Origin: Noviherbaspirillum sedimenti
Lineage (GTDB): Bacteria; Pseudomonadota; Gammaproteobacteria; Burkholderiales; Burkholderiaceae_D
Reading direction: 5' to 3'
Assembly: GCF_003590835.1 (NCBI RefSeq)
Contig: NZ_QYUQ01000002.1
Location: forward strand, 3,472,001 to 3,536,000
Length of the DNA stretch: 64,000 nt
Shown: positions 1 through 64,000 of the stretch, in pieces
Layout: every line of letters starts with the position of its first letter
Position numbering within the stretch: the first letter of the stretch is position 1
Program-made: the position numbers and the translations under genes
The notes under the pieces: generated by a model
Seen by the model: only the letters and a program-made list of their open reading frames with translations
Database searches by the model: none
Told to the model about the DNA's origin: nothing

Positions 1-815
1 GCGCGGGCCATTTCTTCACGCGACACCAGCGACTCATACAGCTTTTCGCCATGCCTTGTCCCGATGATCTTGATGTCGTTGGCGCGACGCAGTAGTTCCT
101 TCATTGCCGTCGCCAGGTCGCCTACTGTGGATGCAGGGGATTTCTGCACAAAGATATCGCCTGGGCGCGCATGCTCAAACGCGTACATGACCAGGTCGAC
201 GGATTCCTCAAGCGACATGAGGAACCTGGTCATGTTGGGGTCGGTAATGGTCAGTGGCTTTCCTTGCTGTAGCTGGCCCAGGAAAAGTGGAATGACTGAG
301 CCACGCGAGGCCATCACGTTGCCATAGCGTGTGGCTGACAAAACGGTTTTGCCGGGATCGCACAAGCGTGACTTGGCCACCATTAATTTTTCCATCAAGG
401 CTTTGGAAATCCCCATGGCATTGATGGGATAAACGGCTTTGTCAGTGCTCAGCACAACGCAGCGTTTGACCTCGTTGGCAATCGCGGCGCGCATGACGTT
501 TTCAGCACCGAGCACATTGGTGCGCACTGCTTCCATGGGATAAAACTCGCACGAAGGCACCTGTTTGAGCGCGGCCGCATGAAACACATAATCCACACCC
601 CGAAGCGCATCGTGAATGCTGTCATACTCGCGCACATCGCCGATATAAAACTTGAGCTTGTCGCTCCTGAGGGCGAGGCGCATGTCTTCCTGCTTTTTTT
701 CATCACGGCTGAAAACACGAATTTCCGCCAGATCTGAATGCAGGAAGCGGTTGAGTACCGCGTTGCCAAAGGACCCTGTTCCGCCGGTGATAAGAAGCAC
801 TTTGTCATTAAACAT
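1..815 (-). CDS. UDP-GlcNAc 4,6-dehydratase (5-inverting), FnlA/CapE/WbvB family, partial
   Basis: This enzyme dehydrates and inverts UDP-GlcNAc, the first step towards UDP-L-FucNAc or UDP-L-QuiNAc/L-RhaNAc. The gene starts at 815 and runs off the left edge, so only about 271 residues are seen. The N-terminus has a Rossmann motif TGGTGSFG (residues 10-17), then FSRDEKKQ and FYIGDVREY, typical of this family. The active-site region reads NAMGISK, with Met where most short-chain dehydrogenases have Tyr, a hallmark of the 5-inverting (CapE/FnlA) branch. The last visible stretch (TRHGEKLYESLVSREEMAR) also fits. It is downstream of the RmlD-like reductase with 24 bp between, so it is one of the last genes of the operon. 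A UDP-sugar 2-epimerase (FnlC/WecB type) would be expected just beyond the edge. The family call is secure; which L-sugar is made is inferred. Confidence 0.88.
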   Translation of the reverse strand, partial: MFNDKVLLITGGTGSFGNAVLNRFLHSDLAEIRVFSRDEKKQEDMRLALRSDKLKFYIGDVREYDSIHDALRGVDYVFHAAALKQVPSCEFYPMEAVRTNVLGAENVMRAAIANEVKRCVVLSTDKAVYPINAMGISKALMEKLMVAKSRLCDPGKTVLSATRYGNVMASRGSVIPLFLGQLQQGKPLTITDPNMTRFLMSLEESVDLVMYAFEHARPGDIFVQKSPASTVGDLATAMKELLRRANDIKIIGTRHGEKLYESLVSREEMAR

Positions 816-839
816 TTTTGTAGATCCCGTATCGATTTA

Positions 840-1694
840 TTAACCAAATTCCCGCATCCGGCGCACCAGTTCCGGCCAGCCGGGCGGCTGGTAGCCCGTG
901 ACCTCACGAAAGCGGCTGGAGTCCAGCGAGCGGTCTATCGTCAGCTTGTCATCAGGCGTAATCGTGATCGTCTTGCCGTAGGCCTGAGCTACCAGTTCAA
1001 GCAAGTCAAATTTATTGATGGGCTCAGCGGAGACATGATAAAGCCCGCGTAGCGCTGGGTTTGGCACGACGAAATCGCGCATGACACGCGCTAGCTCGAC
1101 TGTTGGCAATCCCGAAAAAATGGCGCGTGTGAACCCTTTGATGGGCCCCTGCTGCGCCAGGAACCAGCTCACCAGCCCATGTGCGCTGCTGAGTTCCTGG
1201 CCGATGATCGAGGTGCGCAATGTGATCGCATGGGGATAGTCGACCTCGCCCAGGTATTTGCTCCGTCCATAGAGGTCTTGCGCGTCCGACGCGTCCTGTT
1301 CACGGTACATGCCCTTTGTGCCGGCAAATACGCAGTCGGTGCTCATGTGAATCAGCCGGGCACCAGCCAGATCGCAAAGTCGGGCTAACCTGTGCGGCAG
1401 AAGCGCATTGATGGGGAGTGCGGCCAGAGGATCGTCGGCTTCGGCGAGCTGCTTTACCAGGCCGACGCAGTTAATGACCACGTCTGGCCGCACTTTTACG
1501 AAAAGAGCAGACAGCGAGTCCTGATTATCGACATCCACCCCGACAACAATTTTATCCGCCAGGGATTTTGAAAAAAACTGCCGCACGCCACCGCTGCGTG
1601 CCGCGCCAAAAACGTCATATTGATCATTTTCCGAAAAATAGCGGAAAACAACATTCCCCAACATTCCAGACACGCCTAAAATTAAAATCTTCAT
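840..1694 (-). CDS. RmlD-like NAD-dependent sugar reductase (WbvR/FnlB role)
   Basis: A 284-residue extended short-chain dehydrogenase of the RmlD (dTDP-4-dehydrorhamnose reductase) superfamily. It starts with a Rossmann fold (GVSGMLG, residues 7-13) and has the catalytic pair Y142/K146 in YGRSK. Beside a 5-inverting dehydratase it most likely reduces the 4-keto intermediate of the L-sugar pathway. Its length is that of the single-domain WbvR type used for UDP-L-QuiNAc; the CapF/FnlB type for L-FucNAc is longer and usually carries an extra cupin domain, absent here. That favours an L-RhaNAc/L-QuiNAc product, but this is inference from length. It lies 62 bp downstream of a WbuB-like transferase and is part of the leftward operon. 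Confidence 0.82.
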   Translation of the reverse strand: MKILILGVSGMLGNVVFRYFSENDQYDVFGAARSGGVRQFFSKSLADKIVVGVDVDNQDSLSALFVKVRPDVVINCVGLVKQLAEADDPLAALPINALLPHRLARLCDLAGARLIHMSTDCVFAGTKGMYREQDASDAQDLYGRSKYLGEVDYPHAITLRTSIIGQELSSAHGLVSWFLAQQGPIKGFTRAIFSGLPTVELARVMRDFVVPNPALRGLYHVSAEPINKFDLLELVAQAYGKTITITPDDKLTIDRSLDSSRFREVTGYQPPGWPELVRRMREFG

Positions 1695-1756
1695 ATAGTT
1701 ATCGTCAGCAGATATAGAAATTTCTGGTCAAGTACTGCTGCCCTCTGGGGGGCAAT

Positions 1757-2989
1757 TTACTTTTGGTCCTGACGCACCGTCAGGACATCCTCGAAATGCG
1801 AGATCAGTGTTCTGGTGAGCATGTTGCTGTCGTAATGCTTTTTGAAGTATTGCTGCCCATTCTGACCCATTCGCTCCCGCTCGAGATCCGACATACTTGA
1901 CAACTGCTTGATGGCTTTGGCTAGAGACGACGCGTCTTCTGCAGCGCAACTAATCCCGGCATTTGCCTCCATCACGATGCGCGCGCCTTCGCCATTCATA
2001 CAAGCCAAAAGTGGCCGCCCTGCCGCGAGATAGGTCTGAATTTTACTGGGAATCGTGTGATAAAAGATTGGTTCATCTTTTAAGGTCGCCAGCAGCGCGC
2101 TCGCGCGCCCCATTATTGCCGGCATCGATTCGCTGGGGTAGCGCCCTGTCATTACGACATTTTTCAGGTTTCGCGCCTGGATTTCTCCCTGGATCCAAAC
2201 GGTGCGACTGCCGTCGCCCACCAAATAAATCCTGATGTCAGGCGCATCCGCCAATAAAGCAGCCGCATCGATAATCGTTTCAATGGATTGGGCATGACCG
2301 AGATTCCCGGCAAAAACGACTGAAAATCCCGCCTCAAGCCCCTCGATTGGGCAGTTACTACACGCCGATGGGGTAGAAAAGACATCGTCCGCGGAATTGG
2401 GAAAATAACAGATCTTCCTGCGGTCGGCCAATGCCGCTACCGGATCAACAAATGCCTTTGATTGCACCAGGATCAAATCCGTGTGCCGATAAATCCAGCG
2501 TACAAGTACCCTGACGAGTGCCAAGAGGACGCGATTGCGAACAAAGCCAGTCGCTTCCAGACTCTCAGGCCATAAGTCCTGTACCGAAACGACCAGCTTT
2601 GCACGCTTGATCCACTTGAGCAGGATCGCCGGAATTGCCTGCAAAATGGGCGATGGGGCGTAGACAAAGATGACGTCGATTTTTTTGCGCCGGAGTGCAA
2701 ACGGCGCAAACAAGATGCCGCTCGCCACAAACGACAAATAATTCAAGATCAAAAATAGCGCAGAATTAGAGCCGCGTGGAACCAGGGGCAAGCGATGGAT
2801 CGTGACGCCATTGAAAATCCCCTTGATGAATTTCCAGGCGCGATAGCCATCAAATACCCGGCCCTGCGGGTAATTCGGTTGCCCGGTCAATACCTCAACC
2901 TGCACACCTTCCGCCGACAATGCGCTGACCAGATTATTAATGCGGAAATTCTCTGGCCAAAAATATTGTGAAACAACGAGCAATTTCAT
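1757..2989 (-). CDS. Glycosyltransferase family 4, WbuB-like
   Basis: A 410-residue GT-B glycosyltransferase resembling WbuB, which adds an L-FucNAc-type residue in several O-antigen clusters. The N-terminal domain starts MKLLVVSQYFWPENFRIN, with the QPNYPQGRVFDGY segment seen in this subfamily. The C-terminal donor domain has GNLGHAQSIETII and the GEGARIVMEANAGIS region. The two hydrophobic stretches near residues 80-120 suggest membrane attachment rather than a true transmembrane protein. Its start overlaps the stop of the preceding gene by 4 bp (ATGA), so translation is probably coupled. Its place beside the dehydratase and reductase suggests it transfers the sugar those enzymes make. Acceptor and linkage cannot be read from sequence. 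Confidence 0.85.
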   Translation of the reverse strand: MKLLVVSQYFWPENFRINNLVSALSAEGVQVEVLTGQPNYPQGRVFDGYRAWKFIKGIFNGVTIHRLPLVPRGSNSALFLILNYLSFVASGILFAPFALRRKKIDVIFVYAPSPILQAIPAILLKWIKRAKLVVSVQDLWPESLEATGFVRNRVLLALVRVLVRWIYRHTDLILVQSKAFVDPVAALADRRKICYFPNSADDVFSTPSACSNCPIEGLEAGFSVVFAGNLGHAQSIETIIDAAALLADAPDIRIYLVGDGSRTVWIQGEIQARNLKNVVMTGRYPSESMPAIMGRASALLATLKDEPIFYHTIPSKIQTYLAAGRPLLACMNGEGARIVMEANAGISCAAEDASSLAKAIKQLSSMSDLERERMGQNGQQYFKKHYDSNMLTRTLISHFEDVLTVRQDQK

Positions 2990-4131
2990 TTTTGCACCGG
3001 CATTGCCAAGATTATTTTATATAAATTCAAATACTTAACTACGATGGAAGTCCATTCATATCGTTGTGAAACAAACGTCTGAAGCGCAGGTCCTATACGA
3101 CTCAGCCTATCGGGTTCTGTAACCAGTTGAACCAGTCCATGGGCAATGCCGGTCGCATTCGCCGGCACTTCCAGAACTGGATCAATCGATCGGATTTCAT
3201 CAAATCCGCATTGGTCCGTCACCATCACCGGTATCCCGCAAATGCCAGCCTCCAGGGCAACGATCGACATGGCTTCCTGACGCGACGGGACGACCAGCAA
3301 ACTAGCCAGATGGTAAGCGGCGGCCTTATCGCTGCCACTCACAAAACCCAGGAAATGCACGCGCTCGGCGATCCCTGCCTGTCGTGCCGCCTGGTGCAGT
3401 TCGAATTGCATCCCCTCGTCAGGACCGGCGAAGACGAGATGATAATCGCCCATGTGCTCATGTGCCGAAGCGAAGGCTTGCAATAAAAGGTCGGGACCTT
3501 TTATCAAATTGAGGCGCCCCATGAATAAAATGACTGGGACATCGGGCAAATTATTCTTGTTGCGAAATTGAACAATATCGAAGCTGGAAAAGTCATCCTT
3601 GCATATGCCATTCGCAATGACGGCGACCTGCGATGCTGGAATGCCATAACTTTCAAATTGCGGAAATTCAGCGGGCGTTACTGCGATCCACGCCGAAGCA
3701 TTACGGATAATGGCATTGCCGATGACAAAGTTATAGAGACGCTTGAGCCGGCTCGATCGCCCGAATATCGGCAGTGCGCCTGCCGGGCAAACTACATAGG
3801 GCTTGCCTGCGCGACGAACGGCAATATACACAAGCGCGTTGAGCACGCCCCAGTGCCCCATCAAATGAATAATATCTGCATTATTTACCAGCCCCGTTAT
3901 TGTTTTCCAGCTTATCTTGGGCAGATAGAATCGTCTCCATAGTATTGGCAGTGCAAGTACCTTTGCGGGTTCCAGCGCGTGAATCCGGGCCTCATCGAGT
4001 CCTGTATCAATAGTCAGGACGGTGCATTCCGTTCCTTCACCCGCCAGGAAGCGGCTCATCTGAAACGTGCGCTCTGCGGTACCGCCGCCAGTTTTGAAAT
4101 CAAGCGAGGAGTTGACGTTAAGTACACGCAT
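2986..4131 (-). CDS. Glycosyltransferase family 4
   Basis: A GT-B retaining glycosyltransferase of about 381 residues. I place the start at 4131 (MRVLNVNSSLDFKTGG), because this overlaps the upstream stop as TGATG and puts the glycine-rich N-terminal loop in the usual place; an ATG at 4179 would add 16 unlikely residues. The C-terminal donor-binding domain shows LFMGRLNLIKGPDLLLQAF and the E-x7-E region in VPSRQEAMSIVALEAG. No signal peptide or membrane segment is apparent, so it should act at the cytoplasmic face on the undecaprenyl-linked glycan. The donor sugar is unknown. It overlaps the WbuB-like gene by 4 bp at its 3' end. Confidence 0.85.
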   Translation of the reverse strand: MRVLNVNSSLDFKTGGGTAERTFQMSRFLAGEGTECTVLTIDTGLDEARIHALEPAKVLALPILWRRFYLPKISWKTITGLVNNADIIHLMGHWGVLNALVYIAVRRAGKPYVVCPAGALPIFGRSSRLKRLYNFVIGNAIIRNASAWIAVTPAEFPQFESYGIPASQVAVIANGICKDDFSSFDIVQFRNKNNLPDVPVILFMGRLNLIKGPDLLLQAFASAHEHMGDYHLVFAGPDEGMQFELHQAARQAGIAERVHFLGFVSGSDKAAAYHLASLLVVPSRQEAMSIVALEAGICGIPVMVTDQCGFDEIRSIDPVLEVPANATGIAHGLVQLVTEPDRLSRIGPALQTFVSQRYEWTSIVVKYLNLYKIILAMPVQK

Positions 4132-5159
4132 CACGCAGCCGATCCCTTGTCTTCCACACGACAGGTGGAGCGGTACCACGTGGCATATTCTGTCAGTCCG
4201 TCTTCAAAAGTCACTGGGCTGGTAAACCCAAGGCTTTGCAGTTTGCTCTGCAAGTAATTACAGCGTGGATTGATGTTATTCCTTCCCAAACATTGCAGTA
4301 GCAGGCTTAACACCGATAATGGCAAATGGATGCGTGGCCAAAGCGTTTGCGCCCCGTTGAGCCTGGATGCCAAAAACTGTTCAATGTCTGCGAAATTATT
4401 CTTTTGATTGCCATCGTCAGAAACAATAAAAACATCCCCCCTGAGCGGCTGGCCTTGCTGAATCAAAAACCTGATTGCTGCAACAACATTGGCGATATGA
4501 ACCAGGTTCATTCGTCGTTTCCCAAAAAGACAGGCCTTGAGATAATTGCGCAATGCACTACCCTGCACCAGATCATTTGCCAGTTTTTTTAATGCATTAC
4601 TATCCGGTCCGAAAACGGCGGTTGGCCGCAGAATGGCCGTCTCAAAATATTCAGTGCTTGCCTGAATAATGGCATTTTCGATCTTGAGCTTGGTGGTGCC
4701 GTATTCGGTTACCGGGCAGCAAACAGTTGTTTCAGTAATTTCATTATCCGGCACGCGGCCGACAACCGCCGCAGTACTACAATGCAGCAAGCGTTTCACT
4801 TGCGCGGTTTTACACGCCGTCAGCAGGTTTTTTGTGACCGTCAGGTTTGCCGCTTCGCCTGCATCCCAAAGATAGGCGAGATTGACGACAATGCAGTCTC
4901 GTTCAAAGAAATCGATCAACGAAGCAAGGTCAAACAAATCGCCCTGGATGATTTCAATGTTGGCTGGCCATGACGTCGCCATCCGATCGTCATTCAAGCT
5001 TCTGGTTAAAACCTTGACCCGATAGTCTTTACACGCCCCAAGTTCTTGTACCAAATATTTTCCGATATATCCAGAGGCGCCCACTATGGCGATAGTGTTT
5101 ATCATTCGTCGCAATCCAGTCGTGTTTGGTAAAAATTCACATACATCCGATCTAGGCAT
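4131..5159 (-). CDS. NAD-dependent epimerase/dehydratase
   Basis: An extended short-chain dehydrogenase with a Rossmann motif (GASGYIG) and a YGTTK catalytic motif, so it probably epimerises, dehydrates or reduces a nucleotide sugar or lipid-linked sugar. The start is uncertain. ATG at 5159 overlaps the polymerase gene by 8 bp and gives 342 residues. ATG at 5105 (MINTIAIVGASGYIGKY) places the fold at the very N-terminus, as is usual, and may be the true start. Neither has a strong ribosome binding site. The 3' end is coupled to the following glycosyltransferase by TGATG. Such enzymes beside GT4 genes sometimes act late in O-antigen sugar synthesis; the substrate is not identifiable here. Confidence 0.8.
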   Translation of the reverse strand: MPRSDVCEFLPNTTGLRRMINTIAIVGASGYIGKYLVQELGACKDYRVKVLTRSLNDDRMATSWPANIEIIQGDLFDLASLIDFFERDCIVVNLAYLWDAGEAANLTVTKNLLTACKTAQVKRLLHCSTAAVVGRVPDNEITETTVCCPVTEYGTTKLKIENAIIQASTEYFETAILRPTAVFGPDSNALKKLANDLVQGSALRNYLKACLFGKRRMNLVHIANVVAAIRFLIQQGQPLRGDVFIVSDDGNQKNNFADIEQFLASRLNGAQTLWPRIHLPLSVLSLLLQCLGRNNINPRCNYLQSKLQSLGFTSPVTFEDGLTEYATWYRSTCRVEDKGSAA

Positions 5160-6414
5160 GTTTAATTGGCGATTCCGGTATGCATTCTGGGATGAATTTC
5201 ATCGCAGTTAATCTGCAGCACATCAAAATAAATATTCCTTGCAAGAAACCGATGTAGGCCGCGAACCAGCCATTCATCAAAAATCCCAGCCAGGCGAACC
5301 AAACCACACTCATCAATAAATTCCCGCCGCCGATCTTCTTGGCGAGCCATATGCCTGCCCAGCAAAGCACAAGCAAGTAAAAAATATAAATAGAAATTAA
5401 ATGCGGTGCAATCCAGAACCACCCCGCCAATCCCACATGGGTATTGGTGATCGTATCAACGGGCAGTTGTTCCGGAATCAAGTACGTTAGTAACATGATG
5501 TGGATATCAGATACGCCAGTCATTCCTAATATCTGTCCTATCGTATATTGCGGCACGCCTTCTTCAAAAAAATATAAAAACTCTCTGTTCTTCAAGCCGT
5601 CCGAGAGGATGGAAGACTGATCAATGATCGCAATAACATTCGCCAGATGCTGCAGTCGCATGACGATTGGCTGGATGGCTTCCCTAAAGGAATCAAACCA
5701 GTTGGCGGTGTTGGTGAACATTAAAATCTGTTCAAGAATTTCATTTCCATTAAAAACACCACCTGTTGCTACTGTGCGAATGGTCCATTTTATTTGAACA
5801 AGCAGCGGCAGAAGTAAGCTAAAGGCGACGAGAAATAATAGGACTTTTTTCCAGTCCAGGCGCTTTTCGCTGACCCTGTAGGCGCCTTCCATAAAAAAAA
5901 CAATCATCCAGGTCCCCAGCCAGCCGCGCATCACATTGGATATGAGATAGAGAGCGAGATTGAATTTGAAGAATCTGGATTTTCTATAAATTCCGTAGTA
6001 GATCAAAAACAAGGTGTCAGGGACAAATAGTATCCAGATAAAACGGAGAGGTGAGTCCGTGGAAAACCGCGATCCTGCAACATTCGTTCCTTCAGCAATA
6101 TTAAACAGAAGGAATAATAGTTGAACGAGAATGACAAAAACACCGACGAATTTTTCATCATGCGGTAGGTGGATTTTTCCCCATGATGGAACCAAGGAAT
6201 TCACCTTGAATGAATTCATGGCGCCAAATAGCGGCCCCATCCAGATCAAATAGGAGGCTACAACCGCAATGCTGGCAACTACCAGGACGGAATGGTCCGG
6301 TAACGGATAGCCGATCAAATCCCCATCCAGTTGGCCACTTCTAAAAAAGACGATTGCCGCAATCAAATTTGCGGCAATGTAGACCGCCAGCCAGCAGGCG
6401 CGATAAAGTGTCAT
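5152..6414 (-). CDS. O-antigen/oligosaccharide repeat-unit polymerase-like membrane protein (Wzy candidate)
   Basis: A 420-residue, very hydrophobic protein with roughly ten or more predicted membrane segments and a few long polar loops (around residues 75-105 and 215-300). It is the only unassigned polytopic protein in a cluster that already has Wzx and Wzz, so it is the natural candidate for the periplasmic repeat-unit polymerase Wzy. Wzy proteins share little sequence, and I see no conserved motif that proves it. It abuts the GT2 gene upstream with no gap. The stretch is A+T-rich relative to the right half of the window, as is usual for wzy genes. Confidence 0.6.
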   Translation of the reverse strand: MTLYRACWLAVYIAANLIAAIVFFRSGQLDGDLIGYPLPDHSVLVVASIAVVASYLIWMGPLFGAMNSFKVNSLVPSWGKIHLPHDEKFVGVFVILVQLLFLLFNIAEGTNVAGSRFSTDSPLRFIWILFVPDTLFLIYYGIYRKSRFFKFNLALYLISNVMRGWLGTWMIVFFMEGAYRVSEKRLDWKKVLLFLVAFSLLLPLLVQIKWTIRTVATGGVFNGNEILEQILMFTNTANWFDSFREAIQPIVMRLQHLANVIAIIDQSSILSDGLKNREFLYFFEEGVPQYTIGQILGMTGVSDIHIMLLTYLIPEQLPVDTITNTHVGLAGWFWIAPHLISIYIFYLLVLCWAGIWLAKKIGGGNLLMSVVWFAWLGFLMNGWFAAYIGFLQGIFILMCCRLTAMKFIPECIPESPIKHA

Positions 6415-7329
6415 TTAAAACAGCCGTGGATTCATTTGCCGATATCGCACCAGCGCTTTGGCAAGTGTGGAAATGCCGGCAACTCTTTTTGATTTGATCG
6501 CCAGGCGAAGAAAATAGAACGTGGAACGACGGCGATTTTTTAAATCTACTAAAAGATGGAGCACTGCATTAATGAAAATAAAAGCACGAAACTCCGGAAG
6601 CGTCGTTAAATAATGTTCGAGATGAAATGCATATAATTTTCGCGTGTTGATCAAGCCTTTATCTTTTCGCGAAATGCCGGTGTTTTTGTTGTAACGATAC
6701 TTTCCCAGAATCGGCTCCAGGTATTTTCCATAGCCAGATTTTAGAAATTCAACATTGAAAGACCAGTCCAGTGCATCGCCTTCAATCACCCGGGTCTTTC
6801 TTGCTTTCGCCCGATACATTGTGGAGCTGTGATAACTGATGCTGCCAAACTCAAGCAAATCCGAAAGATACAATTTGCCGTCTTCATACATGCTCAGATC
6901 GGGCAAATTCGGCACGCAAAAACTGCCAGCATCATCAAAAACATACATGCGATGCCATACAACGGCACAGTCAGGATGTTTTTCGAGATAATCTGCCTGC
7001 ATCTGCAGTTTTCCCGGTAATGCCAGATCGTCGCCGTCAATATGCGCTACGAATTTACCGCGCGCCAGGTTGTGGGTGGCGACATAATTTTGTGTGCCGC
7101 CAACTTTATTTTCATAAAAGTTCGGTATGACCAGGCCTGGATATTGACGGGCAAATTCCAGAATGACATTCCTGGTCCCGTCACTCGAGCAGTCATCTCC
7201 GACAATCACCTCAAAATCAAAATCGGTAACTTGATCGACGATGCTTTGCAGGCATGCACGAATATACTTTTCCTGATTGTAGGAAATGACGCAAACGGAA
7301 ACCTTGGGGTTTTTATCAACTGAAGCCAT
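6415..7329 (-). CDS. Glycosyltransferase family 2
   Basis: A 304-residue GT-A inverting glycosyltransferase. The N-terminus has PKVSVCVISYNQEKYIRACL, followed by GDDCSSDGT and the metal-binding region AHIDGDDLALPGK, the DxD-type motif that binds the nucleotide sugar through a divalent cation. A HRMYVFDD stretch follows, and the C-terminal third is basic and probably membrane-associated. There are no membrane spans, so it acts in the cytoplasm on the lipid-linked glycan. It abuts the polymerase gene downstream and lies 2 bp from the wzx gene upstream, so it is cotranscribed. Donor and acceptor are unknown. Confidence 0.87.
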   Translation of the reverse strand: MASVDKNPKVSVCVISYNQEKYIRACLQSIVDQVTDFDFEVIVGDDCSSDGTRNVILEFARQYPGLVIPNFYENKVGGTQNYVATHNLARGKFVAHIDGDDLALPGKLQMQADYLEKHPDCAVVWHRMYVFDDAGSFCVPNLPDLSMYEDGKLYLSDLLEFGSISYHSSTMYRAKARKTRVIEGDALDWSFNVEFLKSGYGKYLEPILGKYRYNKNTGISRKDKGLINTRKLYAFHLEHYLTTLPEFRAFIFINAVLHLLVDLKNRRRSTFYFLRLAIKSKRVAGISTLAKALVRYRQMNPRLF

Positions 7330-7331
7330 AA

Positions 7332-8843
7332 TTATTGGTGCTTAAAATTCGAAAGCCATTTGATTCTGATTGTTTGCCTTACCCAGGAAGATGAGCCTGC
7401 AGAAATCGCCAGCAACAGCAGACTGAGTATTCCGATTTCCACAGCAACAGAAAGTCGTGTCTGTGGCCATTCCAGGAAGCGCTGGGCCATTACGGCGCCG
7501 GTCAGGACGGTCAGCACGATGGCCCCGAGATCACGCACCAGCCATTGGGTATGCAATCCCTTGACAAAGCGCCGATGCACGATTGGCAGGAAAAAAACGA
7601 ATGGAATCAGATTGGCGGCCACCCAGGCATAGCCCGCCCCTACCATCCCATAGGCATTGACCGCGAAAATTAATAGTGGAATGAATATCGCGACAAACAG
7701 TACATTCCCGATCAAATGCAATTTCAGATCGCCTTTGGCAAATTGTAGATAGTATGGAAACGCTGCTAGTGCGAGGATGCCGTTGCCCAATGCGTACAGC
7801 GACAGTACGGGAGCAGCTTTTCTGGCAAGTTCAATATTGCCGGTCCAAGCCCACAGTACCTGTTCTGCAAAAAAGGCCAGCACCAGTGCTGCGGGGACGG
7901 CAATCACGGCGACCAGTTGCGTGGCGTTCCGGTAGAGCTGAATCAATCCAACTTCATTGCCTTCCGCATTTAGTTTAGTCATGCGGGGAAGCAGCGCGCC
8001 GCTGATCGGCCCGCTGATGACCATAATTCCACTGGCTACCAATACAGCCAATGTAAAGTAAGCATAGTCGGACAACAGCAGTAACTTGGACAATATTAAC
8101 TTGTCCGTTTGCGTAATGAGTATCCAGACTGCGCTGGTAAAGGCGATGGTGAGCGAGAACTTCAGCACCTTGCGCAATGGCTGCCATTGCCAGGGCAGCT
8201 TTTGGCCTGGCGCTATCTTCGGCAGCAGGCGGTAGGTTTGCCCTGCGAGTCCGAGCAACTCGATTACCGCCACGACCAGTTGGTAGGTGAAGAATTCGGT
8301 TGGGGTTGCGCCGATATAAATCAGGAATGGGATGACAAGCGCAAATCTTGCCGTTGCGATGATGATGTTGAAGCCATTCAGCCAGACGATTTTCTCGAAA
8401 CCGGTGATGACGCCGCGATAGAGTCCGCACACCCAGCGTAGTGCGACGATCAGCGCAATCAGCATCACGGCATTTTTCACTTCATGCAGCGGTAACTGTT
8501 GCACTTTAAGCCAACTGCTCGCGATGTAGTCGGAGCCTGCCAGCATTGCTGCGGCGCCCAGTATCGCGATCCCGATGAAAATCCCTTCCAGTGCCCGCAA
8601 CAAGCGCCGCAGGCCCAAAGCGTCAACGGCACCGCCCTGAAAACGCGCTGTCTCGCGCGCCATGGTTGGCGTCAGTCCCATGTCCAGCAACTGGAACCAC
8701 GCCTGCAACATCGCATAGAATCCAACCAGCCCATATGCCTCCGCGCCCATGTATTGCACATACATAGGCACCAGCAAGATGCCGATCAACGTGACATAGA
8801 GTTGTCCGGCATAGTTCGCGAGGATGTTGCGCTTAATGGACAT
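7332..8843 (-). CDS. wzx: Polysaccharide flippase, Wzx/MATE-like family
   Basis: A 503-residue polytopic protein with about 12-14 hydrophobic segments and the N-terminal pattern of the polysaccharide biosynthesis/export family (MSIKRNILANYAGQLYVTLIGILLVPMYVQYMG). This family moves the undecaprenyl-pyrophosphate-linked repeat unit across the inner membrane for polymerisation by Wzy. With the Wzz-like protein at the head of the operon and the Wzy candidate downstream, it defines a Wzx/Wzy-dependent pathway. It lies 9 bp downstream of the methyltransferase gene. The family call is secure; the symbol is by role. Confidence 0.85.
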   Translation of the reverse strand: MSIKRNILANYAGQLYVTLIGILLVPMYVQYMGAEAYGLVGFYAMLQAWFQLLDMGLTPTMARETARFQGGAVDALGLRRLLRALEGIFIGIAILGAAAMLAGSDYIASSWLKVQQLPLHEVKNAVMLIALIVALRWVCGLYRGVITGFEKIVWLNGFNIIIATARFALVIPFLIYIGATPTEFFTYQLVVAVIELLGLAGQTYRLLPKIAPGQKLPWQWQPLRKVLKFSLTIAFTSAVWILITQTDKLILSKLLLLSDYAYFTLAVLVASGIMVISGPISGALLPRMTKLNAEGNEVGLIQLYRNATQLVAVIAVPAALVLAFFAEQVLWAWTGNIELARKAAPVLSLYALGNGILALAAFPYYLQFAKGDLKLHLIGNVLFVAIFIPLLIFAVNAYGMVGAGYAWVAANLIPFVFFLPIVHRRFVKGLHTQWLVRDLGAIVLTVLTGAVMAQRFLEWPQTRLSVAVEIGILSLLLLAISAGSSSWVRQTIRIKWLSNFKHQ

Positions 8844-8852
8844 CGGGGCTGA

Positions 8853-9605
8853 TCATGCCTGGCTGTTGCCCCGCTCGCACATCAGGAAAATGCTGGAACA
8901 CAGATCGGGATATTGCTGTCCCAGTTGGTAACAGCCATCCAGATACTCTTTAGAGATGATGTCCGTATTTAATAACTTGTCCCATTGGAAGTTCGCCAGT
9001 GCCTTGAAGAATATCCCGGAACGGTGTACCACCTTCAATCCTGCGGCGACGGCATCGCGCTCCAGCGTGTCCAATGAATAGGTGCAGCGGTGTCCATGCT
9101 CGGCTTCGGCCGGGGTGACGGCGGCGTTATGCGAGATCAGGCCCATTTTGACCGCGATCTGCCGCGAAGGCGCATTGGCATTCGGGCAAACCAGGAAAAA
9201 GCGTCCGCCTTCGGCGAGCCATTCGTCATTGATGCGCTTGAGCACCAGGACAGGATCATCGAGATGTTCCAGCACATGGGTCAATACGATATTGTCGTAG
9301 CGCTTCGGCAGGGTCGCGGTTTCAAACATCGAATTCACGAAATGGACTTTATCGCCCAGCTTGCGCCTTGCTTCTTCCATGGCGATGCCCGAGGCTTCCA
9401 CGCAAGTCACATCATCGAAGTGAGAAAGGAAGCGTCGCGTAAAGTCGCCTTTGAAGCTTCCCAGTTCAAGCAGGCTGCCCTGGTTGAAGAACGGGGCAAA
9501 CGACCTGATCATGAACGGATGCATCACATCGAAGTCGAAACTGTAGGCGTACTGATGGTCGGCGGTGTCTTTTATCTCGACGTTGTAATCGCGTTGCTTA
9601 CTCAT
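8853..9605 (-). CDS. Class I SAM-dependent methyltransferase
   Basis: A 250-residue methyltransferase with the Rossmann SAM-binding motif LLELGSFKGDF (about residues 41-51), an acidic residue at the end of the second strand (TCVEASG), and the HVLEHLDDP motif common in class I enzymes. It starts immediately after the stop of the GNAT gene (TAAATG), so the two are translationally linked. In this setting it probably adds a methyl group to a sugar or to an acyl substituent of the glycan, but a chain-terminating role cannot be excluded. No signal peptide or membrane segment is seen, so it is cytoplasmic. Confidence 0.82.
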   Translation of the reverse strand: MSKQRDYNVEIKDTADHQYAYSFDFDVMHPFMIRSFAPFFNQGSLLELGSFKGDFTRRFLSHFDDVTCVEASGIAMEEARRKLGDKVHFVNSMFETATLPKRYDNIVLTHVLEHLDDPVLVLKRINDEWLAEGGRFFLVCPNANAPSRQIAVKMGLISHNAAVTPAEAEHGHRCTYSLDTLERDAVAAGLKVVHRSGIFFKALANFQWDKLLNTDIISKEYLDGCYQLGQQYPDLCSSIFLMCERGNSQA

Positions 9606-10064
9606 TTAGGCATCCTTTCCGGTATGGAGCTGCATGATCGTTGATCGACCATTCTTTCTATTGATGATGAAATGCTTTTTCTCATATAGCCTGGTTGCGC
9701 CGCCATTCTGGCTATCCACCTCAAGTTCGACGCGCGCAAAGCCCTGGTCCTTGACATGCTCGATGCACTGCTCGAGCAGACGCGAGGCAATCCCGCTGCC
9801 TTGCCGCTCTTTTAACACGCTGACACTGGTAATGTAGGCAACGCGGCGCTCGCTATCGTTGCAATAGGCTGCGACCAAGCCGATCAGGATCCCGTCGGCC
9901 CAAGCTTCGAATCGCGCCGCATTGCCGGCGATCTTGTGCGCATAGCTGCTGATGTCGGTTCGGCTGCTTAAGGCCGGCACGAAGTCGGCATCGCAGCGCA
10001 TCAAGTGCGTCGCGATTTCGGTTACGCTTGCCTTGTTCAAACAGAACGCGAGCTGGTCGCTCAT
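9606..10064 (-). CDS. GNAT family N-acetyltransferase
   Basis: A 152-residue protein with the GNAT acetyl-CoA-binding core: the hydrophobic strand RVAYITSVSVLKERQGSGIA and the following helix, where RQGSGIA is the Q/RxxGxG/A pyrophosphate-binding motif. The C-terminal NGGATRLYEKKHF region is also typical. Near a DegT sugar aminotransferase it most likely N-acylates an amino sugar. Its start overlaps the stop of the glycosidase-like gene by 4 bp (ATGA), and its stop abuts the methyltransferase start. Acceptor specificity cannot be read from the sequence. Confidence 0.85.
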   Translation of the reverse strand: MSDQLAFCLNKASVTEIATHLMRCDADFVPALSSRTDISSYAHKIAGNAARFEAWADGILIGLVAAYCNDSERRVAYITSVSVLKERQGSGIASRLLEQCIEHVKDQGFARVELEVDSQNGGATRLYEKKHFIINRKNGRSTIMQLHTGKDA

Positions 10065-11029
10065 GCTTCCAGCACAGCCAAGCCAAAGCCGAAACGGCCG
10101 AATTCGTTGCCGTTGTAGAGCAAATAGACTTTGCCATCACATTCGAATACGTGCGGATAACACTGCATGTCGGAATCCCACTCGCCCGGGCTGCCTTCCA
10201 GTAGCGGATGGTCGTCGTCGCGCGTCCAGTTGCTCAGGTCGTCGGACCAGGCATGGCCGATGCGATAGCCGCGCGTGTTGTTTTTCCTGAAGTCGAATGA
10301 CTGGCGATAGCAGAAAAACATGTGGTAGCGTCCTGCGATCTTGATCACGGTGGGCAGCGCCTGGCTCTCGTCCTCACCTAGGCGGTCGCTGATGATCTGG
10401 CGCGCTTCTTCCTTGACCCAGTTGATGCCGTCTTTCGAGATTGCATGGCCGATCTTGTAAGTGCGGTCGGGCGCAGCGTCCGATGCATACTTCTTCCAGC
10501 CGGTACCGAAGATGTACCACATGTGGAAGGTGTCGCCGATGACTTTCACAAAACCGTCGCCGACCAGGCAGGGTTCGTGCAGGGAGGCGGCGAGCACAGG
10601 GCCCTCGCCCATGCGCTGAAACGTGAGTCCGTTATCGGTGCTGATGGCGAGACCGATTGCCGTATCGACGGACACCGAGACACGCCGGTTCCAGCCGCAA
10701 GTGTAGCCATAGATCGCGTCATTGTGACGCACCACATTCATCGGAAAAATGCCGTGTTCGTCGAAACAGCCCAAGCCGCCGAGCGGGATGACTGTCTTGT
10801 CGGATACGCGGATGATGTCACGCAGATTCTTGCGCATGTCGACGAAGGCGATGTGGCTCAGGTACTTGCCATTGCGCTTGTCCAGTTCGCGGGTGGAGAA
10901 ATATATCCTCACAAAATCATCAAATACCACTGTCTGCGGGGATTGTGCAAATTGCCCGTACTCGTGCGGCATCGTGTGCTGTGTCGGGTCAAATATTTTC
11001 CCGAGCTTGTTCCATTTCATTGTATGCAT
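10061..11029 (-). CDS. Glycosidase-like five-bladed beta-propeller protein (copy 2)
   Basis: A 322-residue protein whose repeated beta-strand pattern resembles the five-bladed propeller of GH43/GH32/GH130-type enzymes: VVFDDFVRIYFSTRE, GLAISTDNGLTF, GHAISKDGINW, GRYHMFFCYR and a final NWTRDDD blade. No signal peptide is visible, so it should be cytoplasmic, unlike secreted glycan-degrading hydrolases. It is clearly paralogous to the gene just upstream; both share KLGK.F, GGLG.FDE/GGVGEFDE, DGI.WVK, ED.SQA/EDEAQA and FGFGLAVL near the C-terminus. An internal ATG at 11020 (MKWNKLGK) may be the real start. Whether it hydrolyses, phosphorylyses or transfers is unknown; conserved acidic residues (FDE, GEDES, EWDSDMQ) could be catalytic. 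Confidence 0.72.
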   Translation of the reverse strand: MHTMKWNKLGKIFDPTQHTMPHEYGQFAQSPQTVVFDDFVRIYFSTRELDKRNGKYLSHIAFVDMRKNLRDIIRVSDKTVIPLGGLGCFDEHGIFPMNVVRHNDAIYGYTCGWNRRVSVSVDTAIGLAISTDNGLTFQRMGEGPVLAASLHEPCLVGDGFVKVIGDTFHMWYIFGTGWKKYASDAAPDRTYKIGHAISKDGINWVKEEARQIISDRLGEDESQALPTVIKIAGRYHMFFCYRQSFDFRKNNTRGYRIGHAWSDDLSNWTRDDDHPLLEGSPGEWDSDMQCYPHVFECDGKVYLLYNGNEFGRFGFGLAVLEA

Positions 11030-11030
11030 C

Positions 11031-11993
11031 CTACGCTAAGGTGCCGTCCAGCACGGCCAGTCCGAAACCGTACCTGCCGACCTGATCGCCCAGGTAGGCC
11101 AGATAGGTCTTGCCATCCAGTTCGAATACATGCGGATAGCTGATCATCTCGGCATCCCAGCCTTCTTCCGAAACGTCGATGCCGGCCTTCGTATCATCGC
11201 GCACCCAGTCGGTCAGGTTGGTGCTGGAAGCGTAGCCAATTCGGTAACCATTTGCTTTGCCGCGATAATGGCTGCTGTGGCGGTAACAGAAAAACATGTG
11301 GTACTTGCCATTGGCGAAGAACACGTCCGGGCTGGCTTGTGCCTCGTCTTCCTCGATGCGGCTTTCGATCAGGTCCTTGTTTTGCTTGACCCAGTGAATG
11401 CCATCCTGGGACGTGGCCATGCGGATCTTGTAGACCGGCTCCGCTCTGCCATCCACCACCTTCCATTTGCGTCCGGCGATGTACCACAGGTACCAGACAT
11501 CATTGAAGCGACGTATCTTGGGTCCGCTCAGCACAAACGGTTCATCCGGCGAATAGCTGAGGATCGGCCCGTTGCCGGCCTTGGCGAATGTCTTGCCATC
11601 GTCGCGGCTGATTGCGCAACCAATGGCGACATTGAAGGGGACGGATTCGCAACGCGTCCATCCGGCATAAAACGCCCGGACTTCGTCGCCATCGCGAATG
11701 ACGGATACGGGGTAGGTGCCGAACTCATCGAACTCGCCGACGCCGCCCAGGCCCAGGATGGGCTGTTCGCTCACATTGCGCACCTTGAACAGGTCGTCGC
11801 GATCCAGATCCACGTAGGCGGAATAGCTTACGTATTGTCCGTTTGCGTCTGCCGGCGGTCGGCAGGAGAAGTAAACGCGGACAAAGTCATCGAAAACCAG
11901 CGTTGCCGGTGCTTGTGCGAATTCCTTCAGCCAACTGCGCCCTTTTACTTCCTGCGGAGAAAAGACCTTGCCTAGTTTTTTCCATGTAAACAT
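11031..11993 (-). CDS. Glycosidase-like five-bladed beta-propeller protein (copy 1)
   Basis: The first of two tandem paralogues. I place the start at 11993 (MFTWKKLGKVFSPQE), which aligns with the KWNKLGKIF start of copy 2; ATG at 12011 adds six residues. The protein of about 320 residues has the same propeller blades: LVFDDFVRVYFSCR, GCAISRDDGKTF, MATSQDGIHWVK, GKYHMFFCYR and YGFGLAVLDG. Acidic candidates are in VGEFDEFGTYP, EEDEAQASPD and EEGWDAEMISYPH, each mirrored in copy 2. The copies look roughly 40-50 percent identical by eye. No signal peptide is seen. One base separates it from copy 2. Its presence between WbqC and GNAT genes suggests a role in making or trimming an unusual sugar. 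Confidence 0.72.
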   Translation of the reverse strand: MFTWKKLGKVFSPQEVKGRSWLKEFAQAPATLVFDDFVRVYFSCRPPADANGQYVSYSAYVDLDRDDLFKVRNVSEQPILGLGGVGEFDEFGTYPVSVIRDGDEVRAFYAGWTRCESVPFNVAIGCAISRDDGKTFAKAGNGPILSYSPDEPFVLSGPKIRRFNDVWYLWYIAGRKWKVVDGRAEPVYKIRMATSQDGIHWVKQNKDLIESRIEEDEAQASPDVFFANGKYHMFFCYRHSSHYRGKANGYRIGYASSTNLTDWVRDDTKAGIDVSEEGWDAEMISYPHVFELDGKTYLAYLGDQVGRYGFGLAVLDGTLA

Positions 11994-12016
11994 ATGTGCA
12001 ATGCGTTCCATACTTG

Positions 12017-12715
12017 TCAGATCAGTTCATGGTGCGATTCGATACACTCGCGGATGACGCCGGGTGCATTGAACATCATCACGTCGATGATGGAGAGCCA
12101 GGGGACGAAAGGATGATCGAACTGCGTGTATTCGAATGGCCTGGATTTAATAAACTTCAAATCGATGCCACTCTCCTTGAATTCGTCCCTGGAGTAGAGT
12201 TCCAGGCCACCGATCGCATTGAGATAGGTGTCGGCGCCCACGGCCTCGCATAAGGCGAGCACTTTATCCTGATTCTTCAAATCATGATCAATGGCAATGC
12301 TCGAGGAGACCTTGATTTCCGTCGCAATGCCCAGGTGCTCACAGGTTTGGACCAGCGAGTGATGCAAAAAGCCAAACAGGTTCGCATCCGCATGCCGCAC
12401 GATGCGCTCGACCAGCGGAAATGTTTGCGCGAAATACGGCGCACGCCGATACGTTCCCTTGATCTGGTTCAATAATTTGTCGCGGTTGAAATCTGCGGCA
12501 AGTTCCCGTTTGCATACATCCAGGCTGTCCGAATCATTTTTCAACGGCAACGAAAACATAACATCATTGCCGTTTTGCAACATTCTATTTCGGTTGATCC
12601 AACCTTTCTTTGTGTATTTGATGTTGTCATACACGATGAACAGGTCAACTGACTGGATCAACTGGAAGTAGCCAATATAGGGGAAAAAATAGGGCTGCAT
12701 GATGGCGACTTTCAT
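12017..12715 (-). CDS. WbqC-like family protein
   Basis: A 232-residue member of the WbqC family, found in O-antigen and other sugar clusters next to DegT aminotransferases. It is thought to help convert or activate an acylated amino sugar, but its reaction is not established. The start at 12715 gives the diagnostic N-terminus MKVAIMQPYFFPYIGYFQLI and has a GAAGG ribosome binding site 4-5 bases upstream; earlier in-frame ATGs at 12742 and 12826 would overlap or crowd the aminotransferase gene. Further family marks are FIVYDNIKYTKKGWINRN and GADTYLNAIGG. It lies 32 bp downstream of the DegT gene, consistent with joint function. Confidence 0.86.
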   Translation of the reverse strand: MKVAIMQPYFFPYIGYFQLIQSVDLFIVYDNIKYTKKGWINRNRMLQNGNDVMFSLPLKNDSDSLDVCKRELAADFNRDKLLNQIKGTYRRAPYFAQTFPLVERIVRHADANLFGFLHHSLVQTCEHLGIATEIKVSSSIAIDHDLKNQDKVLALCEAVGADTYLNAIGGLELYSRDEFKESGIDLKFIKSRPFEYTQFDHPFVPWLSIIDVMMFNAPGVIRECIESHHELI

Positions 12716-12747
12716 GCGTCCTTCGTTATTGTGAGAATTCATTCCGA

Positions 12748-13866
12748 CTACATTGATTGGGCAGCAATCAGTTGGGTAATTCGGTCGATTTGTTCGGTCT
12801 CCAGGGCCGGGTAAATCGGCAGGCAAAGGATCTTTTGCGCAGCGGCGGAAGCCACGGGAAGATTGGCGGGATCTGCCGATGGCAAGCCTCGGTACATCGG
12901 AAAGTCGGAAATCAGGGGGTAGAAATAACGGCGTGGGTGAATGCCGTTTTCCTTGAGCGTATGGTAGAGATCGTCACGACTGATAGGATAGTCGGGCTGT
13001 ACCAGGACCGGAAAATAAGAATAGTTGGCAAGCTTCTCGCCGGCGTCGGCCAGGCAATGAATGCCTTTAACCCCGGCCAGACGTTCTCGATATGTGGCAT
13101 CAATTTCTTTGCGGCGCGCGAGCGCTTTATCAATGTGTTCCAGTTGCAATAAACCAAAGGCGGCATTGATTTCACTCATTTTGCCATTGATCCCGGGCGC
13201 GACCACAGTCACTTCGCCTACGTGGCCAAAATTCTTCAACTGATCGATGCGGGTTTTGGTTTTTGCATCAGGGCAAACAATCGCGCCACCCTCAAAGGTG
13301 TTAAACACTTTGGTGGCATGAAAACTAAGTACCGACAGGTCGCCATGCCTCAGAATACTGCCGCCATGGTCTTGCACGCCAAAGGCATGCGCCGCATCGT
13401 AGATCACCCGGAGGTTGTAGTTGTCGGCGATTTTTTGAATTGCTTCGATATCGCAAGGGTGCCCATAGCAGTGGACCGGCATGATTGCGGTCGTGTGCGG
13501 GGTGATCGCGGCTTCAATTCTGGCCGGATCCAGATTGAGCGTATTCGGGTCGACGTCCACAAATACTGGCTTGATGCCGTTCCACAGAAGCGAGTGAGAA
13601 GTCGCTACAAATGAATACGGGGTCGTGATGACCTCGCCAGTAATGCGCAGCGATTGCAGGGCCGTGACCAAGGCGATGGTGCCATTGGTAAACAATGCGA
13701 TGTGATTGACCCCGAGATATTTGCACAGCGCCTCTTCCAGTTGTTGATGGAACGGGCCGCCGTTGGTCAAAATCTTGTTGCTCCAGATTTTTTCCAGGTA
13801 AGGCAGAAAATCTTCCAGGGGCGGGAGGTAGGGTTGGGTGACGTAGATGGGGTCGGATTTATTCAT
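12748..13866 (-). CDS. DegT/DnrJ/EryC1/StrS family sugar aminotransferase
   Basis: A 372-residue PLP-dependent aminotransferase that transfers an amino group to a keto nucleotide sugar. The cofactor aspartate is D157 in YDAAHAFG and the Schiff-base lysine is K186 in SFHATKVFNTFEGG; the N-terminal GGPFHQQLEEALCKYLG segment and the TTPYSFVATS loop are typical. Its start ATG lies within the last codons of the small upstream ORF (8 bp overlap with TAA), a sign of translational coupling. The keto-sugar supplier is not obvious in the window, so the substrate may come from general metabolism or from an enzyme encoded elsewhere. With WbqC and GNAT it forms an amino-sugar modification unit. Confidence 0.92.
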   Translation of the reverse strand: MNKSDPIYVTQPYLPPLEDFLPYLEKIWSNKILTNGGPFHQQLEEALCKYLGVNHIALFTNGTIALVTALQSLRITGEVITTPYSFVATSHSLLWNGIKPVFVDVDPNTLNLDPARIEAAITPHTTAIMPVHCYGHPCDIEAIQKIADNYNLRVIYDAAHAFGVQDHGGSILRHGDLSVLSFHATKVFNTFEGGAIVCPDAKTKTRIDQLKNFGHVGEVTVVAPGINGKMSEINAAFGLLQLEHIDKALARRKEIDATYRERLAGVKGIHCLADAGEKLANYSYFPVLVQPDYPISRDDLYHTLKENGIHPRRYFYPLISDFPMYRGLPSADPANLPVASAAAQKILCLPIYPALETEQIDRITQLIAAQSM

Positions 13867-14059
13867 TCAATTCTTCGCTAATCCAGATGTGATCTATTGC
13901 AGAAGGAGCGTTGGCCGGATCTGCAGTGCCAATGTGCCACACGGGAAATGCAATATTGATCTTGTTTAATTTGGCCAGTTTGTCGGTTGGACATTCCACA
14001 AAGAAACAGCGCCTCAATTGTTGCCGTCCTGGACGCAGCCTTCCGGACGCTTCTCTCAT
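13859..14059 (-). CDS. Small unknown ORF or C-terminal gene remnant
   Basis: A 66-residue reading frame whose stop overlaps the DegT start by 8 bp, as expected for a real upstream gene of the operon. The ATG at 14059 is only one base after a GGAGG sequence, which is too close for a good start, and an in-frame stop lies at 14072-14074, so the frame cannot extend further. The last 49 residues (from CFFVECPTDKLAKL to IWISEELNE) look protein-like, while the first 17 look like read-through of non-coding DNA. I suspect the C-terminal remnant of a larger enzyme that lost its 5' part, or a small gene with a non-ATG start. I do not recognise the family. Confidence 0.35.
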   Translation of the reverse strand: MREASGRLRPGRQQLRRCFFVECPTDKLAKLNKINIAFPVWHIGTADPANAPSAIDHIWISEELNE

Positions 14060-14243
14060 GCCTCCAGAATTTTACCCTACGATACGCACAGGAAGTCTTT
14101 TGGGAATCGAAAAATTTTGTCAATATGGAAAGATTTTTGGTGAAATGGATACCTCGAAGGTCGCGGTGGCATTGGATGCGCCGCACGATGGGGCCGGGAC
14201 GGGCACACAAACTCTTTCAGGGTGTTGCCGCTGAGCGGTGGTT
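14060..14243. other. A+T-rich spacer between wzz and the small ORF
   Basis: These 184 bp break the otherwise gapless operon. On the minus strand I see TTGACA followed by an A/T-rich tract but no well-spaced -10. It may be the scar of a deleted gene whose 3' end survives as the neighbouring 66-codon frame. Confidence 0.3.
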
Positions 14244-15092
14244 TTAGGAAGCGAAAACTTTTCTTCCCGCTAAAAACATTAGCCCAAATAATATGCCGGC
14301 AATCGCAGAGGATAAGACAATCAACGCTTTATTCGGCTCCACTGGACCGCTTGGCGCATAAATAGGCGTGACTAGCGTCGTACCTTTTGTTTGCGGCTCC
14401 GCCAGATCCAGCTGCTTGTCATTTATCTGGTTTCTTAATTCCGTTATTTCATGGTCTTTTGTCATTAACGTGGCCAATAACAAGGCTGAAGCGGAAAACT
14501 TGCCGTCATCGAAGACGAATTTCATGTCCTTTACCGGAAGCAGGGCTAATAATTTTTCCGCCTCTGCAAGCTTCCTTTCCAGGGTATGAAGCTGAGATTT
14601 TTTTGTGTCCAGGATAGGCTTGGATAACGCCCCCTGGTTTTTGCTGACATCCGAAATTACTGATGTAAGGCAGCGTTGCGCAGCGTCGGGCGACAATCCT
14701 TTAAACCGGATGCTCACAATCGGGGCATTTTTGTTCGCAACTGGCTTCAGCTGGCTTGCCAAAACCTGGCCGGGAGAGGGGAGTGCTTTCTCTACCTGAC
14801 ATGCATTGAAAGTCTCACTCGAATAATAAAGAGGCAGCTTTAATTTTTCTGCAAGGATACTCGGCACCTCGACGGGAGTGCCGGCAACCATTGCCATTTC
14901 CAGATTCGCCGATGCTTCAAATTTGGCGGGCGTCAGCATGGCGTATGTTCCGCCAAGCAACAAGCAAATGAGGGTAGACGCAATGATCCAGCGCTTGCCG
15001 TCCTTAAAAAACTGAACGATATCGTGCAAATTCATTTCTTCTTCAGGAATCGTGGTGATGTTTGATGGCGTTGCTAGGAGAATATTTTGCAT
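14244..15092 (-). CDS. wzz: Wzz-type chain-length determinant protein
   Basis: A 282-residue inner-membrane protein with two membrane segments flanking a periplasmic, partly coiled-coil domain. Segment 1 is around residues 35-53 (WIIASTLICLLLGGTYAML) and segment 2 near the C-terminus (ALIVLSSAIAGILFGLMFLAG), preceded by the proline-rich YAPSGPVEPNK typical of Wzz. The N-terminal IPEEEMNLHDI matches the usual E-(I/M)-xLxDL entry of the family, which supports the start at 15092 over an internal ATG at 15035. It sets the modal length of the Wzy-made polymer. It is the first gene of the leftward operon, which is common for wzz in Wzy-dependent clusters. Confidence 0.85.
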   Translation of the reverse strand: MQNILLATPSNITTIPEEEMNLHDIVQFFKDGKRWIIASTLICLLLGGTYAMLTPAKFEASANLEMAMVAGTPVEVPSILAEKLKLPLYYSSETFNACQVEKALPSPGQVLASQLKPVANKNAPIVSIRFKGLSPDAAQRCLTSVISDVSKNQGALSKPILDTKKSQLHTLERKLAEAEKLLALLPVKDMKFVFDDGKFSASALLLATLMTKDHEITELRNQINDKQLDLAEPQTKGTTLVTPIYAPSGPVEPNKALIVLSSAIAGILFGLMFLAGRKVFAS

Positions 15093-15489
15093 GCGGCCTA
15101 TGCTGTTCGTTTAGGCTGACCAAGTCGCCAGATGAAGGGGTGTCATGGTGCCAAAGCAAATGCACGGGTCTTTGGGCTCCCGGCTTTGACAATACGCTCC
15201 ATTGCAAGAATCCTCTGGCCGGAATCGGATACACAGAATTTTATTGATTTATTACAATAAATCAATAAAACAAATTTGTCAAAACAGAGTTGTTTAGTGG
15301 TGGAGAAATGTCAAAAAGTATTATCGAGGCCAACAGGCAGTGGGCCCGCTATGTTTCCTTTTACACTACGATCAGATTGCATTCATTATTGGATTACGTA
15401 CCACCAGCGACGTAGGAGAAACAGCTCGATTCCTCCAAGGTAACAATGAAATCGGGGGGAACATCCAACTCTGTCCCAAGAGGCATGCC
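15093..15489. other. Divergent intergenic region between the glycan operon and the potassium-channel pair
   Basis: About 400 bp without a convincing gene. It must hold the leftward promoter for the glycan operon and the rightward promoter for the DUF6394 gene. The striking element is the A+T-only palindrome at 15239-15270, described separately. I found no convincing -35/-10 pair for either direction. Confidence 0.5.
15239..15270. promoter_or_regulatory. Perfect 15-bp A+T-rich inverted repeat
   Basis: Arms TTTTATTGATTTATT (15239-15253) and its exact complement (15256-15270) are separated by two bases. The repeat is nearly pure A/T, so a terminator is unlikely, and no T-tract or GC stem follows. 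The position between divergent transcription units suits an operator or a nucleoid-protein (H-NS/MvaT-like) nucleation site. Confidence 0.55.
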
Positions 15490-15873
15490 ATGAATCTGGA
15501 AAAGGTCATTTTTGCGTTTTTCATCGTTTTCGCTGCCACCCTCAATTTCGGCTTTTTTATAGGGGATATCGACCGTCCGGAACTTCACAACATCTATGAG
15601 CTGTTCGCGGCCATCGTGGTCAACATGATTGCCACCGTGCTCAAGTTCGGCGACCGCACCCAGATTGGCGCCGTGCTGCTTTCCACCAGCCTGGTGGCCG
15701 ACCTCCAGTTGATTACGGCGGCGGTGATCTGGGCGATCGCGGTGCACATCAATGGCACTGGCATGACACCGGAAGTCACCTCGAGCGTCGTCTCCCTCTC
15801 CGGCGGCGCCCTGCTGGCCAATATCATTTCCGTCACAATGCTCGTGGTTGAAACGGTCATGATGCGGCGCTAG
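15490..15873 (+). CDS. Small membrane protein, DUF6394-like
   Basis: A protein of 127 residues with three or four hydrophobic segments (VIFAFFIVFAATLNFGFF, LFAAIVVNMIATVLKFG, LVADLQLITAAVIWAIAV, and a C-terminal LLANIISVTMLVVETVMM). I place the start at 15490 (MNLEKVIFAFF), with AAGAGG upstream; an ATG at 15340 would add 50 non-membrane residues. I recall DUF6394 proteins encoded beside TrkA-domain potassium channels, and here the channel gene begins 2 bp downstream, so the two are surely cotranscribed. It may be an accessory subunit of the channel, but that is inference. No enzymatic motif is seen. Confidence 0.7.
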   Translation: MNLEKVIFAFFIVFAATLNFGFFIGDIDRPELHNIYELFAAIVVNMIATVLKFGDRTQIGAVLLSTSLVADLQLITAAVIWAIAVHINGTGMTPEVTSSVVSLSGGALLANIISVTMLVVETVMMRR

Positions 15874-15875
15874 TC

Positions 15876-17570
15876 ATGAACAGCGTCTTTTTCCTGGTCC
15901 TGCGGAGGATGCGGGCGCCGATCATCGTGCTGATCGTGTTTTATGCGATCGCGGTGCTGGGGCTGACGATTGTGCCGGGTATCAACGCCGATGGCACGCC
16001 GGCCCCGGCGATGAGTTTTTTTCACGCTTTCTACTTCATCAGCTTTACCGCCACGACCATCGGATTCGGCGAAATCCCCCGGGCTTTCTCTGACGCTCAG
16101 CGGCTGTGGGCCACGGCCTGCATCTACATGACCGTCATTGCCTGGTCCTACTCCATCCTGACCCTGCTGGCCCTGCTGCAGGACAAGGCGTTCCAGCATA
16201 CCCTGGTGGCGTCGCGCTTTGCCCGCCATGTGGTGCGCATGCATGCGCCCTTCTTCCTGGTGTGCGGCTGCGGCGAAACAGGCAGCCTGATTTGCCGTGC
16301 CCTGGATATTCTGGGGTATGACTTCGTCATCCTGGACAAGGATGCGCAGCGTGTGGAAGAACTGGACCTGGAGGATTTCAAGACCAATGATCCCACGCTC
16401 ACCGCAGACGCCGGCAGTGCCGCCAATCTGCTGATGGCCGGCTTGTGTCATCCGCAATGCAAAGGCGTTCTGGCCGTGACCAATGATGACGAATGCAACC
16501 TGGCCATTGCCATCAATACCCGGCTGCTCAATCCGGACATTCCTGTTCTCGCCCGCGCCCGCAGCCGGGGCGTCACGGCCAGCATGGCGTCGTTCGGCAC
16601 CCACCACATCGTCAATGCCTACGAGCGGTTTGCCGAATACCTGGCGCTGGCCGTGGCGTCGCCGGAACGTTTCCGGCTGATCGAGATCCTGACTGGCTTG
16701 CCGGGAACGACGCTGCCGCAAGTGCATCTGCCGCCTCATGGGCGCTGGATCATCTGCGGTTACGGCCTTTTCGGGCAATCGATTGCCCGCTATCTGGCAT
16801 TGCCCGGAATTACATTGACGGTGATCGACCCGGAAGGAGAGGGACCGGCCAGTGGCCACACCGTGCGCGGCATTGGCACCGAAGTGAGCGTGCTGGAAGC
16901 CGCCGGGATCATGGAAGCGCACGGCATTGTGGCCGGCAGCCCGAACGATATCAATAACCTGTCCATTGCCATGATGGCCAAGAAGCTCAATCCGGACATA
17001 TTTGTCGTGGCGCGCCAGAACCAGGGCGCCAACGATGTGCTGTTCGACACCTTCCGCGCCGATTTCAGCATGGTGCATACGCGCATCGTGGCGCAGGAAT
17101 GCATCTCGATCATCACCACCCCCTTGCTGTCACGCTTTCTCGCCGCCATACGGCAGACTGATGAAAGCGAGAGCCATGAACTTGCCGCGCGCCTGGAAGC
17201 CATCTGTAAAGGACAGGTCCCGGAAGTCTGGAGCGTCCAGCTTGACCTGCGCAACGCCGCAGCTGCGCACAAGGCCCTGCTCAACAACTGGCCACTCAGT
17301 GCCGGCCAGTTGTTGAGCGATGGCGCCAGGCGCGAGGCTAATCTGCCGGCGATCATCCTGATGGTCGAGCGGGGCAGCGAAATCTTTCTATTGCCGGACG
17401 CGGAATTCATGCTGAAGGCAGAAGATGCTGTCTTGCTCGCAGGCCAGCACTTCGTGCGTTCAGCGCTGAACATGACGCTGCGCAATGCGAACGTGTTGCA
17501 TTACATCCTTACCGGCGAAGATCGAGGGGGCGGCCAGCTGTGGCAGTTGTTGTTCCCGAGACGGCGATAA
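15876..17570 (+). CDS. Potassium channel with two RCK (TrkA-N/C) modules
   Basis: A 564-residue inner-membrane ion channel subunit. Two membrane helices (residues about 12-33 and 77-100) flank a pore loop whose selectivity filter is TTIGFGE (60-66), the TVGYG equivalent. Two cytoplasmic regulator-of-conductance modules follow: VCGCGETGSLICRALD (about residues 127-142), then a second Rossmann motif, IICGYGLFGQSIARYL. These modules usually bind nucleotides or ions to gate K+ flow. Having both RCK modules in one chain is found in a minority of K+ channels. It starts 2 bp after the DUF6394 gene. Potassium uptake or efflux direction cannot be told from sequence. Confidence 0.88.
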   Translation: MNSVFFLVLRRMRAPIIVLIVFYAIAVLGLTIVPGINADGTPAPAMSFFHAFYFISFTATTIGFGEIPRAFSDAQRLWATACIYMTVIAWSYSILTLLALLQDKAFQHTLVASRFARHVVRMHAPFFLVCGCGETGSLICRALDILGYDFVILDKDAQRVEELDLEDFKTNDPTLTADAGSAANLLMAGLCHPQCKGVLAVTNDDECNLAIAINTRLLNPDIPVLARARSRGVTASMASFGTHHIVNAYERFAEYLALAVASPERFRLIEILTGLPGTTLPQVHLPPHGRWIICGYGLFGQSIARYLALPGITLTVIDPEGEGPASGHTVRGIGTEVSVLEAAGIMEAHGIVAGSPNDINNLSIAMMAKKLNPDIFVVARQNQGANDVLFDTFRADFSMVHTRIVAQECISIITTPLLSRFLAAIRQTDESESHELAARLEAICKGQVPEVWSVQLDLRNAAAAHKALLNNWPLSAGQLLSDGARREANLPAIILMVERGSEIFLLPDAEFMLKAEDAVLLAGQHFVRSALNMTLRNANVLHYILTGEDRGGGQLWQLLFPRRR

Positions 17571-17589
17571 AAGAGCCTCAGGGCAAGCG

Positions 17590-17991
17590 CTACATGGGTG
17601 AACGCGAAATCACAGGCGTGCCTTGTGCCGCATTGACCGTCACACGATCGCCCATTTGAAATTTCTGGCCACCCGCAGCAACATGAAATACCTCACGATG
17701 CCCATCCTCGAACTGAATAGTCAAGGTTTGTCCGATTACGGTCGCGCCAGATTCCACTGGTCCACCGCTGCTGCTCATGCCTTGGCGGCCGCCGCTGGTT
17801 ATGGTGCTTGTGGTATCCCTGTTTTGAACGGCAACGACTGTGCCGCCGCGTACTGCTGCAGTTGCTTGCGAGGCAGGCATCGCCTGGGTCTGTGGTACGA
17901 CTACCACTGCGGCAGGTTGCCGGGACGCACAACCGGACAGCACCGCTGCCGCAGCAACTGCTGCGAGGGCCAGTTTTTGATGTTGTTGCAT
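17590..17991 (-). CDS. Small lipoprotein of unknown function
   Basis: A 133-residue predicted lipoprotein. The start at 17991 (MQQHQKLALAAVAAAAV) has GAAGAGG upstream and gives a proper signal peptide ending in the lipobox LSGC; the ATG at 18036 adds 15 residues before it. After a Pro/Ala/Val-rich linker the C-terminal half (TVIGQTLTIQFEDGHREVFHV then QKFQMGDRVTVN) looks like a small beta-barrel of the kind seen in SlyB-like or glycine-zipper-lacking envelope lipoproteins. It converges on the potassium channel with only 19 bp between. The role is unknown. Confidence 0.78.
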   Translation of the reverse strand: MQQHQKLALAAVAAAAVLSGCASRQPAAVVVVPQTQAMPASQATAAVRGGTVVAVQNRDTTSTITSGGRQGMSSSGGPVESGATVIGQTLTIQFEDGHREVFHVAAGGQKFQMGDRVTVNAAQGTPVISRSPM

Positions 17992-18136
17992 ATGCACCTC
18001 TTCAATAAACGCGCCGGCTTCCGGTGGAAATGCCAAATGTCCGGCAGCGCAAGCTATGGATAGTCATGCCTGATGAAAGCGCTCAGCGGTCATCGAATTG
18101 CCGTTGCAGCGTTTTAAATTATGACGTTGATTACTT

Positions 18137-18295
18137 TCAACAAGCCTTCCAGCCGCCCAAGTAAACCCATGCGGTTCTTTTCTTTTGAGCTACTAATCGT
18201 TCGGCTTCACCAATATTGACTGCAAGGTAAGTAGCAAGTTCGACAAATTCGCCTGTACTTTGTCCGTGTCGAGGCGTTTGGGGGTTGTGCGGCAG
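18137..18295 (-). pseudogene. Possible C-terminal coding remnant, unidentified
   Basis: On the minus strand a 52-codon open stretch ends at 18137. Its translation is protein-like (STGEFVELATYLAVNIGEAE and then WVYLGGWKAC at the end) but has no ATG start and is preceded by an in-frame stop at 18296-18298. It could be the 3' end of a decayed gene. I do not recognise the family, and it may be chance. Confidence 0.2.
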
Positions 18296-18498
18296 TCATG
18301 CGCACGCCAGGATAATGACCTGGTGGCCGTTGCATCGAGCATTGACGGCGCCTTGAAGATCAATTTGTGGAGCGCCTACAGTGGGTTGCGCAGGATTGCG
18401 CCCAGCCGCACCACGCCGACCAGAGACTCGGAGAGCAGCACAAGGAGGGCTACACGTTGTTGCTTGGCATAAGCCACGTTGATTTGCTTTACAATTGA

Positions 18499-18529
18499 AA
18501 TTATGAATTATGGCTCAGAATCCATAATT
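18499..18529. promoter_or_regulatory. Operator-like repeat upstream of the TetR gene
   Basis: AATTATGAATTATGG at 18499-18513 matches 13 of 15 bases with AATCATGAATCATGG in the divergent promoter at 22120-22134, and AATTATGG (18506-18513) forms an 8-bp inverted repeat with CCATAATT (18522-18529). This suggests the regulator controls its own gene. Confidence 0.5.
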
Positions 18530-18620
18530 TGTTGTATATATTGAATTCAGTACAACTCTTGATTTTCATGGAGAAGCGCGACTGTTATCATAAGCGTTCA
18601 ATTCCATATAGGAGCGCAGA

Positions 18621-19283
18621 GTGAGTTCGTCGAGCGAAATCCACCCCCCCCAAAAAAAACGTGGCAAGCGTGCAGAACGGGCCGACGAGATCCGCCACGC
18701 GCTTTTTGACGCTGCAGCGACGGCTGTGGGGAAGTATGGCTACGAAGAAGCTTCTATCGGAAAGATTACAGAACTTGCTGGTGTTGCGAGCGGAACGTTT
18801 TACAATTATTTTGAGACGCGACAAGACCTTTTTGACCAGTTGCTCCCCGTGGTCGGGGACCAATTGCTTGAACATATTCGTGCGCGCTTGCCGGAGAATG
18901 TCGTTGGACTCGAACGCGAGCGTCAACGGATTGTCGCTTACTTCGAATTCTTTCGCCAAAACCCGGGATTCCTTCGGATATTGAACGAAGCCGAGATATT
19001 TGCTCCCCGTGCCTTCAAGCTGCACTTCAAGAAGTTTTCTGCACGGTATATGAAAGCGCTGAAAGGGCAAATGGAACGCGGGGAAATTCAAGCGTTTAAC
19101 GAAGCGCAGTTGGAAGCCCTGGTGCACATACTGATGGGCGCACGTACCTATCTTACGATGCTTTCTTCTCGTTCCAGTGTGGCCTCACGCAAAAAAAACG
19201 ATATGGTGCTTATCGATACTTACATGAAGCTTGTTGAGGGCGGCCTATTTGCGCCGGCAAAAGCAGCTACAGCAACGCATTGA
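18621..19283 (+). CDS. TetR/AcrR family transcriptional regulator
   Basis: A 220-residue regulator beginning with GTG at 18621, with AGGAG seven bases upstream. Residues about 20-70 hold the TetR helix-turn-helix: IRHALFDAAATAVGKYGYEEASIGKITELAG, then VASGTFYNYFETRQDLFDQLL. The rest is the helical ligand-binding domain. It probably senses an acyl-CoA or its free acid and represses the neighbouring beta-oxidation genes. The coding start contains a run of eight C then eight A (18644-18659; codons for HPPQKK), an unusual slippage-prone tract. It converges on the acyl-CoA ligase gene. The effector is not predictable from sequence. Confidence 0.88.
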   Translation: MSSSSEIHPPQKKRGKRAERADEIRHALFDAAATAVGKYGYEEASIGKITELAGVASGTFYNYFETRQDLFDQLLPVVGDQLLEHIRARLPENVVGLERERQRIVAYFEFFRQNPGFLRILNEAEIFAPRAFKLHFKKFSARYMKALKGQMERGEIQAFNEAQLEALVHILMGARTYLTMLSSRSSVASRKKNDMVLIDTYMKLVEGGLFAPAKAATATH

Positions 19284-19321
19284 GCGACCAATCGACTAAT
19301 ATGTTCATCTGAGCCTTGCGT

Positions 19322-20911
19322 CTAGTTGTTGCTGCTCACGCCGGGCAAGCTCTCAAGAAGTTTTTGCATTTCTTTACGGATCTCAAATTTAAGGATTTTT
19401 CCTGTCGCCGTTTGCGGCAGGCGTTCATAAATAATCACTTTTTTTGGCACTTCGAATGGCGCAAGCGTTGCTTTGCAATACGCGATTAATTCCGCCTGCG
19501 ATGGCGGCGATTTTGTTGCAAGACAAACTGCCGCGATAACCTCTTCGCCCCAACGTTCGTTGGGCATGCCAATCACCGCCGCTGACGTTACGCCGGGATG
19601 GGAGAGCAAGCAGCGCTCGATCTTGATTGAGGAAACGTTTTCGCCGCCCGACTTGATGATGTCTTTTTTGCGATCCACAAAAAGTAGCATATCGTCTTCG
19701 TCAACGCGACCAAGATCGCCGGAATGGAACCAACCGCCGGCAAATGCCTTGCGCGTCGCCTCAGGATCTTTCAGATAGCCTTCCATCAGCATCGGGCCAC
19801 GGTAGACGATCTCACCGACCTCGCCGTTTTCGAGAAGCGTTCCATCATCATCCATGATAGCCATTTCCACCAATGGCATCGCCCGGCCCCAGAACGGGCC
19901 TTCCTTGAGGAGTTGGTACTCGGATGAGAACACAACAGTTGGGGGATAAGCTTCCGTTTGGCCACTGGTCAGCGCAAAGCGTACGCCGAGTCGAGTGATC
20001 GCCTGGCGCAATGTCGCATGGTCCATTGGCGCCATGGCATAAAGGCAGAACTGCAGGCTCGACAGATTTGCGTCGTCCAGGCCGGGATGGGCCAGTAGGG
20101 TCCGGTACATGGCCGGCAAGGCAAACATCCAAGTAATGCGGTCCTTGCCGATGCTCTGGAGCAGCAGATAGGGATTGAATCCATCCATGATGACGACCGT
20201 GCCGCCACGGACAAGTGTCCCGCTGGTGAGCGAAAGCTGACCGCAATGGAAAAGTGGAAGAATGGCAGTGGCAATCGTATCTTCCGTCATTTCCCCTGCA
20301 AACGCATTGTGCATTGCGCCTACAGTTACATTAAGGTGGGACAGCATCGCCCCTTTGGGCGCCGATGTCGTGCCGCTTGTGTACATGATCATGGCAACAT
20401 CGCGGTCGCCGACCAGGACATTCGGATCCGTCTTCAATTGGCCGGATGCCAAATCATGAAGCGTCTTCCATTCCAGGGTAGAGTCAGTCGAGAGCATGAA
20501 CAAGTGTCTGGCAGTCGGAATCTGCGGAAGCAATGCCGCAATACGCCCGATCTCGCTTTTGTCGACAAAGATGGCATTCACCTCGGCATGGTTGAGCACA
20601 TACTGAAGATCGCTTTCGGGAAGGGCAGGGTTTGCCGGACAAAGGATTGCACCGGCCTTGGCTGCGCCGAAGTACAACAGCAGGAACTCGATGCTGTTAC
20701 GACCCAAGACAGAAATACGCGATCCCGCACCGAGCCCCAAAGCCAGTAAGCCATTGGCAACCTGGTTCGACAGATCGTCGAGTTCACGGTAAGAGAGGCG
20801 GCGCTCTCCCATGATCACGGAGGTTTTCCGAGGATGACGTCTGGCGCCACGACGGGAAATGTCACCCACGTTCACCCTTTGTGCCAGCAATGCCTCATTC
20901 GTTATTTCCAT
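19322..20911 (-). CDS. AMP-dependent acyl-CoA synthetase/ligase
   Basis: A 529-residue member of the ANL superfamily that activates a carboxylic acid as acyl-AMP, then acyl-CoA. The phosphate-binding motif is MIMYTSGTTSAPKGAML, the A5 region SGQTEAYPP, the hinge aspartate region GWFHSGDLGRVDEDD, and the C-terminal catalytic lysine lies in QTATGKILKFEI. The start at 20911 is preceded by GGAAGGG with good spacing; the ATG at 20917 is too close to it. It follows the first enoyl-CoA hydratase by about 100 bp on the same strand, so they probably form one operon feeding a beta-oxidation-type pathway. Chain length or aromatic specificity is not clear. Confidence 0.9.
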   Translation of the reverse strand: MEITNEALLAQRVNVGDISRRGARRHPRKTSVIMGERRLSYRELDDLSNQVANGLLALGLGAGSRISVLGRNSIEFLLLYFGAAKAGAILCPANPALPESDLQYVLNHAEVNAIFVDKSEIGRIAALLPQIPTARHLFMLSTDSTLEWKTLHDLASGQLKTDPNVLVGDRDVAMIMYTSGTTSAPKGAMLSHLNVTVGAMHNAFAGEMTEDTIATAILPLFHCGQLSLTSGTLVRGGTVVIMDGFNPYLLLQSIGKDRITWMFALPAMYRTLLAHPGLDDANLSSLQFCLYAMAPMDHATLRQAITRLGVRFALTSGQTEAYPPTVVFSSEYQLLKEGPFWGRAMPLVEMAIMDDDGTLLENGEVGEIVYRGPMLMEGYLKDPEATRKAFAGGWFHSGDLGRVDEDDMLLFVDRKKDIIKSGGENVSSIKIERCLLSHPGVTSAAVIGMPNERWGEEVIAAVCLATKSPPSQAELIAYCKATLAPFEVPKKVIIYERLPQTATGKILKFEIRKEMQKLLESLPGVSSNN

Positions 20912-21013
20912 TCTCATCCCTTCCAGTTCCAGAGATTTCTAGAAACATAGTATGCAATTGTGGGCAGTATTTTCGGAAATTCCCGACCTACACTGTTCAC
21001 ACCTTCCGCAGGT

Positions 21014-21817
21014 CTATCGACCCTCGAAGTTCGGCTTTCGCTTGGCCACAAAAGCCCTTACAGCCTCTTGATGATCCTTGCTCGCGTTGGTGACTGTTTC
21101 ATACGCCAGCGCGGCATCTGTCAGCAAGCCCGAGATTCGACGCAATTCCAGATTCATTACCGTCTTGGTCCAGCGAATCGCCATCGTGGCGCCTTCGGCA
21201 AGTTCCCTGGCTAACGCATTTACCTTGTCATCCAGTGCATTCGCAGGAACAGCGTAGTTGATGAGCCCCATTCCTGCAGCATCTTTTGCTGTCAGCATTC
21301 TTCCTGTCAGCAGCATCTCTTTTGCTTTTGCAAAGCCGACAAGTTGCGGCCAAATAACGGCACCGCCATCCCCTGCTACAAGCCCCATCCTGACATGGGG
21401 GTCGCCAATAAGCGCAGATTCATCTGCAACAATAATGTCACACATTAAAGCTAGTGATGCACCGAGCCCGGCAGCAGCACCATTGATGCGCGCAATAATG
21501 GGCTTTTCCAGTTCCAGCAAACCGTTGATGATTCTTTTTGCCTCAACAATCATTTCGTTCCATCGGTGGGGCTCATCGATCAATTCCTGGAACCAGGTCA
21601 TGTCTCCGCCTGCACAGAACCAGCGGTCAATGCCGGTAAGTATCACGATATCCGTATCAGGATCGGAATTGATGTCATAAAAAACCCGCGCCAGATCCTG
21701 ATGGAGATTGTCATCCACGGCGTTCTTTTTTTCAGCCGTGTTAATGATGACTTTTAAAATGCGCCCTTCTTGCTGGAAAGATAGTGAGCGATAACCCGTG
21801 TAGAAATTAATTGTCAT
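21014..21817 (-). CDS. Enoyl-CoA hydratase/isomerase family protein
   Basis: A crotonase-fold enzyme of 267 residues. The start at 21817 (MTINFYTGYRSLSF) has TGGAG about ten bases upstream; an ATG at 21973 would add 52 residues of unlikely composition. The first oxyanion-hole region is FCAGGDMTW and the second AAAGLGASLALMCD; the usual catalytic acid positions are occupied by the DPHVRMGLVAGDGG segment, where an Asp replaces the second Glu of classical hydratases. This resembles 2-(1,2-epoxy)acyl or ring-modifying crotonases more than FadB, but I cannot fix the reaction. It is the first gene of the leftward arm of the divergent catabolic cluster. Confidence 0.88.
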   Translation of the reverse strand: MTINFYTGYRSLSFQQEGRILKVIINTAEKKNAVDDNLHQDLARVFYDINSDPDTDIVILTGIDRWFCAGGDMTWFQELIDEPHRWNEMIVEAKRIINGLLELEKPIIARINGAAAGLGASLALMCDIIVADESALIGDPHVRMGLVAGDGGAVIWPQLVGFAKAKEMLLTGRMLTAKDAAGMGLINYAVPANALDDKVNALARELAEGATMAIRWTKTVMNLELRRISGLLTDAALAYETVTNASKDHQEAVRAFVAKRKPNFEGR

Positions 21818-22015
21818 AGATGGCGGCTCCAGCATTGATTGAGGTTGCGAGATAAAAAGATATTCGAATAAACCAGATGTTGATTTTCTTCTGCCTTGTT
21901 TTTTCAGGTGTATAAACCTGTGCCTTGGCACGCCGACATAGAACTGGCCTGGAGAGAGTAATTCCTCCACCACGTGGTGCCACTTTCCCAGGGAATATCC
22001 TTAAATATATTATTG

Positions 22016-22029
22016 TGAATCATGATTCA
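22016..22029. promoter_or_regulatory. Operator-like perfect palindrome 1
   Basis: TGAATCATGATTCA is a perfect 14-bp palindrome in the divergent promoter region, about 200 bp upstream of the leftward hydratase start. It shares the AATCATGA core with site 2 and with the promoter of the downstream binding-protein gene. It is a likely TetR-family operator. Confidence 0.6.
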
Positions 22030-22119
22030 TGTAAATGCTATAGCTCTGAAATATTCTTGTCAATCGTATTTGTGATACATCTTGTTCGAGCAAAGATTAG
22101 TAAGGAAATTAAATTTGTA

Positions 22120-22139
22120 AATCATGAATCATGGTTCAT
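22120..22139. promoter_or_regulatory. Operator-like palindrome 2
   Basis: ATGAATCATGGTTCAT (22124-22139) is a palindrome with one mismatched pair, and AATCATGAATCATGG (22120-22134) matches the repeat upstream of the TetR gene at 13 of 15 positions. It ends seven bases before a TTGACA hexamer, a suitable place for regulating the rightward operon. Confidence 0.6.
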
Positions 22140-22146
22140 AAAAATC

Positions 22147-22176
22147 TTGACAGGGGCGATTTTAAAGTGGAACAAT
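22147..22176 (+). promoter_or_regulatory. Sigma70-like promoter for the rightward catabolic operon
   Basis: A consensus -35 TTGACA at 22147-22152 is followed 18 bases later by AACAAT (22171-22176), which matches TATAAT at four of six positions. It lies about 135 bp upstream of the hydratase start. Confidence 0.45.
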
Positions 22177-22310
22177 GCAAAAAATGCAGACTTTTTTGTA
22201 CTTGCCTGTTTGCGGCAATGGAGGTTATTGCCGGCTGCTAACAAGTTATTCAGTTGCATTCGTGGTCAGGTTTCTCATTTGAGAGATTTTTATCAGTCAT
22301 GGAGCAGAGA

Positions 22311-23108
22311 ATGAGCGAGTGCGTTTTAACTACAATCAATGCAGGAATCGGGAGCATCGTGCTGAATCGGCCTGACAAGGCAAACGCTCTTGATCAGGCA
22401 TCGGTCGCTGCCTTGAGAAATGCAATTGACCGCATCTGCGCAGATCGTTCTGTACGCGTAGTGCTGATCAGAGCAACGGGAAAGACATTCTGTTCCGGCG
22501 GCGATATCAGCAACTTCAAAAGCAACATCGATGGCCTGGCGCCCATGCTTGAAGGCCTGCTTGGCCCGCTGAATGAGGTGATACTCAAGCTGGCGAACAT
22601 GCCGGTGCCGGTAATTTCTGTATTGAATGGGCCTGTTGGCGGCGGCGGAATTGGTTTGGCGCTGGTCGCTGACTTCGTCCTGGCTGCGCAATCCATGAAG
22701 CTGCGTGGCGGATACTCCGCAATTGGATTAACGCCCGACGTCGGCAGTTCGTGGTTCCTGACGCGTCGTGTCGGACCTGCGCGTGCCAGGGAGATATTCA
22801 TTCTGAATCGCCCTGTTAATGCCGATGACTGTCTGGCGTCCGGGGTTGTCGATGCAATCTATCCAGATGATCAGCTGGCATTCGAGGCTGACAAGCTGGC
22901 AGAAAGTATTGCTGCAGGTGCTGCAAAGTCAATTGCCCGCATTAAAGCTCTTGTAAATGGCGCATCTCAGCGCACCTTGCATGAGCAACTGGCACTAGAG
23001 CGCGAATACATGGTTGCGTCTGGAGACAGTGCGGATGCCCGAGAGGGGATCACTGCTTTTCTGGAAAAGCGCGCCCCAAGGTTTGGCCCAGGCGGAAGCC
23101 CAGTCTAG
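22311..23108 (+). CDS. Enoyl-CoA hydratase/isomerase family protein
   Basis: A 265-residue crotonase-family enzyme. The start at 22311 (MSECVLTTINAG) has GGAG six bases upstream; upstream ATGs at 22299 and 22254 are less well placed. It has the NRPDKANALDQ entry motif, the first oxyanion loop FCSGGDISNF, the second loop NGPVGGGGIGLALVADF, and GGYSAIGLTPDVGSSWFL, where classical hydratases carry a catalytic Glu and this protein has Asp or Ser. It may be a delta-isomerase-like or a specialised hydratase. It is followed 90 bp later by the acyl-CoA dehydrogenase gene on the same strand, so both act in the same acyl-CoA degradation route. Confidence 0.88.
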   Translation: MSECVLTTINAGIGSIVLNRPDKANALDQASVAALRNAIDRICADRSVRVVLIRATGKTFCSGGDISNFKSNIDGLAPMLEGLLGPLNEVILKLANMPVPVISVLNGPVGGGGIGLALVADFVLAAQSMKLRGGYSAIGLTPDVGSSWFLTRRVGPARAREIFILNRPVNADDCLASGVVDAIYPDDQLAFEADKLAESIAAGAAKSIARIKALVNGASQRTLHEQLALEREYMVASGDSADAREGITAFLEKRAPRFGPGGSPV

Positions 23109-23201
23109 TACGTGCTACTGCTAATTAACGCGCCGAACCGGATTTGCAAGCAAACCGGTATCTAATCGGCGAACACGAACCGAGCAACAATGGAGAACGA
23201 T

Positions 23202-24374
23202 ATGCGCATAACAGGACTGGATTTTGGCTTGGATGAAGACATCGAAATGTTATGTGCTACGGTACGGAACTTCGCCGAGAAAGAAATTGCGCCCCGCGCT
23301 GCGGAAGTAGATCGCGATAATCAATTTCCCACAGGCCTGTGGCGAAAATTCGGCGAGCTTGGGTTGCTCGGAATGACGGTCAGCGAGGAATATGGCGGTG
23401 TCAACATGGGGTATTTTGCCCACATGCTCGTCATGGAAGAGATCTCGCGTGCCTCGGCATCCGTTGGTCTCTCCTATGGAGCGCACTCAAATCTCTGCGT
23501 AAATGTGCTGTACACGAACGGGAATGCGGCGCAAAAGAAAAAATATCTGCCAAAACTGGTGAGCGGTGAACACGTAGGGGCGCTGGCGATGTCCGAACCG
23601 AACGCCGGTTCCGACGTCGTCAGCATGAAGCTGCGTGCCGACCGCCGTGGCGACCACTACGTGCTGAACGGCTCCAAGATGTGGATCACTAATGGCGGAG
23701 ACGCCGATACACTGGTGGTCTATGCCAAAACCGATGTGGAAGCCGGCGCCAAGGGAATGACCGCCTTCATTATTGAAAAAGGCATGAAAGGCTTTAGTTG
23801 TGGTACAAAGCTCGACAAGCTCGGTTGCCGTGGCTCCAACACCTATCCGTTATTTTTCGATGACTGTGCAGTGCCTGCCGAAAATGTACTGAACGGCGAG
23901 GGAAATGGTGTCAAGGTATTGATGTCAGGCCTGGACTATGAACGTGCGGTGATGGCTGCTGGACCTCTGGGAATTATGGGGGCGTGCATGGATGTTGTGA
24001 TCCCGTATATTCACGATCGCAAGCAATTCGGCCAGAGCATCGGTGAGTTCCAGCTTATGCAAGGCAAGATCGCCGATATGTACACCACCTGGCAGGCTTG
24101 CCGCGCCTATCTCTATGCCGTCGGCAAGGCATGCGACGCCGGGTCCCACTCGCGTGACCTGCGCAAGGATGCCGCCGGTGTCATTTTGTATCTCGCGGAA
24201 AAAGCAACCTGGATGGCCGGCGAGGCGATCCAGACCCTGGGCGGCAATGGCTATATCAACGAATATCCGGTGGGGCGCTTCTGGCGTGATGCCAAGTTAT
24301 GGGAAATCGGCGCTGGCACATCTGAAATTCGTCGCATGTTGATCGGGCGCGAAATTTTCAACACCACAAAATGA
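23202..24374 (+). CDS. Acyl-CoA dehydrogenase, isovaleryl-CoA dehydrogenase-like
   Basis: An FAD-dependent acyl-CoA dehydrogenase of 390 residues, very like isovaleryl-CoA dehydrogenases (LiuA/Ivd). Signature stretches are [53 protein letters not shown] and GLDYERAV, where E247 is the catalytic base at the position used by the isovaleryl enzymes. The C-terminus has [22 protein letters not shown]. The start at 23202 has GGAG six bases upstream; an ATG at 23190 adds four residues. Methylcrotonyl-CoA carboxylase genes normally found beside liuA are absent here, so the substrate may be another short branched acyl-CoA. Electrons go to ETF. Confidence 0.9.
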
Positions 24375-24490
24375 ATTCCATGTCGTACATAAAGATTATC
24401 CAGGAAGTGTCGAAACAGATATGCTCGCCTGGCGCAAGTTTCATGAGCGGTGTCGTCCTTGACGTGAATGGAGGACTGGCATTTTCATAG
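24371..24490 (+). pseudogene. C-terminal remnant of a short-chain dehydrogenase
   Basis: A 39-codon frame that overlaps the dehydrogenase stop (ATGA). Its last residues, CSPGASFMSGVVLDVNGGLA, are the typical C-terminal end of FabG/SDR enzymes (the ...G..L.VNGG motif). The preceding 17 residues do not resemble an SDR. It is best read as the surviving 3' end of a dehydrogenase that once followed in this operon. It could be translated but would have no SDR activity. Confidence 0.5.
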
Positions 24491-24507
24491 TGAGCCGAAA
24501 TTGTAGA

Positions 24508-24552
24508 AATCATGAATTTTATTCTGCTGAATTATCAGTTGATGAAATTCAT
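24508..24552. promoter_or_regulatory. Operator-like element upstream of the first binding-protein gene
   Basis: AATCATGAAT at 24508-24517 repeats exactly the first ten bases of site 2 at 22120. ATGAATTT (24512-24519) and AAATTCAT (24545-24552) form an 8-bp inverted repeat. This suggests the binding-protein gene belongs to the same TetR regulon. Confidence 0.4.
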
Positions 24553-24628
24553 TTAAGCAGTAAATAAAAAAAGCCGGCGTTAGAGCGGCACTTGATTTAA
24601 ATACGTTATTTAATCATAGGAGACTTAA

Positions 24629-25843
24629 ATGAAACGTTCCAGCTTGCCTCTCGCTGTGTTGGCACTCTGCGTCAGCACTGCTGTCATTACGCCAGCAATC
24701 GCACAAAATGCATCCGACACATTCAAAATTGCTGCCATGGTGGATATGACAGGGCCGTATTCAGCGCTTGCCGGGCCGGGCGTGGTCACCGGCATGAAAA
24801 TGGCAATAGAGGATTTTGGCGGCAAGGTGCTGGGTAAACCGATTGAAATCCTGTCGGCCGATTCGCTGGGTAAAGTGGACGTGGCAGCTGCGCGCGTACG
24901 CGAATGGTACGATCGCGATGGTGTAAACATGGTCCTGGAAAGTGCTGACTCGGCTACCGCGGTGGCAATGCAGAAATTGGCTGCTGAAAAGAAAAAAGTG
25001 ACATTTTTAACGTCGGGAACGACCGCTGTCACCAACAGTGAATGCACGCCGTACGGCATCCAGTATGCGTGGAATACCTATGCTTTGGCACATGGCACGG
25101 GACGTGCCGTCATGAAGGAGGGGGGCGACTCATGGTATTTCCTCTCGGCCGATTATACGTTTGGTAAATCCCTTGAGGCAGAAACCACTGCAGTAGTGCA
25201 AAAAACCGGCGGCAAGGTACTGGGTTCTTCTCGTCATCCGCTCGGTGCTCCTGATTTCGCCTCTTTCTTGCTCTCAGCACAGGCATCGAAAGCAAAAGTT
25301 ATTGCCTTGGCCAATGCGGGGAGAGATACCCAGAATGCGATCAGGCAGGCACGGGAATTCGGTTTGACAGGTGGTAATTCTCGCGTAGTTCCGTTGATTC
25401 TGTTCGACTCCGATGTGAAGGGAATGGGCCTGGATCTCGCCCAAGGACTGGCGTTTACAACGGCGTTTTATTGGGACCAGAATGACGCGACCCGTGCCTG
25501 GTCGAACCGGTTCTTCAAGTTACGCAATGCCATGCCGACCATGAACCAGGCCGCAGCCTATTCAGCGACGATGCATTATTTAAATGCCGTCAAGTCGGTC
25601 GGCTCGGCGCAGCCAGATGCCGTAATGGCGCACATGAAAAAAACGACGATCAGCGACATGTTCACCAAGAGCGGCAAGATTCGGGATGATGGCTTGATGG
25701 TGCATGACATGTTTCTCGCTGAAGTGAAGAAGCCGTCGGAATCCAAGGGACCTTGGGATTTGCTCAGCATTAAACAGGTCATTCCAGGAGAGCTCGCATT
25801 TCAGCCTTTGAACGAAAGCACTTGTCCGCTTTTAAAGAAATGA
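24629..25843 (+). CDS. ABC transporter periplasmic substrate-binding protein (Leu/Ile/Val-type)
   Basis: A 404-residue periplasmic binding protein of the Peripla_BP_6 (LivJ) group, started with AGGAGACTTAA upstream. Residues 1-25 form a Sec signal peptide ending at AIAQN. The mature part shows IAAMVDMTGPYSALAGPGVVTGMKMA and two alpha/beta lobes. No permease or ATPase gene is near, so it must use subunits encoded elsewhere, or act as a sensor. Its position next to acyl-CoA genes suggests that its ligand is a carboxylic acid (aromatic or branched) rather than an amino acid. A close paralogue lies at 34975-36195, beside another acyl-CoA ligase. Confidence 0.88.
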   Translation: MKRSSLPLAVLALCVSTAVITPAIAQNASDTFKIAAMVDMTGPYSALAGPGVVTGMKMAIEDFGGKVLGKPIEILSADSLGKVDVAAARVREWYDRDGVNMVLESADSATAVAMQKLAAEKKKVTFLTSGTTAVTNSECTPYGIQYAWNTYALAHGTGRAVMKEGGDSWYFLSADYTFGKSLEAETTAVVQKTGGKVLGSSRHPLGAPDFASFLLSAQASKAKVIALANAGRDTQNAIRQAREFGLTGGNSRVVPLILFDSDVKGMGLDLAQGLAFTTAFYWDQNDATRAWSNRFFKLRNAMPTMNQAAAYSATMHYLNAVKSVGSAQPDAVMAHMKKTTISDMFTKSGKIRDDGLMVHDMFLAEVKKPSESKGPWDLLSIKQVIPGELAFQPLNESTCPLLKK

Positions 25844-25954
25844 TGATAAAAGCCGGATGAACAGAGGGAACATCGTGATCGTGGTTTCGAGCGACCGTGA
25901 TGTCCCTTCCTTGTATGCTCGTACAAGTTTCTCCCCCACTTTTAAATGTGGTTT

Positions 25955-25988
25955 TCGCTCGCTTCTTTGCCGAATCGAGCGATTTTTT
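25955..25988 (+). terminator. Intrinsic terminator after the first binding-protein gene
   Basis: TCGCTCG (25955-25961) pairs with CGAGCGA (25976-25982) around a 14-base loop and is followed by six T residues. Confidence 0.6.
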
Positions 25989-26088
25989 GTTTCGAAATCT
26001 ATAATGTTGGATTGAGAGAGGGCCCGCGATTGTGACAATCCTGGTCCAGGTCTCTTTACCGCAGCGTTCAACGAAAGAAGCATGGCAT

Positions 26089-26703
26089 ATGGCAGGACCA
26101 ACGATCGATTTTTGGCAATCGCGCTTCGATTCCGGCAATTTGCCGTGGGATCGCGACGTTTCCAATCCGCAGCTCAAGCAATGGATCGACGCCGGCATGA
26201 TTCATCCTGGCACATCCGTGCTGGTGCCGGGATGCGGCCGGGGCTGGGAAGTCGCCACGCTCGCAGCGCATGGCATCAAGGCCACGGGCGTGGACTATGC
26301 GCCGGGCGCGATTGCAGCATGCCAGGCCATGCTGCAATCAGAAGGACTTGACGCCGAACTGATTGAAGCCGATGTACTGAATTTGCAGCTGGCATCGCCA
26401 GTGGATGCCGTGTATGAACAGACCTGCCTTTGCGCCCTGCATCCTGACCGCTGGCGCGCCTATGCAGACCAACTGCACTCCTGGATACGCCCGGGCGGAC
26501 AGCTGTTTGCCCTTTTTGTGCAGGCCGTCTCGGAAGAATCCGCACAAGGCTTTGTCAAAGGCCCGCCCTACCATTGCGATATTCATGCAATGCGTGCGCT
26601 GTTCCCGAGCCAATACTGGGAATGGCCTGCGCCGCCGTATCCCCGCCTGTCGCCAAAAACCGGTTTTGATGAACTTGCCGCCGTGTTGACCCGCAAGCGC
26701 TAG
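26089..26703 (+). CDS. Thiopurine S-methyltransferase (TPMT) family methyltransferase
   Basis: A 204-residue SAM-dependent methyltransferase. The start at 26089 (MAGPTIDFWQSRFDSG) matches the usual entry of the bacterial TPMT-like family, with W-x-x-R-F near the N-terminus and LPWDR soon after. The SAM motif is VLVPGCGRGWEVATLA. Bacterial members act on thiopurines, selenite or tellurite, but many have an unknown physiological substrate. It is monocistronic. The upstream ATG at 26032 would add 19 residues lacking family features. Confidence 0.85.
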   Translation: MAGPTIDFWQSRFDSGNLPWDRDVSNPQLKQWIDAGMIHPGTSVLVPGCGRGWEVATLAAHGIKATGVDYAPGAIAACQAMLQSEGLDAELIEADVLNLQLASPVDAVYEQTCLCALHPDRWRAYADQLHSWIRPGGQLFALFVQAVSEESAQGFVKGPPYHCDIHAMRALFPSQYWEWPAPPYPRLSPKTGFDELAAVLTRKR

Positions 26704-26793
26704 GGCCAGGAGGCTCTTGACTGTCATCAATTTGTCATCAGGCAGATACTTGTTGGCATGTAAAATTCGACTGTCAAAAACAGAAGGATCACC

Positions 26794-27264
26794 ATGCTGC
26801 TTCCGCAAATGCTACAGCTCGCCCTGACCCTGGGCGGTGTCTTCGTTTTGGCCTACATGTTCGCCAAACTCGAAATTCATATCGAAGGCGACGGCGGCTG
26901 GGCAGAAAATCTGCCTACCTGGCGCGTCGAGGAGCATTGGCTGCTCGATATTTTCTGGGGCGGACGCGCCATGACCGGCTACCATGCCTGGGCATTCCCG
27001 TTCATCGCGGTGTTTTTTCATTTCCCGCTGTTTTTCAGTGGACAGTGGTCCTTGCCGCTGGAAGCGCGGGTCCTGGCTTCCATCATGGTGTTCTGGATCG
27101 TAGAAGATTTTCTCTGGTTCATCCTCAACCCGGCCTATGGCTGGAAGCGGTTTCACCGGGATCACATTTCCTGGCACAAGAACTGGATGGCCGGGGCGCC
27201 AGTGGAATACTGGATTTTTGCCGCCGTCAGTGCGCTACTGTTCTGGTATTCGTACGGGGCGTGA
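26794..27264 (+). CDS. Small membrane protein of unknown function
   Basis: A 156-residue protein with about four hydrophobic segments (residues 4-22, 65-85, 95-115 and 137-152) and several conserved-looking aromatic and histidine residues in the loops, such as EEHWLLDIFWGG, YHAWAFP, EDFLWFILNP and KRFHRDHISWHKNW. A GAAGG ribosome binding site lies seven bases before the ATG. The His-rich loop could bind a metal, but I do not recognise the family. It is transcribed convergently with the HAD phosphatase gene. Confidence 0.65.
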   Translation: MLLPQMLQLALTLGGVFVLAYMFAKLEIHIEGDGGWAENLPTWRVEEHWLLDIFWGGRAMTGYHAWAFPFIAVFFHFPLFFSGQWSLPLEARVLASIMVFWIVEDFLWFILNPAYGWKRFHRDHISWHKNWMAGAPVEYWIFAAVSALLFWYSYGA

Positions 27265-27288
27265 AGGCAGGGGGCAGCGCTGCACCCG

Positions 27289-27981
27289 TCAGCCGGAAAC
27301 CGGCAAGTCCAGGGCGTGGCGTACCCGTGCGCATAGCGCCTCGGAGGTGCGCGAAATCACTTCCGCCGGCACGCCGAACTTCGTGGTCAATCTGTCGTGG
27401 TCTTCAAAGCCGTACGACACCATGAACGGGTGCAGGCCGGTATTGATCGCCGCATGAAAATCCTTGTGTTCATCACCGCAGATATAGCCGCGCGCCGGAT
27501 TGATATCGAAGCGTTCGCGGAGCGCGCGGAACTGGGCGGTCTTCTTTTCCTTCAGCGGGATATGCACCAAAAAGTCCAGCGCGTCGATATCGAGGTCATG
27601 GCGAACGAATAACTGCCGCAAGGTTTCCAGCGGCTCGTTGGTAATGTTCCGCGTGACCAGGCCGACCACCACGTCGGGCGCAGCGACCAGCGCGCGGATC
27701 AATTCCGCAATGCCGGGATACAGGCGCGCTTCCGTGCGGTACACCCCGGTCAGGGTGTCGATGATTTCCATCCGGTTTTTTTTGCGGATATTTTTCTTGA
27801 GGACGGAAGGGAATTCCTTGAGGCCGCCAAGATACTTGAAAAGATTGTGGCGCTTCTGAAAGCTCGCCTCATCGCCCAGCGTCAAGCCGTGCCGGTCGAA
27901 CGCTTCTTCAATGGCCTTGAAGGCGTCGATGGTGGTGCCGTCCGCATCGAGGATCAAAAGTCGCTGATTGTTTTTATACAT
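27289..27981 (-). CDS. HAD superfamily hydrolase (phosphoglycolate phosphatase-like)
   Basis: A 230-residue haloacid dehalogenase-type phosphatase. Motif I is LILDADGTTIDAF with nucleophile D12 and acid/base D14; motif II is VGLVTRNIT, motif III the lysine in PLKEKKTAQF, and motif IV YICGDEHKDFHAA. A helical cap domain sits between motifs I and II (residues about 20-85). Substrates are typically small phosphorylated metabolites; none can be named. It lacks a signal peptide and is cytoplasmic. The gene stands alone, diverging from the marR-MFS pair. Confidence 0.85.
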   Translation of the reverse strand: MYKNNQRLLILDADGTTIDAFKAIEEAFDRHGLTLGDEASFQKRHNLFKYLGGLKEFPSVLKKNIRKKNRMEIIDTLTGVYRTEARLYPGIAELIRALVAAPDVVVGLVTRNITNEPLETLRQLFVRHDLDIDALDFLVHIPLKEKKTAQFRALRERFDINPARGYICGDEHKDFHAAINTGLHPFMVSYGFEDHDRLTTKFGVPAEVISRTSEALCARVRHALDLPVSG

Positions 27982-28096
27982 ATGCCTGCATGCCGGTTAT
28001 CCAAGCGGTTCGGGCGGATTATAGGTATCCGATTGTGACGGCTTGATGACGGCGTGCGCGGCGTCCGGCGATTGACAGCAAGATGGCCCGGGAATA

Positions 28097-28131
28097 TAGT
28101 TACCCTTGTTTATGGTTAATCAGGGTAACTA
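28097..28131. promoter_or_regulatory. MarR-type operator upstream of the marR-MFS pair
   Basis: TAGTTACCCT (28097-28106) and AGGGTAACTA (28122-28131) form a perfect 10-bp inverted repeat with a 15-base spacer, ending nine bases before the regulator's ATG. This is the usual place for an autoregulatory MarR site. Confidence 0.6.
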
Positions 28132-28140
28132 ATACGCGCC

Positions 28141-28548
28141 ATGCAAGGTTTTTTCAGAAGCTATCTGTTGCTGCACCGGCCCATGATCCAGGCGCTGAAC
28201 CAGCTGCTCCAGTCTCATGAGCTGTCGTATTCGCTGTGGCAAGTGGTGTTATATCTGCACGAGCACGAACAGGCATCCCTGGTGGAGATTGCCAATTACT
28301 ACGGCATCGAAAAGCCCGGCGTCACCCGTCGGGTGCAACGCCTGGAGGAACTGGGATACCTGACGATTGCGCCGGGCAATGACCGCCGCGAAAAATCGAT
28401 TGCCCTGACGCCCCTGGGGCAGGACGTCTACGCGCAGTGCCGCCAGAAGATCACGGCGCTGGAGCGGCGCGCAACGGCCGGCATCGCTGCCGACGATCTG
28501 GCGCGAACGGTCACGGTTTTTCAGCAGATATCCGGCAATCTCAAATAA
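28141..28548 (+). CDS. MarR family transcriptional regulator
   Basis: A 135-residue winged-helix regulator. The recognition part is ASLVEIANYYGIEKPGVTRRVQRLEELGYL, followed by the wing GNDRREKSIALTPLG with the typical DRR. It begins nine bases after an inverted repeat that is probably its own operator. The MFS gene starts 19 bp downstream, so this is a standard regulator-efflux pump pair in which a ligand releases repression. The ligand cannot be told from sequence. Confidence 0.9.
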   Translation: MQGFFRSYLLLHRPMIQALNQLLQSHELSYSLWQVVLYLHEHEQASLVEIANYYGIEKPGVTRRVQRLEELGYLTIAPGNDRREKSIALTPLGQDVYAQCRQKITALERRATAGIAADDLARTVTVFQQISGNLK

Positions 28549-28567
28549 CATTTTCCCTAGCACCATC

Positions 28568-29764
28568 ATGCAATCGACACGCCTATGGACCCGCGACTTT
28601 GTGATCGTTGCAGGCGTCAACTTCTTTCTGAGCCTGGTGTTCTACATGCTGATCGTGGTGATCGGCGCGTATGCCATCAGGGAATACGGTGCCTCGCTCA
28701 GCCTGGCCGGACTGGTCGCCGGCATTTTCGTCATCGGCACCTTGCTGGGGCGGCTGGTGATCGGCCAGCTTGTCGACGCCATCGGCCGGAAAAAGACGCT
28801 CATCATCGGCATGATTGCTTTTGCGATCACGACCTGCCTGTACTTCCTGAGCAATTCCATACCGGCGCTCATCGCCGTGCGCTTCATGCACGGCCTGGCA
28901 CTGGGCGTGGCCAGCACGGCCGTCGGCACTGCCGTGGCGCACATCATTCCGCAGGGCCGCAAGGCCGAGGGCATCGGCTATTACAGTCTCAGCACGACCC
29001 TGGCTTCGGCAAGCGGGCCGTTCCTGGGACTGTGGATGATGCAGCACCTGAACTTCAACTGGGTGTTCGTTGCCTGCCTGGCCGTGGCGATAGTGGGCTT
29101 GCTGGCTTCAATCCGGCTGCAAATGCCCGAGGACATGGCCGCACGCGAAGGGGGCGGGGGATTCGAGTTCACGCTCGGCAATCTGCTGGAGGCCCGCGCA
29201 ATTCCTATCGCCGTGGTCACTTTCCTGTGCTGCCTGTGCTATGCCAGCGTGCTGGCCTTTATCAATGCCTACGCCATCGAACTCGATCTGGTTGCCGCGG
29301 CGAGTGTCTTTTTCATTGTGTATTCGGCGGCGGTGCTGTGCTCGCGCCCCTTGACGGGACGCTTGCTGGACCGGAAAGGCTCCAAATTCGTGGTCTACCC
29401 GTGCTGCGTGATCCTCGCCATCGGCCTGGCCATGCTGGCCAGCGCCCGCTCCGACGCGGTGCTGCTGGTGGCGGGGGCATTGATCGGCCTGGGATACGGC
29501 AACCTGCAATCGGCCATGCAGGCCATTGCCATCAAGGTGGTGGCGCCCAATCGCATGGGGCTGGCGACATCGACGTTTTATATTTTCCTGGACGCCGGTC
29601 TGGGCTTTGGTCCTTACCTGCTGGGCCTGGCGATCTCGCAGTTGGGCTACCGCAACTTGTACTGGAGCATGGCGGTGCTCGCCGTGGTGTGCATGCTCGC
29701 GTTCTACCTGCTGCACGGTCGTCACGTGGCGCAGTTGCGTGCCCGTGCGGAACAGGGCGCCTGA
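28568..29764 (+). CDS. Major facilitator superfamily transporter
   Basis: A 398-residue polytopic transporter with about 12 membrane helices. The conserved loop 2-3 motif reads GQLVDAIGRKKTLIIG (GxxxDxxGRRR/K), and the equivalent in the second half is GRLLDRKGSKFVVYP, which marks an MFS drug/metabolite exporter. It is cotranscribed with the MarR regulator, fitting a role in expelling a toxic compound that the regulator senses. The cargo is unknown. Confidence 0.9.
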   Translation: MQSTRLWTRDFVIVAGVNFFLSLVFYMLIVVIGAYAIREYGASLSLAGLVAGIFVIGTLLGRLVIGQLVDAIGRKKTLIIGMIAFAITTCLYFLSNSIPALIAVRFMHGLALGVASTAVGTAVAHIIPQGRKAEGIGYYSLSTTLASASGPFLGLWMMQHLNFNWVFVACLAVAIVGLLASIRLQMPEDMAAREGGGGFEFTLGNLLEARAIPIAVVTFLCCLCYASVLAFINAYAIELDLVAAASVFFIVYSAAVLCSRPLTGRLLDRKGSKFVVYPCCVILAIGLAMLASARSDAVLLVAGALIGLGYGNLQSAMQAIAIKVVAPNRMGLATSTFYIFLDAGLGFGPYLLGLAISQLGYRNLYWSMAVLAVVCMLAFYLLHGRHVAQLRARAEQGA

Positions 29765-29878
29765 GCCGGTCGCTGGGATAGGCGCAGTGTATTCCGTTTT
29801 TTCCCACGGCCGGAACTTGGCCAGGACGGACCAGTCGACTGAACTGCACCGATATCTCCAGAATGAAAGGCCACGACC

Positions 29879-30937
29879 ATGCTTGCTTCCACAGGATATG
29901 GCGCCACCAGCGCCGATGAACCGCTCAGCAAAATGGATTTTCAGCGCCGCGATCCCAAGCCTGACGACGTCCAGATCGATATCCTTTACTGCGGCGTTTG
30001 CCATTCCGACCTGCATACCGCCCGCAATGAATGGGGCAACACCGTGTATCCCGTCGTGCCCGGGCACGAAATCGTCGGCCGCGTGACGGCAGTCGGCAAC
30101 CAGGTCTCGCGCTTCAAGGAAGGCGACCTCGTCGGCGTGGGCTGCCTGGTCGATTCCTGCCAGCATTGCAGCGCCTGTGGCGAGGGTCTGGAGCAATACT
30201 GCGAAAACGGCTTTGTCGGCACCTACAATGGCGAGGAAATGCATACCGGCGGCATGACGTATGGCGGCTATGCCAGCAACATCGTCGTGCGCGACAAGTT
30301 CGTGCTGCGGATTCCCGATAACCTCGACCCGGCCGGCGCCGCGCCGTTGCTGTGCGCCGGCATCACGACCTACTCGCCGCTGCGGCAATGGCAGGTCGGT
30401 CCCGGGCAAAAAGTCGGCATCGTGGGGCTCGGGGGGCTCGGTCACATGGGCATCAAGCTGGCGCATGCGATGGGCGCGCATGTCGTGCTCTTCACCACCT
30501 CACCGGGCAAGCGGGAGGATGCAAAACGGCTCGGCGCCGATGAGGTGGTGGTGTCGAAGAATGCGAGCGAGATGACGGCGCACAACAATTCCTTCGACTT
30601 CATTGTGAATACCGTGGCCGCGCCGCATTCGCTCGATGCGTTCCTGGAGTTGCTCAAGCGCGACGGCACCATGACGCTGGTCGGCGCGCCGTCTTCGCCG
30701 CATCCCTCGCCACAAGTATTCAACCTCATCATGAAGCGGCGGCGCCTGGCCGGTTCGCTGATCGGCGGCATTGCCGAGACGCAGGAAATGCTCGATTTCT
30801 GCGGCGAACGCGGCATCGTTTCCGACATCGAGATGATCCGCATCCAGGACATCAACACGGCTTATGAACGCATGCTCAAGAGCGATGTGAAATACCGCTT
30901 TGTGATTGACATGGCTTCGCTCAAGCAGGAAGGCTGA
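29879..30937 (+). CDS. Zinc-dependent NAD(P)-dependent alcohol dehydrogenase (YahK/cinnamyl alcohol type)
   Basis: A 352-residue medium-chain dehydrogenase. The catalytic zinc ligands lie in YCGVCHSDLHTARNEWG and PGHEIVGRV; the structural zinc cysteines are in DSCQHCSACGEGLEQYC. The cofactor fold has GIVGLGGLGHMGIKLAHAMG, a glycine-rich motif, and TTSPGKRED at the second strand, which favours NADPH. Members reduce a wide range of aldehydes. The gene has its own AAAGG ribosome binding site and about 115 bp of upstream DNA, so it may be transcribed separately from the MFS gene. Confidence 0.9.
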   Translation: MLASTGYGATSADEPLSKMDFQRRDPKPDDVQIDILYCGVCHSDLHTARNEWGNTVYPVVPGHEIVGRVTAVGNQVSRFKEGDLVGVGCLVDSCQHCSACGEGLEQYCENGFVGTYNGEEMHTGGMTYGGYASNIVVRDKFVLRIPDNLDPAGAAPLLCAGITTYSPLRQWQVGPGQKVGIVGLGGLGHMGIKLAHAMGAHVVLFTTSPGKREDAKRLGADEVVVSKNASEMTAHNNSFDFIVNTVAAPHSLDAFLELLKRDGTMTLVGAPSSPHPSPQVFNLIMKRRRLAGSLIGGIAETQEMLDFCGERGIVSDIEMIRIQDINTAYERMLKSDVKYRFVIDMASLKQEG

Positions 30938-30960
30938 TACTGTTTCAGCCGCTATCCAAT

Positions 30961-31857
30961 TCAGGTTTTGCCTTCCATGGCCCGTGCATCAGCGTCGACG
31001 CCGGTCATGAGCTCGTATTGCGCAATCACTTGCGCGCCAAACAATAACAGTGTGGCGGCAAGTTCGAAGCTCAGCATGACGACAACCGCTGTCGTCAGTG
31101 CGCCATACACCACGCTGGCGTGCGAAAGATGGACGAAGTACCACACCAGCAAATGTCTCGCCACTTCCCATAACAGCGCTGCGGTCACGCCGCCGATCAA
31201 GGCATGCCGCAACGACAGGCGCCCGACCGGCATGATCCAGTAAATCAGGGTCAGCATCAGGATTTCGCCGCCCAGCCCCAGCAGATAAAGCAAGAATCCG
31301 GAGACGCCTACAAGGCTCCAGTGCCGGCCAGCCACTACCAGTTCCTGTTCGCCGAGCAGCTCCACGCCGTGGGCAAGCACAGTCAGCATCAGCAGACCGA
31401 CTCCCAGCACCAGGATGGCACTGTAAGGCAGCAGCGCAGAAATCAGGAAATGGCGCCGCTGCTTGAGGAAACGATGATAAAAAATCACCGACATCGCCTG
31501 GTTCAGCACCGAGAAGGCAAGCGAGCTGAAAAACAGTATCGTCCCCAGCAAGGCCCAGCCGATCACCGAACGGTTTTCCAGAAAATTCGACAGTTCGTGA
31601 ATCACCGCCTTGGATTGGCTAGGCACCAGCCACTCCAGATAGTGGCCGGCGGTCTGCAGCAGTTCCGCCTGATCGACAATATGCGACAGCACAATGACAA
31701 TCAGGATCAGCAGCGGCACCAGCGACAGCAGGGCATAGTAAGCCACCGCCCCGGCCAGCAGCAGACCATTGTTGGCAATGAAGCTCTTGAGGGCCTGCAA
31801 TACAAAGGCGCCGGGATGCTTCAATATCTGCGCCGCTTTTTCATCCAATAGATGCAT
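30961..31857 (-). CDS. YihY/BrkB-like inner membrane protein
   Basis: A 298-residue membrane protein with six hydrophobic segments and the YihY family signature near the first one (SFIANNGLLLAGAVAYYALLSLVPLLILIV). Other marks are ENRSVIGWALLGTILFFSSLAFSVLNQAM and the helix EVARHLLVWYFVHL. The family was once misnamed RNase BN; its function is not settled, possibly transport. It is convergent with the alcohol dehydrogenase gene, 23 bp away. Confidence 0.88.
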   Translation of the reverse strand: MHLLDEKAAQILKHPGAFVLQALKSFIANNGLLLAGAVAYYALLSLVPLLILIVIVLSHIVDQAELLQTAGHYLEWLVPSQSKAVIHELSNFLENRSVIGWALLGTILFFSSLAFSVLNQAMSVIFYHRFLKQRRHFLISALLPYSAILVLGVGLLMLTVLAHGVELLGEQELVVAGRHWSLVGVSGFLLYLLGLGGEILMLTLIYWIMPVGRLSLRHALIGGVTAALLWEVARHLLVWYFVHLSHASVVYGALTTAVVVMLSFELAATLLLFGAQVIAQYELMTGVDADARAMEGKT

Positions 31858-31909
31858 TCGCGTCCCCCCTCTGCAAATTGGTTGGCCTTCTGTTTACGAA
31901 CTCGAGTAG

Positions 31910-32167
31910 TCACGCACCTTTACGCTGCCAGATCAACACACCATTGCGCCACACTTCGCGGACCCGGTGGAAAGGCACCATGCGGGTCGTGCCATCCTCG
32001 TCCACCACGTCAAACGAAAAGTGTTCACCTCGCGCAAGATGCACTTGTTGGAACGGCACGCGGACGATTCGATCGTCGAGGCGGTCGTAGTAGCCGATCA
32101 TGAACCTGGCATTGCCGAATTCCGGATCCCACTGAATGCGGTGAAGCACGTCTTGAATCGGAGTCAT
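31910..32167 (-). CDS. DUF504 domain protein
   Basis: An 85-residue protein matching the DUF504 pattern over its whole length: MTPIQDVLHRIQWDPEF at the start, then IGYYDRLDDRIVRVPF, and IPFHRVREVW-like PFHRVREVWRNGVLIW at the end. The protein is small, charged and soluble, and often encoded near RNA-processing genes in bacteria and archaea. Its role is unknown. It diverges from the ribonuclease Z gene. Confidence 0.85.
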   Translation of the reverse strand: MTPIQDVLHRIQWDPEFGNARFMIGYYDRLDDRIVRVPFQQVHLARGEHFSFDVVDEDGTTRMVPFHRVREVWRNGVLIWQRKGA

Positions 32168-32314
32168 GGATGGCAGGCGGCAAGATCATCAGGCGATGGG
32201 AAGCATGATGCCACTTCGTGGCGTCGGCTGCCAAAGCAATCCCGGCCTGGATAGGGACGCAGCACTGTGCTAAAAAGGAAACAAGACCATGACGTCCCGA
32301 TGCTATCTTTTCAC

Positions 32315-33307
32315 ATGACCATGGAATTCCAGTTTCTCGGCAGCTCTTCCGGCACGCCGACCAAGACCAGAAACGTCACTGCCCTGGCGCTCCGCGCGGA
32401 TAACGCCAGGCAATGGTACTTGGTCGATTGCGGCGAAGGCACGCAGCACCGGATCCTGTCGACCAGCTTGTCGCTGGCAAGCTTGCGCGCAATTTTCATT
32501 ACCCATGTGCACGGCGACCATTGCTACGGCTTGCCGGGGCTGCTGGCCAGCGCCGGCATGCAAAACCGCACCGAGCCGATGCTCCTGGCGGGGCCGCAGG
32601 CGGTCAGGCACTTTCTCGATGGCGTAATGCAGACCACGCAGTTGAAGCTTCCCTACGAGATCGAATTCATCGATGTCGAAGCCATGCCGACGATATCGGC
32701 ACTGCCGGACTTCCGGGTGCAAGCCACTGCCTTGTCGCATCGGGTGCCGACATACGCCTACAGCTTTACCGAGCAAGCGGTCGAAGCCAGGCTCGATGCG
32801 GTAAAGCTGGCAAGCGCCAATATTCCGGCAGGGCCCCTGTGGGGCCGGATTCAGCGTGGCGAGGATGTGGTGCTGCCGGATGGCAGAGCCGTGCGCGCGA
32901 GCGACTATCTTCTGCCGCTGCGCAAGCCGCGCAAGATCATCGTCGGCGGTGACAACGACACGCCAGGTCTACTGGCGCACGAGGCACGGGATGCAGATGT
33001 GCTAATCCATGAAGCCACCTATACGGAAGCGGTGCTGAGCAAGGTCGGCCCGGGACCGCAGCACAGTTCGGCAAAGCGGGTGGCGCAGTTTGCCAGCGAG
33101 GCAAAGATCAGGAACCTTGTGCTGACGCATTTCAGCCCGCGCTACCAGGAACAGAAGGGGGAAGGCATTGCGAAAGGAGGCCTTTCGCTTGCCGATATAC
33201 ACACAGAGGAAAAGGTGCATTACAGCGGCAGCCTGTTCCTGGCAAACGACTTCGAGTGCTATTTGCTGGATAAGGCAGGCGTTCTCAGCAAGCTTCAAAG
33301 TCCGTGA
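32315..33307 (+). CDS. rnz: Ribonuclease Z family metallo-beta-lactamase nuclease
   Basis: A 330-residue enzyme that trims tRNA 3' ends or acts as a related phosphodiesterase. The zinc-binding motif is THVHGDHCYG (H64, H66, D68, H69), preceded by the N-terminal LGSSSGTPTKTRN and LVDCGEGTQHR. Later histidines are in LSHRVPTYAYSF, the GDND segment and LTHFSPRY. I start it at 32315 (MTMEFQFLGSSSG), matching the family; an ATG at 32267 adds 16 residues. The central stretch with HRVPTYAY and the exosite region is that of full-length RNase Z. The gene is monocistronic. Confidence 0.85.
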   Translation: MTMEFQFLGSSSGTPTKTRNVTALALRADNARQWYLVDCGEGTQHRILSTSLSLASLRAIFITHVHGDHCYGLPGLLASAGMQNRTEPMLLAGPQAVRHFLDGVMQTTQLKLPYEIEFIDVEAMPTISALPDFRVQATALSHRVPTYAYSFTEQAVEARLDAVKLASANIPAGPLWGRIQRGEDVVLPDGRAVRASDYLLPLRKPRKIIVGGDNDTPGLLAHEARDADVLIHEATYTEAVLSKVGPGPQHSSAKRVAQFASEAKIRNLVLTHFSPRYQEQKGEGIAKGGLSLADIHTEEKVHYSGSLFLANDFECYLLDKAGVLSKLQSP

Positions 33308-33340
33308 TGGCAAGCTCCCCCGCTCTGGGGGCGCCGCAGG

Positions 33341-33817
33341 TCAAGGCGCGTCCACACTATCGAAGAAGTGACGCTGGTGAAACGTGCTTTTGCCGGCGCC
33401 TTGTATTCCGATGCGCGGGATGGCTTCCATCGTTTTCAGTGTCGCCATTATCCAATGTTCCTGCGCTTGCGCGAGCGCTTGTTCTTCGAGTTCTGCAACT
33501 TGCAAGTGATGTAGCCAGCACCGCATCCCGGTATTCCTTATTACTTTTTCGCTCAACTTTTCCCAGTTCTACCCCGTGTGCTTCTCAAGATCCAGAGAAA
33601 TCTCGATCGCTGGAAACCCAAGTTTTATTATAGTCAACAGCTTGTCGTCGCCAACTGGATGGGTGACTGCTATCTCAATGAGCCTCTTCTGGTTCCCGGC
33701 TTGCCCAAGTATGTTCGGTATGATCCCGTCAATCGGTTGTTCTAATTGAATATGATCAAAATGCTGCGCCGGCGCTCGCCAAGCCGACCAAGTGCTAACG
33801 GCTTTTGCACGGGGCAT
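33341..33817 (-). pseudogene. Decayed nuclease/CoiA-like gene with an in-frame amber codon
   Basis: On the minus strand one frame runs from ATG 33817 to 33341, interrupted by a single TAG at 33569-33571. The first part contains DGIIPNILGQAGN, then LIEIAVTHPVGDDKLLTIIK and IEISLDL, a core seen in hypothetical CoiA-like/nuclease-like proteins where a D...P..E-x-A pattern precedes a V..KL..I segment. After the amber, the same frame continues for 75 codons (KLSEKVIRNTGMRCWLHH onward). It also lacks the usual upstream part, as a stop lies at 33839-33841. A gene fragment that has lost its 5' half and gained a stop is the simplest reading. Confidence 0.5.
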
Positions 33818-33914
33818 AACAGTTGGTATAAGATAAAGTCAGAATTGAACTGCGAAAAGTGTTGGCCTTCTCGAAATTTGCTGAAGAAACACCATTGATT
33901 TTCAACATAAAGTT

Positions 33915-34598
33915 ATGACAACGGGCCTGAGACTTTTCCTTGCAGAACAACCTTGGATGCAATTGCTTTCAGAGCAGGAACAAGCACGAGTCATAACTGA
34001 TACCTTTGAGCGCCATGTTGCATCCGGAGGATATGTTTGCCGCGCTGGCGAACCTGCAGAGCAGTGGATCGGCGTGATAAGCGGCTTAGTCAAGGCGTCC
34101 GTCATGACGTCGCAAGGTAAAACGACGACCTATGCTGGAATCACCGCCGGCGGCTGGCTTGGTGAAGGATCAGTTCTTAACGGCACCTTGCGGCGATTCG
34201 ACGTCATCGCGCTACGGGATAGCTATATCGCCTACGTCCCCCGCTCGACCTTTATGTATCTATACAACACGAATATTCGGTTTTGCCATTTTCTAATTAG
34301 CCAGCTGAACAAGCGATTAGCACAGCAGATGGCGCTTATTGAAATTGACCGTCTCGTTGATGCCGAAACTCGTGTTGCAAAATTTATCATTATGCTCGTA
34401 GAGTCCCAAACATCCCGAAACCCAACGTGGGTACTTGAAATCAATCAAGCCGAACTGGCCCAGCTCTGCGGCCTTTCGCGTCAATTCATCAACCGCGTTT
34501 TTGCAAAGTTGACTGCCAAGAAAATTATCGATCATAGCTACGGCCGTCTAAACATTCTCGACAAGGATCGTCTTCAAAATTTCGACGAACATTCTTAA
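33915..34598 (+). CDS. Crp/Fnr family transcriptional regulator
   Basis: A 227-residue regulator. Residues about 15-130 form the cyclic-nucleotide-binding-like sensor domain (RHVASGGYVCRAGEPAEQWIGV, then GGWLGEGSVLNGTLR), and the C-terminal winged helix is NQAELAQLCGLSRQFINRVF. No N-terminal cysteine cluster is present, so it is not an oxygen-sensing FNR. It lies upstream of the second binding-protein/acyl-CoA ligase pair and may control it, though 376 bp separate them. The effector is unknown. Confidence 0.88.
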   Translation: MTTGLRLFLAEQPWMQLLSEQEQARVITDTFERHVASGGYVCRAGEPAEQWIGVISGLVKASVMTSQGKTTTYAGITAGGWLGEGSVLNGTLRRFDVIALRDSYIAYVPRSTFMYLYNTNIRFCHFLISQLNKRLAQQMALIEIDRLVDAETRVAKFIIMLVESQTSRNPTWVLEINQAELAQLCGLSRQFINRVFAKLTAKKIIDHSYGRLNILDKDRLQNFDEHS

Positions 34599-34974
34599 TA
34601 CTGCGTCGGAGATTTCACTCTGAGTTCGTCATATCAGCTGCGGATTCGCATTGGATAGTTATCTAGCCACCTAGACAGTTTTCACAAGCAGCCAGACTAT
34701 CAAATTAAGTCCCAGCCCGTATTCTTTTCATTGTCGGGCCGGTCTTGCTGGGCCTGTTTGCGTCAAAAAAGCCGAAATCAACATCCGAACCTGGACTTTT
34801 TGAATGAAATTGTCCGCAGGATGACAAAGCGCTTTCCATTTCATCTCTACCATTTTCTGGCGACGAACCACGTACCTTACTAGGCAGGCACTCTGAAGAG
34901 GGCAACCGGTAATGGAAAGGGGGTCGTACTGCACAAACACAAATCAACATATATCCATAGAGATTGGAGACGCA
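34599..34974. other. Intergenic stretch before the second binding-protein gene
   Basis: About 375 bp with no gene I can support. Short frames on both strands look like chance. The promoter of the binding-protein gene should be here, but I see no convincing -35/-10 pair. Confidence 0.4.
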
Positions 34975-36195
34975 ATGACTATTTCATCAAAGAGCTGCCG
35001 ACGTGCCGTGTTTTTATCGCTTGCAGCACTCGCCGCCGCCAGTAGCGCTCACGCAAATGTCTCGGACGACGTAATCCGAATCGGCGTTTTGACGGACATG
35101 CAAGGGCCTTATTCTGATATTGGCGGGAAAGGATCAGTCACTGCCGCAAAAATGGCAATTGCAGATTTTGGTGGCATGGTTCTGGGAAAGAAGATTGAAA
35201 TTGTTGTCGGCGATCATCAGAACAAAACAGATGTCGGTGTGACGACGCTACTGAAGTGGTTTGACAACGACAAGGTCGATGCCATCTTTGAACTTAACAA
35301 TTCCGCACTCCATATTGCTGCTGCCCGGATCGCAACCCAGAAGAACAAGATCCTTATAAATACTGGTGCTGCCGCCGCATCTATCACCGGTGAAAACTGC
35401 AGCCTGATGTCCGTACATTACACATACGATACGTATGCGCTTGCCAACAGCACGACTAAAGCAATGGCGCAGCAAGGCGCAAAAAACTTCTACATCCTTG
35501 CGGTTGATTACGCGCTTGGCGCAGCACTGACAAAGGATATTACCGAAGCTTCGAAGCAGAGCGGAGGAACCATCGTTGGAACTACACGGCATCCGTTGAA
35601 TGCCTCTGACTTCTCATCATTCTTACTGCAAGCCCAGTCCGCAAAGGCCGACGTCATCGCATTAGCAAACGCTGGTGGTGACACTATCAATACCATTAAG
35701 GCTGCGAAACAATTCCAGGTAACAGACAAGCAGAAATTGATGGCGTCGATCCTGTACATCAATGATGTACATACCTTGGGTTTGGAAACAGCACAAGGTA
35801 TGTTTGCATCCACTGCCTTTTATTGGGATCTCAACGATGAAACGAGGGCATGGTCGCGCCGCTTCTTTAATGAGCATAAAAAAATGCCGGCGCAACCGCA
35901 TGCCGGCATTTATTCGGCAGTTTTGACCTATCTGAAAGCGATCAAGGTGGCTGGAACTGATGAATCGTCAGCCGTTATGGCATCGATGCGCAAGGAACGA
36001 ATCAACGACATGTTCGCAAAGAATGCTTATATCCGCGAGGACGGCCGTATGGTCCACGACATGTACCTGGTCAAGGTCAAGTCACCGGCTGAGTCCAAGT
36101 ATGCATGGGATTACTACAAGGTGGTAGCGACCATTCCAGGCGACAAGGCGTTCCGCCCGCTCGCAGAGAGCGCTTGCCCTCTGGTTAAGAAATAA
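34975..36195 (+). CDS. ABC transporter periplasmic substrate-binding protein (Leu/Ile/Val-type), second copy
   Basis: A 406-residue periplasmic binding protein. The start at 34975 (MTISSKSCRRAVFLSLAAL) has GGAGACGCA upstream and yields a signal peptide ending SSAHAN; the ATG at 34912 adds 21 residues. It resembles the protein at 24629-25843 throughout: TDMQGPYSDIGGKG versus VDMTGPYSALAGPG, then TRHPLNASDFSSFLLQAQSAKADVIALANAG versus the matching SRHPLGAPDFASFLL. Like the other copy it has no permease or ATPase neighbours. It is followed by an acyl-CoA ligase gene 72 bp later, which points to a carboxylic acid ligand. Confidence 0.88.
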   Translation: MTISSKSCRRAVFLSLAALAAASSAHANVSDDVIRIGVLTDMQGPYSDIGGKGSVTAAKMAIADFGGMVLGKKIEIVVGDHQNKTDVGVTTLLKWFDNDKVDAIFELNNSALHIAAARIATQKNKILINTGAAAASITGENCSLMSVHYTYDTYALANSTTKAMAQQGAKNFYILAVDYALGAALTKDITEASKQSGGTIVGTTRHPLNASDFSSFLLQAQSAKADVIALANAGGDTINTIKAAKQFQVTDKQKLMASILYINDVHTLGLETAQGMFASTAFYWDLNDETRAWSRRFFNEHKKMPAQPHAGIYSAVLTYLKAIKVAGTDESSAVMASMRKERINDMFAKNAYIREDGRMVHDMYLVKVKSPAESKYAWDYYKVVATIPGDKAFRPLAESACPLVKK

Positions 36196-36212
36196 AAAAC
36201 AAAATTTCAGGC

Positions 36213-36238
36213 ATTGCCTTTCCTTTTGGGGAGGCAAT
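36213..36238 (+). terminator. Weak hairpin between binding-protein and ligase genes
   Basis: ATTGCCT (36213-36219) pairs with AGGCAAT (36232-36238). No T-tract follows, so it may be an RNA-stabilising or partly terminating hairpin that sets the ratio of the two products. Confidence 0.3.
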
Positions 36239-36267
36239 CAAACCTATTCAGTTGAGACACTCAGATT

Positions 36268-37797
36268 ATGGAAAATTCAATCGGCGAACTGTTGCCCGCT
36301 TCAGCAAGAAAACATGGCGCCCGCCCGGCGCTCATCTTCGGCAATCGGTGCTTTTCATACCGTGACTTGGACTTGCTAACCAATCGATTTTCTAATGCCC
36401 TGCGCCACTTGGGGATTTCGCCAGGCGATCGCGTTTCGTTGTATGCCTCGAATTCGTGGCAATGGATCGTCAGCTACTACGGGATTCTAAAGCTTGGGGC
36501 AGTCGTTAATCCGCTGAATATGATGCTGACTCCCACTGAAGCCGAGTACGCCATCAATGACTGTCAAGCGAAGGCCGTCGTGACATCGTCTGATAAAGCA
36601 TCTTCACTTATTGGGTGCGAAAGCAGGACTAACGTCCAGCATATCATCAGTTTCGGTGGCCCCGAAACTGGCCTGCACTCGTTCGACGCTTTGCTCGAAC
36701 AAGCGAGCGCTGACTTTACCGTTCCGGAAATTGAGCAATCCACCCTCTCGACGATCGCTTATACGTCAGGAACAACAGGACACCCTAAAGGAGCGATGTT
36801 AAGCCACCGTAGCGTATTGCTTAATACAGCGCTTACATCCGTAATGCATGTCAGACATCAGTTCGATGTAATCGTAAGCGCGCTGCCATGCGCGCACGTT
36901 TACGGAAACGTAGTGATGAACTCGGCGTTTGCATGTGGTGCACTGCTAATTCTTCACGAGCGATTCTCGGAGAAAGAGGTATTGCATTCAATTCAAACAC
37001 ATCGAGCAACCTTGTTCGAGGGTGTGCCGACCATGTACATGTATCTGTTGAATTTCCCAGGCCTGAAAGACTACGACTTGTCTAGTTTAAAGCGATGCAC
37101 GGTTGGAGGCCAAACAATGCCTCGGGCAAAGATGGAGCAAGTTGAATCGGAATTCGGCTGTCCATTAATCGAATTGTGGGGAATGACAGAAATTGGCGGG
37201 TTAGGGACCACGCAAACGCTGTATGGACCACGGAAGCATGGCTCGATCGGGATTCCGCTTCCTCATATTGAAGCCAAAATCGATATGAGCAATGTTGGCG
37301 CGGATCAGCCCGATAACCCTGTCATCGGAGAACTGCTGATTCGGGGTGGTATTACGATGCAGGGTTACTTTAACAATCCGAAGGCCACTGCGGAGGTTTT
37401 CACAGAGGATGGTTGGTTGCGAACTGGCGATCTGGGATATGTTGACGAGGAGGGCTTCATCTTCTTGGTCGATCGAGCAAAGGACATGATCATTACTGGA
37501 GGTTTCAATATTTATCCGGCGGAGCTGGAGCGGATAATTGCCGGCCATCCTTCAGTTGCCATGGCTGCCGTTGGCGCCATAAAAGACGAATTCAAAGGAG
37601 AGCTGGCGAAGGCCTACGTTGTTTTGGCACATGGCAAGGGCGCAACCGAAGCAGACATTATCGAGCATTGTAGGGCTTGTATGGCACCATACAAAGTGCC
37701 ACGTTCTATCCAATTCGTCAAAGACCTACCAAAAACCAGCACCGGAAAGATCATGCGACGAGAGCTTGAGCGATTCGCTGGCAAAGTTAATGAGTGA
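36268..37797 (+). CDS. AMP-dependent acyl-CoA synthetase/ligase, second copy
   Basis: A 509-residue ANL enzyme. The phosphate-binding loop is IAYTSGTTGHPKGAML, the A5 motif LWGMTEIGG, the A7 region GWLRTGDLGYVDEEGFIFLVDRAKDMI with hinge, and the catalytic lysine in KTSTGKIMRREL near the C-terminus. It activates a fatty or aromatic acid to its CoA thioester; the GGFNIYPAELERII segment is that of medium- or long-chain and benzoate-type ligases. It is not very close to the copy at 19322-20911. It shares a transcript with the upstream binding protein. Confidence 0.9.
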   Translation: MENSIGELLPASARKHGARPALIFGNRCFSYRDLDLLTNRFSNALRHLGISPGDRVSLYASNSWQWIVSYYGILKLGAVVNPLNMMLTPTEAEYAINDCQAKAVVTSSDKASSLIGCESRTNVQHIISFGGPETGLHSFDALLEQASADFTVPEIEQSTLSTIAYTSGTTGHPKGAMLSHRSVLLNTALTSVMHVRHQFDVIVSALPCAHVYGNVVMNSAFACGALLILHERFSEKEVLHSIQTHRATLFEGVPTMYMYLLNFPGLKDYDLSSLKRCTVGGQTMPRAKMEQVESEFGCPLIELWGMTEIGGLGTTQTLYGPRKHGSIGIPLPHIEAKIDMSNVGADQPDNPVIGELLIRGGITMQGYFNNPKATAEVFTEDGWLRTGDLGYVDEEGFIFLVDRAKDMIITGGFNIYPAELERIIAGHPSVAMAAVGAIKDEFKGELAKAYVVLAHGKGATEADIIEHCRACMAPYKVPRSIQFVKDLPKTSTGKIMRRELERFAGKVNE

Positions 37798-37955
37798 TGC
37801 TGTGATCTGGTAAGCAGACCTTGCCAGTTTCTCGATGTGGTAGTTGGACAGGGGACCGAATTGGCGCGTCCGCCATCCTTTTCGTTGTACAGCGCACTTG
37901 GAGAAATTCCGCAACCGGCTGCAATCGACCTCGAAGCTGACATTTAAAGATAAGA

Positions 37956-37985
37956 AAGGCTCCATACAGGAGCCTTCCAATTTTT
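37956..37985 (+). terminator. Intrinsic terminator after the second acyl-CoA ligase
   Basis: AAGGCTCC (37956-37963) pairs with GGAGCCTT (37969-37976) around the loop ATACA, followed by CCAATTTTT. Confidence 0.75.
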
Positions 37986-38066
37986 CGTAAGTGACTTTTA
38001 AGGCAATCTCAATTGTTTGCCAGACATGCTTTGACGGCTGCTTTTAAGCACCGACCGCTTGATAGG

Positions 38067-38118
38067 CCAGTCGCACTAACTAACGATATCCAGTCGCACA
38101 ACTGTGGCGCCAGTCGCA
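38067..38118. repeat. Three CCAGTCGCA direct repeats
   Basis: CCAGTCGCA occurs at 38067-38075, 38090-38098 and 38110-38118, spaced 23 and 20 bases apart, downstream of gyrB. The function is unknown. Confidence 0.5.
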
Positions 38119-38132
38119 ATTACTCTGGCGCC
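38106..38132 (-). terminator. GC-rich hairpin downstream of gyrB
   Basis: GGCGCCAG (38106-38113) and CTGGCGCC (38125-38132) form an 8-bp stem with an 11-base loop 20 bp after the gyrB stop. No T-tract follows on the gyrB strand, so termination is likely but not certain. Confidence 0.4.
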
Positions 38133-38151
38133 CTACGCGGGTTACACAGCA

Positions 38152-40680
<2,529 letters not shown>

Positions 40681-40765
40681 CTAAACAACGAATTTACGGC
40701 TTTTAAAATGTGGCAAAGGGGCGCTGACCTTCCGCACCCCCTTTGTCCCATTATTTGTTACGGGA

Positions 40766-41872
40766 TTAAATGCGCATCGGCATGACTACATATTTGAAGT
40801 CGGTGTTGTCCGGTATCGTGATCAATGCCGACGAGTTGGCGTCGCCCAGGGCGATGTTGACGCTGTCGCACTTCAGGTTGTTCAACACGTCCAGCAGATA
40901 GGTGACGTTAAAGCCGATGTCGATGCTGTCGCCGCCGTAGTCGATTTCCATTTCCTCGACGGCTTCTTCCTGATCGGCGTTGGTGGAGCTGATCTTCATG
41001 CTGCCGGGCGCAACGATGCAGCGCACGCCCTTGAATTTGTCGGAAGTCATGATCGCGGCGCGCTGCAGCGACTGCAGCAGGGGCACGCGGTCGATCGTGA
41101 AATTGTTCTTGTAACCCTTGGGGATGACACGGGTGTAATCCGGGAACTTGCCTTCGACGAGCTTGGAGATCAGTTCGATGTCGGCAAACGTCAGCTTGAC
41201 CTGGTTGTTGGCGATTTCCAGATCGACCGGGTTGTCCAGGTCTTCCAGCAGGCGCTGCAATTCCAGGATGGTCTTGCGCGGAATGATCACTTCCTGGCGC
41301 GGGAAATCCTGGTCGGTCTCGACCTGGCAGAACGCCAGCCGATGGCCGTCGGTGGCCACGGCAATCACGTTCTTGCCATCGACGACCAGCAGCAGGCCAT
41401 TCAGGTAATAGCGGATATCCTGCTGCGCCATCGAAAAGTGCACCATGTTGAACAGGTGCTTCAGGGTCTTCTGCGGCAGCGTGACTTTCGCATTGAATTG
41501 CTCGGCTTCGGCGACTGTCGGAAATTCCTCGGCGGCCAGCGTTTGCAGTGCGAAGCGCGATTTGCCGCTTTGCACCGTCATGCGCTTGTTGGCCAGTGAC
41601 AGCGAGACATCGGTCGAATCCGGCAGCGCACGCAGGATATCGAGAAGTTTGCGCGCGGCGACGGTGATGGCGACCGCTTCACCGCCGCTGCCGACTTCGG
41701 CGTGGGTGGTGATCTGCACCTCGATGTCGGTCGACAGGAAAGAAACGCGCTCGCCATCCTTGCGAATGAGGATATTGGCCAGAATCGGCAAAGTGTGCCG
41801 ACGCTCGACAATACCACTCACTATCTGCAGTGGCCGGAGAAGCGTGTCTCGGGTGGTTTTGACCAATTGCAT
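40766..41872 (-). CDS. dnaN: DNA polymerase III subunit beta (sliding clamp)
   Basis: The 368-residue ring-forming clamp that tethers the replicative polymerase to DNA. I use the start at 41872 (MQLVKTTRDTLLRPLQIVSG), which gives the family's usual length; the ATG at 41926 would add 18 residues. Recognisable stretches are RRHTLPILANILI, YYLNGLLLVVDG, VIAVATDGHRLAFC and the C-terminal KYVVMPMRI, matching the VMP(M/L)R(L/I) end that forms the peptide-binding pocket. It lies between dnaA and gyrB, in the same direction. Confidence 0.97.
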   Translation of the reverse strand: MQLVKTTRDTLLRPLQIVSGIVERRHTLPILANILIRKDGERVSFLSTDIEVQITTHAEVGSGGEAVAITVAARKLLDILRALPDSTDVSLSLANKRMTVQSGKSRFALQTLAAEEFPTVAEAEQFNAKVTLPQKTLKHLFNMVHFSMAQQDIRYYLNGLLLVVDGKNVIAVATDGHRLAFCQVETDQDFPRQEVIIPRKTILELQRLLEDLDNPVDLEIANNQVKLTFADIELISKLVEGKFPDYTRVIPKGYKNNFTIDRVPLLQSLQRAAIMTSDKFKGVRCIVAPGSMKISSTNADQEEAVEEMEIDYGGDSIDIGFNVTYLLDVLNNLKCDSVNIALGDANSSALITIPDNTDFKYVVMPMRI

Positions 41873-42142
41873 AGTTATATCCCTGATCGTGATTGAAAAC
41901 GGTGAAGCTTGCTTATGTGCTTGCAACTGCTGGCAGACGCATGGAAAAACGGTGAAGCGGCCCTACGCCGATCCACCACCATGATTTCTAAATGGCAACA
42001 GTCATAAACACACAATTTATAGGTATCAATTTTGACCAAAAAACCGCGCTCTGACCACCAATTTATTTGTGGATTCACAACCGGGCTTGCCATGCATCAT
42101 GCAAAGTTATCCACAGGTATGCAGGCAAGCGCCTCAAGCTTT
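41873..42142. other. dnaA-dnaN intergenic region, origin candidate
   Basis: 270 bp containing a perfect DnaA box TTATCCACA (42107-42115), a weaker box-like TGTGGATTC nearby (42069-42077), and an A+T-rich stretch around 42000-42040 that could unwind. This, or the dnaA-rpmH gap with its own single perfect box, should be oriC. Confidence 0.45.
42107..42115 (+). promoter_or_regulatory. DnaA box
   Basis: TTATCCACA, a perfect consensus 9-mer, lies 28 bp downstream of the dnaA stop codon. Confidence 0.75.
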
Positions 42143-43534
42143 CTAACCCTTAAGAGTTTGCTCGAGGACATGAAGTTCATGATTGCATTCCGGATTCTTG
42201 GCGCGGTCGCCGGCAATCTTGCGCACGGCGTGCAGCACGGTAGTATGGTCGCGCCCGCCAAACAGGTCGCCGATTTCCGGTAAACTTTTTTGCGTTAACT
42301 CCTTGGCAAGATACATGGCGATCTGCCGTGGCCGCGCAATATTCGCCGGGCGCTTTTTCGAATACATGTCGGCGACTTTGATATTGAAAAAGTCCGCCAC
42401 GGTTTTCTGGATATTTTCCACGGAAATCTGGCGGTTTTGTACCGTCAGCAAGTCTTTCAGTGCTTCCTTGACCACATCAATGGTGATTTCCTTGCCATGG
42501 AAACGCGAGTAAGCAAGGATCTTGCGCAGCGCGCCTTCCAGCTCGCGCACGTTGGAGCGCAAATGCTTGGCAACGAAAAACGCCACGTCGTCCGACAGCG
42601 GCGTGCCTTCCTGCACTGCTTTCTTGAGCAAAATGGCCACCCGCATTTCCAGCTCGGGCGGCTCGATGGCCACCGTCAGGCCCGAATCGAAACGGGAAAT
42701 CAGGCGGTCATCCATGCCGGTGATTTCCTTCGGGTAAGTATCACTGGTAATGATAATTTGTTTCTTTGCGGCAATCAGGGCTTCAAACGCGTAAAAGAAT
42801 TCTTCCTGGGTACGGCTCTTGCCGGCGAAGAATTGAATGTCGTCAATCAGCAACAGGTCAAGCGAGTGGTAATACCGCTTGAAATCGTCGAAACCCTTGC
42901 GTTGGTAAGCGGTCACTACGTCGCGAACGTACTGTTCAGCGTGGATGTAACGGATTTTCGCGTTGGGATTGTCGACCAGCAACTGGTTGCCGATGGCATG
43001 GATCAAGTGGGTCTTACCCAGGCCGACGCCGCCATACAGGAACAGCGGGTTGTAGGATGTGCCGGGATTGTTGGCCACCTGAATGGCGGCGGCGCGCGCC
43101 AGCTGGTTGGCTTTACCCGTCACGAAGCTGTCAAAGGTCAGGTCGGGGTTGATGCGGCTTTGCTCGCGCCGCGGCGTCATGGTTTCGACAGGAATTTCCT
43201 GGAAAGCCGGCAACAGGCTGGCCGCATGGGCGCCGTTGTGCTGCGCTTGCGCAGGCATGCTGGCGGTGGCCGGCTGCTTTTTCGGGCCATTCAGGCGCGG
43301 GTCGAGTACGAACTGGACTTCGATCGGGCCATCCCAGTGGGCGGTGGCCAGCGCATGGATGCGGTTGGCAAACTGAGTCTTGACCCAGTCCAGCTTGAAG
43401 CGGTTGGGCGCGGCGATACGCAGCAAGCCTTCCTCGAAATCCAGGGGAGCGAGAGGCTTGATCCAGGCGTTAAATTGTTGCGGAGTCAGTTCCTGCTCCA
43501 ATTGGGCGGAACAGGCCTGCCAAAAATTTTCCAT
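42143..43534 (-). CDS. dnaA: Chromosomal replication initiator protein DnaA
   Basis: A 463-residue AAA+ initiator that binds DnaA boxes and opens oriC. Domain I (residues 1-80) starts [21 protein letters not shown]; a short variable linker follows; domain III has Walker A GGVGLGKT (168-175), Walker [11 protein letters not shown] and the sensor region [10 protein letters not shown]; domain IV ends with the DNA-binding signature [19 protein letters not shown]. It is transcribed leftward, away from rpmH, with dnaN 270 bp downstream. This defines the origin neighbourhood. Confidence 0.98.
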
Positions 43535-43679
43535 GTATTACTTGAATTACGTGATTAGGGAGCGTGCGATACTGCTTCGCTGGTCGTCCCGCAATGCACG
43601 GTTGAGGAGGCCCGAATAGCGCGGGATGGTGTGCCGGGGCAACCGGAGTTTAACGCTATTTTACCCTTCATCTCCAAAG

Positions 43680-43688
43680 TTATCCACA
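43680..43688 (+). promoter_or_regulatory. DnaA box
   Basis: TTATCCACA, a perfect consensus 9-mer between the dnaA and rpmH starts; likely involved in dnaA autoregulation or origin function. Confidence 0.75.
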
Positions 43689-43751
43689 GGCAGACCATCT
43701 ATTTCTACGGCCCCGGCATCGCAACCGGCCCGCTTGACTTTCGCTAAGTGA

Positions 43752-43781
43752 TTGACAAACAAGCGGAAAATGCTGTCTAAT
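43752..43781 (+). promoter_or_regulatory. rpmH promoter
   Basis: TTGACA (43752-43757), an 18-base spacer and TCTAAT (43776-43781), about 90 bp upstream of the rpmH ATG, form a strong sigma70-type promoter. Confidence 0.65.
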
Positions 43782-43873
43782 TCTGGGTTCGCCGCCCGTT
43801 GTGTTGATGATGCGATGCGCCGCCACAGATCTAACCCTTAGCACTTACCTTTTAGCTGATTAGCGAGATAACA

Positions 43874-44008
43874 ATGAAACGTACTTACCAGCCTTCCGTC
43901 GTCCGCCGCAAGCGTACCCACGGTTTCCGCGTGCGCATGGCCACCCGTAACGGCCGCGCCATCCTGAATGCACGCCGCGCCAAGGGCCGCAAGCGCTTGG
44001 CTGTCTAA
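43874..44008 (+). CDS. rpmH: 50S ribosomal protein L34
   Basis: A 44-residue, highly basic ribosomal protein: it starts [20 protein letters not shown] and ends [10 protein letters not shown], matching L34 end to end. It is the first gene of the rpmH-rnpA-yidD-yidC-mnmE series. Its stop is 22 bp before the likely rnpA start, so the two are cotranscribed. Confidence 0.97.
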
Positions 44009-44030
44009 GCCAGGCAACGGCATTCCCTGC

Positions 44031-44426
44031 GTGAACCGCGATCGTTCGCTGGACTTCGCCCGCGATCGGCGCATCGTCAAAACGGATGAGTTTTCATCCG
44101 TTTTTCGTTTGCGGCCGGTGCAACGCAGCGCGCATTTCGTACTTTATACCCGGATCAACAGCTTGCCGCATGCCCGTCTGGGCGTCGTCGTCGCCAAGCG
44201 ACTGGCGCCGCGCGCCGTGACCCGCAACGCCATCAAGCGTGCGGTGCGAGAATTGTTTCGCCAGTCGCCATTGCCGGCGCTGGACTGCATCGTGCGCCTG
44301 GCCAAGCCGGTCAATACCAAGAAGGCACCGGCCAGTTCGGCGGCCCTGAAAGCCGCCCTGCACCAGGAATTGCGCCAATTGTTCCAGACTTTCCAGTTGC
44401 AAGCGCTGCCGGAGGCCTCGTCATGA
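44031..44426 (+). CDS. rnpA: Ribonuclease P protein component
   Basis: The protein subunit of RNase P, which helps the catalytic RNA mature tRNA 5' ends. The core is [16 protein letters not shown], then [29 protein letters not shown], the family's RNA-binding RNR signature region. I choose GTG at 44031 (131 residues), because the ATG at 43968 lies within rpmH and the first residues of that version are rpmH read in another frame. No strong ribosome binding site precedes the GTG, so the start is uncertain. Its stop overlaps the yidD start by 4 bp (ATGA). Confidence 0.88.
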
Positions 44427-44680
44427 AAACCCTGCTGATGTTGCTGGTGCGCGGCTATCAATTGTGCATCAGTCCTTTCCTGGGGCAGAATTGCCGCTTC
44501 TATCCGAGCTGCTCGCACTACGCCCTGGAAGCGATTGGCCGGCATGGCGCGCTAAAAGGCGGTATGCTCGCGGCGCGCCGTCTGTGCAAATGCCATCCGT
44601 GGCATCCGGGCGGCCTCGATCCGGTGCCCGACAGGGTGCCGCTCAAGCCGGCAACCGCCTGCGGCTGTCATCATCACTGA
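44423..44680 (+). CDS. yidD: Membrane protein insertion efficiency factor YidD
   Basis: An 85-residue small protein of the YidD family. The diagnostic pattern is complete: [37 protein letters not shown], and [17 protein letters not shown], with the conserved cysteines. It is thought to help insertion of membrane proteins with YidC, probably as a peripheral membrane protein with an amphipathic N-terminal helix. It sits between rnpA and yidC, its usual place. Confidence 0.95.
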
Positions 44681-44729
44681 ATCTCGTATTTAACCGTCCA
44701 CCAAGCGACCAATAAGCGACCGAAAAGCC

Positions 44730-46439
44730 ATGGATATCCGACGTACTTTCCTCTGGGTTGTGTTTGCGATGTCAGTCATCCTGTTGTGGGATAACTGGAT
44801 GCGCTATAACGGCAAGCCATCATTGTTTTTCCCGTCCACGACGCAGACCCAGCAAGCCACGCCGGCCGCCGGCGCCGGCAGTACCGCCCAGTCGGGCCTG
44901 CCGCAAGCTGGCCAGGCCGCTGTGCAAGCCGTTCCCGGTACGCCGGCCAGCGGCGCAGTACCCGGCGGCGAGTCCGTGGCCAAGAGCGAACGCATCACGC
45001 TCACCACTGACCTGATCAAAGCCCAGATCAATACCCTGGGCGGCGAGCTGACTCACCTGGAGCTGTTGCAGCACAAGGAAAGCGTCCATCGGGCCTGGTA
45101 CGCTGCTTTCACGGGCCTGTTTGGCGCTTCGGAAAAAGTCGAGCCGGCCAGGAACGTAACGTTGTTCGATGAAAGCCGCCATTACCTGGCGCAGACCGGC
45201 CTGATCGGCGGTCCATTCCCGAATCACAAATCGGTTTTTGTCGCCCGTCCTGGCGCGCGCGCGCTGGATGGCGGCAACCAGGTGCAACTGGTGCTGGAAG
45301 CCGAGCAGAGCGGCGTCAAGCTGGTGAAGACCTATACCTTCACCCGCGGCAGCTACGTCATCGATATCAAGCATGAAGTCATCAACGCCAGCGGCGCGCC
45401 GATTACGCCGACGGCTTACCTGCAACTGGTGCGCGACAACAGCAAGCTGCCGGGCGAATCGATGTTCTACAGTACCTTCACCGGCCCGGCGGTGTACACG
45501 GATGCCGAGAAGTTCCGCAAGATCAATTTCGACGATATCGAGAAGGGCAAAGCGCCCAAGGCGGCTACCGCCAGCGACGGCTGGGTGTCGATGGTGCAGC
45601 ATTACTTTGTCTCGGCCTTCCTGCCGCAAGACAAGGCGCCGCGCGAAATCTACACCGACAAGGTGGCGCCGAACCTTTACTCGGTCGGCACCAAGCTGCC
45701 GCTGGGGACGATTGCGCCGGGTGCAACCGCCGCGACCGATGCGCGCCTGTATGCCGGTCCACAAGAGTCGGCGCGCCTGGAAAAATTTGCGCCTGGCTTT
45801 GACCTGGTCAAGGATTACGGTTGGCTGACTGTGGTTGCCAAGCCGATTTTCTGGCTGATGACCCAGATCCACAACGTGATCGGCAACTGGGGCTGGACCA
45901 TCATCGCCCTGACGGTGCTGATTAAGCTGGTGTTCTTCCCGCTGACCGCCGCCAGCTATCGCAGCATGGCCAAGATGAAGTCCGTCACGCCGAAGATGAC
46001 GGCGATCCGCGAGCGCCACAAGGGTGATCCGCAAAAGATGAACCAGGCCATGATGGAGTTGTACAAGACCGAGAAAATCAATCCGCTCGGAGGCTGCCTG
46101 CCGATCCTGATCCAGATGCCGGTGTTCATTGCGCTGTACTGGGTGCTGCTGGCGTCGGTCGAGATGCGCAACGCGCCGTGGATCGGCTGGATTCATGACC
46201 TTGCCTCGCCTGATCCTTTCTACATCCTGCCGGTGATCATGGCGGCATCGATGTTCATCCAGACCAAGCTGAACCCGACGCCGCCGGATCCGATGCAGGC
46301 CAAGATGATGATGTGGATGCCGATTATTTTCTCGGTGATGTTCTTCTTCTTCCCGGCCGGCCTGGTGCTGTACTGGGTGGTCAACAACGTGCTGTCGATC
46401 GCGCAGCAATGGTTGATTAACAAGAAAATGAAAGCGTAA
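44730..46439 (+). CDS. yidC: Membrane protein insertase YidC
   Basis: A 569-residue insertase. It begins with [23 protein letters not shown], the first transmembrane segment, followed by a Pro/Ala/Gly-rich linker and the large periplasmic beta-domain typical of Gram-negative YidC. Five C-terminal membrane segments follow, with the conserved [21 protein letters not shown], where the hydrophilic-groove arginine would be near, and [20 protein letters not shown]. It inserts inner-membrane proteins alone or with SecYEG. A strong terminator lies after the stop, so it probably ends the rpmH transcript. Confidence 0.97.
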
Positions 46440-46464
46440 AAAAGACGCGTTGTTTTTCATCCAT

Positions 46465-46497
46465 AAAAAGCCCGCGAACAGCATCGCGGGCTTTTTT
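46465..46497 (+). terminator. Intrinsic terminator after yidC
   Basis: AAAAAGCCCGCG pairs with CGCGGGCTTTTTT around an 8-base loop. Confidence 0.88.
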
Positions 46498-46527
46498 GTT
46501 TTCACGGCATTGGCATAGAATCAAATC

Positions 46528-47916
46528 ATGAAATTCGATACTTTTCCCATCGCGGCGATTGCGACCGCACCGGGCCGCGGCGGCATCGGTGTGGTGCGCG
46601 TCTCCGGCAAGAACCTGTCTGCGGTGATCGAGGCCGTGTGCGGCCTGGCGCCCGGCGCGCAGCTGCGGCCGCGCCATGCGACTTACCTGAAGTTCCTGAA
46701 TACCGATGGCAGCACCATCGACCAGGGCTTGGCGATCCACTTCAAGGCGCCGCATTCCTATACCGGCGAAGACGTGCTGGAACTGCAGGGGCATGGCGGG
46801 CCGGTGGTGTTGCAGATGCTGCTGGCGCGCTGCCTGGAAGCAGGCGGCAGCATCGGCTTGCGCCTGGCCGAGCCGGGCGAATTCACTTACCGTGCTTATT
46901 TGAACGACAAGCTCGACCTGGCGCAGGCCGAAGCGGTGGCCGACCTCATCGATGCCTCGACCGAAGCGGCGGCGAAGTCGGCGACGCAATCGCTGTCCGG
47001 CGAATTCTCCAGAACCATCAACACGCTGGTGCAGAAAGTGATCGCCTTGCGCATGCTGGTGGAAGCCACGCTGGATTTTCCGGAGGAGGAAATCGATTTC
47101 CTCGAAAAATCCGACGCCCGCGGCCAACTCGCCGCCATCCGCGCCTCGCTGGATCAGGTGTTCGCCCAGGCGGCGCAAGGCGCCTTGCTGCGCGAAGGCT
47201 TGAACGTGGTGCTGGCAGGGCAGCCGAATGTCGGCAAGTCGTCGCTGCTGAATGCCCTGGCCGGCGCCGATGTGGCGATCGTCACGCCGATTGCCGGCAC
47301 CACGCGCGACAAGGTGACCGAGACCATCCAGATCCAGGGCATCCCGCTGAACATCATCGACACCGCCGGCATCCGCGAGCTGGGCACAAATGGCGACGAG
47401 GTCGAGCGCATCGGCATCCAGCGCACCTGGGCCGAGGTGGAAAAGGCGGATGTCATCCTGCACATGCTGGACGCTGCGCGCGGCCCGACCCGCGCCGACG
47501 AAGCCATCGTCGCGCGCTTTCCGGACAACGTGCCGGTGATCCGCGTGTGGAACAAGATCGATCTGTCCGGCCACAAGCCGGCAGCCGACGTGCTGCCGGA
47601 TGCGACCCATGTCTATCTGTCGGCGACCGACCGCGTCGGTGTCGACTTGCTGCGCGCCGAACTGTTGCGCATCGCCGGCTGGCAGCAGACGGGCGAGTCG
47701 CTGTATCTCGCACGCGAGCGGCATTTGATTGCGCTGAAGATGGCGCGCACCCACCTGGATGCGGCGGCCGAACATGCGGCCACTTCGGACCAGGCGCTTG
47801 ACCTCTTTGCCGAGGAATTGCGGCTGGCGCAGGACCGGCTCAACAGCATTACCGGGGAATTCACTTCGGATGATTTGCTAGGGGTGATTTTCAGCCGGTT
47901 TTGTATCGGAAAATAG
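46528..47916 (+). CDS. mnmE: tRNA modification GTPase MnmE
   Basis: A 462-residue GTPase that, with MnmG, makes the cmnm5 modification on wobble uridine of certain tRNAs. The N-terminal THF-binding domain starts [22 protein letters not shown]. The G domain, inserted in the helical domain, has G1 [14 protein letters not shown], the G2/G3 area [11 protein letters not shown] and DTAGIRE, and G4 WNKIDL. The C-terminus ends CIGK, with the catalytic cysteine. Its position after yidC is standard, but the terminator between them suggests a separate promoter. Confidence 0.97.
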
Positions 47917-47931
47917 CGAACGATCCGGCTG

Positions 47932-47956
47932 TAGCGGCTGAGCCAGGCAGCCGCTA
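47932..47956. terminator. Hairpin between mnmE and the TPR gene
   Basis: TAGCGGCTG (47932-47940) and CAGCCGCTA (47948-47956) form a perfect 9-bp stem with a 7-base loop between convergent genes. It lacks a T-tract and may be a weak bidirectional terminator. Confidence 0.4.
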
Positions 47957-49771
47957 TAGCCGCGCCAGCGACAGCTGCCCCGGTTTGCCGGCCCAGCTTT
48001 TGGCGAACAGCTTTTCAGCAGCGGCCAGCCCCTTCGCGTCACCGCGCTTGCGGTATACCTCGGCCAGTCCGTACAGCGACCAGCCGTTGTTGGGCGCTTT
48101 CATGAGGCTGGCGCGGAAAGCCTGCTCGGCGCCATCGAGATCGCCATGCAGCAGGCGCAGCGCGCCCAGCGATTGCCGCAGCGGGTAATACCAGTAGGGC
48201 GGCTCCATGTAGGCCAGCTTGTCTTCCAGCGTCACCGCCTCCTCGAATTTGCCAATTGCCGCCGGCAGGTCGCCTTTGGCCTGGGCGATGCGCGCATCCA
48301 CCACGAGCCGGGCGATTTGCAGCACATCCTGCGCCGGCACCAGCGCTTCTTTCAGCGCGCTGAACTCGCCGGTGTCATGCAGGCGGCCGATAGCCGCCGA
48401 TTCCTGCTCCGCTTTCGTCGTGTCGCCCTGCGTTGCATAGGCAACGCCGCGCGCATAATGCCAGATTGCTTCGACATAGGGCAGGTCGGCGCCTGGCGCC
48501 GGCAGTGCCAGGATGGCCTCGGGCGAACTGAATTGCGCATGGGCGAAATAGGGGCCAGCCTTGACCGGCTGCGCAATGGCGAACTGTCGCGCGGCCTCGT
48601 CGCTGACGACCGCCGACAGCTTGTCGGCGGCCTTGACGGCGATGTCGCCATCGCCGGCCATCTGTGCCGACACCATCACGAAGTGGACGTTGTGCGGGTA
48701 ATAGCCGAGCGGATAAATGCCTTCGGGTTTTTGCGAAGCAATGTAGGCCTCGTCCACCGCCACAGCCTGTATGTTGGTGGCTAACGAATCCTTATAGCGG
48801 CCGACCCGGTAGTAGATGTGGGCGGGCATGTGCACCAGGTGGCCGGCGCCGGGCACCAGCTTGGCCAGCCGCTCGGCATAGGGTTCGGCCCGTTTCGGAT
48901 TGGTCGAGGCTTCCACGGTGTGGATGTAATAGTGGATGGCGCCGGCATGGTTCGGGTTGGCCTGCAAGACCCGCTCCAGGGTGGCGACCAGTTCGGCGGT
49001 TTTGCCTTTGGGTTTGGCGCCGTCGGCTTCCCAGTAATCCCACGGCGACAGGTCCATCAGCGATTCGGCATACAGTACGGCGATATCCTGATCCCTCGGA
49101 AAGCGTTTTGCCAGCTGGCCCATCGCTTCGGCATAGGCGGCATCCAGCGTGGCGCGCTCGGCTTTTGGATCATCCGAATAACGTTGTGCCAGCGCCGTAA
49201 TCAGCCCTTGCTCGCGCGCGCTGGCGCCTTTCTGCAGCAATTGCGCGCGCTTGACAGCGGCCAGCGCCGGGGCGTTGGCTTCCGGCGGCATCGGCAGGTT
49301 GATGTTGGGGCCGAGCGCCAGCGCTTCGCCCCAGTAGCACATGGCGCATTGCGGGTCGATGCGCTGGGCCTTGTGGAAGGCGCGGATCGCTTCGGCATGG
49401 TTGAAAGCGTAGGTCAGGCGCAAGCCCTGGTTGAAATATTGCTGGGCTTGCGGCTTTGATGTGGTGATGCGGTAACGCAGCTTGCCCAGGTTGTTCCACA
49501 GCGGCGGATCCTCGCTGGCAGCGGCCTGGGCCGGCTCTGCCTTGGGCAACTGGCCAAGCGGGCGCAGTTCGTTTTTGCTTGCCTGGGCGAGCTGAAAGAA
49601 CAGCCTGCTGGTGGCCGGACTGGCGCCTTGCTGGCGGCACAGTGCTGCACCGATGCCGATTTCAATGGCAGGGTCGATTTCGCCAGCGGCCGGCTGGCGC
49701 GCCTGCCAGGCACCGGTGGCAAGCAGGGCGCTGGCGACAGCGCTACTGATCAGTAAGTTGCGGGAAGTCAT
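47954..49771 (-). CDS. Exported tetratricopeptide-repeat protein
   Basis: A 605-residue protein with an N-terminal signal-like segment (NLLISSAVASALLATGAWQA). TPR-like helices recur throughout: YFNQGLRLTYAFNHAEAIRAFHKAQRIDPQCAMCYWG near residues 110-150 and AFRASLMKAPNNGWSLYGLAEVYRKRGD near the C-terminus. Between them are conserved H/W-rich stretches such as AIHYYIHTVEAS and HLVHMPAHIYYRVGRY. Many proteobacteria have such TPR proteins of unknown function. It is most likely periplasmic. No adjacent partner suggests a pathway. Confidence 0.8.
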   Translation of the reverse strand: MTSRNLLISSAVASALLATGAWQARQPAAGEIDPAIEIGIGAALCRQQGASPATSRLFFQLAQASKNELRPLGQLPKAEPAQAAASEDPPLWNNLGKLRYRITTSKPQAQQYFNQGLRLTYAFNHAEAIRAFHKAQRIDPQCAMCYWGEALALGPNINLPMPPEANAPALAAVKRAQLLQKGASAREQGLITALAQRYSDDPKAERATLDAAYAEAMGQLAKRFPRDQDIAVLYAESLMDLSPWDYWEADGAKPKGKTAELVATLERVLQANPNHAGAIHYYIHTVEASTNPKRAEPYAERLAKLVPGAGHLVHMPAHIYYRVGRYKDSLATNIQAVAVDEAYIASQKPEGIYPLGYYPHNVHFVMVSAQMAGDGDIAVKAADKLSAVVSDEAARQFAIAQPVKAGPYFAHAQFSSPEAILALPAPGADLPYVEAIWHYARGVAYATQGDTTKAEQESAAIGRLHDTGEFSALKEALVPAQDVLQIARLVVDARIAQAKGDLPAAIGKFEEAVTLEDKLAYMEPPYWYYPLRQSLGALRLLHGDLDGAEQAFRASLMKAPNNGWSLYGLAEVYRKRGDAKGLAAAEKLFAKSWAGKPGQLSLARL

Positions 49772-49989
49772 GGCAGTTTCCTTCAGTAGATGCCCGCGCT
49801 ACCTGCACCGGCATTGCAGAGGTTCAAGATCGATAATTGCGCGCCTGATAACACCATTTGGCGCAGGCAGCGATCTGTAACATCTCTTCCATCATCGGGA
49901 TTTTTGCAGCAAATGCCAGCCACAGGCGGGAGTGGTTTGCGCCAGCTCAAACCCATGTGGATGGGTTAGCGTATGGGTTTTAAAGAAAA

Positions 49990-50055
49990 ATGCCAATGCA
50001 CATCCTGATCGTCGAAGACGATGCCACCATTGCCGACAACTTGTATGAATTCTTC
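49990..50055 (+). pseudogene. Truncated N-terminus of a response regulator
   Basis: The first 22 codons (MHILIVEDDATIADNLYEFF after a short leader) are the start of an OmpR-type response-regulator receiver domain, with the acidic pair in VEDD. After this the frame departs into sequence antisense to the end of the CAP-domain gene and no phosphorylatable aspartate region or DNA-binding domain follows. A deletion or rearrangement has removed the rest. The ~220 bp upstream may still hold its old promoter. Confidence 0.65.
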
Positions 50056-50082
50056 GCGGGCAGGCGCTGCGGCCGCTGGCGC

Positions 50083-51051
50083 TCAGCGGGTGGAAAACGA
50101 CCATGCGCGGGAGGCGGCGACGCCATCGACCGTGCCGCTGAATTGCACGTCATAGGTCGTCTTTGCCGCCAGCACGCTCAAGGGCACGATGGCCGCCGCC
50201 GATTGCGCGGTATTGGCATCGGTGGCGCGGCTCAGCAATTTCACCGGCAGCGGCGCGCCGCCGCGCGGTGCAATGGTGAAGCTTTGCACAGTGACACTGG
50301 ACGTGATGTCGGCATGGACGCTGACCGGGTAGCCGACTTCGTTGCGGTCGCCGACCGGATCCGGCGTTTCATAATCGCTATAAAAAATCGACAGCACATT
50401 CTGCTGGCCGTCATGCGGATAGTTAACGAACTTGCCCTGACCCAGGCCGGCTCCCAGGCCATTTGTGCTGGCCAGGTTCAGCGTGAAATAAGTGTAGCCG
50501 CCGGCAGCGGTCGCCGCGCCAGCGCCGGCTTCCCGGAAGCGCGGTTCGAACATCACGAAGCGGTGGTAAATCGCGGTGATCAGGTCTTCGGCGGCATTGC
50601 TCCCGGAGGTGTTGCCACTGGCGGAAATCACCTCGCCAAAGGCGTAGGGTCGGGTCAGCCCATAGCCGGCTGCGGCCAGGCGGTCTTGCAGCGTCACGCC
50701 GGTAAATCCGGGCGAGCCCTGGTTTTGCTGATGGGTGATGACATTGTTGGCTTTCTGGTAATCCGAGTGGCCTTGTGCGGCGTTGTCGATCAGGCTATTG
50801 CGGTTCAGTATGCTCAAGCCGAGCTGCTGGCGGCGAAAATTGGTCCAGTTGAAGCCATCGGTGGCGGTATTGCCGGTCGCCTGGGGCGCGCCGCTTTCCG
50901 CTGGAGAAACTTGCGCACTAGCCGGTGCGCCGGGTGTCGTGCCGTTGCCTGTACTTCCCCCCTCGCTGCCTCCGCCGCCCCCACATGCAGCCAGCATGAC
51001 GGTCAGGCAAATTGATGCAAGGAATTGTTGGCAAGTAGGAGTAATGTGCAT
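50083..51051 (-). CDS. CAP-domain (SCP/PR1-like) lipoprotein
   Basis: A protein of about 322 residues. The start at 51051 (MHITPTCQQFLASICL) gives a signal peptide ending in the lipobox LAAC, followed by a glycine/serine-rich spacer; an ATG at 51066 adds five residues. Residues about 75-230 look like a CAP domain: NRNSLIDNAAQGHSDYQKAN, then TGVTLQDRLAAAGY with GE soon after, and HRFVMFEPRF, the usual helix and His/Glu positions. The C-terminal ~100 residues resemble an Ig-like or fibronectin-like domain. Bacterial CAP proteins are mostly of unknown function. It converges on the response-regulator remnant. Confidence 0.8.
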   Translation of the reverse strand: MHITPTCQQFLASICLTVMLAACGGGGGSEGGSTGNGTTPGAPASAQVSPAESGAPQATGNTATDGFNWTNFRRQQLGLSILNRNSLIDNAAQGHSDYQKANNVITHQQNQGSPGFTGVTLQDRLAAAGYGLTRPYAFGEVISASGNTSGSNAAEDLITAIYHRFVMFEPRFREAGAGAATAAGGYTYFTLNLASTNGLGAGLGQGKFVNYPHDGQQNVLSIFYSDYETPDPVGDRNEVGYPVSVHADITSSVTVQSFTIAPRGGAPLPVKLLSRATDANTAQSAAAIVPLSVLAAKTTYDVQFSGTVDGVAASRAWSFSTR

Positions 51052-51126
51052 AAGCAAGTCATTCAAATACTTGATAGGACTCTACTTCCAGAGAATTTGT
51101 TCTGGTTTGCATCAAAAATTTCGTAT

Positions 51127-51612
51127 TTACACTGATTCGAACACGCCCAGGAGACGGTTTTTTTGTACCCGGTCCCACGCAAACACCTGGCCGTTCATCG
51201 CCACATAGACGCCGGCCGGCAGGGTTTGCGCCACGCCGACAGCAACGCCGAGATTGAACAGGGCATCGGAATCGGCGATTTCGTACGGGATCATGGCGCC
51301 GGTCAGCACGATGGTTTTGTCCAGCGCCGCCGTGCCCAGCACCTGGGCGGTTTCGCGCATGGTATCGGTGCCGTGGACGATGATGATCGCCTTTGCCGCA
51401 CTCGCGCGGCAAGCGTCGAGTATGCGCTGACGGTCGCCATCCTGCATGTCGAGCGAATCGAGCAGCGGCAGCACTGACAGTTCGACTGCCGCCGTCAGGC
51501 GCGCGCGCCGGATGACTTCTGGCAGGTGGCTGGCGGCAAACGTCAGCCGGCCCGTGAGCTCGTCGTAATGCTTGTCGAAGGTGCCGCCGGTGGCAAGGAT
51601 GTGTAGTGTCAT
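51127..51612 (-). CDS. Short asparaginase-domain protein
   Basis: A 161-residue protein equal to the N-terminal half of type I/II asparaginases. The first catalytic threonine is in ILATGGTFDKHY and the second in IIVHGTDTMRETA; LTGAMIPYEIADSDAL follows. The full enzymes are about 330 residues and have a second domain that this protein lacks. Single-domain versions like this occur in many proteobacteria; the activity is uncertain. The start at 51612 (MTLHILATGGTFD) fits the family; an ATG at 51690 would overlap the next gene upstream. Confidence 0.8.
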   Translation of the reverse strand: MTLHILATGGTFDKHYDELTGRLTFAASHLPEVIRRARLTAAVELSVLPLLDSLDMQDGDRQRILDACRASAAKAIIIVHGTDTMRETAQVLGTAALDKTIVLTGAMIPYEIADSDALFNLGVAVGVAQTLPAGVYVAMNGQVFAWDRVQKNRLLGVFESV

Positions 51613-51686
51613 GGAAGTCCGGAGTTGACGCAACCTGTCGCCAGGTCCAGGTGCCATGATAGCGCGTTCCGGCCGCACCGGACGAT

Positions 51687-54251
51687 TCACCCGTCCGCCA
51701 GCGTGGGCGATGCCATGGGTATTTCCTGGGTCATCAACAAGCGGAACAGGTAATCCGCATCCACCATCTGGATCAGGAGCCGGCCGGCATTGGCCTTGAT
51801 CACCTTGGGCACCAGCATGCCATCGGTGCTGGCCAAAAGCGGGGTGGGGATCAGTGCCGATTCGCTGAACTCCGGCACGCCGTGCAATTCGTTGACCAGG
51901 ATGCCGATGGTTTGGACGCCGTGGCGAAGGATAATGACCGGACTGTTGGCATCCATGCAGGACGGTTCGCCGCTAATTATGTAACCGAGGTCGAAAACCC
52001 AGGCGAAATTCTTGCCGCCGTCTTCCCCCTGCATGGTGAGAATGCCGATGCGCTCCGGGCGCGCGCCGACGGAAATCGGCGATATGTTGGCTGCGGGTAT
52101 GGCCTCCACCACATGCTCGGCTGCCACCGCGAACAGGTCGCCGTCGATCAGGAAGGTGGCAAATTCCCTTGAATTGCCCATCTCGAGCGGGGTTTGCACA
52201 AGCGGTTCCGGCCGGTGCGCGCCAGCGCCGGTTTCCTGGATCGGACCGAGCGTATGGAAGACCACCCCCAGCACGTCATCGCGATAAGCGTCCGTCTTTT
52301 TGAATTCGCGGTAGCCGTTCGAAACGGTGCATCCCATGATCGCGTAGTTGCCGTCATGGGCGACGATGCGCGCTGCGCTACGGCCGTTCTCCAGGGCCAG
52401 CAGATCCGCATCGATCGCCAGGTGCGTGCCGACCGGCCGCGCGGCGTCGGTACTGGCAATGACGCCACCGGTGCGGTCGATGAAAAAAGCACTCATGCTT
52501 GCCTGGCCGGGCAGCGCGCCACGCAGCATGGCCTGGAATTCGGCGCCGGCGTCGAACACGATGCCGATGCCGCCGACGATCAGCGCATCCTGCTCGGGAT
52601 GACGAATCGCGGCATGGTAGATGTAGGTGGGCGCATTGTCGTAAAGTACGCTCGCTTCGAAAGACGAGACATGGTAATGCTGCTCGCCCGGCAAAGCCAG
52701 CACGCGCTCCAGCGTGTCGTCGTCGATGCGGGAGCCGACCACGGATTCGCCGTCGACCAGCGGCTGGGTGCTGGCGATGATCTGGCCGCTGCGGTCATAC
52801 ACGAAAATGCGGGTATACACCGTGTACAGCTGGTTGATGTACGCAAGGATGTCGTCCAGCCGGCCGAGCGTCGCCTCGCTGCGTTGCTGCGCGGCGAGCG
52901 TATTGCGCAGTTCGGGCGTCAGTGCCCACCAGCGGCAGTCGTCCGAGCGTTCGTAGAGGTTGCGGTCCAGCAGGTCGACCAGCAGGGCCGCGATGCATTC
53001 GGCATTGTTCAGGTTCGAGGCCAATACCGTCTCATACAGGTCGCGGATCGATTGCGCAAACAGCTTGTTGCTGGCGGTGCCGGTTTCGCTGATCTGGCCA
53101 AGCACTGTTTTCAGTTTCAGCAGGTCGCCATGCCTGCCGGCGGTCATGACCTGGCCGTTCCAGACCACGCGCCGGATGGTTTCGGCGGCCCCTTCGGCGG
53201 CCCGCATGATGTCATGCAGTTGCGGGCAGAAAGAACGTGCATGCGCCAGCAATCCTTCCGCCATCGCCGGCTCCAGCCGCGCCAGCGCGTCATGTTTCCT
53301 GGTGCTGCCGAAGGCGACATCGACCGGAATCATCACCTGTCCCTGCCAGCCGGGCGGGCCCCTGTAGCCCTGGTAACCTTCGGCGCCGACGGTGTGCACC
53401 AGGTAGGCGCGGCCGCCGTACATCACCGGTTCGGGACTGCCGTCCGGATTCACCGGCACTTCATCGCCCACCGATATCCAGCGCGGGCTGGCGCTGGCGA
53501 TGACGCGGTTGGCGCCGTCCAGCAGCAGCATGTTGGCACGCGCCTTTGGATCGCGGTGCGTGCAGAAAATGCCCGTCATTTCTTCTTCGAATGAAAAGCA
53601 CAGGCATAGTACGCCGACGACCGCATGGGTATCGGGGTGCAGCATGCGCCTGGAATAGATCAGTGCCCGTTCTTTCTGCGGACGCAGGTCGCTGGCGCGG
53701 AAGGTTTCGATATAGGTGTCGCTGGCCAGGGCTTGCCCGATCAGCGCATCGGTACTGTGTTCCAGTACGGCGTGGTGGTCGATCTGCGCCAATACCTTGC
53801 CACGGAGGTCGAGCAGGATGATTTCGTCGTACACGGTATATTTGTTGCGGTAGGCGCGCAAGCGCTCCAGCACCGCATCGCGGTCTTCATCCAGGCCGGC
53901 GACAAATGCGCACAGTTCGCGGTCGGTGGCGAGAAAGCCGATGTCGGCGGTGCGTTCGTACAGGTTGCGCACCACGATATCGATCACGTATTGCGCCTTG
54001 GTGCCGATCTCGTCGAGCACGTTGGCGACTTTTTCGCCGGCCAGGCTGGCCACCAGTTCCTGTTCCAGCTTGTCGAGGTTGTTGCGCGTGGCGGCCATGG
54101 TCGGCAGGATCGTTTGCGCTTCGCTCGTGCAGTTCATCCTGGCGGTCGATTCGATCATCCGCCACATCTGGTTCAGGCCCTGCATCGATTGTTCGCAGCG
54201 CATGACGTCGCGCATGTAAGGCAAGAAGATGTCTGACTGAAAGCTGTCCAT
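51687..54251 (-). CDS. Soluble double-Cache chemotaxis protein with C-terminal CheW domain
   Basis: An 854-residue protein with no signal peptide and no obvious membrane segment. Two Cache-like (PDC) units lie in tandem: residues about 90-320 and 425-670, each introduced by a helix and the repeated NLYER motif (96-100 and 431-435), followed by a similar LRAYRNKYTVYDEIILLDLRG / LAYINQLYTVYTRIFVYDRSG strand. The C-terminal domain (about 694-845) is CheW-like (FATFLIDGDLFAVAAEHVVE...). CheW normally couples receptors to CheA, so this may be a cytosolic receptor that feeds a ligand signal straight into a chemotaxis-type array. No chemotaxis gene lies nearby. Confidence 0.8.
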   Translation of the reverse strand: MDSFQSDIFLPYMRDVMRCEQSMQGLNQMWRMIESTARMNCTSEAQTILPTMAATRNNLDKLEQELVASLAGEKVANVLDEIGTKAQYVIDIVVRNLYERTADIGFLATDRELCAFVAGLDEDRDAVLERLRAYRNKYTVYDEIILLDLRGKVLAQIDHHAVLEHSTDALIGQALASDTYIETFRASDLRPQKERALIYSRRMLHPDTHAVVGVLCLCFSFEEEMTGIFCTHRDPKARANMLLLDGANRVIASASPRWISVGDEVPVNPDGSPEPVMYGGRAYLVHTVGAEGYQGYRGPPGWQGQVMIPVDVAFGSTRKHDALARLEPAMAEGLLAHARSFCPQLHDIMRAAEGAAETIRRVVWNGQVMTAGRHGDLLKLKTVLGQISETGTASNKLFAQSIRDLYETVLASNLNNAECIAALLVDLLDRNLYERSDDCRWWALTPELRNTLAAQQRSEATLGRLDDILAYINQLYTVYTRIFVYDRSGQIIASTQPLVDGESVVGSRIDDDTLERVLALPGEQHYHVSSFEASVLYDNAPTYIYHAAIRHPEQDALIVGGIGIVFDAGAEFQAMLRGALPGQASMSAFFIDRTGGVIASTDAARPVGTHLAIDADLLALENGRSAARIVAHDGNYAIMGCTVSNGYREFKKTDAYRDDVLGVVFHTLGPIQETGAGAHRPEPLVQTPLEMGNSREFATFLIDGDLFAVAAEHVVEAIPAANISPISVGARPERIGILTMQGEDGGKNFAWVFDLGYIISGEPSCMDANSPVIILRHGVQTIGILVNELHGVPEFSESALIPTPLLASTDGMLVPKVIKANAGRLLIQMVDADYLFRLLMTQEIPMASPTLADG

Positions 54252-54735
54252 GCTGCTGTCCCCCTATCTTGTCAGCGCACGATTTTGAATTATTAAACCC
54301 GTGAATTTGCACAGGTTTTGTGCGTGTGCTGCCAGCCGTGCAATTTACGGGCCATATGCCAGGGGGCGCGCTGACGGGATGAAAAGCCATGGCAAAATTT
54401 TGCGGTGTTTTTGCAATGCCGCTGAACGATGTGCGATACCTTCGGTCAATAACTAGGGTTTTAAGCGAAGGGAAGTGCTTGATAAATAAACAAATTATCA
54501 AGCAACTGTAGCACCAGCCTGCGCCTTTGTCGCAACGCTGTTGCGCCTGAAAAATGTGGGCGCGACAGTATTTGGGGATGGCCATGCAAAAATCGACAGA
54601 CGGTTTGTGCGTGTGCCATTGTGGTGCTGCCTGAAGCCTGCGTGCATTTCGCTGGTGCATGCTGTCAATGCCAGGCTGGCCAGTCGCCGTCGGGCACTTG
54701 ATCTCGATTACACTATTATTTTTAGAGTTCTCACG
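54252..54735. other. Divergent intergenic region with inverted repeat
   Basis: About 480 bp between the Cache-CheW gene and the gene at 54736, transcribed in opposite directions. The notable element is the 10-bp inverted repeat at 54476-54504. I see no convincing promoter hexamers and no ORF I trust. Confidence 0.45.
54476..54504. promoter_or_regulatory. 10-bp inverted repeat, operator candidate
   Basis: Positions 54476-54485 (TGCTTGATAA) and 54495-54504 (TTATCAAGCA) are exact complements separated by nine bases. Position between divergent genes suits a regulator site; no T-tract follows, so it is not a terminator. Confidence 0.45.
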
Positions 54736-55494
54736 ATGAAATCTGTCGCGCCAGGCACTGTCATTTTCCACCGCCATCGAGGCTATGGCGTGATCACGGC
54801 CGTCAATTTGCTGACCGGCTGGATTTCCGCGCGTTTCGGCAGTGAGGTGCGCACCCTGGACCTGAACCTGGGCTCGGACGAGGTGCAGCACGCCGACGGC
54901 GAACCGATCCTGTTTCGCCGTCGTTCGCCCGACCGCATGCCGCATGCGCGCCTGATGGCGCTGGTGCGCGAACTGCACCGCGCCGGTTACCAGCGCCTGT
55001 ACCTGTACAGCTGGCCGCGCCCGTCCGGCCTGCACTGGCGCTGGCACCTGTTTACCGGCCAGCGCAACTGGATGGAGCGTCCCTGGCGCGAAGGCTGGTA
55101 CGGCTCGGGCTCGGACTACAATTTCAACCCGGTGCTGGGTTGGGGCGATGCGCCGGGCGAGGCCACCGAACAACTGGTGCGCACGCTGGCGAAATTCGAT
55201 CCGCAGGGCCTGGCGCAGGCGCTCGGCCGCGACGACGACCATAGCGAATGGTTCGAACGCGTCTGTGCCGCACTTTTGCCCGACTACGCCTTCACGCTCG
55301 GCTGGGATCGCCGCGACGGCGCGGTACCCGCGACCCTGCCGGTGATTGCGGTGCGGCGCGGCGTGCCCGCGTACGATGGCCCGGCCTTGCCGTGGCCGCC
55401 GGGCTGGGCGCGTCTGTGGTCCGGTGCCGGCGTGGCCGGCAGTACCAGGTTCAGCGGGCTGCCGGTGCGGACGCCGTTCGATACGGCGCCCTGA
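54736..55494 (+). CDS. Uncharacterised protein with CarD/TRCF-like N-terminal segment
   Basis: A 252-residue soluble protein. I start it at 54736 (MKSVAPGTVIFHRHRGYG); an ATG at 54541 would add 65 residues of non-coding appearance. The first 45 residues (PGTVIFHRHRGYGVITAVNL) recall the RNA-polymerase-interacting domain of CarD and Mfd, but the length and the rest do not match. The middle has aromatic-rich YLYSWPRPSGLHWRWHLFTGQRNWMERPW. I do not recognise a catalytic motif. It may be a family restricted to Oxalobacteraceae-like bacteria. Confidence 0.65.
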   Translation: MKSVAPGTVIFHRHRGYGVITAVNLLTGWISARFGSEVRTLDLNLGSDEVQHADGEPILFRRRSPDRMPHARLMALVRELHRAGYQRLYLYSWPRPSGLHWRWHLFTGQRNWMERPWREGWYGSGSDYNFNPVLGWGDAPGEATEQLVRTLAKFDPQGLAQALGRDDDHSEWFERVCAALLPDYAFTLGWDRRDGAVPATLPVIAVRRGVPAYDGPALPWPPGWARLWSGAGVAGSTRFSGLPVRTPFDTAP

Positions 55495-55649
55495 TCTATC
55501 TATGCGCGGTCTGGCCGCTTTGCAGCACGGCACCGTCAATTTTCGAGCATTGCCATGAATCCAGAAATGATAAAAAAAGGCAATTTTCGCTGCAATTTAA
55601 CAAAAGTTATCGAATTTTCGTAACAAAATAACGCATATAAAAAAAATAT

Positions 55650-55680
55650 AAATAGTTGACTACAAAATTCAACTATTTTT
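55650..55680 (+). terminator. Hairpin with T-tract
   Basis: AAATAGTTGA (55650-55659) pairs with TCAACTATTT (55669-55678), then further T residues. The stem is A+T-rich, so it is either a weak terminator for the preceding gene or an operator. Confidence 0.45.
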
Positions 55681-55725
55681 CGCTGACATTCCTACAATTT
55701 TTGGTTTAAAGCATTGAGGCCGACT

Positions 55726-55757
55726 ATAGGGGGGGTGTACAATCCCCCCCTATTTTC
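55726..55757 (+). terminator. G7/C7 hairpin upstream of pckG
   Basis: ATAGGGGGGG (55726-55735) pairs with CCCCCCCTAT (55744-55753) around an 8-base loop and is followed by TTTC. It is a strong stem with a short T-tract 240 bp before pckG; it could terminate upstream transcription or act in the pckG leader. Confidence 0.5.
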
Positions 55758-55996
55758 CGCAGCCACCCTGCGGGAAGCAGTCCATCACGCCCCCACCATG
55801 GCGCACGGAATCCGGATGGCATGCCAGAAGCGCAGCGTCCCTAGCCGGTGCACATGTGAATTGAGGGCAGCGCGGCCGCAAAATGGCCGCCTTTCGACAA
55901 GACCGCCGTTTCGTCAGCGATGCCGCTGGCCATATCTCAACGACGATCCTGCCGTGCCGGGACAAGACAGAATTCTTTATTGGCATTGGAGGTAGC

Positions 55997-57853
55997 ATGA
56001 ATCAACCCCTTATGGGCGGCGTCACCGCAGTCAACGCGCCAGCATTCGTTAAACAGCAGAAGCTGATCAACTGGGTGGCCGAAGTTGCGGCGCTCACCAA
56101 GCCGGAACGCATCTACTGGTGCGACGGCTCCCAGGAAGAGTATGACCGCCTGTGCGCCGAAATGGTCGCCGCCGGCACCCTGAAAAAGCTCAACCAGGAA
56201 AAGCGTCCTGACAGCTACCTGGCCTGCTCCGACCCGTCCGACGTGGCGCGCGTCGAAGACCGCACCTTTATTTGTTCGGCCAAAGAGGAAGACGCGGGTC
56301 CGACCAACAACTGGATGGCCCCGGCTGCAATGCGCACGACCCTGAACGGCCTGTTCGACGGCTGCATGCAGGGCCGCACCCTGTACGTGGTGCCGTTCTC
56401 GATGGGCCCGCTGGGTTCGCCGATCGCCCACATCGGCATCGAACTGTCCGACTCGCCCTACGTCGCCGTCAACATGCGCATCATGACCCGCATGGGCAAG
56501 GCCGTGTATGACGTGCTGGGCAGCGATGGCGAATTCGTGCCGGCCATTCACACCGTCGGCGCGCCGCTGGCCGCTGGCCAGCAGGACGTGGCCTGGCCGT
56601 GCAACGCCACCAAGTACATCGTGCATTTCCCGGAAACCCGCGAAATCTGGTCCTACGGCTCCGGCTACGGCGGCAACGCCCTGCTGGGCAAGAAGTGCTT
56701 CGCGCTGCGCATCGCTTCGACCATGGGCCGCGACCAGGGCTGGCTGGCCGAACACATGTTGATCCTCGGCGTCGAATCGCCGGAAGGCAAGAAGCACTAC
56801 GTGGCTGCCGCATTCCCGTCGGCCTGCGGCAAGACCAACTTCGCCATGCTGATTCCGCCGAAAGCCTTCAACGGCTGGAAAGTCACCACCATCGGCGACG
56901 ACATCGCCTGGATCAAGCCGGGCCAGGATGGCCGCCTGTACGCGATCAACCCGGAAGCCGGCTACTTCGGCGTCGCTCCCGGCACGAACACCGCGACCAA
57001 CTCCAATTGCATGGCCTCGCTGACCGCCAACACCATCTTCACCAACGTCGCGCTGACCGACGATGGCGATGTCTGGTGGGAAGGCATGACCAAGGAAGCC
57101 CCGGCCCACGTGATCGACTGGCAGGGCAAGGACTGGACCCCGCAAATCGCCAAGGAAACCGGCCGCAAGGCGGCGCACCCGAATGCCCGCTTCACCGTCG
57201 CTGCCACGCAAAACCCGGTGATCGACCCGGCCTGGGACGATCCCGCCGGCGTGCCGATCTCGGCCTTCATCTTCGGCGGCCGCCGCTCCACCACGGTGCC
57301 GCTGGTGACCGAAGCGCGCAACTGGATCGAAGGCGTCTACATGGCTGCCACCATGGGTTCGGAAACCACCGCTGCGGCCGCCGGCCAGCAGGGCGTGGTG
57401 CGCCGCGACCCGTTCGCCATGCTGCCGTTCATGGGCTACAACATGAGCGACTACTTCCAGCACTGGCTGGACATGGGCAAGAAGATCGAAGCCTCCGGCG
57501 CCACCCTGCCAAGCATTTATTGCGTCAACTGGTTCCGCACCGATGAAAACGGCAAGTTCGTCTGGCCTGGTTTCGGCGACAACATGCGCGTGCTGAAGTG
57601 GATGCTGGACCGCATCGAAGGTCAGGCTGGCGGCGTCGAAAACATTTTCGGCGTGACGCCCGAGTACGGCGACCTGAAGTGGGATGGTCTCGACTTTAGC
57701 CAGGAACAATTCAACACCATCACGTCGATCGACAAGGACGCCTGGCAAGCAGAACTGCAGCTGCACGCCGAACTGTTCGAGAAACTGAAGTACCACCTGC
57801 CGGCTGAGCTGGAAGCAACCAAGGCAGCATTGGAAAAGCGTCTGGCAGCCTGA
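55997..57853 (+). CDS. pckG: Phosphoenolpyruvate carboxykinase (GTP)
   Basis: A 618-residue enzyme converting oxaloacetate and GTP to phosphoenolpyruvate, the first step of gluconeogenesis from TCA intermediates. The start at 55997 ([17 protein letters not shown]) has GGAGG six bases upstream; the ATG at 55883 lies in untranslated leader. The kinase-1a P-loop is [13 protein letters not shown] with the reactive cysteine, and kinase-2 and GTP-binding areas appear as [10 protein letters not shown] and [12 protein letters not shown]. This is the GTP form, not the ATP (pckA) form. A strong bidirectional terminator follows. Confidence 0.97.
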
Positions 57854-57882
57854 TCGCAGCGCACTAGCCACACTCGCCATTA

Positions 57883-57919
57883 AAAAAGCGCGAACCGGAG
57901 TATCCGGTTCGCGCTTTTT
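57883..57919. terminator. Strong bidirectional terminator between pckG and the cyclase gene
   Basis: A 16-bp perfect stem (57883-57898 with 57904-57919; core GCGCGAACCGG) around the loop AGTAT has A5 before it and T5 after it, so it can work in both directions. Confidence 0.92.
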
Positions 57920-57949
57920 GCTTTTGGCGCGATCGCTGGCGATGTGCTC

Positions 57950-59104
57950 CTAATGGAGTGCCATGATGACGCCCGCTTCCTCGGTGTCGTCGATTGCCTG
58001 TTTCACGCAATTGCGCCCGCCTTTCTTGGCGGCGTATAGCGCCTGGTCTGCGCGGTTGATCAAATTACTGATCGTCTCGCCAGGCTGATATTGGGCGACG
58101 CCAATGGAGGCCGTGACTTTTCGATTAACCAGGGGGAATGCTTGTTCTTCAATGCCTGTACGGATGCGTTCGAGAATACTGCTGGCCAATGCGATCTCGG
58201 CATCCACGATTAACAAGGCAAACTCTTCCCCGCCGTAACGGCCGAAATAATCCGATTTCCGCACTTCCTTTTGGACGCATTCGGCGAATGTACGCAACAC
58301 CTTGTCGCCTGCAGAATGACCATGGAGATCGTTGATCGCCTTGAAAAAATCCAGGTCAAAAAGTGCCAGGCAAAACGGCTGTGCTTCGCGGTCGACACGC
58401 GCCTGTTCACGGCGCAAGGCATCCAGGAAACAGCGCCGGTTGGCGATGCCGGTCAGTTCGTCGTGTGACGCCAGGTGCTCGATGGTTGCGAGCGCCGTTT
58501 CCAATTCCTTGTTTTTATGCCGCAAGGCGCTTCGGATATTGCTGATATAGGCGCCAATCAAGGCAAACCAGGGCAGCACCATCGCCAGCAGCACCCACTG
58601 CAACAGCTCGATTTTTACATTAATCGATTGCGGCTGATTATAGGCAAGCAAGGCAATGACAAGCGCGTAGCTCAGCAGCGTGAAAAGAGCGGCGCCGACG
58701 AACTGCGCGAGCCGCAAGCGAAAAATGCCGAACACGAAAATAATCATGAACAGCACCAGTACTGCACCGCGTACCTGATCGATAAAATACAGCACGAACA
58801 TCATCCACAGAATGCTGTTGATGATCTGCACCATCGTCATGCTGGGATCGGCAAGGCGGCGGTTCCAGCCCGTGCAGATCGCCGCATAAAACAAGGCATG
58901 AATGATAAAGGCCAGCGTCAGAAAGCCTGTCAAGCTGGCAACTGACATGCGGAACAAGCCGATATGCGTGCAATACAGGGTAAAGCTGCTGACCGTCAGG
59001 GCAGATACCGACGACATTAACGTATGGCGTGCGCGTGTTGCCTGGGCAGGGTCGTCTTTGGGAAAGCGGAATAATGCAGGGAAAAAATGCATGGATAGAG
59101 GCAT
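57950..59104 (-). CDS. Membrane-anchored diguanylate cyclase (GGDEF domain)
   Basis: An enzyme of about 384 residues making c-di-GMP from two GTP. The N-terminal 190 residues hold five or six membrane helices of a MASE-like sensor (VSSFTLYCTHIGLFRMSV, AFIIHALFYAAICTGW, AVLVLFMIIFVFGIFRL, ALVIALLAYN, LQWVLLAMVLPWFALIGAYI). After a short coiled coil, the GGDEF domain has LTGIANRRCF, FDLDFFKAINDLHGHSAGD, the active-site GGEEF, and an RxxD inhibitory site in RKSDYFGRYGGEEF, five residues before it. So it is probably active and product-inhibited. The start at 59104 is a best guess; 59173 and 59092 are alternatives. Confidence 0.9.
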   Translation of the reverse strand: MPLSMHFFPALFRFPKDDPAQATRARHTLMSSVSALTVSSFTLYCTHIGLFRMSVASLTGFLTLAFIIHALFYAAICTGWNRRLADPSMTMVQIINSILWMMFVLYFIDQVRGAVLVLFMIIFVFGIFRLRLAQFVGAALFTLLSYALVIALLAYNQPQSINVKIELLQWVLLAMVLPWFALIGAYISNIRSALRHKNKELETALATIEHLASHDELTGIANRRCFLDALRREQARVDREAQPFCLALFDLDFFKAINDLHGHSAGDKVLRTFAECVQKEVRKSDYFGRYGGEEFALLIVDAEIALASSILERIRTGIEEQAFPLVNRKVTASIGVAQYQPGETISNLINRADQALYAAKKGGRNCVKQAIDDTEEAGVIMALH

Positions 59105-59202
59105 CCGTTGCAAAAGTAGTATTGCATTAGAGTAACACACGTTGTCCGCTTGTCGAAACCAATGGTTAAGCATGTGTCGTGCCGAAAATCACGGAGATAG
59201 GG

Positions 59203-59667
59203 CTACAGAAGCGGCAGGCTGGCGGCTGGCTTGATTTCTTCCAGGCAGACGGTGGAGCGCACGCCGGCCACGCCCGGCACCTGCATCAGGCGATCGGTCA
59301 GGAAGTTCGACAGCGATTTCAGATCGGCCGCCACCACTTTCAGCAGATAGTCGAAGTCGCCGGAAATCGTGTAGCACTCGATGATTTCCGGGAATTGGCG
59401 GATTGCCCGTTCCACCTCGCGCACCTGCTTGAACTGGTCACGGTGCAGGTTCAGGTTGACGAAAGCCACCACCCCGAGGCCGAGCGCCGCCGGATCGACC
59501 TGCGCCACATAGCCGCGGATGATGCCCGCGGTTTCCAGCCGGCGCACACGCCGATAGCACTGCGGCGGCGACAGGTTGGCCGCCGCCGACAGTTCGACAT
59601 TCGAGGCGCGCCCATTCCTTTGCAGGACCTCCAGCAGGATACTGTCGTAACGGTCGAGCTTTTCCAT
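59203..59667 (-). CDS. Lrp/AsnC family transcriptional regulator
   Basis: A 154-residue regulator. The start at 59667 (MEKLDRYDSILLEVLQRNG) has GGAG five bases upstream. Residues 1-60 form the HTH (ASNVELSAAANLSPPQCYRRVRRLETAGIIRGY), and the rest is the RAM effector-binding domain (VAFVNLNLHRDQ, ECYTISGDFDYLLKVVAADL). It is divergent from rocD with about 140 bp between, the standard layout of a regulator controlling its neighbours. The likely effector is arginine or ornithine, by context. Confidence 0.92.
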   Translation of the reverse strand: MEKLDRYDSILLEVLQRNGRASNVELSAAANLSPPQCYRRVRRLETAGIIRGYVAQVDPAALGLGVVAFVNLNLHRDQFKQVREVERAIRQFPEIIECYTISGDFDYLLKVVAADLKSLSNFLTDRLMQVPGVAGVRSTVCLEEIKPAASLPLL

Positions 59668-59806
59668 GGCATCTCCATCGATTTTGGCAAATTTCATGAA
59701 CGATTCTTTCATAAGTTGAGTAATTTATCGCGGAATATGCAAAATAATTTCCTGCTTCCACGCCTATCATGTAAGCGCTGGCCTGGGACAGGTCGAGGAG
59801 GGCATC

Positions 59807-61045
59807 ATGGACAAGCTGATCAAACTGGAACGGCAATACTGCGCGCGCAATTACCATCCCTTGCCGGTGGTCTTGCACAAGGGCCAGGGCGTCTGGCTGT
59901 GGGATGTCGACGGCAAGCGCTACCTGGACATGATGTCAGCGTATTCGGCTGTCAGCTTCGGTCACAGCCATCCGGCGCTGGTGGCGGCGCTGACCGAACA
60001 GGCGCAATTGCTGGCCGTGCCTTCACGCGCCTTTTACAGCGACCGCCTCGGCCCCTTCCTTGAACTGCTGTGTGAGACTACCGGCATGGCCAAGGCATTG
60101 CCCATGAATACCGGCGCCGAAGCGGTGGAAACCGCGCTCAAGGCGGCGCGCAAGTGGGGTTACAAGGTCAAGGGCATTCCCGATGGACGCGCCGAAATCG
60201 TTGTCTGCAAGGGCAATTTCGCCGGCCGCACCACCACCATCGTCGGTTTTTCATCCGAACCGCAGTACCGCGACGGTTTCGGGCCGTATGCGCCCGGCTT
60301 CGTGTCGGTGCCGTTTGGCGACGCCGCCGCGCTGGAAGCGGCGATCACGCCGCATACTGCCGCCTTCCTGGTCGAGCCGATCCAGGGCGAGGGTGGCATC
60401 ATCGTGCCGCCGGCCGGTTACCTGGCAGCATGCCGCGAGATCTGCTCGCGCCATGACGTGCTGCTGATTTGCGACGAGGTGCAGACCGGGCTCGGGCGCA
60501 CCGGGCATCTGCTGGCGTGCCAGCACGACGGCATCAAGCCGGACGGCCTGGTGCTGGGCAAGGCTCTGGGCGGCGGCCTGCTGCCGGTGTCGGCCTTCCT
60601 GGCACGGCACGATGTCATGAACGTGTTCAATCCGGGCGACCACGGCAGCACCTTTGGCGGCAATCCGCTGGCCGCTGCGGTCGGCACCGCGGCCTTGCGC
60701 CTGCTGCAGGAGGAAAGGCTGGCCGAGCGCGCCCGCGCGATGGGCTCGCGCCTGCTGGAAGGCTTGCGCGCGCTGCGCCATCCCGCCATCCGGGCGGTGC
60801 GCGGACGGGGCTTGCTGATCGGGCTGGAGCTGGATCCGGCGCTGCTGCCGGCGCGGCTGTTCTGCGAACGGCTGATGGTGGCCGGCATCCTGTCCAAGGA
60901 AACCCACGATACCGTGGTGCGCTTCGCACCACCCCTGGTCATCGGCCCGGAGGAAATCGACCTGGCGCTCGCCACCATCGGCAGCACCCTGGAAGCGGCG
61001 GCGCCGATGCAGGCGCCGCGCGCTGCCGACCACATGATCGTTTGA
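59807..61045 (+). CDS. rocD: Ornithine aminotransferase
   Basis: A 412-residue class III PLP aminotransferase turning ornithine and 2-oxoglutarate into glutamate-5-semialdehyde and glutamate. It has ARNYHPLPVVLHKGQGVWLWDVDGKRYLDMMSAYSAVS-type N-terminal signature (shown by ARNYHPLPVVL and DMMSAYSAVSFGH), LPMNTGAEAVETALK, ICDEVQTGLGRTG with the cofactor Asp, and the Schiff-base lysine in VLGKALGGG. These match RocD closely. It is 24 bp upstream of the arginine dihydrolase-like gene, which would supply its ornithine. Confidence 0.95.
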   Translation: MDKLIKLERQYCARNYHPLPVVLHKGQGVWLWDVDGKRYLDMMSAYSAVSFGHSHPALVAALTEQAQLLAVPSRAFYSDRLGPFLELLCETTGMAKALPMNTGAEAVETALKAARKWGYKVKGIPDGRAEIVVCKGNFAGRTTTIVGFSSEPQYRDGFGPYAPGFVSVPFGDAAALEAAITPHTAAFLVEPIQGEGGIIVPPAGYLAACREICSRHDVLLICDEVQTGLGRTGHLLACQHDGIKPDGLVLGKALGGGLLPVSAFLARHDVMNVFNPGDHGSTFGGNPLAAAVGTAALRLLQEERLAERARAMGSRLLEGLRALRHPAIRAVRGRGLLIGLELDPALLPARLFCERLMVAGILSKETHDTVVRFAPPLVIGPEEIDLALATIGSTLEAAAPMQAPRAADHMIV

Positions 61046-61069
61046 ACTTTGCTGACGAGAGGGAATTTC

Positions 61070-61909
61070 ATGCGCGACCGTTACCTGATGTGCAGCCCCG
61101 AGCATTTCGAGGTGCGCTATGTGATCAATCCCTGGATGCAGGGGAATGTCGCTTTGAGTCGCAATGACCTCGCCTGGCGCCAGTGGCATGGCCTGGCGGA
61201 GGCGATCGGCGCAGTCGCCGAGGTCGAACGCATCGCCGGCGAGCCCGGGGTGCCGGACATGGTGTTTACCGCCAACGCCGGACTGGTGCTGGGCAATACC
61301 TTCGTGCTGTCGCACTTCCGCCATGCCGAGCGTCAGCCGGAGGAGGCGCATTTCGAAAAATGGTTCCGCCAGCAGGGTTTCCAGGTTCAGCGGCTGGCGC
61401 CGCAGCTGGCCTTCGAGGGGGCCGGCGATGCCTTGCTCGACCGTGGCCAGGCGCTGCTGTGGCTCGGTCATGGCCACCGTTCCAGCGCAGAATGCGCGCC
61501 GGCCCTGGCCAGTTTGCTGGATATCGAGGTCGAGCCGTTACGGCTGGTCGATGCGCGTTTCTATCACCTGGATACCTGCCTGTGCCCGCTGGAAGGCGGC
61601 TATCTGCTGTATTATCCAGCGGCGTTCGACGCGGATTCGCAGGCGCGCATCGTCGCCCGCGTGCCGGCGGCGCGGCGCATTGCGGTGACTGACGCCGATG
61701 CCCTGGAATTTGCCTGCAATGCCGTCAATAGCGGTCACCACGTATTTCTCAACCGCGCCTCGGACGAGCTGGCGCGCAGTCTGGCGGCGCACGGTTTCAC
61801 GCTGCACCAGACGCCGCTGGGGGAATTCATGAAGGCGGGCGGCTCGGCCAAGTGCCTGACCCTGAAGCTGAATGAATTGCGCCGCCCGGCGGCACGGGCA
61901 GCGGCTTAG
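61070..61909 (+). CDS. Arginine dihydrolase-like (ArgZ/AgrE) amidinohydrolase-superfamily enzyme
   Basis: A 279-residue guanidino-modifying enzyme. Starting at 61070 (MRDRYLMCSPEHFEVRYV, GAGAGGG upstream), it has N20 in VINPWMQGN, N69 in FTANAG, E116 in FEGAGD, H166 in FYHLDTC and C262 in GGSAKC. As I recall, cyanobacterial ArgZ uses N22, N71, E118, H168 and C264; all fit with a constant offset of two. ArgZ turns arginine directly into ornithine, CO2 and two ammonia, without citrulline. With RocD next door this gives arginine to glutamate semialdehyde in two steps. It lacks the C-terminal ornithine cyclodeaminase-like domain of cyanobacterial AgrE. A dimethylargininase or arginine deiminase role is the alternative. 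Confidence 0.78.
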   Translation: MRDRYLMCSPEHFEVRYVINPWMQGNVALSRNDLAWRQWHGLAEAIGAVAEVERIAGEPGVPDMVFTANAGLVLGNTFVLSHFRHAERQPEEAHFEKWFRQQGFQVQRLAPQLAFEGAGDALLDRGQALLWLGHGHRSSAECAPALASLLDIEVEPLRLVDARFYHLDTCLCPLEGGYLLYYPAAFDADSQARIVARVPAARRIAVTDADALEFACNAVNSGHHVFLNRASDELARSLAAHGFTLHQTPLGEFMKAGGSAKCLTLKLNELRRPAARAAA

Positions 61910-62063
61910 GCGAGGCAGGGTGACAGTGCAGAAGGTATTGAGGGCAGGCAATGTTATTGACAATGTGAATATCACATATTAGTAAAAGAAATTGGCCTTA
62001 TCTTTGCGATACCCATACACTGCAGTTGTCTCCTCCATGTCTCCTCCTTTGATATGGATTCTG

Positions 62064-62090
62064 GCCCGCACAATTTGCGGGCTTTTTTTT
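62064..62090 (+). terminator. Intrinsic terminator after the rocD operon
   Basis: GCCCGCA (62064-62070) pairs with TGCGGGC (62076-62082), loop CAATT, followed by eight T residues. Confidence 0.88.
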
Positions 62091-62139
62091 GCCTTTTTTT
62101 CTGTTTCCGCGCCCCACAGCGCCAGGAACGCGCCACCGT

Positions 62140-62169
62140 CTTACATCAGGCCTTGTTCCGGCGTATAAT
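62140..62169 (+). promoter_or_regulatory. metH leader promoter
   Basis: A perfect -10 TATAAT (62164-62169) is preceded at 18 bases by CTTACA (62140-62145), matching TTGACA at four positions. Transcription would begin near 62176. Confidence 0.65.
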
Positions 62170-62174
62170 TTTTG

Positions 62175-62298
62175 TAGCGCCGATTTGATTAAGCCAGTCA
62201 AACCCAGCTTGCGGGCGCCGGGGTAGAGTCCCACTATAAATACTGCTAAAGCGGCCCAGGCATGAACCCGGACCCGCATTGCAGGCCGGGTTTTTTAT
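62175..62298 (+). ncRNA. Structured metH leader with competing terminator and antiterminator stems (riboswitch/attenuator candidate)
   Basis: A leader of about 124 nt. It can form a hairpin TTTGATT (62184-62190) with AGTCAAA (62196-62202), and GCGCC (62177-62181) with GGCGC (62214-62218). The 3' end is a terminator: AACCCGG (62265-62271) with CCGGGTT (62286-62292) then T-rich TTTTATTTT. Upstream TGCGGG-CG-CCGGG (62210-62222) is complementary to CCCGG-A-CCCGCA (62267-62278), which includes the terminator's 5' arm, so only one structure can form. This is the architecture of a riboswitch or attenuator. It lacks the GCCACTG box of cobalamin riboswitches and the conserved core of SAH riboswitches that I know. 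A trans-acting sRNA is the other option. Confidence 0.6.
62265..62298 (+). terminator. Leader terminator upstream of metH
   Basis: A 7-bp stem AACCCGG/CCGGGTT with a short inner extension, then TTTT and an A+T-rich run. It lies about 80 bp before the metH ATG and would block readthrough unless disrupted. Confidence 0.75.
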
Positions 62299-62378
62299 TT
62301 TATAATTTTATAAATTGTGGGAAAGAGTTTGCGAGGCGCCGCCGTGCGCCGAGTTACTCTGTCCCCAACTGACCAGAC

Positions 62379-64000
<1,622 letters not shown>

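Follow-up and report, generated by a model that had tools for sequence, protein, structure and literature searches.

The leader in front of metH

The window, i.e. the whole stretch of 64,000 nucleotides from Noviherbaspirillum sedimenti that was analysed, ends inside the gene metH for the cobalamin-dependent methionine synthase. The gene product matches TIGR02082 with 1708 bits and also NF007024, both scores being far over the cut-offs, and PF02574 and PF00809 are matched as well. The gene is preceded by a leader with the features given below, all on the forward (+) strand.

62140..62169, +: promoter-like site CTTACA-18 nt-TATAAT (10/12 matches; TATAAT at 62164-62169)
62177..62181, +: P1 5' strand GCGCC, pairing with 62214-62218; its outer pair is G-C, U-A or A-U in relatives
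62182..62186, +: third strand GAUUU in L1, corresponding to SAM-II G8-U12, of which U10-U12 are pocket nucleotides (list in PMC3764141)
62184..62202, +: inserted L1 hairpin, UUUGAUU (62184-62190) with AGUCAAA (62196-62202), overlapping the pocket uridines
62204..62212, +: P2 pseudoknot 5' strand CCAGCUUGC, partner of 62245-62254
62210..62278, +: candidate alternative (antiterminator) pairing, 62210-62215 with 62273-62278 and 62218-62222 with 62267-62271; exact, alone not significant
62214..62218, +: P1 3' strand GGCGC, partner of 62177-62181
62221..62232, +: inserted L3 hairpin (P3), GGG (62221-62223) with CCC (62230-62232), covarying in relatives
62238..62241, +: AAAU in L3, the A-minor strand of SAM-II, present in 59/59 long leaders
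62243..62254, +: P2 3' strand and pocket, C-U-GCUAAAGCGG
62264..62296, +: intrinsic terminator, hairpin 62264-62293 and T6 62291-62296
62379..64000, +: metH, an open reading frame of 1251 aa in the genome that continues past the window end

In our interpretive reading of the register, P2 consists of 62211-62212 with 62245-62246, 62209-62210 with 62248-62249, 62207-62208 with 62251-62252 and 62204-62205 with 62253-62254, and 62213 is able to pair with 62243. The metH start codon lies 125 nt past the core, with the terminator in between. The first-pass annotation had described a leader of ~124 nt led by a -10 box and ending in an intrinsic terminator, and both elements are indeed there, at a leader length of ~120 nt. 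A simple hairpin scan missed the terminator because its loop limit was 8. The promoter-like site alone is not beyond shuffles, i.e. one per 1.5 kb with a shuffle mean of 0.7.

Two other elements flank the leader or interrupt the distance to the gene. A Betaproteobacteria toxic sRNA (RF02278, 62027-62090, 69.2 bits) lies just 5' of the metH promoter and is the single match near the leader when the window is scanned with Rfam at gathering level. The genome contains 8 copies that pass the cut-off, and the sRNA is also found 5' of the metH leader in 5 of the 13 loci scanned (L001, L007, L009, L010 and L011). Between terminator and start codon there is an imperfect palindrome of 47 bases at 62319-62365, GGGA-AGAGT...ACTCTGTCCC, which is found 12 times in the genome (19 matches when counted by strand, and none with the reversed sequence) and was not seen in the L010 leader; it therefore looks like a mobile palindromic repeat.

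A SAM-II core before metH and metX

Positions 62177-62254 hold P1, GAUUU, CUUGC, AAAU and GCUAAAG, i.e. the SAM-II pseudoknot core, the four motifs being those that we take to be the SAM-II landmarks. We numbered the pocket on the window through what we assume to be the sequence of the crystal structure. Base triples quoted in PMC3764141 were used along with it, and all 13 pocket nucleotides given there as completely conserved (U10-12, U20, U21, G22, C23, G42, C43, U44 and A45-47) are found in the leader. The P1 stem and the H-type P2 pseudoknot are both present, as is the genomic context of SAM-II, namely a methionine gene, a promoter just 5' of P1 and a terminator 3' of P2; in the original SAM-II description, promoter and terminators have these same positions relative to P1 and P2 (PMC1273637). 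Compact aptamers have no P3 and a short L1, whereas the metH leader carries hairpins in L1 and L3, and hence we call it a variant of SAM-II and not a plain member. What the first-pass annotation took for two upstream hairpins forming a possible aptamer is resolved here into P1 and P2 of SAM-II plus two inserted hairpins.

A compact element of the same genome lies directly 5' of metX, whose product matches NF047916 (homoserine O-succinyltransferase) with 682 bits at a cut-off of 560. This element scores 29.3 bits with RF00521 (E 2.3e-4), under the cut-off of 36. The metH leader and the metX element share GCGCCGATTTGAT, CAGCTTGCGGGCGC, ATAAATAC and GCTAAAGCG in the same order, four identical blocks of 13, 14, 8 and 9 bases, 44 in total.

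Rfam does not recognize the metH leader, because of the hairpins inserted in L1 and L3. With E values up to 10, RF00521 gives 10.8 bits against its cut-off of 36 and in a shifted register, and this match taken alone would not convince. The model of SAM-II with long loops (RF01726) has no match at the leader and its sole genome match, elsewhere, has 18.1 bits against 44 (E up to 10); the SAH (RF01057) and cobalamin (RF00174) riboswitch models have no match listed at the leader up to E 10, nor has SAM-V in the permissive scan. The first-pass annotation could not match the leader to cobalamin or SAH riboswitches. This was right, and the class overlooked was SAM-II, which Rfam missed too. An Rfam match to a known class, which it had named as a ground for dropping the novelty, was not obtained over a gathering cut-off at the leader.

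We built a covariance model from 27 compact elements, one of them the metX leader of the same genome, and this model finds the window leader with 27.8 bits (E 2.8e-7, a rough value owing to short calibration), the next best match in the 64 kb having 9.5 bits. In the alignment the P1 3' strand of the model is placed on 62228-62232 with two non-standard pairs, and CUUGC falls inside a 38-base insertion, so the score rests on the GAUUUGAU and AAAUAC-GCUAAAGCG strands and not on P1. The model also finds all 16 long-form loci tried out of the 55 described below, with similarly rough E values of 8.1e-9 to 0.022. The metH leader is thus homologous to compact SAM-II elements.

The core is common among relatives. 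We found one core pattern in 14/60 genomes, counting the one studied here, while its reversal matched nothing, a looser one in 137/245 genomes of the family with 17 matches to the reversed pattern, so that some of these looser matches are due to chance, and another one in 200/399 genomes of the order with none reversed. RF00521 exceeds its cut-off anywhere in only 4/60 sampled genomes. Set against the 200/399, which come from a different sample, this indicates a blind spot of Rfam. After 6 of 111 pattern matches (L042-L046 and L052) had been dropped by eye as chance, 105 elements were retained among the matches listed, and tblastn with the window MetH and the same-genome MetX assigned 40 of them to metH and 47 to metX, the other 18 being before other genes or unassigned. 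In the family pattern search, 60 rows without a locus were picked by hand among the matches listed. The metH elements with a long L1 number 35 and span 13 genus labels of the window's family among the matches listed; L024, L061 and L038 have compact forms with neither hairpin 5' of metH.

A metH-type pattern was also found in 55 stretches of a collection of named records, and metH is downstream in 52 of them, the other three having too little sequence. By title, 16 are 'Oxalobacteraceae bacterium', 11 Noviherbaspirillum, 6 Herminiimonas, 4 Oxalicibacterium, 2 Lacisediminimonas, 1 Herbaspirillum and 1 Paucimonas, with 14 broader or other titles. NCBI taxonomy places Noviherbaspirillum and Lacisediminimonas in Oxalobacteraceae and Paucimonas in Burkholderiaceae. 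The 35 long leaders of the family search and 24 named-record loci left after duplicate removal make up the 59 long leaders used below (L141 has no gene assignment). AAAU and the P1 5' strand GCGCC, both outside all search patterns, are present in 59/59 of them. The alignments comprise A1 (the 35 out of 40 metH elements that have a long L1), A3 (21 leaders taken from A1), A2 (27 hand-picked compact elements of about 33) and a named-record alignment with 39 of the 55 loci.

Among the aligned metH leaders (n = 21) no pair of P1 or P2 varies, and P1 is constant in the 39-match set as well; hence there is no covariation signal in these helices there. The outer pair of P1 does vary outside metH, being G-C, U-A (3 strand pairs) or A-U (L173 and L175). 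Among 121 P1 strand pairs, 103 are GCGCC/GGCGC, 3 TCGCC/GGCGA and 1 GCGCU/GGCGC; the other 14 were judged by eye to be chance matches or wrong restarts. The A-U type comes from the sequences of L173 and L175, where the elements are very short: their P1 is ACGCC/GGCGU, L3 is reduced, and the AAAU seen in the rest is missing. The outer pair of P2 is C-G in 35 and U-A in 3 of the 38 scorable metH elements (2 more are not of the form), U-A in 26, U-G in 1 and non-standard in 19 of the 46 scorable metX elements, and Watson-Crick in 3/7 scorable elements of other genes. The named-record search pattern demanded CCAG and GCGG, and for this reason these loci were left out of the P2 outer-pair count.

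Inserted hairpins, terminator and alternative pairing

The inserts fold better than dinucleotide shuffles, with z scores, uncorrected for relatedness, of -13.0 for L1 (27 distinct) and -11.5 for L3 (35) in metH leaders, and of -4.6 for L1 (19) and -12.2 for L3 (30) in metX leaders; for each insert set 0/200 shuffle means are as low. The two hairpins are separable, since L029 and L030 are without the L1 hairpin and L087 is without P3. P3, which has three pairs only in the window, covaries. Across 21 leaders 4/5 pairs have both-side changes, with 19 cells against 7.0 in shuffles, and across the 39 named-record matches (37 distinct), whose alignment was fitted to the structure, 5/5 pairs are changed on both sides, with 32 cells against 13.0 (sd 2.7) and 0/500 shuffles as high. 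The excess is in cells and score only: the numbers of pairs with both-side changes (4 vs 4.0 in the 21 leaders, 5 vs 4.5 in the 39 matches) and the pair types are not over shuffles. Unpaired P3 cells amount to 17-18% in both alignments. Covariation in relatives, which the first-pass annotation had named as the check, is hence there for P3 in cells and score; P1 and P2 do not vary in metH leaders, and the metH L1 hairpin has one-sided changes only in the metH leader alignments.

The L1 hairpin involves the pocket itself. In isolated folds of the metH L1 the pocket uridines are mostly paired (0.73, 0.92 and 0.96), while the values for long metX L1 loops are 0.01, 0.28 and 0.66. The average uridine pairing exceeds 0.5 in 40/42 distinct metH L1 loops vs 0/19 long metX loops and 1/12 compact ones, and TCAA is kept in 41/42 metH L1 loops, L132 being the exception. 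Since SAM binding needs the pocket uridines in the triplex, the metH L1 hairpin should, judging from the folding, compete with SAM binding. Among metX leaders, 25 (L047-L051, L053-L057, L062-L069, L072, L074, L075, L078 and L100-L102) also have a long L1 and a long L3, but their hairpins differ in sequence and leave U10 and U11 mostly unpaired, and seven further ones (L109-L115) have a long L3 only.

The -10 box and the terminator are kept along with metH. TATAAT is found 11-15 bases 5' of GATTT in 57/59 long leaders, and of the other two L171 has just 9 upstream bases. A terminator with an adjoining T-run is present in 59/59, with a mean domain energy of -17.4 and a weakest one of -12.1 kcal/mol. 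The proposal of the first-pass annotation that the leader is a cis-acting riboswitch terminating transcription is supported. A second TATAAT at 62302-62307 directly follows the terminator T-run in the window and may serve metH as a weak internal promoter.

For the metH leaders the antiterminator is the least secure part of the model. The perfect complementarity of 62210-62222 to 62267-62278 that had been noted, over blocks of six and five bases, is exact (TGCGGG 62210-62215 with CCCGCA 62273-62278; CCGGG 62218-62222 with CCCGG 62267-62271). Folded as a whole, the leader does not surpass shuffles (z -0.80; 45/200 as good); it is the conservation of core, -10 box and terminator among relatives that exceeds chance. 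Using transcripts that end before the terminator 3' arm, we computed how far arm and loop of the terminator pair with the aptamer, and obtained 0.63 for the window vs 0.47 in shuffles (p 0.15-0.20). The 59 metH leaders give 0.440 vs 0.413 (sd 0.020), which is not significant with 3/20 shuffle sets as high; 33/59 are over their own shuffle mean and 8/59 are at p <=0.1. The corresponding value for metX leaders (46/47 scorable) is 0.567 vs 0.350, with 0/20 shuffle sets as high. Short exact complements between the terminator arm and core strands are enriched, however: those of at least 6 bases reach the CUUGCGGGCGC side in 18/59 metH leaders (shuffles 17%), the GCUAAAGCGG side in 23/59 (shuffles 8%) and either core side in 36/59 (shuffles 24%). 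The window and its nearest relatives have CUUGCGGG as the partner, and in many other relatives the terminator loop contains CGCUUU, which is complementary to AAAGCG in the pocket strand (GCUAAAGCGG), so the antiterminator partner turns over. The antiterminator pairing first proposed is thus exact in the window and similar in its genus. We reject a family-wide fixed helix, given that the pairing in metH leaders is not over shuffles and the partner strand varies.

Proposed control of metH and related elements

We consider it likely, with a probability of roughly 0.84, that the metH leader is a SAM-sensing riboswitch with a SAM-II core enlarged by the L1 hairpin and P3, and that it is switched OFF by termination. 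An OFF switch of this kind has been proposed for SAM-II (PMC1273637, PMC2258182). SAM binding, the direction of control and the antiterminator we infer rather than compute directly. When SAM is plentiful, the core (P1, P2 and the triplex) would form and its strands would be occupied; the terminator would then form and transcription would stop ~120 nt past the start, leaving metH off. When SAM is scarce, a core strand (CUUGCGGGCGCCGGG in the window) would instead pair with the 5' arm and loop of the terminator, and metH would be transcribed. We speculate that the L1 hairpin, by pairing the pocket uridines, may weaken or delay SAM binding. It is a tentative idea, and a rather doubtful one, that this hairpin (UUUGA...UCAAA) might even act as a second, ligand-gating switch helix that SAM must break. 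Compared with the compact metX switch in the same cell, the metH switch would then respond at higher SAM or with a delay, so that the pathway would be shut off in tiers, and with P3 the metH RNA would stand between SAM-II and SAM-V in its architecture.

The scaffold could alternatively have been re-tuned in the metH leaders for SAH, methionine, homocysteine, folate or cobalamin. The pairing of pocket uridines in 40/42 metH loops vs 0/19 long metX loops would suit such a change, and SAH riboswitches control metH in Comamonadaceae (PMC4239095). However, all 13 pocket nucleotides are retained, and 1 mM SAH or methionine gave no modulation of SAM-II (PMC1273637); we regard a re-tuned ligand as improbable. 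The new sensor of methionine, homocysteine, folate or cobalamin suggested at first pass has to be given up too, as the ligand core is that of SAM-II.

Even less probable in our view is that the leader serves chiefly as an sRNA gene with its end at the terminator, and that metH is read from elsewhere, e.g. from the TATAAT at 62302-62307. The leader does have its own promoter-like site and terminator, and a terminated SAM-II leader (RZ) has been described as an sRNA in S. meliloti (PMC9373788), but metH is downstream in 52/55 stretches and the core is of a cis-acting aptamer type. We give the lowest probability to an attenuator controlled by a protein or the ribosome without any metabolite, which would merely resemble SAM-II. 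The lack of significance of the antiterminator in metH leaders would be in line with it, but the invariant segments are those of the SAM-II pocket, and an element with 44 common core bases stands before metX in the same genome.

The leader shares with SAM-II (SAM_alpha, RF00521) the P1 and H-type pseudoknot, the GAUUU / UUGC / AAA / GCUAAA core, the -10 box just before P1, the terminator after P2 and the methionine genes, and differs in the L1 and L3 hairpins, the metH target and a score under the RF00521 cut-off. SAM-II with long loops (RF01726), comparable as judged by its name alone, is listed for Bacteroidetes and marine sequences (PMC2864571). In SAM-V, as in the metH leader, a P3 hairpin separates P1 from the last P2 strand (PMC6061858), and metagenomes contain SAM-V 5' of metH (PMC2704228). 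However, SAM-V is described as a marine class acting on translation, with a Shine-Dalgarno sequence in or next to the 3' P2 strand; in the metH leader the start codon is 125 nt away from the core, a terminator lies in between, and there is the extra L1 hairpin.

SAM-II has already been noted in beta-proteobacteria (PMC2258182, PMC2704228), while Leyn 2014 found SAM_alpha solely in Rhizobiales and Rhodobacterales among the genomes studied (PMC4239095). We found no report of SAM-II before metH in the open-access articles searched. The metH leader is SAM-II in a structurally altered form and with a target for which we found no precedent in these articles, and it adds methionine synthase to the SAM-II targets found there and names a likely regulator of metH for this group. 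The core tolerates hairpins in both loops, one of them at the position of the SAM-V P3, which bears on the relation between SAM-II and SAM-V. Leyn 2014 also gave an unassigned metXZ element before metX/metZ in beta-proteobacteria, with an alignment of six conserved regions (PMC4239095). By its description, it resembles our elements in its genes, pseudoknot, terminator and GC-rich regions proposed as antiterminator, and in the consulted parts of that paper it is not identified as SAM-II and metH is not named as a target. Since SAM-II-like elements are found before metX, this orphan element is probably SAM-II, and an identity can be offered for it.

Other arrangements of the core were observed among the relatives. 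L018 has a tandem pair of SAM-II-like cores at 1516-1800, the second one past the terminator of the first one. In L177, L179 and L182 the SAM-II-like elements have GCUAAAGAGG a few bases 5' of the ATG, and they are apparently of a translational type.
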